The notes: generated by a model from the sequence alone, not told the origin. A stretch of DNA of 55,599 nt from Verrucomicrobiota bacterium (GCA_024277195.1 JAJRVS010000126.1:1-55599); one strand, 5' to 3'; positions 1 through 55,599 are shown, counted from the first letter of the stretch. Numbers and translations are program-made.

Positions 1-2
1 AG

Positions 3-689
3 CTCACGCAGGAAGAGGAGATTGAGCAGGCCCAACAAGCAAGCTCGGCGATGGATTTACACATGAATCTTGCTCTAGAGCTTTTTGAAGATAGCACGGA
101 GGAGATTTCTTATAATGAAGAAAAAATCGATCCTCAAGCAAATGATGAATTTGCCTGGGAACAGCGTCTGCAGAATTCTGAAAACCGGGTGGATGCTCTG
201 CTTGATTTACTCGATGAAGCTCAAACGCAGGAGGATAGAAAAATTTTATTAAAACACGCTTTTGACGATTTGCGGCAAGAAAAATTACTGCCGGTTGACC
301 ATGAATTTGCACCTCCTGAGGGCGGCGTCAATCGCATGGAGCTCGATGGTGAAATGATTGATCTGGCTAAAAATTTGCAGTGTAAGGTTAGCTCTATCAT
401 GATGTTGATACGAGAGCCAATAGATGAAGCGTTTGATACGGAAGCGCTACTGACACTTTATGTTAAGGTGAATGCGACGATGGATTTGGTCTTGGGCGAA
501 GAACCTTGCTCTGCTCCAGGCCTTATCATTGCTTTGCTCAAAAGAGAAATTGCCCGCTGCCAATCAATTGTTAATTCTTTGCCACAACAGCAACGAGACG
601 GAGATTCGCTTTGTTTGAAAGATGTGTGGGAAATTCGCGATCTGCTGGTGAGATTGAGCGGATATTTACGAGATGGACAGACAAGTTGA
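3..689 (+). CDS. Unrecognised acidic protein, 5' end cut by window
   Basis: The reading frame is open from the first bases of the window, so the true start lies upstream and 228 residues of C-terminal sequence are visible. I do not recognise the family. The visible part is strongly acidic and largely helical in look, without signal peptide or membrane segment. It starts with a Glu/Gln-rich stretch and continues with alternating charged and leucine-rich segments. An internal ATG at 51 could be read as a start, but the open frame before it argues against that. The stop at 687-689 is followed by 500 bases without a clear gene, so this looks like the last gene of its transcription unit. Confidence 0.6.
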   Translation, partial: LTQEEEIEQAQQASSAMDLHMNLALELFEDSTEEISYNEEKIDPQANDEFAWEQRLQNSENRVDALLDLLDEAQTQEDRKILLKHAFDDLRQEKLLPVDHEFAPPEGGVNRMELDGEMIDLAKNLQCKVSSIMMLIREPIDEAFDTEALLTLYVKVNATMDLVLGEEPCSAPGLIIALLKREIARCQSIVNSLPQQQRDGDSLCLKDVWEIRDLLVRLSGYLRDGQTS

Positions 690-788
690 GCAAAACCGTA
701 GCAGAAGCAAATTCTGGGAAAAGAGCATCCTCGTGGCGGGAGCCCCGATCTTCCCCGCCAACGCACCAACGCAAAGTTTTTCCCTGCC

Positions 789-1102
789 AAGTTGAAATAG
801 AAGGGTATAGACAATTGAAGTTGAATGAGGGGTCAAACCCCAAGCAATACGATTCTTGTTAGAATCGAGGTGCTTTTTGCGATAGAATATCGCGCAAGAA
901 ATAAAGTAAGTGGGGTGTGACCCCTTGGACCTAGAAATAAAGTAAGTGGGGTGTGACCCCTTGGAAGTTTAAATAGAAGGGTATCGACAATTGAAGTTGA
1001 ATGGATGGGGTCAAACCCCAAGTAATATAATCCTTGTTAGAATCGAGGTGCTTTTTACGACAGGATATCGCGCAAGAACTAAAATAAGTGGGGCGTGACC
1101 CC
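789..1102. repeat. REP-like repeat block with GGGGTC...CCC hairpins
   Basis: Two near-identical copies of a unit of about 137 bases occur as direct repeats (789-925 and 965-1102). Each holds two short inverted repeats: GGGGTCAAACCCC near its start and GGGGTGTGACCCC (second unit GGGGCGTGACCCC) at its end. A 27-base piece carrying the second hairpin is present once more at 934-960, between the units. The layout resembles REP/BIME elements mobilised by REP-associated tyrosine transposases, but no transposase is in the window. The rest of the 690-1190 gap has a 7-bp stem (734-740 with 754-760) without a T-tract and a CATGC-rich stretch near 1100-1130. I see no gene there. Confidence 0.7.
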
Positions 1103-1190
1103 ATGCACCCCCATGCATGCCATGCAAGTGCTTGAGCCTTCGAGTTAGGTCAAAGAACTGGGGGATCCGCTTGTGAGCAGGCGGGGCAAC

Positions 1191-1607
1191 TTACATTTCG
1201 TCTACGAAGTATTCTTCGCCGCCGAGGATGTCGGGCTCGACGTTCACTCCGGTGGAGCGGATGCCGGCCAGGCGGCGATTGCTGCCGCGACTGCGTGACG
1301 GGCTGTTTACGATGCGCCGGATGTAGTCGACCGCCAGGGGTGCGGTTGAAAGGGCGCCGATGGTTAGCAGAGTGGTGGCCAGACTTTGCCGTGTTTTGCT
1401 TTTCATCTTGTCGGCAAGTAATAGACCCACCGCACAGCCGATGGCTGCAGGGGCTATAGAGATTGCCGTGCCGAGTAATGCGGCATTTGGGGACAAGGGA
1501 TCTTCGGGGCGTATTGGATCTGGCACAGGATCAGCATAGCTCAAAAAAGCCGAAATGCCAAATTTGTAACGCTTTATTGATGAATTGCGTCTATCTTGTC
1601 TAATCAT
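1191..1607 (-). CDS. Small membrane protein of unknown function
   Basis: This frame of up to 138 residues has protein-like composition. A proline-rich N-terminal part is followed by two hydrophobic segments (roughly residues 40-60 and 72-90) separated by a basic DKMKSKTRQ turn, then a basic linker with an RSRGSNRR patch and an acidic C-terminal tail ending EEYFVDEM. The family is not recognised. The start is uncertain. The ATG used here (1607 reading leftwards) overlaps the ATG of the divergent gene at 1606, so the true start may be further in, or the two genes may share a very compact divergent promoter. No ribosome-binding site decides it. Confidence 0.5.
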   Translation of the reverse strand: MIRQDRRNSSIKRYKFGISAFLSYADPVPDPIRPEDPLSPNAALLGTAISIAPAAIGCAVGLLLADKMKSKTRQSLATTLLTIGALSTAPLAVDYIRRIVNSPSRSRGSNRRLAGIRSTGVNVEPDILGGEEYFVDEM

Positions 1608-2220
1608 GGGTAACCAAAGCCAGGCCTTATTTTTGCTGAAAGTCGCAGTGGTGCTCACATTGATTTGGGCTGTGGTCTGGGGGGTGATGAGTGTGTCGGG
1701 GGTATTTCGTGAGACCCCGGAAAAGGTGATCGCTTACATGGAGGGGAATCCGCTGAGTGAAGTTGAGGATGAAAATCAGCGGAGGGAGATCATTTCCGGT
1801 CTGGCGGATCGGCTCAATCGCCTGGACCACATCCAGATCAACGAGTTTCAATCGGATCCGGACAAGGATAGGAGGCGTGATTTTTTCAAAGAAATGAGTG
1901 CGGAGGAGCAGCACTTTTTCATGGAGCGGCGGATTGGCAAAGCCTTCAACCAGATGATGAACGCTTTTAATGAAATGGAACGCAGTGAGCGCAAGCGTCT
2001 GGTGGAGCGCACTTTAAAACGCATGCGAGACAATGATGATGAAAGGTTGGGATTGCAGCGTCTGGAGGAGTCTGATCCGGCGGCTACAGAAAAAATCGTT
2101 AATGAAGGTTTGCGAGCCTATTACCAGGACGCTTCGGCGGAAACCAAATTGGATCTGGCTCCTTTGATGGAGCAAATGCAGCGTAATTTGCAAGCTTTGC
2201 GGTATAAAAACGGAAAATGA
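1606..2220 (+). CDS. Membrane-anchored protein of unknown function
   Basis: A short N-terminus leads into one membrane segment at about residues 8-30. A highly charged, probably all-helical soluble domain rich in Glu, Arg and Met follows, including several EMERSERKR-like clusters. This suggests a single-pass protein with its bulk facing the periplasm or cytoplasm. The family is not recognised. The ATG at 1606 places the hydrophobic segment close to the N-terminus; a TTG at 1585 is possible. The stop overlaps the start of the prepilin-like gene (ATGA at 2217-2220), so the two are translationally linked. Confidence 0.6.
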   Translation: MGNQSQALFLLKVAVVLTLIWAVVWGVMSVSGVFRETPEKVIAYMEGNPLSEVEDENQRREIISGLADRLNRLDHIQINEFQSDPDKDRRRDFFKEMSAEEQHFFMERRIGKAFNQMMNAFNEMERSERKRLVERTLKRMRDNDDERLGLQRLEESDPAATEKIVNEGLRAYYQDASAETKLDLAPLMEQMQRNLQALRYKNGK

Positions 2221-2786
2221 TGATGAGGGCAGCAAGAGATTCGGGACGAATAAAAAAATCTAGCTCGATAATGGGGTTCACCTTGTTGGAAATGTTAACG
2301 GCACTCGCTATTATCACGATATTAGCCGGTTTGGGTATTCCGGGGTATTTGCGGGTCAAACGTCAAGCGCGGGCTCATTTGTGTACAGCCAATTTACGTC
2401 ATTTGGGTATGGGGCTGAATTTGTATTTGAGCGATCACAATTTGATGATGCCCACTTTGGCCCCGGCACGAGATGATAAAAATGATAACAGCCTGCCAAC
2501 GATTGATACAGAATTATTGAAATATGTGGATTCTGATGAGTCCTTTCGATGTCCCAGTGATCATGAGGGGCTTTGGGAAAAAAGTGGCTCTAGCTATTTT
2601 TGGAATAGTTTGGTGAATGGGCAGCCGATGGGCAATATGAATTTCATGGGACTGACAAAAAACCAGGCGGGCATTCCTATGATTTCCGACAAGGAGAATT
2701 TTCACAAGCACATTGGCCATGAAGTGAATATTCTATATGCCGATGGCCATGTGGTGTCGGAGTTGCAATTCTCGGTGCTTCCCTGA
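2217..2786 (+). CDS. Prepilin-like protein with N-methylation motif and H-x9-DG motif
   Basis: The protein resembles type II secretion/type IV pilus pseudopilins. A basic leader of about 19 residues ends in Gly, directly followed by FTLLEMLTALAII, the classic prepilin peptidase site (cleavage before F, Glu at +5) and the hydrophobic spine helix. The C-terminus carries HEVNILYADGHV, the H-x9-DG pattern of the large prepilin-like families that are numerous in Verrucomicrobiota, Planctomycetes and Lentisphaerae. The length (189 residues) fits. The leader could be shorter if translation starts at an internal ATG. The gene overlaps its upstream neighbour by 4 bases and is followed 21 bases later by an ABC transporter operon. 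The role is unknown beyond assembly into, or export by, a pseudopilus-type system. Confidence 0.8.
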   Translation: MMMRAARDSGRIKKSSSIMGFTLLEMLTALAIITILAGLGIPGYLRVKRQARAHLCTANLRHLGMGLNLYLSDHNLMMPTLAPARDDKNDNSLPTIDTELLKYVDSDESFRCPSDHEGLWEKSGSSYFWNSLVNGQPMGNMNFMGLTKNQAGIPMISDKENFHKHIGHEVNILYADGHVVSELQFSVLP

Positions 2787-2807
2787 GTTTATCTTTTATC
2801 AGGATAA

Positions 2808-3719
2808 ATGCTGAAGGTATCACATCTGAATAAACGTTTTGGACGCAGGGATCAACCTGCGGCTTTGAACGATCTGAGTTTCACTGTGGAGAAAGGTGAG
2901 ATCTTCGGCTTGCTCGGTCACAATGGAGCGGGCAAGAGCACTGCTTTGGGAATCATGCTGGGTATGGTGTATCCGGATTCAGGTGAGGTTAGCATAGGTG
3001 GGGTATCGGTGCAGAGCCGGCGTGAGCTGGCGATGAGTAAGACGGGAGCGATATTCGAGTCGCCGAATTTTTACGATTACCTCAGTGGGTGGAGGAACTT
3101 GCAAGTATTGACTGCTTTTTCCGGGGGGGTGACTAAAAAAGAAATGGAAGAAATGGTCGAGTGGGTGGGGCTGAAAGAACGGATCCTAGATAAAGTGCGC
3201 ACTTACAGTCATGGTATGAGGCAGCGACTTGCTTTGGCCCAGGCGCTGCTGCCTCGGCCGGAGATGTTATTGCTCGATGAACCAACGGACGGCTTGGATC
3301 CCGACGGCATTGTGGAGTTTCGCAAACAGTTGTTCTCCTTGCGCGATGATTTTGGGGTAACTATTTTATTGAACTCTCATTTGCTTTCGGAGGTGGAGAA
3401 AACCTGCGACCGCATTGTGATCCTGCGTAAGGGGTGTAAAGTTTACGAGGGCAGCTGCCGGGGATTGGAGCAGGAGACCTTGAATTATCGGATCGAAGTG
3501 GATCAATGGAAACCGTTGCAGCGAGTGGCGGGGCAGTTCGGTGGTCAGGTTCAAGCGGATGAAGGTTTGCTGCAGTGGCCACGCGGAAAGGATATCGCGC
3601 TCTTGGTGAGTGCCTTGGTTGAGGAGGGGGTGAAGGTGCGCCAGGTGACTTATTTACAGCCTTCCCTGGAGGACCTTTATATGAAGGTAAGGCAAAAACA
3701 GGGGGAGGAATCAGGATGA
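2808..3719 (+). CDS. ABC transporter ATP-binding protein
   Basis: This is a cytoplasmic ATPase subunit of an ABC-2 type transporter. The Walker A motif GHNGAGKST lies near residues 38-46, the signature reads YSHGMRQRLALAQAL, and Walker B with the D-loop reads MLLLDEPTDGLDPDG. An H-loop histidine lies in LLNSHLLSEVE. The C-terminal ~80 residues form the extra domain usual in exporters of this type (BcrA/NatA/CcmA-like). The stop overlaps the start of the permease gene by 4 bases, so the two form one transporter. The substrate cannot be read from sequence. The next gene is panC, which is probably unrelated in function. Confidence 0.93.
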   Translation: MLKVSHLNKRFGRRDQPAALNDLSFTVEKGEIFGLLGHNGAGKSTALGIMLGMVYPDSGEVSIGGVSVQSRRELAMSKTGAIFESPNFYDYLSGWRNLQVLTAFSGGVTKKEMEEMVEWVGLKERILDKVRTYSHGMRQRLALAQALLPRPEMLLLDEPTDGLDPDGIVEFRKQLFSLRDDFGVTILLNSHLLSEVEKTCDRIVILRKGCKVYEGSCRGLEQETLNYRIEVDQWKPLQRVAGQFGGQVQADEGLLQWPRGKDIALLVSALVEEGVKVRQVTYLQPSLEDLYMKVRQKQGEESG

Positions 3720-4573
3720 TGGAATTCTTTCGTTTGTTGAAGTGGGAACTTTTCCGAATGTATGCCCGTCCTCGGACTTACATTGGTTTTGCGGTGTTCC
3801 TCCTGGTGGAAGGTTTGGTATTATTTTTGTTATCACGGCCGAGCATTCAGAGGGGCTTGCAAAATTGGATTGAAAATGTTGCAGGAGGCTTTGATCATTT
3901 TTTCTCGGGCCTGACTCTGGCTTTCATTTTAGTGGGGGGAACGGTGTTCCTTTTGGGGGCGCCTTTTTTGTCGTTGGTGTCGGGCGATATTGTGGCCAAA
4001 GAAAGTGAGGACGGTAATTTGCGCTTGTTACTGGCGCGTCCGGTGTCTCGTTTGCGCTTGCTGATGGTCAAGTATGTGGCCTGCCAGATCTATGCCTTGA
4101 GTTTGTTCCTTTTTATATCGAGCAGTGCTTTGGTGGTGGGCATCATTGAGCGAGGCTGGGGCGGGGGCTATGTGGTGATGACTCCGGAAATGCCGCACGC
4201 TTCGGTTTTTGAATGGGGTGAGGGTTTGGAGAGGTTTTATTTGATGCCGTTGTTTTTGGTTGTTTCTTATCTGCCCTTGACCAGTTTTGCTTTTATGTTG
4301 TCCTGCATGCGGATCAAACCGGCGGCGGCGACGATCACCACTCTGGCGGTGGTGATGGCGGATTTTGTTTTGGCAAATTTCCCTCTGTTTCCTTTGTTTA
4401 AAGAATACCGCGATTGGTTTGTGACCCCACGTATGCAGATGTGGGTGTATTCCCAGTATCAGGATATCCCCTGGCCAAAGGTGGTAGAGAATTGGGCGTG
4501 GTTGGTTGGCATCGGCTTGACGGGCTTTGTTCTCGGGTGGATGAGTTTCGAAAGAAGAGATATCAAGTCGTGA
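3716..4573 (+). CDS. ABC-2 type transporter permease
   Basis: This integral membrane partner of the preceding ATPase has about six hydrophobic segments: near residues 20-38, 65-90, 120-150, a pair around 180-215, and 255-275. Between segments 2 and 3 it has the SGDIVAKESEDGNLRLLLARPVSRLRLL-type cytoplasmic helix (residues about 88-115), which is the coupling region of ABC-2 permeases such as NatB/GldF. Two consecutive ATGs (3716, 3719) can start it. The stop (TGA 4571-4573) overlaps the GTG start of panC. Length 285 residues. The substrate is unknown. Confidence 0.9.
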   Translation: MMEFFRLLKWELFRMYARPRTYIGFAVFLLVEGLVLFLLSRPSIQRGLQNWIENVAGGFDHFFSGLTLAFILVGGTVFLLGAPFLSLVSGDIVAKESEDGNLRLLLARPVSRLRLLMVKYVACQIYALSLFLFISSSALVVGIIERGWGGGYVVMTPEMPHASVFEWGEGLERFYLMPLFLVVSYLPLTSFAFMLSCMRIKPAAATITTLAVVMADFVLANFPLFPLFKEYRDWFVTPRMQMWVYSQYQDIPWPKVVENWAWLVGIGLTGFVLGWMSFERRDIKS

Positions 4574-5430
4574 TAGAGTTACAAAAAACCGAACAAGTAC
4601 AGGATTGGCTTCAGCAAGAAAGAAGGGCTGGGATTGAGAGAGTGCTGGTGCCAACGATGGGGGGATTGCATGAGGGGCATTTGAGTCTCATTGATATAGC
4701 CCGGCAGCGGGCGGGGGAGAGCGGGAGGGTGGTGGTCAGTTTGTTTGTGAACCCGACTCAGTTTGGCCCTGATGAAGATTTGCAGGCCTACCCAAAAACG
4801 ATGCAGCGGGATCGGGAGCTGTGCAAAGAGCGTGGGGTGGATTTGTTGTTCGCTCCGGCAGTGAATGAGATGTATGCGGAGGATGCCTCGGTGAAGGTGG
4901 CGGAAGAGATTTTGTCTACGGGTTTGTGTGGTCAAAGTCGCCCGGTTCACTTTGGCGGGGTTTGCACGATTGTTACTAAGTTGTTTAATTTGTTCCAGCC
5001 GAATGTAGCGGTTTTTGGAGAAAAAGACTTCCAACAACTGGCGATTATTCGTCGTCTGGTGCGTGATTTGAATTATCCAATAGACATCATGGGAGGCGCT
5101 ATTGTCAGGGAGGCTGACGGGGTAGCGATGAGCACACGGAATAAAAACCTAAGTCCGTCTGCTCGCCAACAGGCGGTGGTTCTGAGTAAGGCTTTGCTCG
5201 CTGCCAAGGGGTATTTGGATGAGGGAGGACGCTGTTTGAGCTAGATCCGAGCATTGATGGAGACTGTTATTTCTGGTTTTTCTCTAGCGCGATTGGATTA
5301 TTTGGAAATGGTCGATCCGGGAACCCTGCAACCTTTGGATACAGCTGGCGAAAGGCTGTTGGTCGCCTTAGCGGTGTATTTTGATAATACGCGATTGATT
5401 GACAATCTTCACTGGAGGGAAGAGGGGTGA
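4570..5430 (+). pseudogene. panC: panC, pantothenate synthetase, interrupted by an in-frame TAG
   Basis: PanC joins pantoate and beta-alanine with ATP to make pantothenate (CoA pathway, cytoplasm). GTG at 4570 overlaps the permease stop and places the ATP-binding PTMGGLHEGHLSL motif at residues 28-40. VSLFVNPTQFG, FGEKDFQQL and READGVAMSTRNKNLS follow, all diagnostic. Codon 225 is TAG (5242-5244). The same frame then continues for 61 codons with clear PanC C-terminal sequence (YLEMVDPGTLQPL, LLVALAV, TRLIDN) to TGA at 5428-5430. Read through, the product would be 286 residues, the normal family length. The truncated 224-residue product would keep the nucleotide-binding motifs but lose the C-terminal domain. 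Options are a recent nonsense mutation, a base-call error or suppression; the sequence alone cannot decide. Confidence 0.9.
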
Positions 5431-5464
5431 TGGCTTTGAAACAACAGCGCAGAGGAAAAAAGGG

Positions 5465-7054
5465 ATGAAAAATTATGATTTTATTGTCGTGGGAAGCGGC
5501 ATTGCTGGTTTGAGTTTTGCCCTGCGCGCTGCGCAGAAAGGTCGCGTTGCAATCGTGACAAAGAAGGATCGTGGGGACAGCAATACCGCAAAAGCCCAGG
5601 GGGGAATTGCTTGCGTTGAGAGTGCTGAGGATTCCTTTGACTTGCATGTGAAGGATACACTGATCGCGGGAGCTGGTTTGTGTAACGAAGAGGTGGTGCG
5701 CACCATCGTTAGTGAAGCGCCACAGGCGATTGCCGATTTGGTGGACTTGGGGGTTTGTTTTGATCGTGATTCGGCTAGCGGGGATTTTTCACTGGGTATG
5801 GAGGGAGGCCATTCACAGCGCCGTATTTTGCATTCCAAAGATACCACGGGTTTGGAGATCGAAACCCAATTACTGGAAGCGGTTGCGGCTAACGAAAATA
5901 TCGAAGTTCTGGAACATCATTTTGCCATCGACCTGATCACGACCCGGCGCTTGGGTTTTGCCTCGCCGCCGCGCTGTTTGGGGCTGTATGTTTTGGATGA
6001 GGAAAAAAACACCGTGGTGACGCTACGCTCAGATCGCATTGTGATGTGCACGGGCGGCTGTGGGCGTGTTTATCTTTACACCACTAATCCCAAAGTGGCG
6101 ACCGGCGATGGAGTGGCGATGGCTTGGCGGGCCGGGGCAAAAATCGCTAACATGGAATTTATCCAGTTTCATCCGACTTGTTTGTATCACCCCGAGGTGA
6201 AATCTTTTTTGATATCCGAAGCGGTGCGCGGTGAGGGTGGGGTGTTAGTGGGTCAGGATGGCAAAGAGTTCATGCATCGTTACGATGAACGTAAGTCACT
6301 AGCTCCAAGGGATATCGTGGCGCGGGCGATTGACCGCGAGATCAAGGTGACCGGAGCGGCTTGTGTGTTTTTGGATATCACGCACAAAAAAAAGGGTTTT
6401 GTGAAAGATCGTTTTCCTCACATTTACAACACCTGTCTCGCACTGGGTATTGACGCCGAAAAGGATCCGATCCCGGTGGTGCCGGCGGCTCATTATCAAT
6501 GTGGAGGGGTGCAAGTGGACGTGAACGGAGCCTCAAGTCTGTCTGGGTTGTGGGCGGTGGGTGAAGTAGCCTGCACCGGTCTGCACGGAGCTAATCGTCT
6601 GGCCAGTAACTCTTTGTTAGAGGGGGCGGCGGTGGCGCAACGAGCAGTGGGCAATGTGTTGGAGAAGCTTCCGGTGGGTCAAACCGAGACTTTTGACCTG
6701 CCCGAGTGGACGCTGGGCAATGTGACGGACGTGGACGAGTTGGTGGTGATTTATCACAACTGGGACGAAATCAGGCGCTTGATGTGGGATTATGTCAGCA
6801 TCGTGCGTACCGGCAAGCGTTTGCAGCGGGCGGCGACACGCCTGCAGAACTTGAGCCGGGAGGTTCAGGAGTTCTACTGGAATTTCAAAGTGACCTCCGA
6901 ATTGTTGGAGCTGCGTAATTTGGTGCAAGTGGCGACTTTGATTGTGGATAATGCCGCACAACGCACGGAAAGCCGGGGTTTGCACTACACGCTGGACTAT
7001 CCGGAAAGGGATGACAAAAACTGGCGCAGGGATACCGTTTTCGGTCGCGTTTGA
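5465..7054 (+). CDS. nadB: L-aspartate oxidase NadB
   Basis: This FAD enzyme oxidises L-aspartate to iminoaspartate, the first step of de novo NAD synthesis. The N-terminus starts with the dinucleotide fold YDFIVVGSGIAGLSFAL. The flavin-contact SNTAKAQGGIA, the HSQRRILHSKDTTG substrate region, EFIQFHPT, and GEVACTGLHGANRLASNSLLE near the second FAD site are all present. It ends with the helical domain typical of the succinate dehydrogenase/fumarate reductase flavoprotein family. Length 529 residues from ATG 5465, the usual size. That ATG is chosen because the FAD motif then sits at residues 4-20; the frame is open further upstream but not family-like. The enzyme partner nadA is not in the window. 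Confidence 0.96.
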   Translation: MKNYDFIVVGSGIAGLSFALRAAQKGRVAIVTKKDRGDSNTAKAQGGIACVESAEDSFDLHVKDTLIAGAGLCNEEVVRTIVSEAPQAIADLVDLGVCFDRDSASGDFSLGMEGGHSQRRILHSKDTTGLEIETQLLEAVAANENIEVLEHHFAIDLITTRRLGFASPPRCLGLYVLDEEKNTVVTLRSDRIVMCTGGCGRVYLYTTNPKVATGDGVAMAWRAGAKIANMEFIQFHPTCLYHPEVKSFLISEAVRGEGGVLVGQDGKEFMHRYDERKSLAPRDIVARAIDREIKVTGAACVFLDITHKKKGFVKDRFPHIYNTCLALGIDAEKDPIPVVPAAHYQCGGVQVDVNGASSLSGLWAVGEVACTGLHGANRLASNSLLEGAAVAQRAVGNVLEKLPVGQTETFDLPEWTLGNVTDVDELVVIYHNWDEIRRLMWDYVSIVRTGKRLQRAATRLQNLSREVQEFYWNFKVTSELLELRNLVQVATLIVDNAAQRTESRGLHYTLDYPERDDKNWRRDTVFGRV

Positions 7055-7123
7055 ATCAATTTGGATCTATATTCGAGGTTCGTTTGCGAAATTTCAGGGG
7101 AAATTTCACTGCTAATTAGGAGA

Positions 7124-8128
7124 ATGACCGTCCGGAATACAATGTCTGAATGTCTGCGAGCTGCCGTATTGACGATGGTGTCGTTGGCGTTGGTTGCGCT
7201 AGTCGGGCAGGGATTTTGCCAGAATATATCTTCAGGGGTGCGACCGGTCAGCTCGTCCAAATACAGCGTTCCCCGCTCAACGTCGATTAAAGGTGGCGCT
7301 TCCGCTGTATTGCCAGCCAATCGTTCGGCCAGACTGCGGCAGGGATTGCCGGGCACCTTGCCTCATCCGACTAATGCATACGCGGTTTCGACTTTGCCAC
7401 GGGTTTTTGCTCCCACCCGGCCGCGCACGACTTACACTCGTTACCCCTGGAAACGTCAGATTGTGACCACGGTGTTCTGGATCGGTGAGGAGCCGACGGC
7501 AAAAAATCCGACGCCCAACCACATGAGCGCCTGGGATCGGAATTGGGCTAAGAACTTCGGGGGATTTGATGATCCCAATCCTGGAGCGAGAGCCTGGGAT
7601 TTTCGGCCAAAAGCTTTTGTGCCGGGTTTGAACCCTTTTTATATTGCGTTGCCTTATACCGATATTCGCTCAGGGGCGACCGGAACCAAAGCGGAAGCGC
7701 CACATGTGATTCCTTGGTTCAAAAAGAAATACCAGCAAGCAGGGCACACTGTTTTGAAAGGTCGTTGGTTAGCCATTCAAAAAGGAGGGAGGGTTTGTTT
7801 TGCGCAATGGGAGGATGTAGGCCCTTTTGTGACCAATGATTATTCTTATGTGTTTGGTAATTCACGCCCAAAAGCGACAGGCAATGGGGGAGCGGGTTTG
7901 GATGTATCGCCCGCAGTGAGGGATTTTTTGATGTTGCGCAGTGGTGAGCGTTGCGACTGGCGTTTTGTTGATGTGAACGAGGTTCCGCAGGGGCCGTGGC
8001 GTAAGTATGGCCAAAATAATGACTTCACTCATCTGGAAGGGAAGTTGAAACCCCAGGAAGATGAGCGACTGGCCAAGTTGCGTGAAATGCGGGATGCTTA
8101 CATTCGCAATATGCCGCTGCCGCATTAG
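7124..8128 (+). CDS. Secreted protein of unknown function, possible double-psi barrel fold
   Basis: The N-terminus carries a signal peptide whose hydrophobic core lies around residues 12-30 and ends near GQGFCQN, so the protein is exported; a Cys there could make it a lipoprotein but no clear lipobox is seen. About 80 Ser/Pro/Arg-rich linker residues follow, then a compact domain with conserved-looking Trp, Gly and Cys. It includes KGRWLAIQKGGRVCFAQWED, VGPFVTNDYSYVFG and GAGLDVSPAVRDFL. This VGPF...GLDVSPA pattern recalls RlpA/DPBB-type barrels, a tentative idea only. An AGGAG lies just before ATG 7124; ATG 7142 is an alternative. It follows nadB by 69 bases. Confidence 0.65.
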   Translation: MTVRNTMSECLRAAVLTMVSLALVALVGQGFCQNISSGVRPVSSSKYSVPRSTSIKGGASAVLPANRSARLRQGLPGTLPHPTNAYAVSTLPRVFAPTRPRTTYTRYPWKRQIVTTVFWIGEEPTAKNPTPNHMSAWDRNWAKNFGGFDDPNPGARAWDFRPKAFVPGLNPFYIALPYTDIRSGATGTKAEAPHVIPWFKKKYQQAGHTVLKGRWLAIQKGGRVCFAQWEDVGPFVTNDYSYVFGNSRPKATGNGGAGLDVSPAVRDFLMLRSGERCDWRFVDVNEVPQGPWRKYGQNNDFTHLEGKLKPQEDERLAKLREMRDAYIRNMPLPH

Positions 8129-8155
8129 TCTTGATATTAACGTAAAATAGAAAAA

Positions 8156-8314
8156 ATGAATAAAGTATTACTCATCGTGCTCGCTATATTTCTCCCGCCG
8201 GTAGCCGTTTTGTTGAAAAACGGGGTGGGTAAGGATTTGATCATCAATATTGTGTTGTGCCTGGTGTTTTTCTTTCCTGGCATGATCCACGCATTGTGGT
8301 TGGTGACCAAATAG
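8156..8314 (+). CDS. YqaE/Pmp3 family proteolipid
   Basis: This 52-residue, very hydrophobic peptide has two membrane segments. The first contains LAIFLPPVAVLLKNG, followed by the short GVGKD turn, and the second is LCLVFFFPGMIHALWLV. The LPP...V turn G...N...PG.IHA pattern is the hallmark of the Pmp3/YqaE family, small inner-membrane peptides linked to stress and membrane-potential control in bacteria, yeast and plants. An A-rich stretch rather than a strong ribosome site precedes the ATG. It sits between a secreted protein and another small membrane protein, and may be cotranscribed with the latter (30-base gap). Confidence 0.9.
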   Translation: MNKVLLIVLAIFLPPVAVLLKNGVGKDLIINIVLCLVFFFPGMIHALWLVTK

Positions 8315-8344
8315 AGGGGCGGGGATTTTCGGTAAGAGTGACTT

Positions 8345-8632
8345 ATGAGCGATTGGTATTTCAGCTATCATATTATCGCGAGCATTCTCATATTGTGGCA
8401 TGTGAGGCATGATTGCCGGGTATTAGGTGAGAACTGGAGTAAATATTTGATTTTGGTTCTTTTGTTCACTTGGCTATTTTATTTGCTGTGGATTTTGTCG
8501 TGGCCGGGCAGTTTGAGGCTTTGGTTCCAGGGCAAACGCGTTTCCGATTTGCCTCAGGCGCGGGCTCTGCGGCATCAGCAAGAGCGGAGGGTTGCTATAA
8601 CGGGAGATATTTCCATCAAAAAAACCGGATGA
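8345..8632 (+). CDS. Small membrane protein of unknown function
   Basis: 95 residues. It has a hydrophobic segment at about residues 5-20 with HIIASILILWH, a His/Arg/Cys turn, and a second, Trp-rich segment at about 32-54 (LILVLLFTWLFYLLWILSW). The C-terminus is basic and ends KKTG. I do not recognise the family. It lies 30 bases after the YqaE-like gene and shares its strand, so the two could form a small unit. A likely promoter for the next operon begins 18 bases after its stop. Confidence 0.55.
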   Translation: MSDWYFSYHIIASILILWHVRHDCRVLGENWSKYLILVLLFTWLFYLLWILSWPGSLRLWFQGKRVSDLPQARALRHQQERRVAITGDISIKKTG

Positions 8633-8650
8633 TCCCGCAGTGATCGAGTT

Positions 8651-8679
8651 TTGACATTGCCCTTGGTTCCAAGCACTAT
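8651..8679 (+). promoter_or_regulatory. Candidate sigma-70 promoter of the lipid-export operon
   Basis: A consensus -35 TTGACA (8651-8656) is followed after 17 bases by CACTAT (8674-8679), which matches three of the six -10 bases including the conserved A and T. Transcription would start near 8686, giving a leader of only about 8 bases before the ATG at 8694. It is the only good -35 in the gap before four tightly coupled genes (8694-13479). Confidence 0.4.
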
Positions 8680-8693
8680 GTCGGCTTGTTATC

Positions 8694-11138
8694 ATGTCTC
8701 GACTGCGAGCTTCCATTCTTATTCTCATTTTCCTTGCTCTGACGGGTTTCGCTTTGTCGCGGATCACTTTGAGCGTGGATGTTTTGGCTCTGCTGCCTGG
8801 GGATTTGCCCGAGGTGAAAGGGGTGCGGCACTTTTATGAGCAGTTCAGTCGACCCAATGAATTGATCGTTACCCTAGAGGGGGAGGGGGCTGAGGGTGCG
8901 GCGCAGTCACTGGCGCAGGCCCTGGGTGAGCGCCAGGAGCTTGTGAGTTCGGTGGTGTGGCATTTGTCTTTGCAGGATGATGCGGAGGCGGGCGCCGATC
9001 TGTTGGCCTATATGTGGTTCAATGCGCAGCCATCTCATACGCAAAAATTGCTTGATGATTTAGGTGAGGGTAAGCTTGAGCAGCGCCTGGCTGAGGTGAT
9101 CGAAGGCTTATCCACTGGCTTGCCGGATCAGCAAACATTTCTCCGTGCTTATGATCCGCTGGGTTTGGTGGGGGCTTTGCCGAGTGGCTTGGAAAGTGCC
9201 GGTTTAGATCCTGCGGCGGCGGATGCGCCTTTTGCTTCTGCAGATCAGCGGTTCAGGGTGCTTTATGTGAAAACACCGGAGGGTGGTGAGATGGATTATA
9301 AACAAGCTGACCATTGGTTAGGTGAAATACGGGCGTTTGTGCAGCAATGGAAAGAGCAAGTGGCAAAAGAGCATCCTGATTGGGCGGCGGTCGAATTGGG
9401 CTATACGGGGGAGCCGGCATTTGTGGCAGAAATTGGCAAGGGCATGGAGGAGGATATGCACGCGTCGATCAGCTCGACGATTATGTTGATTGGTCTGCTG
9501 TTTTGGATCATGCATCGGCGGCTGGTGCCTTTATTGTGGTTGGTCTTCATGTTGATAGTGACCTTCGGCCTGACCTTGTCGATTGCATCGCTGGTGATCG
9601 GTCAGTTGAGTATTATGTCGGTGGGCTTTGCAGCTATTTTGATTGGCCTGACGATAGATTACGGAGTGATTCTTTATAAGGAGGCAAGGCTCACGCCGGG
9701 GGATCCAGTGGCTTTGAAGCGTCTGGTGGGTCCGAGTATCATATGGGCAGCGACTACCACGGCGGCGGTATTTTTTGCACTGCAGTTCAGTAGTTTCCCG
9801 GGGGTAGCGCAGTTGGGGGTTTTGGTTGCTATCGGGGTGCTGGTGGGCTCGGTGGTGATGTTGCTTTTTTATTCCCCGGTAGCGGCGCGTTATGCTTCGC
9901 GGCAAATTTTAGTGGGTGCGTCGGCAGAGGGTGATTTTGAGGGAAAGCAAAAAGGGGGGGATATAGCAGGGCAAGCTGCTCCTGTTTGGTCGTCGATGCT
10001 GACGGGCTTGTTGCCGGTGGTTTGTATTGTCATTTTGCTGATTTTTGGCTGGCCGCGTTTCCAGCAGGATTTCAAGCCGATGCAATTGCGCGATAGCCCG
10101 TCGATGAATGCCACTGAGCAGATGCAGGCAAGATTGTCACAGGATGGAGGGCAGCAGCAACCGGTAGTGATCGCTGCTGAGAGTTTGGCGGCATTGCCTG
10201 GACAAATGCAGCAAGCAGAGCAGTTGTTGAAAGTTGCGGTGGAGAGTGGTGGGATTGCAGATTTTATTTTACCGCAAGGATTGGTGCCCAATGTGAGGCA
10301 TCAGAAAAAAAACCGGAAGCTGTTAGCCGTGTTGGTAGCGGATGAAAAGCGCTTGCGAGCGGGTTTGGAAGCAGCGGGCTTTAACGATGAAGCTTGGTTG
10401 TTTGCGGGTAAAGTTTTTGCCGTGTGGCGGTCATGGCTGGATAGGCCGGATGCGGAGAATGGAGGTGGTGTTTTTCCTGGCCATGCTAACAGCCGTTGGG
10501 TGATGGAACGTTTGTTTTCGAGGGATGAGCAGGGTAAGTGTTACGTGCTGGGGGCGGTGAATTCTAAAGAAGGGCAGGTCGTTGGCGAAAAAGATTCGGC
10601 GGCTTTATTGGAGGCAAACATTTACATTACGGGTTGGCACACTCTTGACCCTGCGATTCAGAGATTGATTGAGCTCGATTCGTTGAGGGTGTTTTTGCCG
10701 GTGGCCCTGGCTTTGATCGCGATGTTGTATTTTATTTTCCGCAATTGGCGGGATGTGTTGTTGAGCCTGGGCACTTTGATTTTCAGCATCGTTGTGTTGT
10801 TGGCGATCAGTTCTGTTTTAAAAATAGAATGGAATGCTTTCAGTCTCAGCAGTGTGCCGATTCTTTTTGGGGTGGGTTTGGATTACACGATTCACATGAT
10901 ATTTGCCTTGCGTCGCAGTGAGGGCGATTTGAGGTCGGTGCGATTGGGGATCTCGCGGGCGATTCTTTTTTGTGGCCTTTCCACGGCGATTGGTTTTGGG
11001 TCGCTGTCCTTGGCGTCAAATCTTGGTTTGGCGAGCATCGGGCGTATTTGTGGTTTGGGGGTTCTGATTATTATGCTGACAACCGTTGGCCTGCTTCCAT
11101 ATTGGTGGCTGCGTTCGCGCAGACAAGTGAGGGGATGA
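8694..11138 (+). CDS. MMPL/RND-family exporter
   Basis: This is a large inner-membrane transporter of 814 residues built as a duplicated unit. One N-terminal membrane helix (residues 5-22) is followed by a periplasmic domain of ~230 residues (LPGDLPEVKGVRHFYEQF...) and five membrane helices (about 265-400). A second periplasmic domain and a final set of membrane helices (about 660-805) follow. GLTIDYGVIL and GLDYTIHMIFALRR are the equivalent polar helix-4 motifs of the two halves, as expected for proton-driven RND/MMPL pumps. The closest types I know are the MMPL exporters of hopanoid (HpnN) and aryl-polyene (ApeM) loci, which move lipids. It starts a run of four genes with gaps of 12 bases or 4-base overlaps, supporting a lipid-export role. 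Confidence 0.88.
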   Translation: MSRLRASILILIFLALTGFALSRITLSVDVLALLPGDLPEVKGVRHFYEQFSRPNELIVTLEGEGAEGAAQSLAQALGERQELVSSVVWHLSLQDDAEAGADLLAYMWFNAQPSHTQKLLDDLGEGKLEQRLAEVIEGLSTGLPDQQTFLRAYDPLGLVGALPSGLESAGLDPAAADAPFASADQRFRVLYVKTPEGGEMDYKQADHWLGEIRAFVQQWKEQVAKEHPDWAAVELGYTGEPAFVAEIGKGMEEDMHASISSTIMLIGLLFWIMHRRLVPLLWLVFMLIVTFGLTLSIASLVIGQLSIMSVGFAAILIGLTIDYGVILYKEARLTPGDPVALKRLVGPSIIWAATTTAAVFFALQFSSFPGVAQLGVLVAIGVLVGSVVMLLFYSPVAARYASRQILVGASAEGDFEGKQKGGDIAGQAAPVWSSMLTGLLPVVCIVILLIFGWPRFQQDFKPMQLRDSPSMNATEQMQARLSQDGGQQQPVVIAAESLAALPGQMQQAEQLLKVAVESGGIADFILPQGLVPNVRHQKKNRKLLAVLVADEKRLRAGLEAAGFNDEAWLFAGKVFAVWRSWLDRPDAENGGGVFPGHANSRWVMERLFSRDEQGKCYVLGAVNSKEGQVVGEKDSAALLEANIYITGWHTLDPAIQRLIELDSLRVFLPVALALIAMLYFIFRNWRDVLLSLGTLIFSIVVLLAISSVLKIEWNAFSLSSVPILFGVGLDYTIHMIFALRRSEGDLRSVRLGISRAILFCGLSTAIGFGSLSLASNLGLASIGRICGLGVLIIMLTTVGLLPYWWLRSRRQVRG

Positions 11139-11150
11139 TTTATAATAACA

Positions 11151-12137
11151 ATGAGTGAACTTGATGAAACGGCAGGGGAAAGGGTGCGCGAAGATTCTTC
11201 GCAAGATTCGTCGTCTGCAGTGAAGAAGTTTTCGGTGTATGGAGACTTTTGGACTCAGGTTCAGGCTGCCGCGGTACGGCAGTGCCCGTTTTTTTTCGAA
11301 CCCATCCTGCTTGTCTATTACACCTTGTTTTTCTTTGCCCTCTGCCCGGGCACCCGCAAGCCCGTGATTGATAATTTGTCGGTATTATTCCCTGAGTCGC
11401 CTCGGTGGATAAATGCTTTCCGTGCGCTGCGGGTGTTCTGGAGTTTCTCAAGCAGTATCACGGATGCTGCCTATTGCCGGGAAGGTGAGAATATTATCGA
11501 TTGGGAGGTAGAGGGCGATGAGTTTTTTCAACAGTTCACGGATCAAGAGGGCGGGGCTATTGTATTGACGGCTCACATGGGAAATTACGATGTCGCCGCG
11601 CCCATGTTTGCTAACAAGTTCGGCAAAAAACTGCATGCGGTCAGGGCTCCGGAGCGTGATGCCCAGCGGCAGGAATACATGCAAAAAAAATTCAGCGATG
11701 AAGCCACGGATGATTACGAGGTGCGTTATAATGCTGACGACAAATTTTTGGGCATCGATTTGGCAAGAGCTTTGATGCAGGGTGAATACGTGGCCATTCA
11801 AGGGGATCGGGTGCTTTTTGATGTGTCAGCCTTGCAGGTGTCATTGGGGCAGATCCCCGGCTGGCACATGAATATTCCCAAAGGGCCCTTTGTATTGGCA
11901 TTGACTTCAAAGGCGCAGATCTTGCCCTTGTTTGCGGTTAGGTTGGGGCGTCGGCGCTACCGGATCGTGGTATTGCCTTCGTTTGTCTGTGAGCGCACCA
12001 GCCGTGATCATGAAAAGGCGATCAATGAGGCGGCTACTCAATGGGTTGGGATATTGCTGCCGGTGATTCGTAAATATTGGTTTCAGTGGTACGTGTTTGA
12101 AAATGCATTTTTTGTTGATGAAAAAAGTGAGGGATGA
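11151..12137 (+). CDS. LpxL/HtrB-type lysophospholipid or lipid acyltransferase
   Basis: The protein (328 residues) has the HX4D catalytic motif of LpxL/LpxM/PlsC-like acyltransferases, H142-MGNY-D147, preceded by a membrane-proximal segment (PILLVYYTLFFFAL, about residues 51-64). A substrate-binding-like GDRV block follows (QGEYVAIQGDRVLFD), then FLGRQ-equivalent positions replaced by VSLGQIPG. It would transfer an acyl chain on the cytoplasmic face of the inner membrane. It is coupled to the MMPL exporter upstream (12-base gap) and overlaps the next gene by 4 bases, so it more likely belongs to a dedicated exported lipid than to core lipid A synthesis. Aryl-polyene loci carry such an enzyme. 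Confidence 0.82.
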   Translation: MSELDETAGERVREDSSQDSSSAVKKFSVYGDFWTQVQAAAVRQCPFFFEPILLVYYTLFFFALCPGTRKPVIDNLSVLFPESPRWINAFRALRVFWSFSSSITDAAYCREGENIIDWEVEGDEFFQQFTDQEGGAIVLTAHMGNYDVAAPMFANKFGKKLHAVRAPERDAQRQEYMQKKFSDEATDDYEVRYNADDKFLGIDLARALMQGEYVAIQGDRVLFDVSALQVSLGQIPGWHMNIPKGPFVLALTSKAQILPLFAVRLGRRRYRIVVLPSFVCERTSRDHEKAINEAATQWVGILLPVIRKYWFQWYVFENAFFVDEKSEG

Positions 12138-12691
12138 GTGTGCGTGACCCAGATTTGTATATAGATCCTGCTGCCCGGAGTTATACGGCTTTGTTCCGTG
12201 TGCTCGGTAATTTGCTGTCGGGTTTGCGAGCAGGTGATGGAGGAGGGATCGTTTATCCGGTGAATCGTGCAGGACAAAATGTGGTGGAGTGCTACACACT
12301 CGCAGGGCTCATCTTTGTTTTACTAACAAGTTATTTTATTGATGCTGTGGCAGGTTTGCTGGGGGGGCAGATTTGGTCTTTTGTGGCTGCGGTTCCGCTG
12401 GCCTTGATGTTAACCTTCGTGGTTCTGCATTTGTTGTTTTTCTCTTTTGCTTATGTTTATAATGTCCTGAAGTCGATTCATTTGATTCCAGTTGATGCGT
12501 CTAAGCAATTGCCGGAGGCAGTGTATTTGTTGTTTTTCACAGGGATGGCTGTTGCCATGGTTTTGTCAGGAAAAGTTTTTTTGATGTTTGCTGCCAGTAC
12601 ATGGTTGCTCGCCCTTGTACTGAATTTTGTTTGTGCGGTGATTTTGTTTGCTGAAAAGTTTCTAGCTCAAATCAAGGGGGAGCAGGGATGA
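12134..12691 (+). CDS. Membrane protein of unknown function in the lipid-export operon
   Basis: 185 residues. The soluble N-terminal ~55 residues contain DPDLYIDPAARSYTALFRVLG and a GDGGGIVYPVN loop. Four hydrophobic segments follow (about residues 57-75, 82-112, 130-150 and 152-172). I do not recognise a named family. The gene overlaps both neighbours by 4 bases (ATGA junctions), so it is translated together with the acyltransferase and the deacetylase and presumably serves the same pathway at the inner membrane. Confidence 0.65.
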   Translation: MSVRDPDLYIDPAARSYTALFRVLGNLLSGLRAGDGGGIVYPVNRAGQNVVECYTLAGLIFVLLTSYFIDAVAGLLGGQIWSFVAAVPLALMLTFVVLHLLFFSFAYVYNVLKSIHLIPVDASKQLPEAVYLLFFTGMAVAMVLSGKVFLMFAASTWLLALVLNFVCAVILFAEKFLAQIKGEQG

Positions 12692-13479
12692 ATCCTGACT
12701 GTGGTAAAAGTCAGCAGCGAAGGGTTTTTATCTCTATCCTGGCTCTGTCGAGCCTGCTGGCGGTATTGGCTGTGGTTGCGGGAGAGCTGGTGATTGGATT
12801 GGGGCTCTTTTTTTTGACCCACATGGCGTGGCTCTATGCGCAGCTCAATCCTACGGTGCAGTGGCTCGGCCCAGTGGTTACGGGTTTTCGAACGGATGAA
12901 AAAGAAATCTGGCTGACCATCGATGACGGCCCGGATCCACAAGAGACGGAGCGGGTGCTTGAGCTGTTGGATCGCTACCAAGCCAGAGCTACTTTTTTTG
13001 TGATTGCAAAAAAAGCGAGCGAGAACCCTGCCTTGATCGAGCAAATCATACAAAAAGGACATCAAGTGGCTAATCATACGGTGAGCCATCCGGAGTCTCG
13101 TTTTTGGTGTTTATCGAAACGGAGGCTGGAAGCGGAAATCAATGATGCCTCTGCGATCATTGCCGGAATAACGGGGCAGCGGCCACTTTTGTTTCGGGCA
13201 CCGGTTGGGCATAAACCCAGGGCTTTGCATGCGGTGTTGGCAGAAGCAGAATTGCCTTTGATCGCTTGGACGGCGAGAGGCTTCGACGGGGTCTTGACCG
13301 ATAGTGGTGGCATTGTCGAACGTATTCGCAAGAACATCAAACCGGGGGCCATCGTTCTGCTGCACGAGGGGCGGGCAACGCTGCCTGATACTCTGGTCGA
13401 CCTTTTGCAGGGTTTTTCCAGCCAAGGTTATCGCTGTGTTTTGCCTGCAGCCGATTCGTTTGTGTGTGGTCGCCGGTAG
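12688..13479 (+). CDS. Polysaccharide deacetylase (NodB fold), membrane anchored
   Basis: One or two N-terminal membrane segments (about residues 12-48) anchor a NodB-homology domain. Motif 1 is TIDDGPDP with D79 and D80. Motif 2 is NHTVSHP with H130 and H134, completing the metal-binding Asp-His-His triad. FRAPVGH gives the arginine-containing motif 3, and IVLLHEG near the end supplies the last His. Family members remove N- or O-acyl groups from glycans. Here the catalytic domain probably faces the periplasm. The 3' end overlaps the 3' end of the opposite-strand glycosyltransferase gene by 52 bases. Its place in the operon suggests it trims a glycan head group of the exported lipid. Confidence 0.85.
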   Translation: MNPDCGKSQQRRVFISILALSSLLAVLAVVAGELVIGLGLFFLTHMAWLYAQLNPTVQWLGPVVTGFRTDEKEIWLTIDDGPDPQETERVLELLDRYQARATFFVIAKKASENPALIEQIIQKGHQVANHTVSHPESRFWCLSKRRLEAEINDASAIIAGITGQRPLLFRAPVGHKPRALHAVLAEAELPLIAWTARGFDGVLTDSGGIVERIRKNIKPGAIVLLHEGRATLPDTLVDLLQGFSSQGYRCVLPAADSFVCGRR

Positions 13480-14924
13480 GTCAGCAGATAATTGTTGAAA
13501 GGGGTGTTGCCCCAGAGAGGCTGGGATTCGCCTTGCAAACCTTCGGATTGGAGGATGTCGGAGACAAAAGATTCGGTAGGGAACTCATGAACTGTAGATT
13601 TGATCCAGGAGATGAAAGTGCCAAAGCGGTCGGCGATTTTGGAAATTTTGGAGCGTTTGCTCGAATCATTCAATCCGCTGCGAATGATCAAGAGGCCTCC
13701 TGGTGCCACGGCTTCGGAGGCTTTGCGCAGGATGTCTTCCTGGTCACGCTCATTATTGTATTGCAAAATATCCAATAAGGTAACATTGCCCGGCTGAGCT
13801 GGCAGTTCGCTGTCGATATAACCCGCAATGAAGCGCAGATTTTGATAATGGGAATCTGCGATTAAATTGGAGGTTTTTATTTTTTTGGTGTCATGATCAA
13901 TAGCAAGGATGGGAGTATCCATTTCGCGTTCCCGCAGATAAAATTCGAGCAGACCTATGCCGCAACCAACATCGAGCAAGGGGAGTTGGCAGTGTTGTTC
14001 CAGCAATTTAAAAACAGCCTCGTAAACCGGGTCGGAACGCAATTTGCCGCTGACGTAATGGCGTTGTGTTTTGCTTGGATAGTGTTTGGCGACACGTTTC
14101 CTCACCGCTTTCAGGGATTCCGTTGAGTCGGGGTTTTCCAATTGTTCTAATTTGTTCACCTTGCGGCGGCGAATCGCCAGTCCTGGAGCTCGAAACCACC
14201 ATTGGAATATGAACAGGCGGATGTGCATCCAAGTGATCAGGACGTTGTCGCGTCCGTATTTGAAATGTGAAACTCCGCCTTCATCAGCCGTGAGGTATTT
14301 GACCGGTGTGGGGATATTTACTGGTCGAACCCCACGCCAAGAGAGGCGCACGGCGATCTCGGCGTCAAAGTCATAGCGCCGCGCCCAGCGGATATTTTTC
14401 ATGACTTTGATGAGATCGGTGACCGGGTAAACTCTCATTCCAAAAAGCGAATCTGCGATCCCATCCCACAGAGTTTCGACATTGACCCAGAAGTTGGATA
14501 GTTTCCGGCCATTTACCCGGATCCGAGGAGCGGTATCATCAAAAATGGGTTTGCCGAGGATCATGCGGCCGGGCATGGCCATGGACAACGACATGTAGTC
14601 GGGGATCATTTCAGCCGGGTGCTGACCGTCGGCGTCCATGCAGAGGATGTGGGTGAAACCGTGAGCTTCCGCTTCATCAAAACCGTGCAGCAGGGCGGCC
14701 CCTTTGCCCTGGTTTCTCGCCAGTCGAAAAACCCGCAGGCGGTCTTCTGTTTTTGCCAGTGCTTCGAGCTTTTCTCCGCTGCCATCATCACTGCCATCAA
14801 CTACTACCCAGACAGGATTCCAGACAGCCAGAGCTTCCTTGACCGTCTCCAGAACTTTCGCTCCAGTATTGTAGCTGGGTATTAACACCAGGTGGGTGTT
14901 GGATGGTTCGATCGGGCTGGGCAT
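13428..14924 (-). CDS. GT2 glycosyltransferase fused to a SAM-dependent methyltransferase
   Basis: The 498-residue protein has two domains. Residues about 10-240 are a family 2 glycosyltransferase: LVLIPSYNTG, VVVDGSDDGSG (near 41-50), the DXD-like CMDADGQHP (near 95-103) and a C-terminal IFQWWFRAPGL membrane-associated segment. After a basic linker, residues about 285-490 form a class I methyltransferase with motif I LLDVGCGIGLLEF and a downstream GGLLIIRSG strand. Such fusions and neighbours occur in aryl-polyene and related lipid pathways. It converges on the deacetylase gene and overlaps it by 52 bases. The ATG is the first in frame; a 63-base gap separates it from the ABC exporter gene upstream on the same strand. 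Confidence 0.85.
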   Translation of the reverse strand: MPSPIEPSNTHLVLIPSYNTGAKVLETVKEALAVWNPVWVVVDGSDDGSGEKLEALAKTEDRLRVFRLARNQGKGAALLHGFDEAEAHGFTHILCMDADGQHPAEMIPDYMSLSMAMPGRMILGKPIFDDTAPRIRVNGRKLSNFWVNVETLWDGIADSLFGMRVYPVTDLIKVMKNIRWARRYDFDAEIAVRLSWRGVRPVNIPTPVKYLTADEGGVSHFKYGRDNVLITWMHIRLFIFQWWFRAPGLAIRRRKVNKLEQLENPDSTESLKAVRKRVAKHYPSKTQRHYVSGKLRSDPVYEAVFKLLEQHCQLPLLDVGCGIGLLEFYLREREMDTPILAIDHDTKKIKTSNLIADSHYQNLRFIAGYIDSELPAQPGNVTLLDILQYNNERDQEDILRKASEAVAPGGLLIIRSGLNDSSKRSKISKIADRFGTFISWIKSTVHEFPTESFVSDILQSEGLQGESQPLWGNTPFNNYLLTYRRPHTNESAAGKTQR

Positions 14925-14987
14925 GTTCGTTGCAATTTTCCCCTGATCTGAGGCTTTCGCAAGTTAGAAGCTATGAGGCCACACCCG

Positions 14988-16802
14988 TCACGGTTGTTCG
15001 TCGCAGAGTTGGCGGTAAAATCCGGCGGCAGCGTAGAGTTCCTGGTGGCTACCTTGTTCGATGATTCGGCCTTCTTTCATGACGATGATCTTGTCGGCTT
15101 GGCGCACGGTGCTGAGGCGGTGGGCGATGATTAAGGTGGTGCGTTGTTGGATCAGGCTTTCGAGGGCTTCTTGAACCAGTTGCTCGTTTTTGGAGTCGAG
15201 GGAGCTGGTGGCTTCGTCCAAAACCAGCACGGCGGGATTGCGCAGAATGGCGCGGGCGATGGCGATGCGCTGGCGTTGCCCTCCGGAAAACTGCACGCCG
15301 CGATCTCCGCAGGGGGTGTCGAAACCGTCGGGCAGGGGCTCGATGAATTCCAGTGCGTTGGCTTTGCGGGCAGCTTCGATGACTTCCTCCCGGCTGGCTC
15401 CGGGACGGCCGTAGGCGATATTTTCTTCGATGCTGCCGCCGAATAACATGAGCTCTTGCGAGACCATCGCCATTTGGCCACGTACCCAGTCCAGCGAATA
15501 GTCATGAGCCGGATGTCCGTCGATCAGCAGTTCGCCCGTGTCGGGTTCGAATAAACGGAATAGAATGGATGTTAGGGTAGACTTGCCTGCGCCGCTGGGT
15601 CCGACGATAGCGACACACTTGCCCGGTTCGAGGTGGAGGCTGATATCGTTTAATATAGAAATATCTTTGCGCTCTGGGTAGGCAAAGGACAAGTGGCGGA
15701 ATTCTATATCACCGCGCATGGAGGGGGCGTCCTGTTTGGAGACGGTGTGGCTTTCGGGGGTTTGTTGGAGTAGATCCCTGACGCGTTCCGCGGCTCCGGC
15801 CATGCGGTGGGTGCGTCCCAGCAATTGGGCCAGCAACCCTCCCGCGTTGCCGAGGAAGCCGAGAAAAAACATAAAGCTGGTGAAATCTCCGGGGCTCAGT
15901 TTGCCTTGTTGGATTTGGCGGGATCCGTACCACATCAGAAACACCGATGCGGCCATCAGGATTACTGATATACCACTGAATAGGGCGGCACGATGGCGAG
16001 CCACCCGCTCGGCGGTGCCCATGTAGCTGGTCATGGAGCGGGTGAATTTATCATTCTCATATTTTTCGTTAGTGAAGGTCTTGACGCGGTGAATGCCATG
16101 AATGGCTTCTTCGGTGATGGCGGTGGTGTGGCCGAGTTGATCCTGGACCAGTCGGGCATAAGCGCCGATCTTACGACCGAACCAAACAGCGATGGCAACT
16201 ACCGGAAGGGTGACTAAAAAAACAAAAACGGCGAGGGAGGGGGAGATCACAAATAGCATGGCAACCGAGCTGAAGGCCAGCACGGTATAAGAGAGCGCGT
16301 TGCGCACGTCATTGATCCAGCCTTCTTGAAGCAGGGCGACATCACTGAGTAGGCGACTGGAGAGATCGCCGCTGCGATTGTTGGAGAAAAAAGTCATCGG
16401 CAGGTGCATCAGCCGGTCGAACAGTTGCATGCGCAGTTTGGCTGCTGCGCGCTCGCCGATGATCTGGAACCAGGAGCCTTCGAAGAAGCTGGAAACCATA
16501 TTGACCAAAGCCAGACCGATCAAAAACAAAGCCCATTGGTTGATTCCCCATTCGGCTACCCAGGACGTGCCTTTTTCGATACCCAAATGTTCGCCGATGG
16601 TGCCGTCGACCAGTTTGCCGACAGCAATGGCGGCACCGAGATACATCAATAAGCTCACCGCCAGCAAAGCCATCGAGCAGATGAACAGAGGGCGTGAACC
16701 CTTGATCATGCTGAGGTAGAGACTGACCACGGTGCGGAACGAGGATGGCTGGGCATCCGTCGCTTCGGGCATCATCGTGGGTGTATCTTTTGCTGGTTTC
16801 AT
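14988..16802 (-). CDS. MsbA-like ABC exporter (membrane and ATPase domains fused)
   Basis: A half-size ABC exporter. A membrane domain of six helices (FICSMALLAVSLLMYLGAA onward) is followed by a nucleotide-binding domain with Walker A GPSGAGKST, Q-loop MVSQELMLFGGSIEENIAYG, signature FSGGQRQRIAIARAIL, Walker B VLVLDEATSSLD and switch IIAHRLSTV. It would work as a homodimer moving lipid A-like lipids or other amphiphiles across the inner membrane. The start is uncertain: ATG at 16802 (MKPAKDT) has GGAGG immediately before it, while the frame stays open to a start at 16904 that would add 34 unusual residues. It shares strand and spacing with the glycosyltransferase gene, so the two may be cotranscribed. 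Confidence 0.9.
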   Translation of the reverse strand: MKPAKDTPTMMPEATDAQPSSFRTVVSLYLSMIKGSRPLFICSMALLAVSLLMYLGAAIAVGKLVDGTIGEHLGIEKGTSWVAEWGINQWALFLIGLALVNMVSSFFEGSWFQIIGERAAAKLRMQLFDRLMHLPMTFFSNNRSGDLSSRLLSDVALLQEGWINDVRNALSYTVLAFSSVAMLFVISPSLAVFVFLVTLPVVAIAVWFGRKIGAYARLVQDQLGHTTAITEEAIHGIHRVKTFTNEKYENDKFTRSMTSYMGTAERVARHRAALFSGISVILMAASVFLMWYGSRQIQQGKLSPGDFTSFMFFLGFLGNAGGLLAQLLGRTHRMAGAAERVRDLLQQTPESHTVSKQDAPSMRGDIEFRHLSFAYPERKDISILNDISLHLEPGKCVAIVGPSGAGKSTLTSILFRLFEPDTGELLIDGHPAHDYSLDWVRGQMAMVSQELMLFGGSIEENIAYGRPGASREEVIEAARKANALEFIEPLPDGFDTPCGDRGVQFSGGQRQRIAIARAILRNPAVLVLDEATSSLDSKNEQLVQEALESLIQQRTTLIIAHRLSTVRQADKIIVMKEGRIIEQGSHQELYAAAGFYRQLCDEQP

Positions 16803-16936
16803 CCTCCAATTACTTCGGCGACACAGTGAACCTAAATCTTTGTCCTGTCTCTCAAAAGGTGAATATTTACTTTCAGGAAATGCTGCTTTGCTTCGCGTTG
16901 ACAAGCTGGATACTTGCCTTCAGTCTTGTGGTATAA

Positions 16937-17638
16937 ATGAGATACCCCTTGCCATGGATCGCGCTCAGCTGCCTTGTGGCGGCATTTTTTATTGTTGTCC
17001 CTGCTCAAATGGCGGCAGCAGACCCGGTGCAGGACCTGGATTTGGCGCCGGTCAAAAAGTGGCTGGCGCGCATGACGGGCATGAAGTCGATAGAGGCGAC
17101 TTTTGTGCAGCAAAAATATTTACGCACCCTGCGCCGTCCTTTGAGCACCAAGGGGCATATTTGGATTCAGTACCCCGATGACTTCCGCTGGGAACTGGGA
17201 GAGCCTGCTGCTACGGTGGCGATTCGGAATCAGGATGTTTTGACTCTGCTTGAGCCGAAAAAAAAGCGCGCGAAGCGTTATTCTCTGGTTTCAAAAAATG
17301 GCAAAAGCAGCGCGGCGGTTTCGGCGGCGATGGATTCTGCTTCGAAGACTTTCCCCCGTAGCATGGAGGAGTTGAAAAAACATTTTGAGATACTGGGGCT
17401 GCGGCGGGACGGGGAGGTTTATGAACTTACCCTCAAACCCAAAGATAAAAATTTGATGGTTGCGATGCGCAAGGTGTTGTTTTTCATTGATGTGGAGAAA
17501 TTTCATCTACGTGCTTTTGAGATTCAGCTGCGCGATAAATCCAGGGTGCGCACCACTTTCACCTGGATAAAATTTAATCCAAAGATTCCGGTAAACTTAT
17601 TGAAGCCAGATCTTTCAGGCTACAAGTTGAAAGAGTAA
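16937..17638 (+). CDS. LolA-like outer-membrane lipoprotein carrier
   Basis: The 233-residue protein has a signal peptide (hydrophobic core about residues 5-22, cleavage near MAAADP) and a periplasmic LolA-type barrel. MKSIEATFVQQKYLRTLRRPLSTKG is the typical first strand pair, IWIQYPDDFRWELGEP is the PDxFRW region, and LFFIDVEKFHLRAFEIQLRDKSRVRTTF is the C-terminal half. LolA proteins carry acylated molecules across the periplasm. The version next to an MMPL exporter and acyltransferase recalls the LolA-like protein of aryl-polyene loci rather than the general LolA. It is divergent from the ABC exporter and followed 6 bases later by gmhA. Confidence 0.85.
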   Translation: MRYPLPWIALSCLVAAFFIVVPAQMAAADPVQDLDLAPVKKWLARMTGMKSIEATFVQQKYLRTLRRPLSTKGHIWIQYPDDFRWELGEPAATVAIRNQDVLTLLEPKKKRAKRYSLVSKNGKSSAAVSAAMDSASKTFPRSMEELKKHFEILGLRRDGEVYELTLKPKDKNLMVAMRKVLFFIDVEKFHLRAFEIQLRDKSRVRTTFTWIKFNPKIPVNLLKPDLSGYKLKE

Positions 17639-17644
17639 ATAAAG

Positions 17645-18238
17645 ATGAATAGCCAACATAATAAAATCGAGCAGACGATCAGCGAGCATTTGCGGGTGGT
17701 CGAGGCTTTGAACGAGAGTTGCGGAGATGTTTTGGAAGTTTTGGTTCAGCGAACCGAGGCGGCTTTGCGTGCGGGGGGAAAAATTTGTTTTTTTGGCAAT
17801 GGCGGCAGCGCGGCCGATGCGCAGCATCTGGCAACGGAGTTTGTGGTGCGCTACAGCCGTCAGCGCAGAGCTCTCGCCTCGATCGCATTCACCACGGACA
17901 CCTCAGCGCTGACCGCAGGTGGCAACGACTTCGGGTTTGAGTCGATTTTTGCTCGTCAGGTCGAGGCTTTGTGCGGACCGGATGATGTGGTGGTGGGCAT
18001 TTCGACTTCCGGCAGCAGTGCCAATGTGAACGCAGGTTTGGCGGCAGCGGGCAAAATCGGGGCGCTGACGGTTTTATTCACCGGGCAACCTGGAGGTGAA
18101 GCGGCACGAGCAGCGGATCAAGTGGATTTGGTATTGGCAGCGCCGTCCGCTGTGACGGCCCGAATTCAAGAGTGTCATTTACTGGCGGGGCATATTCTTT
18201 GTGATTTAGTGGAGGAAGCTTTTGCCGAAGAGGCTTAA
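17645..18238 (+). CDS. gmhA: Phosphoheptose isomerase GmhA
   Basis: This SIS-domain enzyme converts sedoheptulose 7-phosphate to D-glycero-D-manno-heptose 7-phosphate, the first step to ADP-heptose for LPS core. It is cytoplasmic and tetrameric in known members. The sequence shows ICFFGNGGSAADAQHLATEFVVRY (sugar-phosphate loop with the conserved GNGGSAADAQH), LTAGGNDFGFESIFARQVEAL, VVGISTSGSSANV and the C-terminal helix IQECHLLAGHILCDLVEE with the catalytic His. Length 197, normal for the family. It is 6 bases after the LolA-like gene. A start for the next gene follows the stop directly, but prs probably begins later. Confidence 0.94.
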   Translation: MNSQHNKIEQTISEHLRVVEALNESCGDVLEVLVQRTEAALRAGGKICFFGNGGSAADAQHLATEFVVRYSRQRRALASIAFTTDTSALTAGGNDFGFESIFARQVEALCGPDDVVVGISTSGSSANVNAGLAAAGKIGALTVLFTGQPGGEAARAADQVDLVLAAPSAVTARIQECHLLAGHILCDLVEEAFAEEA

Positions 18239-18321
18239 AAATGAACCATCATAGAAAAAATCATCGAAAACGCAGGAATTTGACTGGCGTTTCCACCGGC
18301 ATTCTGGAAGAGTCCAAACCG

Positions 18322-19260
18322 ATGTCTTCAGAACTAAAAATATTCAGCGGAACCGCTCACCCAACCTTGGTTGATGAAATTGCGAAATATCTTGGAGTGC
18401 CGCGCGGCGACGCGACGGTGAAGACTTTTCCCGATGGTGAGACTTTTGTCAAAATTAACGAGAATATCCGCGGACGGGATATTTTCTTTGTCCAACCGAC
18501 TTGCGCGCCGACCAACCAGAACCTGATGGAGCTGTTGATCATGGTGGACGCGGCGCGACGGGCGAGTGCTGACCGGATCACGGCGGTGCTGCCATTTTTC
18601 GGCTACGCACGTCAGGATCGTAAAGATCAGCCGAGGGTGCCGATTACTTCGAAGCTGGTGGCGAACTTATTGGTGGCTGCGGGCGTGGATCGTGTGTTGA
18701 CGATGGATTTGCATGCGGGTCAGATTCAGGGATTTTTCGATATCCCGGTGGATCACCTCTATGCGGCTCCGGTTTTGATCAATCACTTGAAGAGCAAAAA
18801 TTTAAAAGATAACCTGGTGGTGGTATCCCCAGATATAGGTGGGGTGAAAATGGCGCGGGCCTATTCGGAAGCCTTGGGCGCCAAGCTGGCGATTGTCGCC
18901 AAACACCGGGTGAGTGCGACCGAGGTCGAGGCGATGAACGTGATCGGCGACGTGGACGGTTGCAATGTTTTGCTGGTGGATGACATCACAGAAACGGCGG
19001 GAACGCTGACCGCAGCGGCTAAAATTTTGAAAGAAAAGGGCGCAAAATCGATTTTTGCCGGAGTTTCTCACGCCGTATTGGGGGAAATGGGCAACAAACG
19101 GCTCAATGAATCTTCGATCGAAGAATTGCTTTGTACCAACTCCACGCCTTATGCGGTGGGGAAAAAGGTGACGGCATTGAGTGTGGCGAGCTTGATGGGT
19201 GAGGGCATTCGTCGGATTCACCACGATGAGTCGGTCACATCTCTTTTTGACATTGGCTAG
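18322..19260 (+). CDS. prs: Ribose-phosphate pyrophosphokinase
   Basis: PRPP synthase makes 5-phosphoribosyl 1-diphosphate from ribose 5-phosphate and ATP for purine, pyrimidine, His, Trp and NAD synthesis. The sequence shows VKTFPDGETFVKINENIRG, the ATP-loop region LPFFGYARQDRKDQPR, the metal/ribose motif MDLHAGQIQGFF, and the PRPP-binding loop VLLVDDITETAGTL. ATG 18322 (MSSELKIFSG) gives 312 residues, the normal length. The frame is open back to an ATG at 18241, 3 bases after gmhA, which would add 27 basic residues not typical of the family. A weak GCGC hairpin follows the stop, without a strong T-tract. Confidence 0.95.
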   Translation: MSSELKIFSGTAHPTLVDEIAKYLGVPRGDATVKTFPDGETFVKINENIRGRDIFFVQPTCAPTNQNLMELLIMVDAARRASADRITAVLPFFGYARQDRKDQPRVPITSKLVANLLVAAGVDRVLTMDLHAGQIQGFFDIPVDHLYAAPVLINHLKSKNLKDNLVVVSPDIGGVKMARAYSEALGAKLAIVAKHRVSATEVEAMNVIGDVDGCNVLLVDDITETAGTLTAAAKILKEKGAKSIFAGVSHAVLGEMGNKRLNESSIEELLCTNSTPYAVGKKVTALSVASLMGEGIRRIHHDESVTSLFDIG

Positions 19261-19411
19261 GGTCGCGCTTATTATTCGCGCCCTTCGTATGGACTAGGCT
19301 CAAAAAGCCGAAAAAACCTTGGTTGAGCGGAAATCGCGCCAAGGAAAAGTCGAAAAGTCCGGCACTGCCGGGATGAAGGAACAGGTATTAATTATTTAAC
19401 AGAGATCAGTC

Positions 19412-20056
19412 ATGGCTTCCCACGAAACATTACAAGCGACAAAACGCGAACAGGCAGGCACCGGAGTGGCAAAAAAGCTGCGTCGTGATGGAATCATTCC
19501 AGCGATCATTTACGGTGCGGATCAGGATAACTACGCTATCCAGTTGAAATCCAACGATTTTGGGGATCTGCTCAGACGCAGCACCAGTGATAACTTTTTG
19601 GTCAACTTGGAAATCGAGGGAGCCAAGGAAAAAACCAAACTGGCGATGGTGCAGGAAGTGCAGATCAAGCCTTTGACCGGAGCCATCATTCACGTGGACT
19701 TTCATGCAGTGAAAGAAGACCAGACGCTCACCGCACAGGTGCCGATTGAGCTGTCAGGCGAGCCTGAAGGGGTGAAAACCGGCGGTATTCTTGAACATCA
19801 GTTGCGTAGTATCGAAGTTCATTGTCGCCCGGCTGATTTGCCAGAAAAAATTGAGGCGGACATTTCCCATCTCGAACTTGACGATGCTTTGCACGTCAGT
19901 GATTTGGCTTTCCCTGAAGGAGTCGAGACCCTTATGGACGGCGGTGTGGTGGTGGCCATGGTGGCTGCGTCGAGAGCTGCTGTCTCTGGTGGAATAGAAG
20001 GCGAAGAAGGGGCGGAGGGCGAAGCGGCTGCAGAAGGTGAAGAAGCCGCTTCCTAG
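19412..20056 (+). CDS. rplY: 50S ribosomal protein L25, long CTC form
   Basis: L25 binds 5S rRNA in the large subunit. The N-terminal domain shows LRRDGIIPAIIYG, typical of L25, and VDFHAVKEDQTLTAQVPIELSGEPEG leads into the second, TL5/CTC-type domain (about residues 95-185), with IEADISHLELDDALHVSDL. An acidic Gly/Glu/Ala tail of about 25 residues ends the protein. Length 214 is right for the CTC form. The order rplY-pth-rpsF-ssb is common in bacteria. A strong terminator lies between this gene and pth. Confidence 0.95.
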   Translation: MASHETLQATKREQAGTGVAKKLRRDGIIPAIIYGADQDNYAIQLKSNDFGDLLRRSTSDNFLVNLEIEGAKEKTKLAMVQEVQIKPLTGAIIHVDFHAVKEDQTLTAQVPIELSGEPEGVKTGGILEHQLRSIEVHCRPADLPEKIEADISHLELDDALHVSDLAFPEGVETLMDGGVVVAMVAASRAAVSGGIEGEEGAEGEAAAEGEEAAS

Positions 20057-20094
20057 AAAACGGCTTTCCCTTATAGGGCCAAGCATTTAGAATG

Positions 20095-20130
20095 AGACGC
20101 GCAGCCGATTTTGGCGCGCGTCTTTTTTTA
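20095..20130 (+). terminator. Rho-independent terminator after rplY
   Basis: AGACGCGC (20095-20102) pairs with GCGCGTCT (20116-20123), extended inward by GCC/GGC, and is followed by a run of T to about 20129. The stem is GC-rich and the T-tract clean. It ends 6 bases before the pth start codon, so pth must depend on read-through or an internal start. Confidence 0.8.
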
Positions 20131-20135
20131 TCAGT

Positions 20136-20849
20136 ATGAATGTCAGCAAAACAGTAAATGGCGAAAAGATTCGTTTGGTGATCGGCTTGGGCAATCCCGG
20201 TAAAGAGTATCAAAACACCCGTCACAATGTCGGTTTTGATATTGTTGATTATATGGTGGATCGAGGTGGTGGGCGCTGGTCGATGGAGAAAAAATGGGAG
20301 GCCGAGGTGGCCCGGCTGGGGGATGTGTTTCTGATGAAACCCCAGACTTTCATGAATTTGAGCGGGCGGGCGGTGTCTGCGCTGTGTCGTTTTCATAAAA
20401 TAGAATCGAGTGAGATTCTGGTGGTTTATGATGATTTGGATCTCGGTCCGGGCCGTTTGCGTTTGCGTGCGACAGGTTCGGCAGCCGGGCACAATGGCAT
20501 CAAATCGATTATTCAGAGCATCGGCACACAGAATTTTGCCCGCTTGAAATTTGGTATCGGAAGAGAGGATGATTCCCCTGCCAATGGGGGAAAAGGAGGG
20601 GTTGCCGGGGCATTGTCCGGCTATGTGCTGGGGAAATTCAGTGGTGCGGAACGAGAAGAATTGGAAAAAAGGGTGGCGCGAGCGGCAGATGCGGTCAATT
20701 GTGCGCTTTCTCGCGGCTTGACGGCTGCTATGAATGCCTATAATGAGCAGGCGGAGAAAAAGAACAACAAAGCCAAGGTTGCAGCTGTTAAAAAGGTGGA
20801 ACCGGAGGCAGAGACTTTAGCAAAACAAACAGGAACATCGGAAACATGA
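20136..20849 (+). CDS. pth: Peptidyl-tRNA hydrolase
   Basis: Pth releases peptides from prematurely dropped peptidyl-tRNA in the cytoplasm. The N-terminal VIGLGNPGKEYQNTRHNVGF contains the catalytic His, followed by FLMKPQTFMNLSG and ILVVYDDLDLGPGRLRLR with the active-site Asp. SAAGHNGIKSIIQSIGTQNFARLKFGIGR is the tRNA/peptide binding region. Length 237 is about 40 more than usual because of a Lys/Ala/Glu-rich C-terminal tail that is likely disordered. The stop overlaps the rpsF start by 4 bases. Confidence 0.95.
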   Translation: MNVSKTVNGEKIRLVIGLGNPGKEYQNTRHNVGFDIVDYMVDRGGGRWSMEKKWEAEVARLGDVFLMKPQTFMNLSGRAVSALCRFHKIESSEILVVYDDLDLGPGRLRLRATGSAAGHNGIKSIIQSIGTQNFARLKFGIGREDDSPANGGKGGVAGALSGYVLGKFSGAEREELEKRVARAADAVNCALSRGLTAAMNAYNEQAEKKNNKAKVAAVKKVEPEAETLAKQTGTSET

Positions 20850-21130
20850 AGAGAAATTACGAAGGGATTATTGTCCTTAACACACAGGGTAAGGAAGACG
20901 GAGTCGATGACATGGTCAGCGGCATTAGCAAAAAAATGGAAGAAGAAGGCGCAACACTGGCGCAGATCGACCGTTTGGGAAAAAAGGAATTTGCCTACAA
21001 CGCACGCCACCTGGCTCACGGTTTTTACGTGAACATCCAGTTTGATGCTACGCCTGAAGCTTTGCCAAAAATTCGTGAATTTCTGAAAAGGGACGAAAAC
21101 GTGCATTTGCAGTATTTTCAGAAAAGATAG
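20846..21130 (+). CDS. rpsF: 30S ribosomal protein S6
   Basis: S6 binds the central domain of 16S rRNA together with S18. The 94-residue protein starts MKRNYEGIIVLNTQG and contains IDRLGKKEFAYNARHLAHGFYVNIQFDA, the typical S6 strand-helix pattern with the conserved Tyr and Gly. It is coupled to pth by a 4-base overlap and is followed by ssb after 76 bases. rpsR (S18), often found next, is not here. Confidence 0.95.
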   Translation: MKRNYEGIIVLNTQGKEDGVDDMVSGISKKMEEEGATLAQIDRLGKKEFAYNARHLAHGFYVNIQFDATPEALPKIREFLKRDENVHLQYFQKR

Positions 21131-21206
21131 TTAGTTAAGTTAGTAAAATAATTTTTCTGAAAAGAAAGATCGCAATTCGATTTAAGAGTCCCTAGCATTT
21201 TGCATT

Positions 21207-21791
21207 ATGGCAAATCTGAATAAAGTTATGTTGATTGGGAATCTCACTCGGGACCCTGAAGTTCGATATACGCCCAAGGGTACGGCAGTGACGGATCTTG
21301 GTTTGGCGATCAATCGAAATTACAGTACTGATGATGGTGAACGAAGGGAAGAAACCACCTTTGTTGATATCACTTTTTGGGGGCGGCAGGCAGAGACTCT
21401 CGGGCAGTATATGAAAAAAGGGCGGCCGCTTTATGTGGAAGGTCGCCTGCAGCTCGATAGCTGGGATGACAAGACCACTGGTCAGAAGCGCAGTAAATTG
21501 AAAGTGGTGGGTGATAACTTCCAGTTCCTCGGTGGTCGTGATGACAATGGAGGAGGTGGCGGCGGCGGTGGATATCAAGGAGGTGGTCAGCAGCAATCAG
21601 GAGGCGGCTCTCATCAAGGAGGTCAGTGCGCAGCTCCGGCGGCACAACCATCCGGCGGCAATCAGGATCAGGGCAATTACCAGGGAAGCAACGCCAATGA
21701 AGGCGGCGGAGGATACCAGGCTCCACCAAGTGATGGTGGCGGTGGCGCAGCACCGGCAGCTGAAATGGAAGAAGATGATATCCCGTTTTAA
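21207..21791 (+). CDS. ssb: Single-stranded DNA-binding protein
   Basis: SSB coats single-stranded DNA in replication and repair. The OB fold (residues 1-110) has NKVMLIGNLTRDPEVRYTPKG, TTFVDITFWGRQAETLGQY and KGRPLYVEGRLQLDSWDD. A long Gly/Gln-rich, low-complexity linker (about 112-182) follows. The C-terminal tip MEEDDIPF is the conserved acidic peptide that recruits partner proteins. Length 194 fits. It lies last in the rplY-pth-rpsF-ssb group and has a strong terminator about 50 bases after its stop. Confidence 0.96.
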   Translation: MANLNKVMLIGNLTRDPEVRYTPKGTAVTDLGLAINRNYSTDDGERREETTFVDITFWGRQAETLGQYMKKGRPLYVEGRLQLDSWDDKTTGQKRSKLKVVGDNFQFLGGRDDNGGGGGGGGYQGGGQQQSGGGSHQGGQCAAPAAQPSGGNQDQGNYQGSNANEGGGGYQAPPSDGGGGAAPAAEMEEDDIPF

Positions 21792-21842
21792 AGTTGATTG
21801 ATATAGCGCTTGAACGAGCGCCTGACTTCGTGAAAGAAGATA

Positions 21843-21879
21843 ACAAAGGACGCTTGTAAAAGCGTCCTTTGTTGTTTTT
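21843..21879 (+). terminator. Rho-independent terminator after ssb
   Basis: A 13-bp perfect stem pairs ACAAAGGACGCTT (21843-21855) with AAGCGTCCTTTGT (21860-21872) around a GTAA loop, followed by TGTTTTT. It is the strongest hairpin in the window and closes the ribosomal-protein/ssb unit. Its symmetry lets it also stop transcription from the opposite side. Confidence 0.9.
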
Positions 21880-21994
21880 GAGGTTTATGGTGATGTTCAA
21901 GTGGTGTTTTTTTCAGACTCAGGTTGTGAGGCGAAATAATAGTGGTTGGAAATCCATTTTCGGTAGTGGGTCAGTGGTGGGAATATTTGTTAAC

Positions 21995-22021
21995 CACTGA
22001 TTCACACTGATGGGCACTGAT
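21995..22021. repeat. Three CACTGAT units with 10-base period
   Basis: CACTGAT occurs at 21995, 22005 and 22015, exactly 10 bases apart. The phrasing (AACCACTGATTCACACTGAT...) resembles short degenerate intergenic repeats seen in many environmental bacterial genomes. No gene is visible between the ssb terminator and 22079. Confidence 0.5.
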
Positions 22022-22078
22022 ATGGAGAAATGGGTGGTGGAGGGAAGGTGGGATTTGAAAGGGTAGTTGGGGTAAGGA

Positions 22079-22762
22079 TCAAATCCAGTCGAGTTGATCT
22101 TCTCGTTTACGGTAAAAGATGCCCAGCATTCTGCCATTGGCCATTAGCGTGAACATTCCTATGAGGGCCATGCTCAGAGTGCCTGCAATGAAGTGGCCAT
22201 CAAGAAGTGTGGAGGTGAAAAGCTGTATGGCGTAGAGTAGTGCCAGAAGCATAACGGCGATCCAGTAGGTGAAGCCTCCTCGGAAGATCGCTGGAATGAC
22301 AATGTGGGGGCTCAGGCCCACCAGGCTGCCGAGAATGACGACGGCCAGCATAGCCATGGGGAAATAGATGATTCCGAAAGCAAGCAAGCCGTAGTAGGCG
22401 GGAAGGTTGTTCAAGGGGTCATCGATCAGCAGCAGGTAGGCTACCCATGGGGCGAAGGAGGCGATGGCGACAGCTACTACGTGCAGCAGAGGTTCCATTA
22501 CGTCTTCGACGAAGCTGGTGATTTCGGGGAAATCGGGAGCTTCCTCGTCACCTACAGCAGAGCTGTTGATTATATCGAAATAGACGGCGCAAAAATATCC
22601 GGATAAAATTATACCTGCCATGAATCCAAGGGTGGGTGCAAATGAAACGATGTCAGATACGACAGAAAGAATCGCCCCGATGATGAGAATGTATTTTCCG
22701 TTACCGCGAAAAGGGTAAGTTGTGATGTCGAGAATGATCTTCATATGCTGCCAGTATCCCAT
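22079..22762 (-). CDS. Polytopic membrane protein, DUF4013-like
   Basis: A 227-residue inner-membrane protein. After a short amphipathic N-terminus (MKIILDITTYPFRGNGKYI) come about six hydrophobic stretches. FMAGIILSGYFCAVYFDIINSSA and the following acidic loop GDEEAPDFPEITSFVEDVMEP recall the DUF4013 pattern of small-residue membrane proteins with a repeated glycerol-channel-like look. No catalytic motif is visible. An ATG 18 bases inside (22744) may be the real start. It is monocistronic, placed tail-to-tail with ssb, and upstream of it lies a 16-base imperfect direct repeat (ATTTATAGCC..TCAT) around 22798-22830. Confidence 0.7.
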   Translation of the reverse strand: MGYWQHMKIILDITTYPFRGNGKYILIIGAILSVVSDIVSFAPTLGFMAGIILSGYFCAVYFDIINSSAVGDEEAPDFPEITSFVEDVMEPLLHVVAVAIASFAPWVAYLLLIDDPLNNLPAYYGLLAFGIIYFPMAMLAVVILGSLVGLSPHIVIPAIFRGGFTYWIAVMLLALLYAIQLFTSTLLDGHFIAGTLSMALIGMFTLMANGRMLGIFYRKREDQLDWI

Positions 22763-22850
22763 GAGGGTCCAGCGGCGACGATTACAAATTTAGCGTAAAT
22801 TTATAGCCATTCATATTTATAGCCGCTCATTAGGGGAGCAGTGACTGCCA

Positions 22851-23404
22851 TTAAAATTGACCCAGCGAGGCAAAATCTTTTGTTAACAAAGGATCTTTGC
22901 GTAAGCCGTTCAGCAGATTGTGGACGCTTTGTTTTTCGGGCATTTCGAAGCGGCGAAAGGGTTCCGCCATGCGGGCGCTGCAGATGCCGGCTATGTCCAG
23001 TGCACACTTGATGCCTTTGATTCCTGCCGAAGCGTGTTGGCCGATAGTGTAAAGCTGTTGCAAGCGGATCATGGTTTTTTGCATCTGTTGAACGCCGTCG
23101 AGATCGCCGCTCGCGGCAGCTTGGTAGGCGGCGGAGAAAAACCGGGGAAAAAGATTGGCTCCTCCGGTGACGCCGCCGTCGCCACCGCTGAGAACGGAGT
23201 CCATCATAAGTAATTCAGACCCCATCAATACGCTCCACTTGCCTGCCTGGTGGGCGATGTTTTCAATATGATGAGAAGTAGCTCATATCACCTGAACTGT
23301 CTTTCAAACCGACGATGCCTTGGTTGTCGAGCAACTGTTCAACCACACGGGATCCAATCTGCACCTTGGTCAGTGGCGGCATGTTGTAGAGCATGCAGGG
23401 TAGG
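22851..23404 (-). pseudogene. Truncated, frameshifted copy of the dihydrodipicolinate-synthase-family gene
   Basis: This is a partial duplicate of the gene at 29465-30418. It covers about the last 180 codons, starting abruptly at the codons of the active-site LPCMLYNMPPL segment (about 23404). One extra base near 23275 shifts the frame just after SSGDMSYF. After that, residues MGSELLMMDSVLSG onward read intact to TAA at 22851. By eye the middle 250 bases are almost identical to the intact copy, while the 3' third differs more. The N-terminal barrel half with the first phosphate/substrate motifs is missing, so no active enzyme is possible. Confidence 0.9.
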
Positions 23405-23728
23405 GGGGGCTCTATTCGGGGGGGAAGCTTTCGACGTGATCGAATTAAGCAAAGACAATCTTGAGACGGCCTTCCACACCTTGCGTGTTCGTGCCAACCG
23501 GCAAAAAATCAAAGTCAACAATCGATGAATGAATTCAACGTCGGAGTGGTAGGCTCCAGTGCGACAAGTGAATTAGAATCGGCGGAAAAGGCGGATCCAA
23601 ATAGGGTAAGATCAGTGAATTAACCATGTGAACGCAAGTCTATGAAATTTGGTATCGGAATGTCGCCTGCCCCCAGATCCCTAGGACCTGGAAGGTAGAT
23701 TTATATTGCGCCTTGTGTGCCCTGAAGT
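23405..23728 (+). other. Gene-poor junction with a short unrecognised coding remnant
   Basis: The homology of the pseudogene copy stops at a G-rich junction (about 23401-23424). Directly after it, one + strand frame (about 23418-23528) encodes a plausible protein tail containing FDVIELSKDNLETAFHTLRV and ending RQKIKVNNR before a TGA. It has no start of its own and reads like the last 35 residues of a gene whose front was lost in the rearrangement. I do not recognise it. The remaining 200 bases to the ATPase gene show nothing. Confidence 0.35.
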
Positions 23729-24898
23729 TCAACCTTTGATCTCGTCGCACAGCTCCGGCAAGCGTTCGATTCCAACCCCTTCGATCCGGTCATCCATCTG
23801 ATGCCGGGTATCGCCAGGGAAAATGACGTAGAGCTTTTCCAATTTGAGATCGTCACGTCCCGCTTTCATCGCGTCCGTCAATCGTGGCGCATCGCCTGAT
23901 TTGAATTCGAATCCGAGTCGGCGTCCCGGTAATTCGGTGACAAGATCCACTTCCGTTCCACCTTGGACCGAGTAGCGGAAACAGTGCTCTTCACGGATTT
24001 CGGCTAGCCGAACAATCTCATCGATACAAAACGCCTCCCATGAAAACCCACGGCGAGGATGTGATTCGAGATGTGATTCTTCAGAAACTCGCAGCAGGCT
24101 ATGAAGGATTCCAGTGTCGCGGATCAGCAGGGTGGAACTCCGGCGAATCCGCTTCCTGACATTGGTTTCCAGCGGCTGAAGTTCTCTGATAATGTAGGCT
24201 CTCTTGAGAGTCTCGATATAGTTTTGAACGGTCTTGTAGCTGATGTCGAGGATTCCCGCTGCTGCTGAGTGATTCCACGCCTGCCCCGTGGAGTCAGCAA
24301 CCAGATCGAGTAATTTCCGGATTAGGGCCGGAGGCAAATCCGCGTGGCTCCAGATACGCAGATCTCGGCCAATTAAGGCGCTGAGGTAGTTCTCCCGCCA
24401 CTCGTAGGCAAGCGCGTCATCTGGTGCGAGAAAAGAAGGTGGATGCCCTCCCCTGAGCCAGAGTGATTTCCAATTCTCGGTACCGGTTTCGCGAAGATCG
24501 AAGCCGCCAATCTCGATAATCGCTGCTCGTCCAGCCAAACTTTCAGACACGGATTCCAGAAGCGTTGGTGCCACGCTGCCCGTCACGATGAAACGCGCCG
24601 GATGATCTGGGCGATCGGCCAGCACGCGCAGAGTCTTGAACAAAGCAGGCAATTCCTGAGCTTCATCAATCACGATCCACCCAGATAGTTCACCTAGAAC
24701 CGAAATGGGATTGTCGGTAAGGCGCACCAAATCTAGGGATCGTTCGAGATCAAAATAATGATCAGGTGAGCTCGCTAGGCCTCGACACAACTCAGTTTTA
24801 CCAGTCTGGCGTGCGCCCAGAATAACGGTAATCGGATAGCGATTGGACGCATCGTGCAGGCGAGCGAGAAGACGGGTTCTTTCGATATGAGGAAACAT
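23729..24898 (-). CDS. AAA_14/DUF4143 family ATPase
   Basis: A 389-residue P-loop protein of the AAA_14-DUF4143 type (COG1373-like). Walker A is GARQTGKT (residues 28-35), Walker B WIVIDEAQE (about 74-82) and sensor I FIVTGS. A winged-helix-like middle part with AAGILDISYKTVQNYIETLKRAYII follows. The C-terminal DUF4143 domain has the nuclease-like EVDLVTELPGRRLGFEFKSG (D...E-x-K arrangement of PD-(D/E)XK folds, possibly inactive). Members are scattered in bacteria and archaea, often horizontally moved, with unknown function. Its ATG lies at the left end of the perfect inverted repeat it shares with the divergent giant gene. Confidence 0.9.
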   Translation of the reverse strand: MFPHIERTRLLARLHDASNRYPITVILGARQTGKTELCRGLASSPDHYFDLERSLDLVRLTDNPISVLGELSGWIVIDEAQELPALFKTLRVLADRPDHPARFIVTGSVAPTLLESVSESLAGRAAIIEIGGFDLRETGTENWKSLWLRGGHPPSFLAPDDALAYEWRENYLSALIGRDLRIWSHADLPPALIRKLLDLVADSTGQAWNHSAAAGILDISYKTVQNYIETLKRAYIIRELQPLETNVRKRIRRSSTLLIRDTGILHSLLRVSEESHLESHPRRGFSWEAFCIDEIVRLAEIREEHCFRYSVQGGTEVDLVTELPGRRLGFEFKSGDAPRLTDAMKAGRDDLKLEKLYVIFPGDTRHQMDDRIEGVGIERLPELCDEIKG

Positions 24899-24938
24899 GC
24901 TTGCAAAATAGAGTCATTACCTCTATTTTGCAAGCATG
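24896..24938. promoter_or_regulatory. Perfect inverted repeat spanning two divergent start codons; symmetric bidirectional promoter
   Basis: CATGCTTGCAAAATAGAG (24896-24913) and CTCTATTTTGCAAGCATG (24921-24938) are perfect 18-bp arms around a 7-base spacer. The outer three bases of each arm are the ATG start codons of the two divergent genes. Rightward, TTGCAA (24901-24906), 17 bases, then TATTTT (24924-24929) gives a plausible -35/-10 pair ending 6 bases before the ATG, so the mRNA would be leaderless. By symmetry the same holds leftward. The two promoters overlap fully, so polymerases should exclude each other, and a dimeric repressor could cover both. Promoter function is inferred; the palindrome is directly seen. 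Confidence 0.85.
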
Positions 24939-27900
24939 TCTCGAATACCTTTCGATTCTCTCCAGTTTAGTGCGGCCGATCTCGAAGAATTTGTAGTTCG
25001 ATTTCTTAGTGCAGGAATCTCTCTGCCAGTCGATGGCCCGAATGGCGTAGAAGAAAGAGTAGTCAAATACGCCTTTCGAGATAACAAAACAGGTGGTTCT
25101 TCCGATCAAGGAGTGGATGTCATCGCGAAAATGGAAGGTGGCGAAACGTGGGGATTCCAGTGCAAGTTGAAAACCCATGGTCAGAGCCAGAGATGGACAA
25201 TGAGCGAAAGTGAGGAAGTGATTTCAGAGGCAACCTACCCAGCCGACCATTACTTTCTAGTCGTCATTGCACCCAAAGGACAGCAGCGTGAGGCGAGAGA
25301 ATACATCGAATCGAGAGGAAACTGGACCTTTTGGGATGCTGACGTCCTTTCCTCCCTGTTCTTCACTCGGCTTCGCGAAGAAACCGGTATTCCGATATTG
25401 GAAGAGTTTTTCGATTCGGAAACAGCGCAGCACTGCTATGGGCTTCTTACCGATGAAGTTTTGATATCCGAAAACCGTTTTTTTCAGCCCCTTCTTAAAG
25501 AAACTCGGTCTTTTAATCATCTGGCTCCGATTGCAGGCTCTAGAGAGGCGGTAGATGCTCTTCACGATTTTGTCGATCGCGGTTCGAAAAAGGTGATGCT
25601 TGTGAGCGGTCGTGGAGGATTGGGTAAATCGCGAATGCTCCGTGAATTTTCACAAGAGTTTTCCGAGAAGCATCCAAATCGAATTCTCCGTTTCGTCAAT
25701 GCGTCCGCCCGAGGCGATACTGAGAAATCATTGGGCTATTTGTTGAAAAAAAAATTGGTCGTCGTTCATGAGGATGCACACCGCATCGAGACACTTCGTC
25801 CCACAGTCCTCGCGGCGATCGCCTCGGATAAGGACGCGCAGCTGATCATGACCGTTCGACCTCAGGGAGTCGAAGCTGTTCGTCAGGCCTTGCATCAATT
25901 CGGAATCGGCGCCGAGGAAATTGAGCCTCTCGCGGTGGTGAAATCTCTCAGTCAATCTGATATGATCAGATTGGCGAAGTCTGTTCTTGGGCGAAATCCG
26001 CGCATCGAACCGCGTGTGCTCGCAGGCTGGTCGGACCGGTCGCCTCTGATTTGCGTGGTGGGAGGCAATCTGATTCGCAATCAATCATTAGATCCTCAAG
26101 ATATTCCGAATTCGCAAATTTTTCATGTTGAAGTCTTCGATCGTTTCGAACATCAAAACCTGGAATCTCTGGCTCGTGATAATCCTGAACATCGGGAATT
26201 CCTCAAGCGACTGTTGCGGACTCTCGCCATTCTAGCTCCGTTCCCAGCCAAACGAGAAAGCGAAGATATCCTCTCAAAATTCTTGAGCATCCGCGGTTCT
26301 CGTTTGGAAACGGCACTTGCAGAACTCGAAATCGCGGAACTCATCACAAAGACCGAAAAAGGTTGGAGGGTCGGCCCTGATCTTTTCGCTGATCATCTCG
26401 TCTTCCGGTCCTGCTTCACCGGTGATCACACTTCGGTTTTTCTTGAGGAGATAGTGGAAGCCTTTGGGAAGACACATTTTGCTACGATGCTCCGAAATCT
26501 TTCTGAGGCTGAATGGCGAGCGCGAGCAGAAAATCAGGAGATGGTTGATTTGACAACAACGCTTTGGAATAACTTCGAAAGCACGTTCAGAAAGAGTTCG
26601 TTTTGGGATCGTAGAGAGATGCTCGCAGTGTGGAGCACCTTCAGCGTTTTTGTTCCGGAAAAATCCCTCGAATTGGCAACGTTGGCGATGATACTGGATG
26701 AAGCACCGGAGGACGAGACGGCCGAACTTCTTTCATTATCGATCTCGACGCATCGAGATGTCGTAGAATTGATACCTGCGATGCTCAAACCCATCGGGAT
26801 TTATCATCTTGATCTTCAATTTCAAGTGTTTGATTTTCTAGGTCGCCTAGGGCGTAACTGGTCGCCGCAGATCGAGTATCAACCGCGTGAAGATGACAGC
26901 CATCCATGGTCCGCAATTGGAAAAGCCGCCAGCTTCGCGATCGATCAGCCGATGGATTCCGTCAGTGGGGTAGTTCTCTGGCTGAAATCAAGGCTGACGG
27001 AAGATTGGATGACGGAATTGATCGACCGCCGCTGCGGTTTTCTCTCGGTTGTGCTGAGCTCGATTTTCAAACGAACGATTGAACGCACTTACCGCGAAGG
27101 GAGGAGTTTCATATTTCAAACCATTCCGCTTAGTGTAGCTAGTACCGCCCCGATGCGAGATGCTGCATTTCAACTGATCGAGAGAGACCTGATACCCCGA
27201 TCTGAAATCGTCACGCTTAATGTAATCCCGATTCTCAACGAAACAGCAGCATTCTACGGTGTCGGACCCGACACGAAGGCGAATCGCGAAGAATGGAAGC
27301 CTGTCCGACTTCACGCGATCAACCTTTTCGCACGATGCGTCGAATGTTGGGACACGGTATTCGTCAAGTTTTCTGTATTGCAATCGCTATCGAGTCGCGC
27401 ATCCTTCGAAAAAGATGGAGAGATTGTAGCTGCAGTGAAAAAGGTGCTTGCTGCGATTCCCCGCGACTTAGCGTTTCAGGTCGCATTAGTCACTCTAGGC
27501 AATGGAGAGGAATTTCAATTTGAGGATAATCTCGATGATGAACAAGACTACGAAAAATCATGGGAAAATTGGAAGAACCTTTCCCCCAAAGTAGGGATAG
27601 CTTTGCGCGAAATGTATCCGGATGAGTCAGGTCTTTTTACATTTCTCAACACTTTCGAGAACGATGCGCGACAACGCGGGTTCGTTCCGAATTGGGGGCA
27701 CTTACTCGACGCTATCATCGAAAATGAAAACGAAATCGGCCTGGTTTGGATCGACAGAGTCCTCAAAGGCTCTGATTCTTTTCTCGATAGCCATATCGGA
27801 CTTTTGATTCAGTGCATCTCCGATACAGATGATGCCCAACAAGACCACCTATTTGCTTCAGCGCTGCAGAGTTCAAAAATTGATGTCAGAGCATCAGTGC

Positions 27901-28910
27901 TGAGGTTCCTTTCCTGGCAAAAAGAAGAAGTAGGCAAAGAGACCGCAAAATTATTTCGTAAGCTGCTTTCATCGTCAGACCGAAGCGCACGCGAGCCTGC
28001 CCTGAACACGCTATGCGAAGCTATCTCATCTGGAGCGCCGTGGGCTTTGGGGTTTCTTCCTGTGGTTCCTGTTCAGGATCTCGCTGATTCAGAATTTTTG
28101 AAATTGATCGACACCTTAACCAAGGCGATCCGCTATGAACGAATGGAGGTGAGTCTTGCTCAACTATCTCCGCTCCTGACCAAACTAGAAACGATCAATC
28201 AGCTCTACAGCGAACCTTTTCCAGAATTTCTTTCGATCCTGTCTAAACTCTCACCGATTACTGTTTTTGATCTGATTTGCAAACGAATCGAGCGATTCGA
28301 AAAGATGGATCAGGAGGAAGAGGCGGGCTCTTTCAATCCAGTCGTGAAGGAGTTGGAACCTTGGCGAATTTGGGGGCTGGAAAAAGAGAATGATTTCCCC
28401 AAAATGGCGGAGCTGCTGATTACTCAAATTCGAACCACAGCGAACTTGCGAGTGTCGCAGTATTGGGGGAATTTATTTCAGGCAGCCGTACTGATGAATG
28501 AGAGTAATCTTGGCATCGATGCGCTTCGGAATTGGCTGGTTGAATGCAGCGACCCCAAAGAACTTCTGGAAATCGCTAAACTATTCAATATACGGGGCAC
28601 CGGCTTGGTCTTTGTCTATTCGGAGTTCACCAAAGAAATTCTCGAGAAGACAGCCCGCGAATTTTCTGCGAAAGAAAAATCGATTCGTTCTGCTCTGCTG
28701 CCAGATCCGGGAATGCGTGGCTATAGTAATGGAGAGTTGGATTCAGAGCACGCGTGGGTCCGGGATGAAGCCTTAAAAGCGGTTGCCGCGCACAGCAACG
28801 ATCCGGTTCTAGGTCCATTTTTCGGCTTTGTTGTTGATCGGGAGCGTAAGGATCAGGAATGGCATAGAGAAGATTACCAGAATCAGATGTTGGAAGTAGG
28901 CTTAATCTGA
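24936..28910 (+). CDS. Mrr-like nuclease-STAND NTPase fusion, candidate Avs-type anti-phage protein
   Basis: The 1324-residue protein has three parts. Residues about 10-160 resemble Mrr-type PD-(D/E)XK endonucleases: an N-terminal EEFVVRFL helix, D57/D61 in SDQGVDVIA, and QCK at 75-77 after the WGF strand. Residues about 195-500 form a P-loop NTPase of STAND type: Walker A GRGGLGKS (225-232), Walker B VVVHED (275-280), an arginine sensor in IMTVRP, and a winged-helix-like AELEIAELI...GWRVGPDLFADHL. The C-terminal ~820 residues are helical, with Trp/Leu-rich repeated-helix character, as in sensor regions. This order matches Avs-like STAND defence proteins (Avs4 also carries an Mrr-type nuclease), but assignment to a known Avs type is not claimed. 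No antitoxin or partner other than the divergent ATPase is adjacent. Confidence 0.85.
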   Translation: MSRIPFDSLQFSAADLEEFVVRFLSAGISLPVDGPNGVEERVVKYAFRDNKTGGSSDQGVDVIAKMEGGETWGFQCKLKTHGQSQRWTMSESEEVISEATYPADHYFLVVIAPKGQQREAREYIESRGNWTFWDADVLSSLFFTRLREETGIPILEEFFDSETAQHCYGLLTDEVLISENRFFQPLLKETRSFNHLAPIAGSREAVDALHDFVDRGSKKVMLVSGRGGLGKSRMLREFSQEFSEKHPNRILRFVNASARGDTEKSLGYLLKKKLVVVHEDAHRIETLRPTVLAAIASDKDAQLIMTVRPQGVEAVRQALHQFGIGAEEIEPLAVVKSLSQSDMIRLAKSVLGRNPRIEPRVLAGWSDRSPLICVVGGNLIRNQSLDPQDIPNSQIFHVEVFDRFEHQNLESLARDNPEHREFLKRLLRTLAILAPFPAKRESEDILSKFLSIRGSRLETALAELEIAELITKTEKGWRVGPDLFADHLVFRSCFTGDHTSVFLEEIVEAFGKTHFATMLRNLSEAEWRARAENQEMVDLTTTLWNNFESTFRKSSFWDRREMLAVWSTFSVFVPEKSLELATLAMILDEAPEDETAELLSLSISTHRDVVELIPAMLKPIGIYHLDLQFQVFDFLGRLGRNWSPQIEYQPREDDSHPWSAIGKAASFAIDQPMDSVSGVVLWLKSRLTEDWMTELIDRRCGFLSVVLSSIFKRTIERTYREGRSFIFQTIPLSVASTAPMRDAAFQLIERDLIPRSEIVTLNVIPILNETAAFYGVGPDTKANREEWKPVRLHAINLFARCVECWDTVFVKFSVLQSLSSRASFEKDGEIVAAVKKVLAAIPRDLAFQVALVTLGNGEEFQFEDNLDDEQDYEKSWENWKNLSPKVGIALREMYPDESGLFTFLNTFENDARQRGFVPNWGHLLDAIIENENEIGLVWIDRVLKGSDSFLDSHIGLLIQCISDTDDAQQDHLFASALQSSKIDVRASVLRFLSWQKEEVGKETAKLFRKLLSSSDRSAREPALNTLCEAISSGAPWALGFLPVVPVQDLADSEFLKLIDTLTKAIRYERMEVSLAQLSPLLTKLETINQLYSEPFPEFLSILSKLSPITVFDLICKRIERFEKMDQEEEAGSFNPVVKELEPWRIWGLEKENDFPKMAELLITQIRTTANLRVSQYWGNLFQAAVLMNESNLGIDALRNWLVECSDPKELLEIAKLFNIRGTGLVFVYSEFTKEILEKTAREFSAKEKSIRSALLPDPGMRGYSNGELDSEHAWVRDEALKAVAAHSNDPVLGPFFGFVVDRERKDQEWHREDYQNQMLEVGLI

Positions 28911-29128
28911 GTACGGCTGGGGAAGGTAAGATTTCAAGACAAACTCCCCCAAATCCTCGGCTACCTCTTCTTTTAGAATGGTTTCGTTGAACTTTCACAC
29001 GTCCCGAGAAATTCCATTAAATAATCGAGCCTCTATTCAGGTAGTTATTCTTGGTACAATTCCCGCCACGGTCACAAACATTCACCTTCGGTCTCCAGGT
29101 ATGCTATTCTCCCAAGTTCTTCGACATT

Positions 29129-29391
29129 ATGAAAATCACTAACAAAACAAAAAAGCCTCTCAGTGTTCCTCTTCCAGTCGGGAAGAAACTCTTTTGAGCC
29201 CGGGAAAGTCGGGACAGGTCACCCCGACGGCAGCCACACGCCCTGCAGTCGTTAAGCTGGTTGAAGCTGGAGAACTTGAAATCTCTGAAGAAGATGCCAA
29301 GCGACAGGGCGGGAGTAGTTCTGGCGGCGGCGTTGCCGATGCCTCAGGTCACGGGGGATCCGGGGCCATGCGGCAGTCCGGGGACAAATAA
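29129..29391 (+). pseudogene. Small unknown gene with a -1 frameshift
   Basis: ATG 29129 opens MKITNKTKKPLSVPLPVGKK and hits TGA at 29195. If one T of CTCTTTTGAG is read twice (or is missing from the sequence), the frame continues as LSPGKSGQVTPTAATRPAVV... to TAA at 29391, giving about 87 residues. The two halves fit together as one small protein of the pattern PL.VPLP.GK.L.L.PGKSGQ..P.A, which I have seen in small hypothetical proteins of accessory regions, but I cannot name a function. The tail is Gly/Ser-rich. The change could be a sequence error, true decay, or a programmed slip on TTTT. It lies between the STAND gene and the lyase gene. Confidence 0.5.
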
Positions 29392-29464
29392 GTTTTAGCT
29401 ATTACGAAAACAGGGGAGAAGGCAGTAGCCAATCGGGGAGGCGTGCTTCGCGGAGTGTTCTGGA

Positions 29465-30418
29465 TTAGCTGCTTGCAAGCGCGGCGAAATCGGCCGCTAA
29501 CAGTGGATCCTGGTGCAGGGTATCGAGCAGAGCGGCGACGGCTTGTTTTTCAGGTTTGTTGAAAGCACGAAAAGGCTCGGCAATGCGGGCGCTGCAGATG
29601 CCAAGGGTTTCTAGCGCGCATTTGATGCCCTTAATACCTGCCGATGCGTGTTGGCCAATGCTGTAGAGTTGCTGAAGATGGATCATGGTCTTCTGCATTC
29701 GGTGCACGGTTTCGAGATCACCTTTGTCAGCGGCAGACCAGGCGGCGGAGAAAAACCGGGGAAAAAGATTGGCTCCTCCGGTGACACCTCCGTCGCTACC
29801 GCTGAGAACAGAGTCCATCATAAGTAATTCAGACCCCATCAATACGCTCCACTTGCCTGCCTGATGGGCGATGTTTTCAATATGATGAAAGTAGCTCATA
29901 TCACCAGAACTGTCTTTCAAGCCGACAATGCCTTGGTTGTCGAGCAACTGTTCAACCACACGGGATCCGATCTGCACCTTGGTCAGTGGCGGCATATTGT
30001 AGAGCATGCAGGGTAGCGGAAGTTCGGCAATCAGATCATTGAGATATTCCAACAGCTCGGGCTGGCCGGGGGGGAGGTAGTAGGGAGGTGCGACCACCAC
30101 GGCATCCGCTCCACATTTGGCGGCGTGATGGGCGAGCTCCACCGACTCAATGAATGAAGTATCGGTGATACCCACCAGAATAGGAAGCCGTCCTTCGGTG
30201 AACTTGCAGCTGTGTTCGATCATTTTTCGGCGCAATGGATGACTCAGGCTGGGAGCTTCTCCGGTAGTGCCGAGAATGAACAAGCCGTGCACTCCCCCAT
30301 CGCAAAGATGATCGATCAGTTTTTTTAATCCGGGCTCGTCGAGTTGGTCTGATCCTGACAAAGGGGTGACCAGGGGAGGGATGATGCCATGGTAAGGGCG
30401 TTGCGGTGATGGCTTCAT
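29465..30418 (-). CDS. Dihydrodipicolinate synthase/N-acetylneuraminate lyase family protein
   Basis: A Class I aldolase-type TIM barrel of 317 residues. The N-terminal GIIPPLVTPL strand, GTTGEAPSLS substrate loop, PPYYLPPGQPE, the active-site Tyr region LYNMPP and the Schiff-base Lys in GIVGLKDSSGD are all present. Neighbours (sodium symporter, sialidase-domain protein, GntR regulator, MurQ-like protein) make cleavage of N-acetylneuraminate to pyruvate and ManNAc the best guess. Related sugar-acid aldolases of the family are not excluded. Its ATG overlaps the symporter stop (ATGA), so the two are coupled. A broken duplicate lies at 22851-23404 in the same orientation. Confidence 0.88.
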   Translation of the reverse strand: MKPSPQRPYHGIIPPLVTPLSGSDQLDEPGLKKLIDHLCDGGVHGLFILGTTGEAPSLSHPLRRKMIEHSCKFTEGRLPILVGITDTSFIESVELAHHAAKCGADAVVVAPPYYLPPGQPELLEYLNDLIAELPLPCMLYNMPPLTKVQIGSRVVEQLLDNQGIVGLKDSSGDMSYFHHIENIAHQAGKWSVLMGSELLMMDSVLSGSDGGVTGGANLFPRFFSAAWSAADKGDLETVHRMQKTMIHLQQLYSIGQHASAGIKGIKCALETLGICSARIAEPFRAFNKPEKQAVAALLDTLHQDPLLAADFAALASS

Positions 30419-31953
30419 GGTCGGGCAGGGGCTTTGTTTTGAGTGAAGCGTGAAACGAGCAAGCCTACCAAGAAAATACTCAGGGTGCCGATGACGATGG
30501 CCATGTTGGCATGAAAGGGGCTTTGCAGATTTTTTGGCAAGGCGGATTCAGGTGAGAGTGCAACCCAGATCAGAATCAATACTCCGGTGATCACTCCGGT
30601 GATGGCGGCGGCGTTGTTGGCTTTGCGACTGATCAGTCCTAATAGAAACAAACCGAGCATGCCGCCGGCAAAGAGGCCGGAGAGCTTCCACCAGATGTCG
30701 AGTACGCTGGCGGCACCGATCATCAATAAGGCCACTGCTGTGCCGACGATGCCCCATAATACAGTGGCTATTCGCAGCACCTTCATGCGTGTTTTTTCAT
30801 CGGCATCGGGATTGATATAAGGCTGGTAAAAATCACACAGGATGACGGTGGCGGAACTGTTGAGGCTGGTATCGACACTGCTCATGGCGGCGGCAAAAAT
30901 GGCGGCGATGATCAAACCACCGACACCAGCGGGTAGGGCGTGAGTCATGAAGTGGGGCAAAATTTTGTCGCCGATATCGGCAGCTCCCAGCTCACTGGCC
31001 GCCCGTCCACTTTGTGCGGCGACCTGGGCAGTGACTTCGGCGAGCATGTCCGGATGGGCGTGATAATAGGAAAACAGCAGTGAGCCGATGAGGAAAAAAA
31101 CCAGCGATACCGGAACGTATAACAAAGCGCCAAACATCACGGAACGTTTGGCGGCGGATTCGCTGGGCGTGGTGTGGTAACGCTGGATATAACTTTGGTC
31201 GATGCCAAAATTGTTGAGATTGATGAACAGGCCGTAGAGCATCACTACCCAGAAGGTCGAAGTGGTGAGATCGGGTGAAAAGCTGCCGAGGCTGAATTTG
31301 CCATTTTGGGCGGCAAATTGAATCGAACCACTGGCGCCGTCGGGGTGGTCAAAGAGCAGCACGGCGAGCACCACCAGCGCGCCGATCATTAATACGATGC
31401 TTTGGGTGACGTCAGTCCAGATCACGGCTTCGATGCCGCCGAGCAGGGTGTAGAGAGTGACAAGGATTCCAGTGAGGAGGATGATGCTCGATAGATCCCA
31501 GCCGGTCAGCGCCCGTAGGCCGATGGCGACTCCGAACATGATCGCTCCCATGCGGGCGATCTGGGTGAGCAGGTAACAGGTCGCGGCGTAGGTTCGTGCC
31601 CAGGGGCCGAAGCGAATTTCCATATTTTGATAAGCGGACATGGTACCGCTGCGGCGGTAGAAGGGGACAAAATATTTCACCGCGATCCATGCGGCGATGG
31701 GCAGGCTGAGACTGAACACAAAAGCATTCCAGTTGCCGCCGTAGGCTTTGCCGGGGACGCCAAGGAAGGTATTGCTGCTGAGGTAGGTGCCGAAGATGGA
31801 GAGGCCGACGGCCCAACTAGGTATGGAACCGCCAGCGATCATGAATTCCGAGGAAGTTCCGCTCTTGCGCACAAACCAACAGCCGAAAGCAACGACGGCG
31901 ATGATGTACAGGCACAGGACGACCAAGTCGAGGATGGGGAGGGTGGTGTTCAT
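30415..31953 (-). CDS. Sodium:solute symporter (SSS family)
   Basis: A 512-residue inner-membrane transporter with about 13 hydrophobic helices and the LeuT-like SSS layout. Early motifs include GGSIPSWAVGLSIFGTYLSSNTFLGVPGKAYGGNW (broken helix 1, sodium site). TLLGGIEAVIWTDVTQSIVL is the conserved helix 5 region, and GLIIAAIFAAAMSSVDTSLNSSATV near residues 335-360 holds the Ser/Thr pair of the second sodium site. Closest roles I know in this context are SiaT-type sialic acid transporters or related sugar transporters. It overlaps the lyase gene by 4 bases. The gap to the sialidase-domain gene upstream is about 108 bases without a clear terminator. Confidence 0.92.
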   Translation of the reverse strand: MNTTLPILDLVVLCLYIIAVVAFGCWFVRKSGTSSEFMIAGGSIPSWAVGLSIFGTYLSSNTFLGVPGKAYGGNWNAFVFSLSLPIAAWIAVKYFVPFYRRSGTMSAYQNMEIRFGPWARTYAATCYLLTQIARMGAIMFGVAIGLRALTGWDLSSIILLTGILVTLYTLLGGIEAVIWTDVTQSIVLMIGALVVLAVLLFDHPDGASGSIQFAAQNGKFSLGSFSPDLTTSTFWVVMLYGLFINLNNFGIDQSYIQRYHTTPSESAAKRSVMFGALLYVPVSLVFFLIGSLLFSYYHAHPDMLAEVTAQVAAQSGRAASELGAADIGDKILPHFMTHALPAGVGGLIIAAIFAAAMSSVDTSLNSSATVILCDFYQPYINPDADEKTRMKVLRIATVLWGIVGTAVALLMIGAASVLDIWWKLSGLFAGGMLGLFLLGLISRKANNAAAITGVITGVLILIWVALSPESALPKNLQSPFHANMAIVIGTLSIFLVGLLVSRFTQNKAPARP

Positions 31954-32061
31954 TAGACTGTAGGGGTTCTTAAAATGTCCGCGTATCGGAAAGGTGTTTT
32001 TTCAGGGCCGTCGTTAAAATCAGGACCCTATAGCCTACAGCCTAAACTGCTACTGCCTGTT

Positions 32062-35000
32062 TCACTCCCCATGCCAGTTATCCATGCCCAAGATATCACC
32101 CGCTTTGATTTGGCTGGGATCGATGACGACGTGTTTGATGCGTTGCCGTTTCCAGGTGTAGCTGATGTGAACCCGTCCATCTTTTGTTTGAATGATCGCA
32201 GGGTAGCTGAATTCGGCTTTTTCCTCTTGCTCGAGCACGGCGACTTTGCGCCACTCTTTGCCGTCTTTGGAAATGGCGAGATTGAGCAGGCCGCGTCGGC
32301 CCCAACCGGTTTTGCCCGAACCGAGGTGATTGTAAATCATCAGGAATCGTCCGTCTGCGAGATTGACCGCATCGACGCCGGCGTTGGGATTGGGCAGGCC
32401 GGTTTTTTCCATCGGACTCCAGGTCTTGCCCTGATCGTCTGACCACGAGGTGGTGATGCCGGAGCGTTTGCTGCGACAGAGCACTTGCAGCTTGCCGTCC
32501 TGGTGTTGCAGGATGGTGGGCTGGATGGCGGTGAACTCTTCTTTTTTATTGATCGGGCCGATGCGTTGCCAGGTTTTTCCTAGATCCTTGGTCAGTTCAA
32601 AATGAACCGTCCAGCCGTCGTATTCGGTGCTCGATCCGCACAGCAGGGTTTTGCCATCGTCGAGCATGACCGGTTTGCAGCGCACCGGGCCGTCGATGCC
32701 TTCGGGCAGGCGGCGACGGTCGCGCCAAGTGCGGCCGCGGTCGTAGCTGATCATCATTTCTCCCCACCATTTGCTTGGGGAAGGGCCAACTTTGAAAAAT
32801 AACAAGGTTGGAGCGTCACCGGCAGGTTGGTAAAGCACAGGGTTCCAGCAGGGGTATTGTTTGCCCTGGTATTGGATTCCGTTAGCGACTTCTTTTGGCG
32901 CGCTCCACTTAGATCCGTCATGATAGCTAACCCAGATGCCGACGTCCTGAGCGCCTTCTTTTTTTCCGCCGAACCAGGTTGCCACCAGGCCACGTGAAGT
33001 TTTGCAGATCGATGAAGCGTGGCATTGGGGGAATTTGGCTTTAGTGAAAACAAAATCCTCACTGACAAAGCCTGGAAATTTGGGTTTGGCTTTGGGCTTG
33101 GGGTCACGGGCTTTTAATTGATCGGCAGGGTAGTCGATGCAGTCGTGGTGTTTGATGTGGTAGATGCGACCATTCTCTGCACCGACGAGAAGGTCAGGTT
33201 TGCCATCCTTGTCGAAATCGCAGACAGCTGGGCTGGAAGTGTGACCGGCGACGTTGCGCTTGGCGAGGTTGCCGATTTTTTTGAGGATGACGCTTCCCTT
33301 GGGGTGGTCTTTGCTTTTGGGAGCGTCCTTGCAGTTACGGTACCAAGTGGCGTTTTCAGAATTGACTAGGATATCCTTGCGCCCATCACCATCCCAGTCG
33401 ACCACGGCAAGTTTATACCGACCAGAGCTGCCAGCGGATTTGGGATTGAGTCGGATGGCTTGTAGATCTTCGTCGAGGAAGATATGCTGTGGTGATCCTT
33501 TTTGTTCAAAGAGGGAGAGAAACCCTTCTTGATCCAGTGCGACCATGTCCAGCGATTTGTCGTTGTTCCAGTCGATGGCGAGAGGTGTGGTGCGCCATTG
33601 AGTGGTGGCTGTTTTCTGACTTTTGTTCCACCAGAACCAGTCCGGGTTGTTTTGCGGTGCAAGCTTTAGCGTTTGGGGATTTATAGACTGACTTGTTGCG
33701 CTCGACTTTTCGAGAGTGAAGCGGTGTAAACGCCCCCAAATTCCATTAACAAAAAGATCGGGATTTTTATCAAAATTCCAGTTCGCCACTGAAAGGGTGG
33801 TGTAGCCCCATTTAGCTTCACAAGGACCCTGGATCGATCCGTTCGGACCTGCCATAATACGGAACGGTTTGCCATCAACTTCGAGTAATCTGGGGGCAGC
33901 CCATTTTGGTAACCCTTTAACCGTCTTGCCCAGATTTTCAAAAAATCCGATATAGCCTGCGGTATTGCCGCAGAGAATGTCATCGTCGCCATCGCTGTCC
34001 CAGTCATAGACAAAAGGAGTGGCGAGGGCACCAAATTTCAGTGTATCGGCTTGTTGTTGGAAATAGATGGGTTGACTGAAGTTTGGCGGGCTGGTTTTGT
34101 TTCCTCGATTTTCAATCAACGCAACACGGCCGTCTTCATCGCCGACGATCAGATCTAGGTCACCGTCGCCATCCCAATCAAAAGCCGTTGGGGTGATCAT
34201 TTGCAGATCCATCGTCAATCGTTTTCCGTCTGAACTTTCCATTTTTTGACCCGAAGCATAAATAGGTTGTTTTCGGTCCCCGATGTTTTCAAAATAGGTG
34301 AAACCGTCCAGAAACTCCCCGCAGATCAAATCCAGATTACCATCGCCGTCCCAATCGGTGAAATTCGGCGAAGGCCAGCCATAGACATCAATATCTCCAT
34401 CGCCGGCTTTGATGCGTGTAGGCTCGTCCGCATACTTAGGTTCCATATCGGAGCCTTCGTTTTTCAGACAGTAAACATACCCGTGCAGTGGGCCGTTCCT
34501 CCACCGTCCCTGCGCATCATAAGCGTGATCCCAACCGTAATCTGACCAATCCCCCACGCCGATGACCAGATCCTGATCGCCGTCACCATCATAGTCGACG
34601 TAGCGCCACATGTTGCCGCGTACGCCGTTTTTGTGTACGTTGGTCTTTTTGTAGATTTTTTTCGGATTTTCGAAATCAAATTTTCCGTTTTTGGCATCGC
34701 GGGGAAATTCGTAGCCCGGTTTTAAAATGCGTGGTTTTCCATTCACATAACTGACCTGCATGTTGTGGCTTGCCGGTCCGAGGCGAATGCCCGGTTTGAA
34801 TACCGGGATTTTGACTTTAGGATCCTGACTGGGATTCTCGAAAAAATAAACGCCGTTGGTAGGCGAATCGGGACAAGCAACGAGCAGATCCATGTCGCCG
34901 TCCCCATCGTAATCCATTGGCATTGGCCAGGCCCACAGGCCGACTCCGAGATCGACTTTCAGGCCGGGGTTGTTGTATTTGAGCGGCTCGAGATCGGCGT

Positions 35001-35070
35001 GAAGTGTTGGCTGAGTCAATAAGCTAGATGCGACACAAGCCAGGAGAAAAAAGGATTTTGTGAGTTTCAT
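32062..35070 (-). CDS. Secreted FG-GAP/VCBS repeat protein with C-terminal sialidase-like domain
   Basis: 1002 residues. A signal peptide (FFLLACVASSLLTQPTLHA) is followed by about nine FG-GAP/VCBS repeats with calcium-loop cores such as DYDGDGDMDLLVA, DWDGDGNLDLICG, DWDGDGRKDILVN and DFDKDGKPDLLVG (residues about 40-660). The C-terminal ~330 residues form a six-blade sialidase-like fold with Asp boxes SYDRGRTW, TKDLGKTW and SDDQGKTW, an arginine-containing entry FPQCHASSICKTSRGLVATW, and the end YPAIIQTKDGRVHISYTWKR. It probably removes a terminal acidic sugar from an extracellular glycan, feeding the symporter and lyase genes next to it. Fusion of the repeat propeller to the sialidase is unusual; substrate not proven. 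Confidence 0.88.
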   Translation of the reverse strand: MKLTKSFFLLACVASSLLTQPTLHADLEPLKYNNPGLKVDLGVGLWAWPMPMDYDGDGDMDLLVACPDSPTNGVYFFENPSQDPKVKIPVFKPGIRLGPASHNMQVSYVNGKPRILKPGYEFPRDAKNGKFDFENPKKIYKKTNVHKNGVRGNMWRYVDYDGDGDQDLVIGVGDWSDYGWDHAYDAQGRWRNGPLHGYVYCLKNEGSDMEPKYADEPTRIKAGDGDIDVYGWPSPNFTDWDGDGNLDLICGEFLDGFTYFENIGDRKQPIYASGQKMESSDGKRLTMDLQMITPTAFDWDGDGDLDLIVGDEDGRVALIENRGNKTSPPNFSQPIYFQQQADTLKFGALATPFVYDWDSDGDDDILCGNTAGYIGFFENLGKTVKGLPKWAAPRLLEVDGKPFRIMAGPNGSIQGPCEAKWGYTTLSVANWNFDKNPDLFVNGIWGRLHRFTLEKSSATSQSINPQTLKLAPQNNPDWFWWNKSQKTATTQWRTTPLAIDWNNDKSLDMVALDQEGFLSLFEQKGSPQHIFLDEDLQAIRLNPKSAGSSGRYKLAVVDWDGDGRKDILVNSENATWYRNCKDAPKSKDHPKGSVILKKIGNLAKRNVAGHTSSPAVCDFDKDGKPDLLVGAENGRIYHIKHHDCIDYPADQLKARDPKPKAKPKFPGFVSEDFVFTKAKFPQCHASSICKTSRGLVATWFGGKKEGAQDVGIWVSYHDGSKWSAPKEVANGIQYQGKQYPCWNPVLYQPAGDAPTLLFFKVGPSPSKWWGEMMISYDRGRTWRDRRRLPEGIDGPVRCKPVMLDDGKTLLCGSSTEYDGWTVHFELTKDLGKTWQRIGPINKKEEFTAIQPTILQHQDGKLQVLCRSKRSGITTSWSDDQGKTWSPMEKTGLPNPNAGVDAVNLADGRFLMIYNHLGSGKTGWGRRGLLNLAISKDGKEWRKVAVLEQEEKAEFSYPAIIQTKDGRVHISYTWKRQRIKHVVIDPSQIKAGDILGMDNWHGE

Positions 35071-35094
35071 GGGATTATTTGTTGGGGGATTAAA

Positions 35095-35793
35095 TTATTG
35101 CCACCAGCGGTCGGTGGATTCGCGGTCTTTTTTGGCGAGGATTTGTTGCAGGCTGTTGCGGATGTGATTTTGCATCGCTTGGGAGGCGGCTGCGCAGTCA
35201 CGTTTTTTAATCGCTTGTAAAATGCTCTGGTGATCGGTTGCGGTGTGGTTCAGGACTTCGATTTCGAACTCGTGACGATCGGCTTCAAAAATGCGGGTGA
35301 GGATGTGGGAATCGCCAACCACTTTCATCATGCGCCGGTTGCGTGAGGCTTCGATCACCATCATGTGAAAAGCCAGGTCGAGGCGATGGAATTCGCTGGC
35401 GGCTTTTTTCCCCGCACTTTTTTTTCCACTGCTTTTGACTTTGGCCACCCAGGTCTGCAAGGCGGCGAGATTTTTTTCAAGATCCTTGATCTGCCATTCG
35501 GCAGCCCTTTCGGCGGCCTTGCCAGCGGCGTAGGCTTCGAGGGCTTCACGCGTTTCATAGAGTTCGATCGCTTCGTCGCGGCTGAGCGAGCGCACCACGG
35601 CTCCGAGTTGCGGGATCAACTCGACAAAACCCTCGCTCGCCAGTTGCCCGACGGCTTCACGCACGGGGGTTGCGCTGATTCCGATCTCTTTGCCCAGGCT
35701 GCCATAAGAAAGCCGGGAGCCGGGCGGCAAGCTGGAATCCAGCAGTTTGCTGCGAATGTGATCGTAAGCTTTTTGAGAGCGGTTGGAGGACAT
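35095..35793 (-). CDS. GntR-family regulator, FCD (FadR-like) type
   Basis: The N-terminal winged helix (residues 1-75) has AYDHIRSKLLDSSLPPGSRLSYGSLGKEIGISATPVREAVGQLASEGFVEL, the GntR signature including TPVREA. The C-terminal all-helical FCD domain (about 85-225) carries FHRLDLAFHMMVIEASRNRRM and HQSILQAIKKRDCAAASQAMQNH, the metal/effector-binding helices. Length 232. It sits first in the - strand amino-sugar run and divergent from the MurQ-like gene, so it most likely controls both, with a sugar acid or amino-sugar phosphate as effector. The gap to the sialidase-domain gene is 24 bases. Confidence 0.92.
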   Translation of the reverse strand: MSSNRSQKAYDHIRSKLLDSSLPPGSRLSYGSLGKEIGISATPVREAVGQLASEGFVELIPQLGAVVRSLSRDEAIELYETREALEAYAAGKAAERAAEWQIKDLEKNLAALQTWVAKVKSSGKKSAGKKAASEFHRLDLAFHMMVIEASRNRRMMKVVGDSHILTRIFEADRHEFEIEVLNHTATDHQSILQAIKKRDCAAASQAMQNHIRNSLQQILAKKDRESTDRWWQ

Positions 35794-35822
35794 AATATAT
35801 TGAAGTCTATAGAGTCATATAT
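35794..35822. promoter_or_regulatory. Candidate operator beside the GntR gene
   Basis: TCTATAGA (35806-35813), a perfect 8-bp palindrome, is flanked by ATAT elements on both sides, 13 bases from the GntR start codon and about 95 bases from the divergent MurQ-like gene. The spacing on the two sides is not equal, so it is only a candidate autoregulatory site. Confidence 0.25.
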
Positions 35823-35906
35823 TTAAAAAGAGCAAGAATCAAAGAAAAAATAATTCCAGTGGTGGGGCACGCAGATAACGATTGACGGATAGAGGGGGAA
35901 TTGTGG

Positions 35907-37529
35907 ATGATGGAGGGGATGTTCAGCAAGGTAGCAAACATCAAAAAACTTATGTCGTTTGGAGCTGCAAGAGATTCAATTTTTGAAGACCCAGAATCAT
36001 TTTTAAAGATTGCCGCTGATTTTCATTTAGGCGAATTGATGACTGAGGCGCAGCATCCGGATACGATGGACTTGTCGTATTTGGCCAAAAATGATTTGCG
36101 GGCTGCGATTGAAGTGCTCAAACAGGTGGATCTGGATGCTTTGAAAGCGCTGAGGGATTTATCGGATTCACTGATTCCCCTGGCTGAAGAAATCCAATCC
36201 ACACTAGCTGCAGGTCAGCGAATTTTCCTATGCGGTTGTGGTGCGACGGGTCGGCTTTCGTTGTCGTTGGAGATCTTTGCCCGCAGTGGTCAACTAGGGG
36301 AAACCCTGGCGGATGATCAGATTATTGGTTTCATGGCGGGAGGGGATGCGGCCTTGATTCGTTCGATTGAGAGTTTTGAGGATTTTTCGCAATATGGCGC
36401 ACGGCAACTAATGGACTTGGGTTTTAGCGAGGGTGACTTGTTGATCTCAACAACAGAGGGAGGTGAGACGCCTTTTGTCATAGGGGCCACACAAGCCGCC
36501 GCGGGCCTGAAAGGTGAAGCGGCCAGGGCTCCCTATTTTTTATATTGTAATCCTGATGAAACTCTTTGCAAAGTGGCAGAGCGCTCACGGCAAGTGATCG
36601 AGGCGCAGGAGGTGCGTAGCCTTTCGCTGCCGGTGGGGCCGATGGCTTTATCAGGCAGTACCCGGATGCAGGCGAGCACGGTGTTGATGGCGGCGGTAGG
36701 TTGGGCGATTCTGCATCGCAGCCATTCCGGGCGGATTCGTGGCGAAGTGGAAAAATTTATCAATCAGGTTGAAGGTGTGGATTTTTTTCATCTTGAGGGT
36801 TTCATAGCAGCTGAGTCTGAAGCTTATCAATCAGGGAATCGTGTATTGTATCAACCGGCTTCTCATTACGGCATCACGGTAATGACGGATACTACAGAGA
36901 GGGCGCCTACATTTAGTCTTCGTCCGTTTCAGAACAATAGAGATCCTGATGATTTGCCCTGCTTGTGCTATTTGCATTTGATGGATACTGCGACTGCGGG
37001 CGAGGCGTGGCATCAGTTGTTATTACGTGATCCGCGTCCACTTGAATGGCAGGGGGTGAAGTCGTTGGCGGGAAAAGAGCGAATGATGGGTTTTGATTTT
37101 TCGGATCACTGGCTTGAGACTTTTTTACAACAAGGTCAGGCTGACGAGTATCTGCGATTTGAGATCAGTGATGATGAAAGTTTTTTGCGATTAAAGTTGG
37201 CAGATGCAGTCGATCATAGTTTTGCGGTGGAATCGTTGAGTCCTTTCGCTCGTCAATTGTTGTTAAAGCTGATGCTGAATATTCACTCGACTCTTGTTAT
37301 GGGGCGGTTGGCTCGATATGAGGACAATCTGATGACCTACGTTTCGGCTTCGAATAACAAACTGATCGACCGTGCGGTGAGATATGTGCAGATGTTGTTG
37401 CGCCGTCGTTTGCCTCAGGATGTGGCGGTGCCAGATTACAACAGCATTTGTCGTGAACTGTTTCGGCAGAAAACGAGATTGCTGGCTGATGAATCGGTGG
37501 TTATCAAGACGATGGAGGTTTTTTTATGA
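35907..37529 (+). CDS. MurQ/GCKR-like double-SIS sugar-phosphate protein
   Basis: 540 residues with two SIS domains. LMTEAQHPDTMDLSYL near residue 47 matches the N-terminal TE..P.T.DLD signature of N-acetylmuramic acid 6-phosphate etherase (MurQ) and glucokinase-regulator proteins. The first SIS shows RIFLCGCGATGRLSLSLEIFAR, LLISTTEGGETPFVIGA and PVGPMALSGSTRMQASTVLM. The second half (about 290-540) is the extra SIS-like domain that makes the protein GCKR-sized rather than MurQ-sized (~300). It is probably a cytoplasmic lyase or regulator acting on amino-sugar 6-phosphates. AGAGGGGGAA upstream favours ATG 35907 over the TTG at 35901. It overlaps the next gene by 4 bases. Confidence 0.82.
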   Translation: MMEGMFSKVANIKKLMSFGAARDSIFEDPESFLKIAADFHLGELMTEAQHPDTMDLSYLAKNDLRAAIEVLKQVDLDALKALRDLSDSLIPLAEEIQSTLAAGQRIFLCGCGATGRLSLSLEIFARSGQLGETLADDQIIGFMAGGDAALIRSIESFEDFSQYGARQLMDLGFSEGDLLISTTEGGETPFVIGATQAAAGLKGEAARAPYFLYCNPDETLCKVAERSRQVIEAQEVRSLSLPVGPMALSGSTRMQASTVLMAAVGWAILHRSHSGRIRGEVEKFINQVEGVDFFHLEGFIAAESEAYQSGNRVLYQPASHYGITVMTDTTERAPTFSLRPFQNNRDPDDLPCLCYLHLMDTATAGEAWHQLLLRDPRPLEWQGVKSLAGKERMMGFDFSDHWLETFLQQGQADEYLRFEISDDESFLRLKLADAVDHSFAVESLSPFARQLLLKLMLNIHSTLVMGRLARYEDNLMTYVSASNNKLIDRAVRYVQMLLRRRLPQDVAVPDYNSICRELFRQKTRLLADESVVIKTMEVFL

Positions 37530-38563
37530 TAGAGAGTAGTGGAATAAAAACTGATTCGAATTTTGAAAAAGTGGCGAAGGTGTTATTGGCATTGATCTGT
37601 CTATTACTGGCAGGCAAGACGGCCAAAGCAGGTGAGGCGCATGGCTGGAAAGCGATCAGCTATCCGGATTTGAAATGTGAGTTTGGAGGAGGCGAGGCCT
37701 GGCCCTCGATTGAAATTGCCAGTTCGGAGCAAATGAATGAATTACAACTTGGTTTGTCTGGTATTCAGTTTCGTTTAGGTTTTTTGTGGTCAAAGTTTGA
37801 AGCGGCGGAAGCTGGATTCAGTTGGCCGGATGGCAGCAAAATGAAGATCCTCCTGCATTATCCGGATGGAGGGATCGTCGAAGCTAACGAATCTACATTC
37901 ACAGGAAAATTAAATGCCGTTCCCTATGGAGATCCCGCTTCTTCCGGTTATGAGGGTTCGTTTTATTGTGTTTTTCCTTGGGGTGAAAATGAAATGCAAG
38001 AAGCTTGGTTGGAAATAGTTTTTCCAGAAAGGTCATATTGGCTTGAGATTCCGTATGGATTTATGCGAGACCCGAAGGCGCTTGAGCTTCCTGTATCCGA
38101 TGCTGGTCCTGCCCGCTTGCCAAAAGCTTTAGTGAAAGTTCCGGCGAAGGTCAAGTTGGTGAACTGGGAACGTATCCATTATGATTTTGGTGAAATTGAG
38201 AACGGGTGGAAACTTTCGCTGCGCCATAACAATTCGTTTGATGCGCACTCAGAGCTTATATTGTCTCGTGAAGATTCAGAAGTGGGTAAAAGCAGCTTTC
38301 TTTGGGATTTGCATTCCCCTCGCACTGAGATCTTGATCAAACAAAACGACGGGTTTGTGCTTCGAAGTCGAGCGATGAGCTTGCGTTTGCACGGCGATGG
38401 TTTTCGCCGCAGTGATAAGTTTGATTTTAATAGAAACCCCTGTGACGCTCGATTGAGAGATTGGGGGATAATGATCGTTAAAATTGATGGGAAGGAATAC
38501 ACCCAAATCATGCCTTCGAGTCTTTTTAGAATGGCTCATGGAATGAACACGAATTTGCGTTGA
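37526..38563 (+). CDS. Secreted protein of unknown function
   Basis: 345 residues. A hydrophobic segment VLLALICLLLAGKTAKAG (about residues 20-37) ends in an AKA-G site typical of signal peptidase I; the N-terminal region before it is somewhat long and polar. The mature part is rich in Trp, Ser and aromatic residues with beta-strand character (KLSLRHNNSFDAHSELILS, SFLWDLHSPRTEILIK). I do not recognise a fold. The gene overlaps the MurQ-like gene by 4 bases, so it is translated with it and may belong to cell-wall or amino-sugar salvage. Confidence 0.6.
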   Translation: MIESSGIKTDSNFEKVAKVLLALICLLLAGKTAKAGEAHGWKAISYPDLKCEFGGGEAWPSIEIASSEQMNELQLGLSGIQFRLGFLWSKFEAAEAGFSWPDGSKMKILLHYPDGGIVEANESTFTGKLNAVPYGDPASSGYEGSFYCVFPWGENEMQEAWLEIVFPERSYWLEIPYGFMRDPKALELPVSDAGPARLPKALVKVPAKVKLVNWERIHYDFGEIENGWKLSLRHNNSFDAHSELILSREDSEVGKSSFLWDLHSPRTEILIKQNDGFVLRSRAMSLRLHGDGFRRSDKFDFNRNPCDARLRDWGIMIVKIDGKEYTQIMPSSLFRMAHGMNTNLR

Positions 38564-38774
38564 GTGGGTTGAATAACTGCGGGTTAATTTTTAAAATTGA
38601 GTAAAAAAGAATTATGCAATGTCCAGAATGTGGAGAAACTGAAATGGTGGAAGGTGACGCTGAAGGAGGTTAAACAAAAGCGGAGTGGTAAACAGGAAGC
38701 GGGCAGCGTGCGTGTTTAAAAGAGATAAAGGGGTGTAAGGCATAATAGTTAAGTTGCTGACAGTTATGTGTTTC

Positions 38775-39101
38775 GCCCTTTGCAGGGCTGGAAGAATTGA
38801 AATTTTTTACCCAGCGCTTCGCACTGGGCTGTCTCATTGAGCACCGTTGGTGCAAGAGATGAAAGTAAACTGTCCTGTACCTGATGTGAAGGGGCTCAGG
38901 TATTTTTTATAAATTGCCAATATTGACAATTGTTTGGCTATTGCGGTTTTAGGGTCGCCCCGATTGGGGCTTATTTATATTTATCAGAGCCCTAGGACTG
39001 CGTCCTAGGCTGATTTAGGGTTGTCCCTTTGGGACGGAGAGGGATGGGGTGCTGCACGTTCGACGGGCGGCAGTGTGCAGGGGAGATGGTCCCTTTGGGA
39101 C
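38775..39101. repeat. Array of short GC hairpins in the 38.56-39.15 kb gap
   Basis: Seven short perfect stems follow each other: GCCCT/AGGGC (38775-38788), CCCAG/CTGGG (38810-38828), GCACC/GGTGC (38841-38853), GCCCC/GGGGC (38957-38970), CCTAGGAC/GTCCTAGG (38991-39009), GTCCC/GGGAC (39023-39035) and the same stem again at 39089-39101. Each loop reads like a degenerate tag (TTGC, GCTTCG, TTT). Such mixed hairpin strings occur in intergenic DNA of several environmental phyla and look like a mobile or REP-type family. No transposase or gene is visible in this 583-base gap. Confidence 0.65.
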
Positions 39102-39146
39102 GGGGGCTGTGGTGAGCGCAAGCTTGCCAGAGAGGTGGCCAATGGT

Positions 39147-40076
39147 TCACTTTTTCGCTGCCACTGGTAGGGACATCATCTGCAGGGGGACATAACCTCG
39201 TTTTTGTAACAGGTCGATGACGCTGCCTTTGCCGATGAGGTGACCGGTGCCGACGATGAAAAGTACGTTTTCACTGCTGAGGAAAGCTTGTTCGATTTTG
39301 GGGATCCATGACTGGTTGCGTTTGTCGATCAGTAAGCTTTTTAATTTGGGGTCTTCCATGAACTCTTCGTTGAGCAGCTTGTCCATTTTTTTGGTGTCGC
39401 CGACTTTCCACGCATCTATCAGGTCTTTGAGGATTTTTTGCATGTCATCGATTTTCTCGAGGGTGGCGCGTAACATGCGGTCCTGTTCGCGGTCGTTGAG
39501 TTTGTCAAAAAGGGTGACTTGAAATTCGACGGTTTCCAAGCCGGCGGAGGGTTTGCCGTCCTTGAGCGATTTTTGGTGGTATTTGACTTCGAGCCCGAGA
39601 TCGGCCCGCGCGCCCATGCGCATCGCTTCCATCGAGGACAGGTTGATCGACAGCAGTCCGGGTTTCATTTGTTCGAAGAGCAAGGTGGGTAGGCCGCGAC
39701 TGGTGAGATGGGCGGCGAGTAGCCTGAAGGTGCCGGGGCTGACATGGCGGCGCAGAGAGTCACGGGCGGAATAGGTGCCGAGCTTTTGCATCCGCTTGAT
39801 GGTTTTGGGATCGTTCATTTCCACCATGTCGATCTCGAAAAACAATCGGGAGCTGTCTTCGTAGGCGATGTCATAGGCGCTGGGCAGAGGGTAGTCTTCC
39901 TGACGCAAAAGATGAACAGAGCCGGCGATGTAAACGGTGTTGCGGCTGCCTTGGATTTTCCACACGCAGGCTAGTTGTGGCTCTTGCGAGGTGGTAGGCT
40001 TTTCTGCACTGTAGAGCGTTGTCGCAAAAATACCCAGCAGGAACAGATTGGCAAAAATATAAGGTGGGAAACTCAT
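39147..40076 (-). CDS. TraB/GumN family protein
   Basis: The 309-residue protein has a signal peptide (FANLFLLGIFATTLYSAEKP). The family marks of TraB/GumN follow: VWKIQGSRNTVYIAGSVHLLRQEDYPLP with the conserved GS.H near the N-terminus, FFEIDM, and NVLFIVGTGHLIGKGSVIDLLQKRGY at the C-terminus with the paired G.GH motif. The family (related to erythromycin esterase-like and PrgY proteins) is thought to contain metal-dependent proteases, but activity is not established for GumN-type bacterial members. The ATG at 40076 gives the better signal peptide; a GTG at 40109 would add 11 residues. Likely periplasmic. Confidence 0.88.
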   Translation of the reverse strand: MSFPPYIFANLFLLGIFATTLYSAEKPTTSQEPQLACVWKIQGSRNTVYIAGSVHLLRQEDYPLPSAYDIAYEDSSRLFFEIDMVEMNDPKTIKRMQKLGTYSARDSLRRHVSPGTFRLLAAHLTSRGLPTLLFEQMKPGLLSINLSSMEAMRMGARADLGLEVKYHQKSLKDGKPSAGLETVEFQVTLFDKLNDREQDRMLRATLEKIDDMQKILKDLIDAWKVGDTKKMDKLLNEEFMEDPKLKSLLIDKRNQSWIPKIEQAFLSSENVLFIVGTGHLIGKGSVIDLLQKRGYVPLQMMSLPVAAKK

Positions 40077-40158
40077 GGATGAATCAAAGCGGGGAAGGTA
40101 ACTGTTCACACAGGGAGGTCAGCGTGTCGCCTGATAAATTCGGGTTTAGGCTGAGGGC

Positions 40159-40698
40159 CTATTCGGATTTATCCTGTAATCGCTTTTGTACCGGGGATTG
40201 GTTATGCTTCAGGTGAGCCTGGGCTATGAGGGTATCCTGGTAGTGCATCGACAGGCTGTACAAGACGGTCCGGCCTGAGAAGGCGATACAGACCACGGCG
40301 AACAACAGGCCTAGGCGGTTGCGTCGCGGGCCGATCATCGCAGCAAACCCTGCGGTGATGGCGACCACGAGATACAACCACAAATGGGCTTGGCGGTTTT
40401 CGGTGATCTCTTTGAATTGTGCCGCTCGTGCCGGAGCCTCGATTTTATAAACTTGCTCAATGCGTTGCTGGGCTTTTTGGCGCAGGGAAAGATAGGGGAA
40501 GATGGTCAGAGCGGACAGCGCAATCAGACTAAGCGTCAGAATCTGAAAGGGGGTATTATTGATAATATAGGCAATGATGATGCCCAGTGCTCCGAGAGTG
40601 ATGCCGTAAATAAAAAGGGGTTCCAATAAAAGATAGAGGTAATCGCCATCTTTGAGTGGGGAGATGAGTTCGGTAAACCTGGAAAAAAATGAGTTCAT
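40159..40698 (-). CDS. Membrane protein of unknown function
   Basis: 179 residues with two hydrophobic segments near the N-terminus (PLFIYGITLGALGIIIAYII and FQILTLSLIALSALTIFPYL, about residues 28-70) and two more after a charged helix (LWLYLVVAITAGFAAMIG and LGLLFAVVCIAFSGRTVLYSL, about 105-150). The connecting segment LRQKAQQRIEQVYKIEAPARAAQFKEITENRQ is amphipathic and probably cytoplasmic. I do not recognise the family. It lies 46 bases downstream of ruvB on the same strand and may be cotranscribed with it. Confidence 0.6.
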   Translation of the reverse strand: MNSFFSRFTELISPLKDGDYLYLLLEPLFIYGITLGALGIIIAYIINNTPFQILTLSLIALSALTIFPYLSLRQKAQQRIEQVYKIEAPARAAQFKEITENRQAHLWLYLVVAITAGFAAMIGPRRNRLGLLFAVVCIAFSGRTVLYSLSMHYQDTLIAQAHLKHNQSPVQKRLQDKSE

Positions 40699-40744
40699 TA
40701 ATCAGACGAGCACGTGAGTTATTTGTGCCGGAATCAAGTGGGCC

Positions 40745-41779
40745 CTATAAAGGCAGGTCTTTTTGCGAATCCTTTTGCAGCTCTTGCGGTGGTTCGGTGC
40801 CGAGCCTGGCATAAGCGGCGGGCATGGCGATACGTCCGCGATGGGTGCGGTTGAGGTAGCCTTGCATGATCAGGTAAGGTTCGTAAACTTCTTCGAGGGT
40901 GGACTCGTCTTCGCCGACGGCAACCGCCAGTGACTTGAGACCGACCGGGCCACCGCCAAATTTGTAAATAATGGATTCCAGCAGGCGAACATCGGTTTCG
41001 TCCAGACCGTCGGCATCAATTTCGCGCATTTTGAGAGCATCATCAGCGACTTGAGCGGTGATGATATTGTCTGCTTTGACCTGGGCGTAGTCCCGGGTCC
41101 AGCGCAGCAGTAAGTTGGCGATACGCGGAGTGCCGCGCGAGCGGCGGGCGATTTCCATAGCGCCATCGGCTTCGATAGAGATGTCGATGAGGCCGGCGGA
41201 ACGGATGATGATTTTTTGCAGCACCTCGGCAGGGTAATAATCGAGCCGGTTGCTCATGCCGAAGCGTGAGCGCAAGGGAGCGGTCAACATGCCTGCCCGG
41301 GTGGTGGCTCCGACCAGGGTGAAAGGAGGTAGGCTGAGTTGAATCGAGCGGGCGCTGGGCCCCTGGTCGATGATGATGTCCAAGCGGAAGTCCTCCATCG
41401 CGGGGTAGAGGTATTCTTCGATGGCGGGGTGCAAGCGGTGGATTTCGTCGATAAATAGGAAATCGCCGTGTTTGAGATTGGTCAGGATACCTGCCAGATC
41501 GCCGGCTTTTTCGATTTGCGGGCCACTGGTGCAGTGCATTTCACTGCCAAATTCATGCGCGAGGATATAGGACAAGGTGGTTTTGCCTAATCCAGGAGGT
41601 CCACTGAGAAGAACATGGTCCAAGGCGTCATTACGTTGCTTGGCAGCTTGAACCATGAGCATCAACCGCTCTTTGACCTTTTCCTGACCGCTGAATTCAG
41701 AAAAATCCGGTGGTCGCAGGCTGCGGTCATACTCCGTTTTCGGAGCCTCGGTATTTTCAGCGTAGAAGTGTTCGCTCAC
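40745..41779 (-). CDS. ruvB: Holliday junction DNA helicase RuvB
   Basis: RuvB is the AAA+ motor that drives branch migration of Holliday junctions with RuvA. The 344-residue sequence has [19 protein letters not shown], Walker [18 protein letters not shown], Walker [26 protein letters not shown], the beta-hairpin region [15 protein letters not shown], sensor 1 [20 protein letters not shown] with the arginine finger, and the C-terminal winged helix ending in [20 protein letters not shown]. Length and motifs are complete. ruvA and ruvC are not adjacent. The gene is divergent from bamA across a 397-base AT-rich gap. Confidence 0.97.
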
Positions 41780-42176
41780 AGGGTGAAGGTTAGTTGAGAT
41801 TGGCTGGATAGGGGGATTTAGCGGGAATTAATGATGAAACGGCGGAGACAAGCTATTATGGCGCCAGTATTTTTGAGAAAAAGATAAATTTTTAAAACTG
41901 CGAAAAAGTAAAGGTATGCGAAAATTCAGTCGAGTCGAATAAAGAATTGGGTGTACAAAGCTTGTTAAATTAGTAAAAAATAAGCTGGTAATTTATTTAA
42001 GATTACTTAATAGTTATAAAAGTTAAAATTATCGTAACCGAAACTTGAATTAATTGATTCTTGACCTTTGGTTGATATTTCCCGACAAGAGTCGGAACGC
42101 ATTCGTCACGAGGAGTGGCTGAATGCGTATTTGACGTACTCACGATTTCTGTTTTTACACCATATACTGAAAAAGG
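41780..42176 (+). promoter_or_regulatory. AT-rich divergent region with a structured bamA leader
   Basis: The gap between ruvB and bamA has no gene. Its middle (41880-42060) is strongly AT-rich, as expected for promoters. Near the bamA end, CGAC/GTCG (42083-42094) forms a small stem. ACGCATTC (42097-42104) pairs with GAATGCGT (42121-42128) around a 16-base loop that contains GAGGAG. These stems would lie in the 5' leader. A TTGACC at 42061 could be a -35, but no matching -10 stands 17 bases on. Promoter positions are not resolved. Confidence 0.4.
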
Positions 42177-44495
42177 ATGAAATTTAACAAAACTGGCTCA
42201 TTACTGCTGAAAGGCGCTGTTGCTCTTTGCGCAGGACTTATCATGCAGCTCGCTGTGACTGGAATAGCTTTGGCCCAGGAGGTGGGAGTAGCTAAGACAG
42301 TTCGCAAGATAGAAGTTCAATATGTAGGCACGGCGACGGTGACCGAGGATCGTATCCTTTCCAGGCTGTCGACTAAAGTGGGCGACCCTTTTTCCCAGGC
42401 TAAAGTGGATGAGGATATCAAAAAACTTTATTCCGGTGGTGATGTGGAGAATATCCGTATTCTGGCTGAGCCGCAGGGGGACTCTGGAGTTCGCTTGATC
42501 GTGGTGGTGCAAACGCGGGCGATGTTGGGTTCGGTGGATTTTCGCGGCAACTCGGCAGTGACCACCAAGAAGTTGAACAAAAAAGTGGATTTGGAAGTGG
42601 GGGAATCAATTGATATTGCCCAAGTTCAAGAGGGACGCACAGCGATTCAGGAAATTTATCGTAAGGCGGGTTATCCCGAGGTGTCCGTTAATTACACTAT
42701 TGGTGCTCCGAATGCGCAGGGTTTCTCTACTCTGACATACAATGTGGACGAAGGTGGCAAAGGGGTGCTGCGCAAGGTGGAGTTTATTGGCAACGAAGTT
42801 TTTAAAGCCAAGATTCTGCGCAAACAAATGGAGCAGAAGCAGAAGGGTCTGTTCAGCATGTTTTCCAAAAAGGGGCGCATTGATGATGACATGATGGCTG
42901 ACGATGTGCGTCGAATTGAAGATTATTACCAGGACTTCGGTTATTTGAATGCTCAGGTGGTGGATGTGCGCCGGGTGCGGGTGGATGATAAAAACATCGA
43001 CCTGGTGATCACCATTGAGGAAGGTGATAAATTCTCCGTGGGCAGTGTGACGGTGAACGGGGTGCGGGTGATGTCGACCGATACGGATGTATCACCTTAT
43101 ATCCAAGTGAAGGCGGGTGAAGTTTACTCGGGCCAGAAGCTTAAAGCTGACATCAAGATGATTCGCGACCTTTACGGTTCGCAGGGTTATGCCGATACCC
43201 GCGTAGAGCCACAATTGACTGGAGGTGAGGGCGAAGAGGTGAATGTGACTTATTCGGTGACCGAAGGCCGTAAATTCAACCTAGGCAAAATCAATATCGC
43301 GGGGAATCAGAAAACCCAGGATCGGGTGATTCGTCGTGAAATGGCGGTCAACCCCGGCGAGGTTTATGACACGGTGCGAATCGAAGCGACCCAGGCGCGC
43401 TTGATGAATCTGAATTACTTCTCATCGGTGGATGTGTTGCCAGTGGATACTTCTTACATCGACGTGAAGGATTTGAATATCACGGTGACAGAGAAACCAA
43501 CGGGAACGGTTAACTTTGGTGCCGGTTTCAGCTCGATTGATAGCTTGGTTGGTTTTGTGGACGTGACCCAATCTAACTTTGATTTGCGTAACTGGCCTTC
43601 AATGACCGGAGCGGGACAAAAATTCCGGGCGAATCTGCGTTACGGCACCCAGCGTCGGGACTTCTTGATTGGCTTGACCGAGCCATGGTTCATGGGGCGT
43701 CGCTTGGCTCTCGGTGGAGAGTTGTATTATCGCGATTTGTTCTTCTTGAGTGATTACTGGGATCAGAGTGAATACGGCGGTGATATTTTCCTGCGTAAGC
43801 CGATTGGGAAGTTTGCTTATGTGCGTGGCGAATACCGCTTGCAGAATATTACAATCAGCCCGGATAGCGATGCTTCTCCGACCCTCCAGAGTGAGGAGGG
43901 AAGCTTTGTGCAAAGCACCTTTGCCGGAACAGTGGTTCACGATACCCGTGATAGTTTGTTCTTGCCGCGTAACGGCCACAAACTGTCTGGAGGGCTTGAT
44001 TATTCAGGACTGGGCGGGGATGTTGAAACCTACGGTATGCAATTAAGCGGCTCGCAGTATTTTGATCTGCCTTTTGATACTATTTTGAGTGTTGTCGGGG
44101 CATTAAACAGCGTGGACGGCAGCGGCAACGTGCCGATTTTTGAAAGGGAGTTTCTTGGTGGTGCAAACAATCTTCGTGGTTTTGATTATCGCGAGGTGGG
44201 TCCCAAGGATATCAATGGTGAGGCGATCGGTGGGCAGACATCGTGGTACACCACAGTGGAATACACCTTTCCTTTGATCGAAAAAATTCGTGGAGCTATG
44301 TTCTATGATGTGGGTGCGGTGAGCGTCGACGCATGGGATGTGGGTGGTGATATCAATTCCAACTGGGGTATTGGTCTGAGGCTCTTCATTCTTGGAGGTG
44401 CTCCTATTCAGCTTGATTATGGTATTCCGATGCAAGCGGATGAGTTCAACGATTCGGGCGGCCGCTTCAACTTCACGATTGGATACCGTTTCTAA
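42177..44495 (+). CDS. bamA: Outer-membrane protein assembly factor BamA
   Basis: BamA inserts beta-barrel proteins into the outer membrane. The 772-residue protein has a signal peptide (LLLKGAVALCAGLIMQLAVTGIALA) and five POTRA domains (about residues 40-420). Each has the strand-helix pattern, e.g. RKIEVQYVGTATVTEDRILSRLSTKVGD and FNLGKINIAGNQKTQDRVIRREMAVNPGEVYD. A 16-strand barrel to the C-terminus (about 440-772) ends FNFTIGYRF, a typical outer-membrane signal ending in Phe. The VRGF-like lid motif appears as NNLRGFDYREVGP. The order bamA-ompH-lpxD matches Gram-negative bacteria. Confidence 0.96.
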   Translation: MKFNKTGSLLLKGAVALCAGLIMQLAVTGIALAQEVGVAKTVRKIEVQYVGTATVTEDRILSRLSTKVGDPFSQAKVDEDIKKLYSGGDVENIRILAEPQGDSGVRLIVVVQTRAMLGSVDFRGNSAVTTKKLNKKVDLEVGESIDIAQVQEGRTAIQEIYRKAGYPEVSVNYTIGAPNAQGFSTLTYNVDEGGKGVLRKVEFIGNEVFKAKILRKQMEQKQKGLFSMFSKKGRIDDDMMADDVRRIEDYYQDFGYLNAQVVDVRRVRVDDKNIDLVITIEEGDKFSVGSVTVNGVRVMSTDTDVSPYIQVKAGEVYSGQKLKADIKMIRDLYGSQGYADTRVEPQLTGGEGEEVNVTYSVTEGRKFNLGKINIAGNQKTQDRVIRREMAVNPGEVYDTVRIEATQARLMNLNYFSSVDVLPVDTSYIDVKDLNITVTEKPTGTVNFGAGFSSIDSLVGFVDVTQSNFDLRNWPSMTGAGQKFRANLRYGTQRRDFLIGLTEPWFMGRRLALGGELYYRDLFFLSDYWDQSEYGGDIFLRKPIGKFAYVRGEYRLQNITISPDSDASPTLQSEEGSFVQSTFAGTVVHDTRDSLFLPRNGHKLSGGLDYSGLGGDVETYGMQLSGSQYFDLPFDTILSVVGALNSVDGSGNVPIFEREFLGGANNLRGFDYREVGPKDINGEAIGGQTSWYTTVEYTFPLIEKIRGAMFYDVGAVSVDAWDVGGDINSNWGIGLRLFILGGAPIQLDYGIPMQADEFNDSGGRFNFTIGYRF

Positions 44496-44559
44496 TCGAA
44501 GGTTTCCAGGTAGGCGGGGTGATGTGGATCACCAGGTTTGCCCAGACTTTCTGCAATGG

Positions 44560-44584
44560 ACGCAATCTTAGGGTTGCGTTTTTT
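44560..44584 (+). terminator. Terminator-like hairpin after bamA
   Basis: ACGCAATC (44560-44567) pairs with GGTTGCGT (44572-44579), with one G-T pair and a TTAG loop, followed by six T. It stands 65 bases after the bamA stop and about 100 bases before ompH, so ompH-lpxD may have their own promoter or depend on partial read-through. Confidence 0.65.
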
Positions 44585-44684
44585 GCTTTATGGGGCGTTG
44601 GTGGCACGCCCACTCTTGCCGAGCCTATCTCGGAGGGAGAAGCAGGCAATTTTGTAAATAGCAACCAAACAAACTGACTCGATC

Positions 44685-45305
44685 ATGAATGTGAAATTTT
44701 TATTAAGTGTATTGCTGGCGATGACTTTTGCCGGGGTATCAACAGCTTCTGCGCAGGGTATCAATATTGGTGTCGTTGACATGCAGGAATGCCTGAATCA
44801 ATACTACAAAACCAAACTTAAAGTGAAAGATGTGGAAGCCCAGGCTAAAGGCAGTCGGGCTAAGTTGGACGAGAGAATTGCTGATTTCAAAAGGATCCAG
44901 GGTCGTCTGGCCGAGTTAGATAAAAAAGCTCGTGATACAGCACTGAGCCAAGAAGCTCGCCAAGGAGCTGCGATTGAAATGCAGCAGTTGGTGCAGGAAG
45001 GCCGCGCCAAGGAGCGTGAACTTCAGGAAGCCCGACGCAAAGCGCAAGGTGAGCTGCTGAATGCCCGTCAACAGATGGAAAAAACCTTGGTGGAAGAAGT
45101 TCGTGTTATTGTCGACGGAGTTTCCAAAGCTGCAGGTCTCGACATGGTGATCGACAAGTCCTTTTTGCCACGTGGTAATAAAGTGTTGGTGATGGTCACT
45201 GATAAAGTTCCGGATTTGACTAAGGACGTGATAGCGACCTTGAACAAAGACGCGCCCGCTGAAGCGCCAGCCGCTGAAGAAAAAGCAGCGATTAAAAAGA
45301 AATAA
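44685..45305 (+). CDS. ompH: OmpH/Skp family periplasmic chaperone
   Basis: Skp-type proteins hold unfolded outer-membrane proteins in the periplasm for BamA. The signal peptide is FLLSVLLAMTFAGVSTASAQ, cleaved before GINIGVVDMQECLNQYYKTK, the typical OmpH N-terminal strand. Residues about 45-140 form the long charged coiled-coil tentacles (DERIADFKRIQGRLAELDKKARD...). The C-terminal VSKAAGLDMVIDKSFLP strand pair closes the core. A Lys/Ala/Glu-rich tail follows. Length 206 is slightly longer than usual because of this tail. A terminator follows directly after the stop. Confidence 0.92.
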   Translation: MNVKFLLSVLLAMTFAGVSTASAQGINIGVVDMQECLNQYYKTKLKVKDVEAQAKGSRAKLDERIADFKRIQGRLAELDKKARDTALSQEARQGAAIEMQQLVQEGRAKERELQEARRKAQGELLNARQQMEKTLVEEVRVIVDGVSKAAGLDMVIDKSFLPRGNKVLVMVTDKVPDLTKDVIATLNKDAPAEAPAAEEKAAIKKK

Positions 45306-45315
45306 GTGAAACGGG

Positions 45316-45343
45316 TCGCGTCATGAAAATGGCGCGATTTTTT
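45316..45343 (+). terminator. Rho-independent terminator after ompH
   Basis: TCGCGTCAT (45316-45324) pairs with ATGGCGCGA (45329-45337) around a GAAA tetraloop, with one G-T pair, followed by six T (45338-45343). It begins 10 bases after the ompH stop. lpxD starts 72 bases later, probably from a separate promoter or by read-through. Confidence 0.8.
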
Positions 45344-45414
45344 GTTTTGGGCTGTTGGATTTTTGGCAAGCTCGAAGGGCAATGGCTTGCTCGACCTGAA
45401 TACTTTGACGCCCT

Positions 45415-46455
45415 ATGGAACTGACCTTGCAAGAGCTTGTCGAATTGATCGGCGGCAGGTTGGTTCAAGGCCAGCCGAACTTGGATCTGAATGGATTTGA
45501 GTCACTCAAAAATGCTCGCGCCTGTGATGTGAGCTTTTTGGATAACAGTGATTACGCAGACGCTTTTGCCAGCTCTAAAGGTGGGGCGGTGATCATTTCA
45601 CAGGCTTTGCTGGGCTTGATTGAAGCCCCGGAGGGCATGGCGTTGGTGGAAGTTGAAAATGCCGCGATCGCTTTTGATTTAGTGGTACGGAAGTATGGTG
45701 CTCCCGCGGTTAAATTTTGTCCAGGCATTCATCCTTCTGCAGTGATCGGCGAGGGAGCTCGTCTTGATGCCAACAAGGTTGAGATAGGCCCGAATGTGGT
45801 GATCGGCGAGGGCGCAGTGATTGGGGATGGCACCAGGATAGCGGCCTGTGCTACGGTGGGTTTAGCAGCGGTGATTGGTAAGGATTGTGAAATCGCTGCG
45901 AATGTTTCTATTCGCGAAGGTAGTCGTTTAGGTGATCGGGTGATTATTCACAGCAGCACGGTGGTCGGAGCGGATGGTTTTGGTTTTGAGTTTGTCAATG
46001 GGCGTCATCAAAAGGTGGAGCAGTTGGGCATTGTGAGAATCGAAAATGACGTTGAGATCGGTGCTTGCACGACAATTGACCGTGCCCGTTTTGGTGAAAC
46101 TGTGATCGGTGAAGGCACTAAGATAGACAATCATGTGCAGATCGCGCATAACGTGATTATTGGAAAACATTGCATTATTGTTTCACAAACTGGTATTGCA
46201 GGCACCTGCATTATTGGCGATTATGTGACGATGGCGGCTCAGGTGGGTATCGCGCCTCATGTTGAAATTGGCGCTCAGGCTGTGCTGGGAGGTGGAGCCA
46301 AAGTGATTTCCAACCTTGAGGGGGGAGGCACTTATTTTGGTTATCCGGCAGTGCCGATGAAAGAAGATCTGCGCATCAAGATGTATCTCAAACGTTTGGG
46401 TAAGTTGTTTGGCCGAGTGAAAAAACTCGAGCAGAATGCGGCGGGACAAGAGTGA
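45415..46455 (+). CDS. lpxD: UDP-3-O-acylglucosamine N-acyltransferase LpxD
   Basis: LpxD adds the second acyl chain to UDP-3-O-acyl-glucosamine in lipid A synthesis, in the cytoplasm with acyl-ACP as donor. The N-terminal uridine-binding domain is LTLQELVELIGGRLVQGQ...FLDNSDYADAFASSKGGAVII. Next comes a long left-handed beta-helix of hexapeptide repeats (IGPNVVIGEGAVIGDGTRIAA... residues about 105-310), including VVGADGFGFEFVNG and the catalytic-His segment HVQIAHNVIIG. A C-terminal helix KMYLKRLGKLFGRVKKLEQ ends the protein. Length 346 is normal. lpxA and fabZ, often next, are absent here. Confidence 0.96.
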   Translation: MELTLQELVELIGGRLVQGQPNLDLNGFESLKNARACDVSFLDNSDYADAFASSKGGAVIISQALLGLIEAPEGMALVEVENAAIAFDLVVRKYGAPAVKFCPGIHPSAVIGEGARLDANKVEIGPNVVIGEGAVIGDGTRIAACATVGLAAVIGKDCEIAANVSIREGSRLGDRVIIHSSTVVGADGFGFEFVNGRHQKVEQLGIVRIENDVEIGACTTIDRARFGETVIGEGTKIDNHVQIAHNVIIGKHCIIVSQTGIAGTCIIGDYVTMAAQVGIAPHVEIGAQAVLGGGAKVISNLEGGGTYFGYPAVPMKEDLRIKMYLKRLGKLFGRVKKLEQNAAGQE

Positions 46456-46557
46456 TTTATAGTCAATAGCCAGTCCCGCTTCAAGCACTTTCTATAGAGC
46501 AAACAGGATTTGTGCGACAATAAAAAAATAGAAACACTCGTTTCTCTCAGGCGCCAT

Positions 46558-47100
46558 TTAGGTCGTCATGGTTTCCAATATGCTCTCGCACCTTTCGTGT
46601 AATTTTTGCTTTACGTTTTGCTTGTAGCTCTCCACATCGTAACGGTGGACACTTGGATCGAAGGAAATATTTTTGCAGTCTTTGGAGGTGAATTTCTGTA
46701 TAGTTTCTGGGAGAGGCGACCAGGAATTATAATGTTGTCTTCCACATATATCACCGATTTGCCCATTCCGAGTTCAGGTAATGCTATGCGAATGCGGCTG
46801 GTTACGATTCTGACCTCGTCATAAGTTGATGACGCCTTTTACATTCATTCCACCGCTGGTCTGGCGTAAGATCAAATCCGACAATATTTGATATCCACGT
46901 AATTGGGCGCGATAAACATGTTTGTCTTTGATGCGAATGGGAACCGCATTCAAAAAGATCTGGATTGACATCGACAAACAAAACTGAACCGGGAATTTCG
47001 ACTTCGTCGGCAATAGGGGCACACAAAATTGTTGGGCAGCCTGGAAAATAACAGCAGACTTAACATTTGAAGATACAGATAAAAGAATTTTTTTACACAT
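46558..47100 (-). pseudogene. Decayed unknown gene with several frameshifts
   Basis: Reading the - strand across three frame changes gives one continuous protein-like product of about 178 residues. It begins MCKKILLSVSSNVKSAVIFQ at 47100, passes through ADEVEIPGSVLFVDVNPD and VPIRIKDKHVYRAQLRGYQI, then YDEVRIVTSRIRIALPELGM, VIYVEDNIIIPGRLSQ and ISFDPSVHRYDVESYKQ, and ends before TAA at 46558-46560. Each piece stops where the next frame takes over, which is hard to explain by chance. I do not recognise the protein. It fills most of the 790-base gap between lpxD and the RHS gene; the bases on either side show nothing else. Confidence 0.45.
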
Positions 47101-47244
47101 TTTTTTGAAACCTTTTCAAAAAAAGGGTGTGAGGACAGGTAGCAGAAACTGTTTGTGAGCTATTTTTCATATCCGGTATTTTAAAAATCTAAGAAAGCGC
47201 CCCTCAATTTTCCATTCATTTCAAGCTTTAAACCCAGTTAAACA

Positions 47245-50200
47245 ATGACCAGTTCAAATCCACTAATCACCGATGTTATATATGATCCCTGGGGTGAATA
47301 TGGTCCCAATGGCACGCAACTGGGGCCAATGTATGGTAGCCCTACTAAAGAGTGTGGTGATAACTGTGCGTCTCTGGAGGGGGCGGAGGGTTGTAAAATT
47401 GTGGAAGATCGTTGCGAAAGCTGGACGGGATGTGGTGAACCAGAAATTCCGACTATTCCAAAATTTCCAGCAATCCCGAGCGCGTTGCCGCGTGCGTTAC
47501 CAGTAGCATTGGGCGCTCCAGGTGGACCAGGGGCATTGGGTGGGCTGGGTGGTGAACCAGGCGGAGAATTGGCGGATAATACACCAACTATAGCAATTCC
47601 GCTAACCTTGGCTGATACTCTTGGGGGTGAGGCTGCGCGAGTACGTGAAGGTATAGGGCAGTTATCGATGGTTGAAGTGGACTTGTTAAGGGAAGCTCCA
47701 ACTCGATCTTCAGGTCAGCAAAGATCAGCTTACGATACGAGGCGTAATGTTCCCCAGTTCCCTTGGGGGCAGACTCGCAGTTATGCTAATGTCGAGGGGC
47801 CGGATGATACCGGAATCAATGGCAATCGTTGGATGAACAAGGAACTGGGGTATTTGGATTTTTTGGGAGCTTCTCCCGGAGTGAATGACCCGAGCCGTAT
47901 CGTTAGGCGGGGTTTGGCTAATGAGAGTTTGTGGTTTGAATTGGAGCCGATGTCAGGTGAATACGCGCCTTTGACAGCTTTCCGTGGGCAACTGTTTCAC
48001 GATACGGATACGTTCACCTTCAGTGACGAGCTTGGACGGCAATGGGTTTATTTTGATAATTCTGTCAGTCACCCCGTCGAGCGATGCCAACGGCAGTGAG
48101 AATGATCTCAAAAAAGTGACCGTATCGGGCTGGTGGGATCAGACTCCGGATTATTATGTGAGTGGAGGAGGCGAAGAATCTTACGGATCATGGGTGGTGT
48201 TGCGCTACAACCACTACCGTTATTACAAAGTGGGGCAGAGCAATGGATTTGCCCATGCCTTGAAATACGCCCTACGTGCCAAGGCCAGCGAGACGATGAT
48301 AGCTGCAGGCTTTAATCCCGATACTGCCAGCGATACGGATTTTGCTAAATTCGCCGACTATTATTTTGAGTATGACAGCGCGCAGCGAGTGACCCGGCAG
48401 AAAATACGAGGCGGAGAAGAGGAGTTCACCTACACCTATACCGAAAATACTGATGACCCGGGCATAGGTGAGAAAAACACCTGGGGGGTAAGAACCACCG
48501 TGACCGATCCTGATAATAATGAACGCCGGGTGTACACCAATCCTACATCGAGTGCATTGGTGATTGTATTTGAAGACATGGCCACCAATGACCAGTCTTA
48601 TGATTCGGCAAAACGCAATAGTGCTGGGTGGTCGACCGAGCACGCTTTTCCCACAGCAATCAGCAGTGTGACTGAACCCAGTGGAGGAGGCACTACGCTT
48701 ACCGTGAATTACAACGCCAATAGCGGTTTGATCTACGAGTTTGCCTATTACACCGTCGATAATCCAAGTCTGGGCGAAGTCAAGGGGCGCTTCAAAAGCC
48801 GTTCGGTGAAAAAAGGTAATAACGGCACCGCCGATTTGCTGGACGTGCTGACCTGGGATACTCAAAGTGTGGGCAATGCCAGTATTTACCCCGTCCTCAA
48901 AAGAATTCGCTATCCCGAGGTAGGGATGACATCTCCGTCGACTTATGAGATTACAAATACTTTTATAAAGACGCACAAGGGAATGATACCCTTCAAGTGC
49001 AGAAAAAAGTGTCTAAATTGCCAATTGTTCCGGTGAGTGAAAACGGGGATGGTTTGCAGTATGAAGTTATTACTGAGTATAACACGGATGGTAGTCCGAC
49101 GTGGCAGAAAAGTGCATTGGGTTACATCGCCCACTGGCAATATCGGGCTGATGGGGTATTGGTTCGTCGTATTTATGATGTGAATACTAGCCTCGGCGAA
49201 GGGGCCCCCACTGGTTGGGTGACTCTTGCAGGGGGCGGACTCAATTTGGTGACTGATTATGAGAGTGACCCTGAAGGACGCGTGCTACGTGAATTAGGTC
49301 CTTGGCATCAAACAGTGCTTAGTGAGAATGATGAACAAGCGGTCAATGTGCGCAGTGTGAATTTCAATGTGTATCGAGCCGGCCTTGATGAAGTTTGGAG
49401 TGCGGTAGGTTACGCCACGGGCAGCGCACCCGCCTACGGATTTGAAACCGTGGGAGCCGTGACCATCACCAAACGAGACAAGCAAGGGCGGGTCACCGAT
49501 GTCATAGAGGCTGAGCGCGAATGTAGTTGTGGCACGCTCAAGTCAGCAGAGAGCTTTCCGCAGAGGAGTTGGGAGGCATGGATAAAAAATTATTTTGATG
49601 AATGGGGCAGACTGCTGGTTCGCCGAGTGTATCACCAAGTGCCGAAAATAGGCGAAGGCAAACAGGGTGAACACTACGGGGAAACAAAGTATCAATATAA
49701 CGTGATGGGCAAGCAAGTGCGCCAGATAAGCGCAGGCGGCACCATCACCCGAGCTGTTTACGGGGCGCGGGGTTTGGTTACTGCCAGCTGGATCGGCACG
49801 GATGACGCCGGAGCTACAGACAGCGATCCCAGTGGGGGAGGAGCCACAGGCAACAACATGGTGAAAACCGTGGTTTACGAATATGATAATGGTGATTTTG
49901 ACGGCAACGGGCTGTTAACCAAAGAAACCCGACCGGTGGACGGCAGTGCCTCCAACAACCGGATCACAGAATACACCTATGATTACCGCACCCTGTTGGT
50001 GGAAAGAAAGGACAACGACTGATCCAATAACTATTTCACCACCTACACTTATAATAATTTTGGCTACATCACCCAGACAGAAGCTTACCATAGTAGTGTC
50101 GTGGCCGGTAATCTGAGTGGGCGCAGCAATAGCTATTGGGACGCACTGGGCAGGACTTACAAAACGCAGACCTATGCCGTAGATCCCTCGACAGGAACTG

Positions 50201-53113
50201 TCGGCAACGCACTGGAGAGCGAGAGTTGGCGGGACGGCAACGGCAACGTGATGAAGCGTATTGCCGAGGGCAGCGAGGCATTTTCAAAGACCGTGTATGA
50301 CAGTCTCAATCGCCAAACAGCCAATTATTTGGCCTACAACGCCGGCACATCGAGCAACAACAATGATGTGAGCGCAGATGTGGTGGTCGAGCAAGCGGCA
50401 ACCGCCTACGATCCGACAGGTAATATCATTCAAACGACCAGCTACCAGCGCCTGAACGACGCCACTGGCAACGGAGCCCTCAATGGCCCGAATGGAGCAC
50501 AACCCAAAGCCCGCAGATCGTATGCAGCGGTGTGGTATGACGGCATCAACCGCCCGGTGGCACAAGCTGACTTTGGCACCGACGGAGGAGCCGACCTTAT
50601 TCGCCCAGCAGCCGTGCCGGAGAGATCAGACACCATTTTGATCACCAGCAGTCGTTATGCAACGGATGGGGAATCCGATGCCAACATCGACGCCCAAGGC
50701 GTAGAAACCCGTTGGGAAAAAGACGCCGCAGGTCGACGCACCGTCTTGATCGAAAACTACGATGCCAACGAACCCGATCAGGACTATGGGGCCAACCGCA
50801 TCACCGCTTACGATTATAATGTAGACGGACAGTTGGAAATTTTGACCCTGGTCAACCAAGTGACCGGAGATCAGATCACCCGTTGGGTCTATGGCACGAC
50901 CTTGACAGAATCTGGAGTGGCAAACAACAACCTGCTGCGAGCCAAGATCTATCCCGAGAGCAACGATGACTACAACCCTCTCGGCGACGGACCGGGCGGA
51001 GTGTATGAGCGCATCGAATATCAATACAATCGTCAGGGTAATGTCACCCAGATGAAAGACCCGAATGAAACGGTGCACAATTACGATTTTGACAAAATGG
51101 GCAGGCAAACCCAGGATCGCATCACCACCTTTGCAGCCAGCATCGACGATGGAGTCAAGCGCATCGCCACCGGATATGATAACCGAGGCCTGACCGATAA
51201 AGTCATCAGTTACGATAACGCTACGGTGGGAGTCGGCACAGTGCTCAACGAGGTGGCATACGAATATGATGATTTTGGTAGGCTGGCCAAAGACAAACAA
51301 TCGCATAGTGGCGCGGTCGGTGGCAGCACGCCCGAGGTGGGTTACGCTTATGAAAACGGCAGCAGCAAAAACACAGCCCGCCGCAAATCGATCACTTATC
51401 CCGATGGTCGCGTGATCGACATTGGCTATGGTGTCGCCAGCAGCGCAGATGACCTGATGAGTCGCATCGCCTCCCTCAAGATCAGCGGAGAATCCACCAA
51501 CCTCGCCGATTACACCTATTTTGGATTGACGGCCGTGGCGAAAGTGTCCTATCCTGAACCTGCTGTGAATCTTTCTTATATCAAAACGGCAAGCCAGCCG
51601 GTGGGAGACGCGGGTGATCCATACACCGGCTATGATCGATTTGGTCGCACCGTGGACATGCGCTGGGTAATGAGCAGTGGCGGCGCAGTGAGGGATCGAT
51701 TCCAGTATGGCTACGACCGCAGTTCGCAACGCACGTGGAAGTCCAATCTCGCGGCGAGTGCCGGAGATGGTCAGGACGAACACTACAGTTATGATGGTCT
51801 TTATCAGGTGACGGCGGCGGCACGGGGAGAGCTCAACATCAATCGCAGTGCCATCGGCGGTATTCCGGCGAAGGACGAGGAGTTCTCCTATGACCCGACC
51901 GGGAATTGGGATAACTACATGGGAAAAAGCGACGGGGTTGTAGACCTTGACCAAACACGTAAGAATAACAAGGATAATCAGGTTACCCAATTTGATGGAT
52001 CGAGTGAAAACGTTGAATATGATAAAGGGGGTAACGCGAACAAGATGGTGCCGGATAAAGATGGTGACTGGAGCAAATACTACCAGCTCAAATGGGATGC
52101 GTGGAATCGTCTTGTAGAAGTGAAGGATAGCACCAGTGCCGTGGTTGCCACTTATGCCTACGACGGCACCACCCGCCGCATAACCAAGACCATCAGTAAA
52201 GCGGTCAGGCATTATTACTACAACGACCAGTGGAAGGCTGTTGAAGAAAGGGTAGATGCCGCAACCGCCGCAGAACGTCAATATGCTTGGGGAAACCAAT
52301 ACCAAAATGACCTCATCCTACGTGATCGAGACACAACGGGCAACGGCACCTTGGACGAACGCTTATGTAGTTCAGAATCCTTGGAGCAAGTTTGATCCGC
52401 TGGGATTGGAAGTGAAGTCAGTGAGTAGTAAGGATGAGTTAGAGAGAAGAGCAAAAGCAACTAAAATTCCAAAAGAAAAAAAAGAATTGGAAAAGCGTGC
52501 TATGACAGAAACTGAGACAATTTCAATCACAATGACTGCACGAATTATTGATAATTCCACCAACAAATATACGGAAGATCAATTGAATGACATACAAAAT
52601 GAAATTGAGAAAGGTGTTGAAAATATATTTACAGGAAATTCCCAGGGCAATGATAGAAATCTGCCGCTGAATTATACAATGGATGTTATTTGGCTTAGAG
52701 AAGGAGAAGATGGGTTTGATGACGCTCATGTATTTATCTTAGAAAACAGAGTGTTCGAAGGGGCTAACTAATTTGATGGATATGCACGCCATTCAAGTGG
52801 TTCTGCTGGGTCAAATTTGGCACACGAGCATTTTGGGGGAACTTTTATTTCATTGAGCACAGACAGAATATTGAGCTATACAGGTATAGCGTCAGACGGT
52901 ATAGCAGAGCCATTTCGGCGACTATCAGCTCATGAAGTGGGGCATACATTAGGCCTACAGCACCCAGGGAGTTACAACCCTGTATCTTCCTATATGAAAC
53001 CACAAAATATTATGCAACCAAACTATCAAGGTAAGGAAGTGCACCCGCGGCAGATTCGTCGAGTGCACAGCTTGTTTGGACGCGAAGAATTAAATCAACA
53101 ATCCAGGCAATGA
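47245..53113 (+). pseudogene. RHS-repeat polymorphic toxin gene broken by frameshifts, stops and a core deletion
   Basis: A large RHS/YD-repeat protein gene. The N-terminal part (47245 on) is Pro/Gly-rich with Cys pairs and no clear signal peptide. YD-type repeats such as YEYDDFGRLAKDKQ, YEYDNGDFDGNGLL and YQYNVMGKQVRQI run to about 52350. The frame is broken at about 48065 and 48960 (one base each), by TGA at 50020-50022 and by a shift near 52365. At the last point, LDERL is joined to NAYVVQNPWSKFDPLGL. The usual RHS core end (YSAYGE..., TGLYYYRARYYDP, FVSRDPIGY) is missing, consistent with a deletion between short similar sequences (ACGCTTATG). The toxin domain behind it carries another stop. 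The protein cannot be made as one piece as the sequence stands. Confidence 0.88.
52366..53113 (+). other. RHS C-terminal toxin domain: zinc metallopeptidase
   Basis: Behind the RHS boundary motif FDPLGL, the frame encodes a ~235-residue variable domain. It contains ITMTARIIDNSTNKYTEDQ, LNYTMDVIWLREGEDGFDDA and, near the end, LSAHEVGHTLGLQHPG. This is the HExxHxxGxxHP zinc-binding and Met-turn pattern of metzincin-like peptidases (NIMQPNYQG may be the Met-turn). TAA at 52769-52771 splits the domain, while the same frame continues on both sides. In polymorphic toxin systems such domains are delivered to rival cells. The toxin stop overlaps the next gene by 4 bases. Confidence 0.8.
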
Positions 53114-53508
53114 CGAAGCATAAAGTTGTGATCACATCCATTTTGGCATCTGCTGTGTTGGCAGGTATGATTTATAGTTATAATTTATTTTGGCATTTTG
53201 ATTCATTTATTGGTACCTGGTCTAATGCTTTAACGGATGTGCAAATACACATTTATCCAAATGGAAAAGGTGAAACTTTTATATATGCAAACGAAAATAA
53301 AAATGGAGTAATTGAAAATAGGTTTCAAATTAATTGGAATAAATTAGATAAGAATACATATAAGGTGTCCATTCCGGAGAAATTGCGGAAATACCCTTCT
53401 GATAAAATCCCAGAAATCGTAACTATGATAACCGAATCGGAATCTATATGGCGACATGATGATTTTTCGCAAATCATGACAAAAATAACAAGCACGGAAG
53501 GTGAATAA
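53110..53508 (+). CDS. Putative immunity protein of the RHS metallopeptidase toxin
   Basis: 132 residues, with a single hydrophobic N-terminal segment (ITSILASAVLAGMIYSYNLFW, about residues 8-28). A small, beta-rich domain with FIGTWSNALTDVQIHIYPNGKGETFIY and RFQINWNKLDKNTYKV follows, reminiscent of lipocalin-like small domains. I do not recognise a named immunity family. The call rests on position: it starts inside the stop of the toxin domain (ATGA), is AT-rich like the toxin end and unlike the rest of the window, and has no other neighbour. A membrane-anchored periplasmic inhibitor would suit an exported peptidase toxin. Confidence 0.5.
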   Translation: MTKHKVVITSILASAVLAGMIYSYNLFWHFDSFIGTWSNALTDVQIHIYPNGKGETFIYANENKNGVIENRFQINWNKLDKNTYKVSIPEKLRKYPSDKIPEIVTMITESESIWRHDDFSQIMTKITSTEGE

Positions 53509-54797
53509 GGAAAAGCAGGGGTCGGCATATATTGATAAATAGTTATTTCTTAGCATTAAAGGAATCCATATAAAGCCTTGTCGCTGTGCTATTTGATTGC
53601 GGCTGGAGCCGTATAAATGGAAACAAAAAAGACTCTCCTCTTCGGGACGGGTATTTAATTTTAGAATTATTGGTGTTCGTGGGCTGAGGGCTGTCGCTGT
53701 ATTCGTACCTTTCCAAAAGTCGTCCGGCAAACGACCGCTGCGGCACGCTGGCTGCTGATGGCTTCGTGCCTCAGCCGCACCCATCCCGCCTCCGCTACGC
53801 GCGCTGTAATTCGGTGGGCGGTCGTCGCCTCGAAGTTCGCTTCACCGGCTCGTTCCTCGCACGGCGAAAGCTCACCTCGGCTTCTCCCTTCGCTGTGCTG
53901 GTGCCGGTCGTCGCGATCTCTCCTGCCAACGCTCGTGCCTCGCTCTCGTCGTGTCCTTCCTCCTTCGCCTGGTTCCTCGGCTACGGCGGACAAGCCTTCG
54001 TGTCAAGCCGATCGTTCCTCCCTACGAACGCTATGGCGAGTGTGGGTGGTGCGGCGCCGTGATAGCGCCTTCGGCGGAGATTTTTTGGGGTCACCCACAC
54101 TCGCCTTCGCTTCTCCCCGAAGAGAAGAGGTATCTTTCGTGGGGAACGGACTAACTGAAATAATAGCCGCCGTGGGCGGGAGAGATAAAAGCTACGGTCT
54201 CCAGCGTGGCACCATGAGTAGGGATGCCTGCGGCAGCTCTCCCCCCAGAGCCTCGTTCCACTCGCCCCGCCTCATCGTGCCACGCTTACGACCTTCGCAA
54301 GAGCCCCGCGCCGCCCTCCGCCGCCGTGTTCGTCCCTCACACCACGGCTACGCCCTCCCAAGAAAAGTCACGCTCCTACGTCGCCGGAATTGAAATGCCA
54401 CAGCGCACCCATGCCTCAAATGGAACCTTTTCGACTACCGACCACTATTCCATTTGACCCACGGGCTCGATCGCTGTGGCTCTTTGCACCTAGCGGTTTT
54501 GCTCTCGCAAAACCCTTCTGCTCGAAGGCTTTTGGCAACGACGCAATAGAGCGGGCGAAAGCTTTGCTGCCTGCTGCGTCCGAAGCTTTGGCGTAGGCGG
54601 GTGGGTGTCGGGCGTAGGGGATCGGGCAAGCCAAGCTTGGACGACATTTGGTTCCGGCGAAAGTGATAGGTGTTGACGGCCGAGCTTTCATCGTAAGGGA
54701 TTTCCAAATTGTCATGTGAGCAGTTTTTGGTTTTACTGTTGCCGGGCCGGGCCGAGCTCTCATTGTAATTAGTTCTCCGCCACGTTCCGCACTGACC
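53509..54797. other. 1.3-kb non-coding stretch, C-rich on the + strand
   Basis: No convincing gene is visible. Open frames on both strands are Arg/Ser/Pro-rich without domain character. The stretch 53700-54400 is unusually pyrimidine-rich on the + strand (many CTCG, CCTCG, TTCGC words), in contrast to the AT-rich DNA just before. At 54580-54605, CCGAAGCTTTGGCGTAGGCGGGTGGG (26 bases, on the - strand a CCGCCTACGCCAAAGCTTCGG type word) resembles a repeat word common in many environmental genomes. An imperfect direct repeat, GGCCGAGCTTTCATCGTAA / GGCCGAGCTCTCATTGTAA, lies at 54679 and 54750. It looks like accumulated repeats and debris after the RHS locus. Confidence 0.5.
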
Positions 54798-55599
54798 TTA
54801 GATCGGGATCACTTCGCCGGGGGCGGCGATGGTGATGGTAGACTCGGGCAGGTCTACACTGAGCGTTTCCTGGAACCATTGGCGGGCTGGCTCGTCGCCG
54901 TGCACCAGGATCACCTGTTTTGCGGCTACTTGACGGGCGTAGTCACGTAATTCACCGCGGGTGGCGTGGCCGCTGAAATCGAAGCGTTCGATTTGGCAGC
55001 GCAAGGCGATGGGGGAGCTGTCTTCATCGAGTTGGAACTCGTCCTCATCGCGAGTGGCCAAGAGGCGTCCGCCCGGAGAATCCTCGGCCGCATAACCGAC
55101 AAAGAGGATCGAGTTGCGTTCGTTGGGCAGGATGTTTCGGGCGAAAGCGTGGGACACGGTGTTCTCGGTCATCATGCCGCTAGAGAGGGCGTAGATACGT
55201 CCGCTGTCGTAGGGGATGCTGCGATTGCGGTCCTTCTTTTTTCTTTTTTTAGAAGCGACGATCAGATCCATGCCTCCGGATAAAAACCGGAAACCACGGT
55301 GGTTGCGGTGGGCGGTATCGGCAAAACGGTCATGGGTGACCGTCATTTTGGTGGTGAGACCTCCAACATATACGGGAATATTCGAATCGAGTTTGCCTGA
55401 CTCTTTGAGTTGGTGCAGAATGAGCAATAGCTCCTGCGATTTGCCCATGGCAAAGAGCGGGATGAGGGTTGAGCCGCCCCGGTCGATGGTTTGGCGAATC
55501 GCATCAGCCAAGCGGTCGATTTCTCCCTGACGAGTGTAATCTGCACGGCGAGGAGCGGCACCTCGGGTGGTTTCAGTGATCAATACATCGATATCCTCG
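54798..55599 (-). CDS. MBL-fold/beta-CASP metallo-hydrolase, 5' end cut by window
   Basis: The frame stays open to the window end (…EDIDVLITETTRG), so the N-terminal metallo-beta-lactamase motifs lie outside. The visible 267 residues hold the beta-CASP domain and the C-terminal motifs: LIPLFAMGKSQELLLILHQL, ALSSGMMTENTVSHAFARNIL, FDFSGHATRGELRDYARQV (motif with the conserved His) and KQVILVHGDEPARQWF. These are typical of the YSH1/CPSF/RNase J-like group of RNA processing enzymes. It is probably a cytoplasmic ribonuclease or nuclease-like hydrolase. A Lys/Arg patch SKKRKKKDRNR interrupts the beta-CASP part and is unusual. No terminator was seen after it. Confidence 0.88.
   Translation of the reverse strand, partial: EDIDVLITETTRGAAPRRADYTRQGEIDRLADAIRQTIDRGGSTLIPLFAMGKSQELLLILHQLKESGKLDSNIPVYVGGLTTKMTVTHDRFADTAHRNHRGFRFLSGGMDLIVASKKRKKKDRNRSIPYDSGRIYALSSGMMTENTVSHAFARNILPNERNSILFVGYAAEDSPGGRLLATRDEDEFQLDEDSSPIALRCQIERFDFSGHATRGELRDYARQVAAKQVILVHGDEPARQWFQETLSVDLPESTITIAAPGEVIPI

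Follow-up and report, generated by a model that had tools for sequence, protein, structure and literature searches.

A gene pair in the window (the whole 55,599-nucleotide stretch of Verrucomicrobiota DNA analysed here) probably constitutes a two-gene anti-phage module, made up of an Avs4-like nuclease-STAND protein and a dedicated, divergently transcribed AAA_14-DUF4143 ATPase. The large protein most likely works like Avs4; what is new is its conserved ATPase partner, transcribed divergently, together with a palindrome that the two genes share. In a literature search that covered the Avs literature in part, no description of such a Mrr-STAND/ATPase pairing was found, and in the literature searched the AAA_14-DUF4143 ATPases are mentioned once, in passing. 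To our knowledge, little is known of how bacteria silence lethal STAND sensors, and a repressor-like partner with a shared palindrome makes this silencing directly testable. If the proposal is correct, the pair contains a wired-in regulator of a bacterial NLR-like protein, and it would provide a function for, and a first handle on, a large and widespread family of uncharacterised ATPases.

The large protein is encoded by a single intact open reading frame of 1324 residues (24936-28910, + strand), which is present in a single copy in the source genome. Its coordinates and frame were verified, and domain searches found both of the domains expected from the first-pass annotation, Mrr and STAND. 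The N-terminal part (residues ~10-160, 24963-25415, + strand) is a Mrr-type PD-(D/E)XK nuclease domain. The Pfam family Mrr_cat matches residues 50-141 with 22.1 bits against a cut-off of 21, and the D...QxK core typical of these nucleases is present within the Mrr_cat fold. D61 and Q75-C-K77 are invariant in 11 aligned Verrucomicrobiota homologues, as is the P-loop of the following domain in the form GG.GK. D57 had also been proposed as a catalytic residue; in the same 11 homologues this position is D or Q and so is not conserved.

The nuclease is followed by a STAND NTPase with a C-terminal helical/winged-helix part (residues ~195-500, 25518-26435, + strand), identified from structural matches and from Pfam matches to nSTAND_NTPase5 (residues 199-333, 27.9 bits, E 2.4e-6, under the cut-off of 34) and, over the same residues, to AAA_16 (E 1.2e-5, also below its cut-off). 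All five members of the protein family that were scanned match nSTAND_NTPase5, with a best E of 2.8e-8. The features by which a STAND NTPase is recognised are all present, these being a P-loop (GRGGLGKS), a Walker B motif (VVVHEDAH), an arginine motif (TVRP) and a STAND/NB-ARC-type fold, with the helical/winged-helix part after it. The VVVHED motif of the window protein has a one-residue insertion compared to the VDD of the other homologues. The remainder of the protein (residues ~501-1324, 26436-28907, + strand) is a helical solenoid and the candidate sensor, assigned from structure prediction and divergence and with a weak match to HEAT_2. The ~820 helical residues expected here agree with a prediction that is almost entirely helical as far as the model extends (to residue 1200), with one beta hairpin near 714-731. 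Pfam domains and predicted structure agree on the order of effector, NTPase and sensor that is found in Avs/STAND proteins.

AlphaFold2 was used to model residues 1-1200, from an alignment with 7 homologues, giving a mean pLDDT of 74.5. A Foldseek search of the PDB with this model placed Avs4 at the top (8dgf, E 1.4e-11, probability 1.00), followed by SAMD9 and EfAvs5 and, lower, by many HEAT/importin-type solenoids. VIA-align gave Z values of 14.3 for Apaf-1, 13.7 for EfAvs5, 12.6 for NLRC4 and 12.4 for Avs4, the last of these superimposing model residues 3-401 on Avs4 residues 3-409. The VIA-align matches mostly cover residues 171-547, so that the predicted fold of the sensor is described by the model rather than identified.

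Avs4 (AVAST type 4, present in 8dgf with the portal of phage PhiV-1) likewise consists of a nuclease, a STAND NTPase and a long helical sensor, and the arrangement characteristic of Avs4, with a Mrr-like nuclease, STAND and a C-terminal helical sensor in one chain, is also that of the window protein. With 1324 residues the window protein is shorter than the Avs4 chain of 8dgf (1534-1541 residues), and it has a conserved divergent AAA_14-DUF4143 partner, unlike Avs4, which is a single gene. Avs5 (SIR2-STAND; 9jap) resembles the window protein in having a STAND core followed by C-terminal helical repeats. However, Avs5 combines a Sir2 NADase effector with nSTAND3 (PMC12931631), where the window protein joins a Mrr nuclease to an nSTAND5-like NTPase and has the partner ATPase in addition. 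Sequence searches with the STAND protein gave no Avs match in PADLOC (E<=1) or in NCBIfam (E<=0.1), the sensitivity of both to distant Avs4 members being uncalibrated, and none among PDB sequences (E<=10). The description 'Avs-type' given in the first-pass annotation is supported for the architecture and for the likely mechanism, as judged from the model with its best Foldseek match to Avs4; it does not extend to membership of Avs4, or of another named Avs type, by sequence.

Near-full-length homologues of the STAND protein are found in Verrucomicrobiota, where their occurrence is patchy: a strong match over most of the length is present in 6 of 384 genomes of the class. A scan of genome contigs with the single sequence gave no homologue, and a search of genome contigs with a 3-row profile gave 8 loci. 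None was found in the viral contigs and phages scanned. The plasmid scan produced only three matches, one of them limited to the N-terminal 14%. The more distant homologues, on plasmids of the alphaproteobacteria Xanthobacter and Rhizobium, have nSTAND5 in common with the window protein and are 18-19% identical to it, being alignable along most of their length, with tblastn giving a significant match at residues 54-528/578. Change is fastest in the sensor: identity to the window protein is 23-38% for the Mrr domain but 16-21% for residues 801-1060, and within a closer group the corresponding values are 63% and 35%. Such divergence would be expected of a sensor under changing selection.

The partner ATPase has 389 residues and is encoded on the opposite strand (23729-24898, - strand). 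It contains both of the domains that define AAA_14-DUF4143 ATPases, with Pfam scores of 71.8 bits for AAA_14 (cut-off 27) and 105.8 bits for DUF4143 (cut-off 28.1), and it matches the PADLOC candidate PDC-S01 with E 2.4e-68. It has a Walker A motif (GARQTGKT), the sequence VIDEAQ, a winged helix at about residues 205-240 and a PD-(D/E)XK-like EVD...EFK motif. The structural model is of moderate quality (pLDDT 65), and its winged-helix region gives weak MarR-like matches. A survey of the homologues, made using tblastn and open reading frames, found a divergent adjacent ATPase at all 11 Verrucomicrobiota loci that have upstream sequence and a STAND frame unbroken where it can be read (the window, L011, L013, L009, L010, L016, L012, L015, L040, L041 and L042, where L011 is the same as L002/L007 and L016 the same as L003/L008). 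The STAND frames of L012 (interrupted by Ns) and L015 (at a contig end) can be read only in part. As some loci, such as L009, L010 and L012, form a close group, the 11 loci represent about eight independent lineages. L014 is the only Verrucomicrobiota homologue that lacks the ATPase. Its STAND frame (L014:9869-13766) is broken near codon 247-289, either as a pseudogene or by an assembly error.

The start codons of the STAND and ATPase genes are 37 bp apart, and both are inside a single inverted repeat (24892-24942), which is a candidate shared operator. Its arms of 22 nt (24892-24913 and 24921-24942) are separated by 7 nt and form 19 perfect pairs in a row, and it was equalled by none of 200 dinucleotide-preserving shuffles. 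Including the window, 6 of the 11 linked loci have a palindrome score of at least 8, compared to 9 of 169 control genes, and 3 of the 11 reach at least 10; the palindromes at the other linked loci are weaker than that of the window and are found in the same place. Upstream of unlinked ATPases of the family, the score is at least 10 in 19 of 39 cases, whereas among other genes 3 of 169 reach it (Fisher 2e-13), a frequent form at the ATPases being CCTTGAAAAT...ATTTTCAAGG. Among these unlinked ATPases (L088-L107, L115-L134) the palindrome often ends no more than about 15 nt from the start codon. A consensus scan of the shared region found no sigma-70-like promoter, and the upstream regions of the plasmid homologues contain weak inverted repeats only. 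The start-site palindrome is possibly a family-wide autoregulatory operator of the AAA_14-DUF4143 ATPases. Taken with the winged helix, the palindromes in the family suggest that the ATPase regulates its own gene and, in this case, also controls the STAND gene. Judging from the position of the repeat and the modelled fold, the ATPase would bind to the predicted operator.

A mechanism can be proposed on this basis. The C-terminal solenoid would bind a phage protein, after which the STAND NTPase would oligomerise and the N-terminal Mrr nuclease would cut DNA, such that the infection is stopped or the cell is killed; this last step is proposed from the structural match and from catalytic residues that are intact. 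The winged helix of the ATPase, bound to the palindrome between the start codons, would keep the expression of both genes low and self-limiting, and the ATPase, once released, may add a PD-(D/E)XK nuclease activity of its own. The complete scheme, in which an obligate divergent ATPase-nuclease both represses the two genes from the palindrome and joins the immune response of an Avs4-like sensor, is a reasonable possibility that we put forward tentatively.

An alternative role for the ATPase is that it acts in the response, either as a second effector nuclease or as an NTPase activator of the STAND protein, and is not mainly a repressor. In keeping with this, D318 is invariant and E-F-K is conserved in 10 of the 11 ATPases, and Foldseek gives weak matches of the ATPase to VRR_NUC and to restriction enzymes. 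However, in the ATPase of L015 the E of E-F-K is replaced by A, and the palindromes that precede unlinked ATPases of the family suggest autoregulation, so that a role mainly in the response seems doubtful.

The association of the two genes is more than one of position. The linked ATPases are 42-49% identical to that of the window, and the STAND proteins 22-30%, and for nine loci the two distance matrices are highly correlated (Pearson 0.94, Mantel p 2e-4). Against a profile made from the linked ATPases, the linked members score 603-708 bits, the nearest unlinked ATPase 559 and the remainder at most 475, although this gap is partly by construction, the linked members being themselves the source of the profile. 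Within the AAA_14-DUF4143 family, the linked members are the top-scoring set and are tied to a divergent Mrr-STAND gene. Around the nearest unlinked ATPase (G208, the one with 559 bits) there is no STAND remnant. Abundance of the ATPases was considered as the sole cause of the pairing and was rejected, as none of the 20 next-best unlinked ATPases has a STAND homologue alongside; this control carries more weight than the gap in profile scores. Viewed from the STAND side, nine more-distant Mrr/STAND matches from the same class have no neighbour resembling the partner ATPase, implying that the pairing is specific to the clade of the window protein. The Xanthobacter and Rhizobium plasmid homologues have no ATPase within about 10 kb on each side, and hence the STAND protein can in some cases do without the ATPase. 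The ATPase had been noted earlier as a neighbour of a horizontally mobile type. It does adjoin the STAND gene; it is, however, not merely mobile, and with the constant pairing, the correlated divergence and the shared palindromic region, it is a conserved and co-evolving partner rather than a chance neighbour.

These data also bear on the possibility that the STAND protein is an Avs-like sensor acting alone, and that the ATPase gene, addictive or selfish in its own right, joined it in one ancestral event and has accompanied it ever since. The ATPase belongs to a common family, most members of which have no STAND gene with them; this, like the plasmid homologues lacking an ATPase, would suit such an explanation. 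Against it, the divergent order and close spacing are retained in every one of the 11 readable cases, with STAND identities that go down to the 22-30% given above; both gene starts are built into one palindrome; and the sole partnerless case is the one with the broken STAND frame. Independent travel is thus unlikely, and a dedicated partnership remains the preferred reading.

The module is an insertion. In a genome from the same genus (G646, L113) the ssb and DHDPS genes run towards each other with a 4-bp overlap, forming an empty site. Most of the gene order found at about 8.7-31.9 kb of the window is shared by that genome, with 7.7 kb extra in the window. The inserted interval (21792-29464) lies between ssb and the DHDPS gene, and contains a membrane ORF, a DHDPS remnant and the STAND/ATPase pair. 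At its right boundary is the full-length DHDPS-family gene (29465-30418, - strand), assigned by Pfam and by comparison of the copies. The interval had been described as bounded by a duplicated gene, and this proved correct, the other copy being a frameshifted 3' partial DHDPS sequence (residues ~132-314, about 22851-23412, - strand) identified by its identity to the full copy. This remnant is a mosaic, the 5' part of about 280 nt being ~97% identical to the full copy and the 3' part ~70%. The 3' part is also distant from the same-genus orthologue. A single crossover was considered as the origin of the remnant and does not fit, the full copy being native-like throughout and the 3' part of the remnant foreign. 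Between ssb and the remnant, positions 22079-22762 encode a predicted membrane protein of 227 residues with no Pfam match.

The homologue on the Rhizobium etli plasmid pRetIE4771e is a short distance downstream of a Gabija system, with one gene between them and PtuB nearby. The order in this region (L005:4691-13663) is GajA, GajB, a HEPN-associated-domain protein and the HTH-Mrr-STAND protein. This homologue is without the ATPase and begins with an HTH domain of its own, as if the regulator had been fused to the STAND protein, and the locus reads as a defence island that includes such a fusion. In the Verrucomicrobiota flanks, PADLOC gives isolated matches (mad3, AriA/HEC-01A and AbiLi), the locus of each being unassigned; ten large neighbours of these loci gave no defence match, and in the window the module is flanked by housekeeping or metabolic genes. 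Given how little known defence the Verrucomicrobiota flanks show, the defence-island context proposed in the first-pass annotation rests mainly on the Rhizobium homologue, with its Gabija and PtuB neighbours. That the protein serves instead to regulate host physiology, as a STAND protein carrying a nuclease-like domain, is a reading that the housekeeping flanks and the little defence annotated near the Verrucomicrobiota homologues might allow; it is very improbable in view of the same-genus empty site, the patchy occurrence, the divergent sensor, the best structural match to Avs4 and the Gabija neighbour in Rhizobium.

It may be added that a further locus (L043:2558-10300) contains two giant tandem ORFs of 1233 and 1345 residues, the second of which is a distant STAND relative; they are possibly another system.
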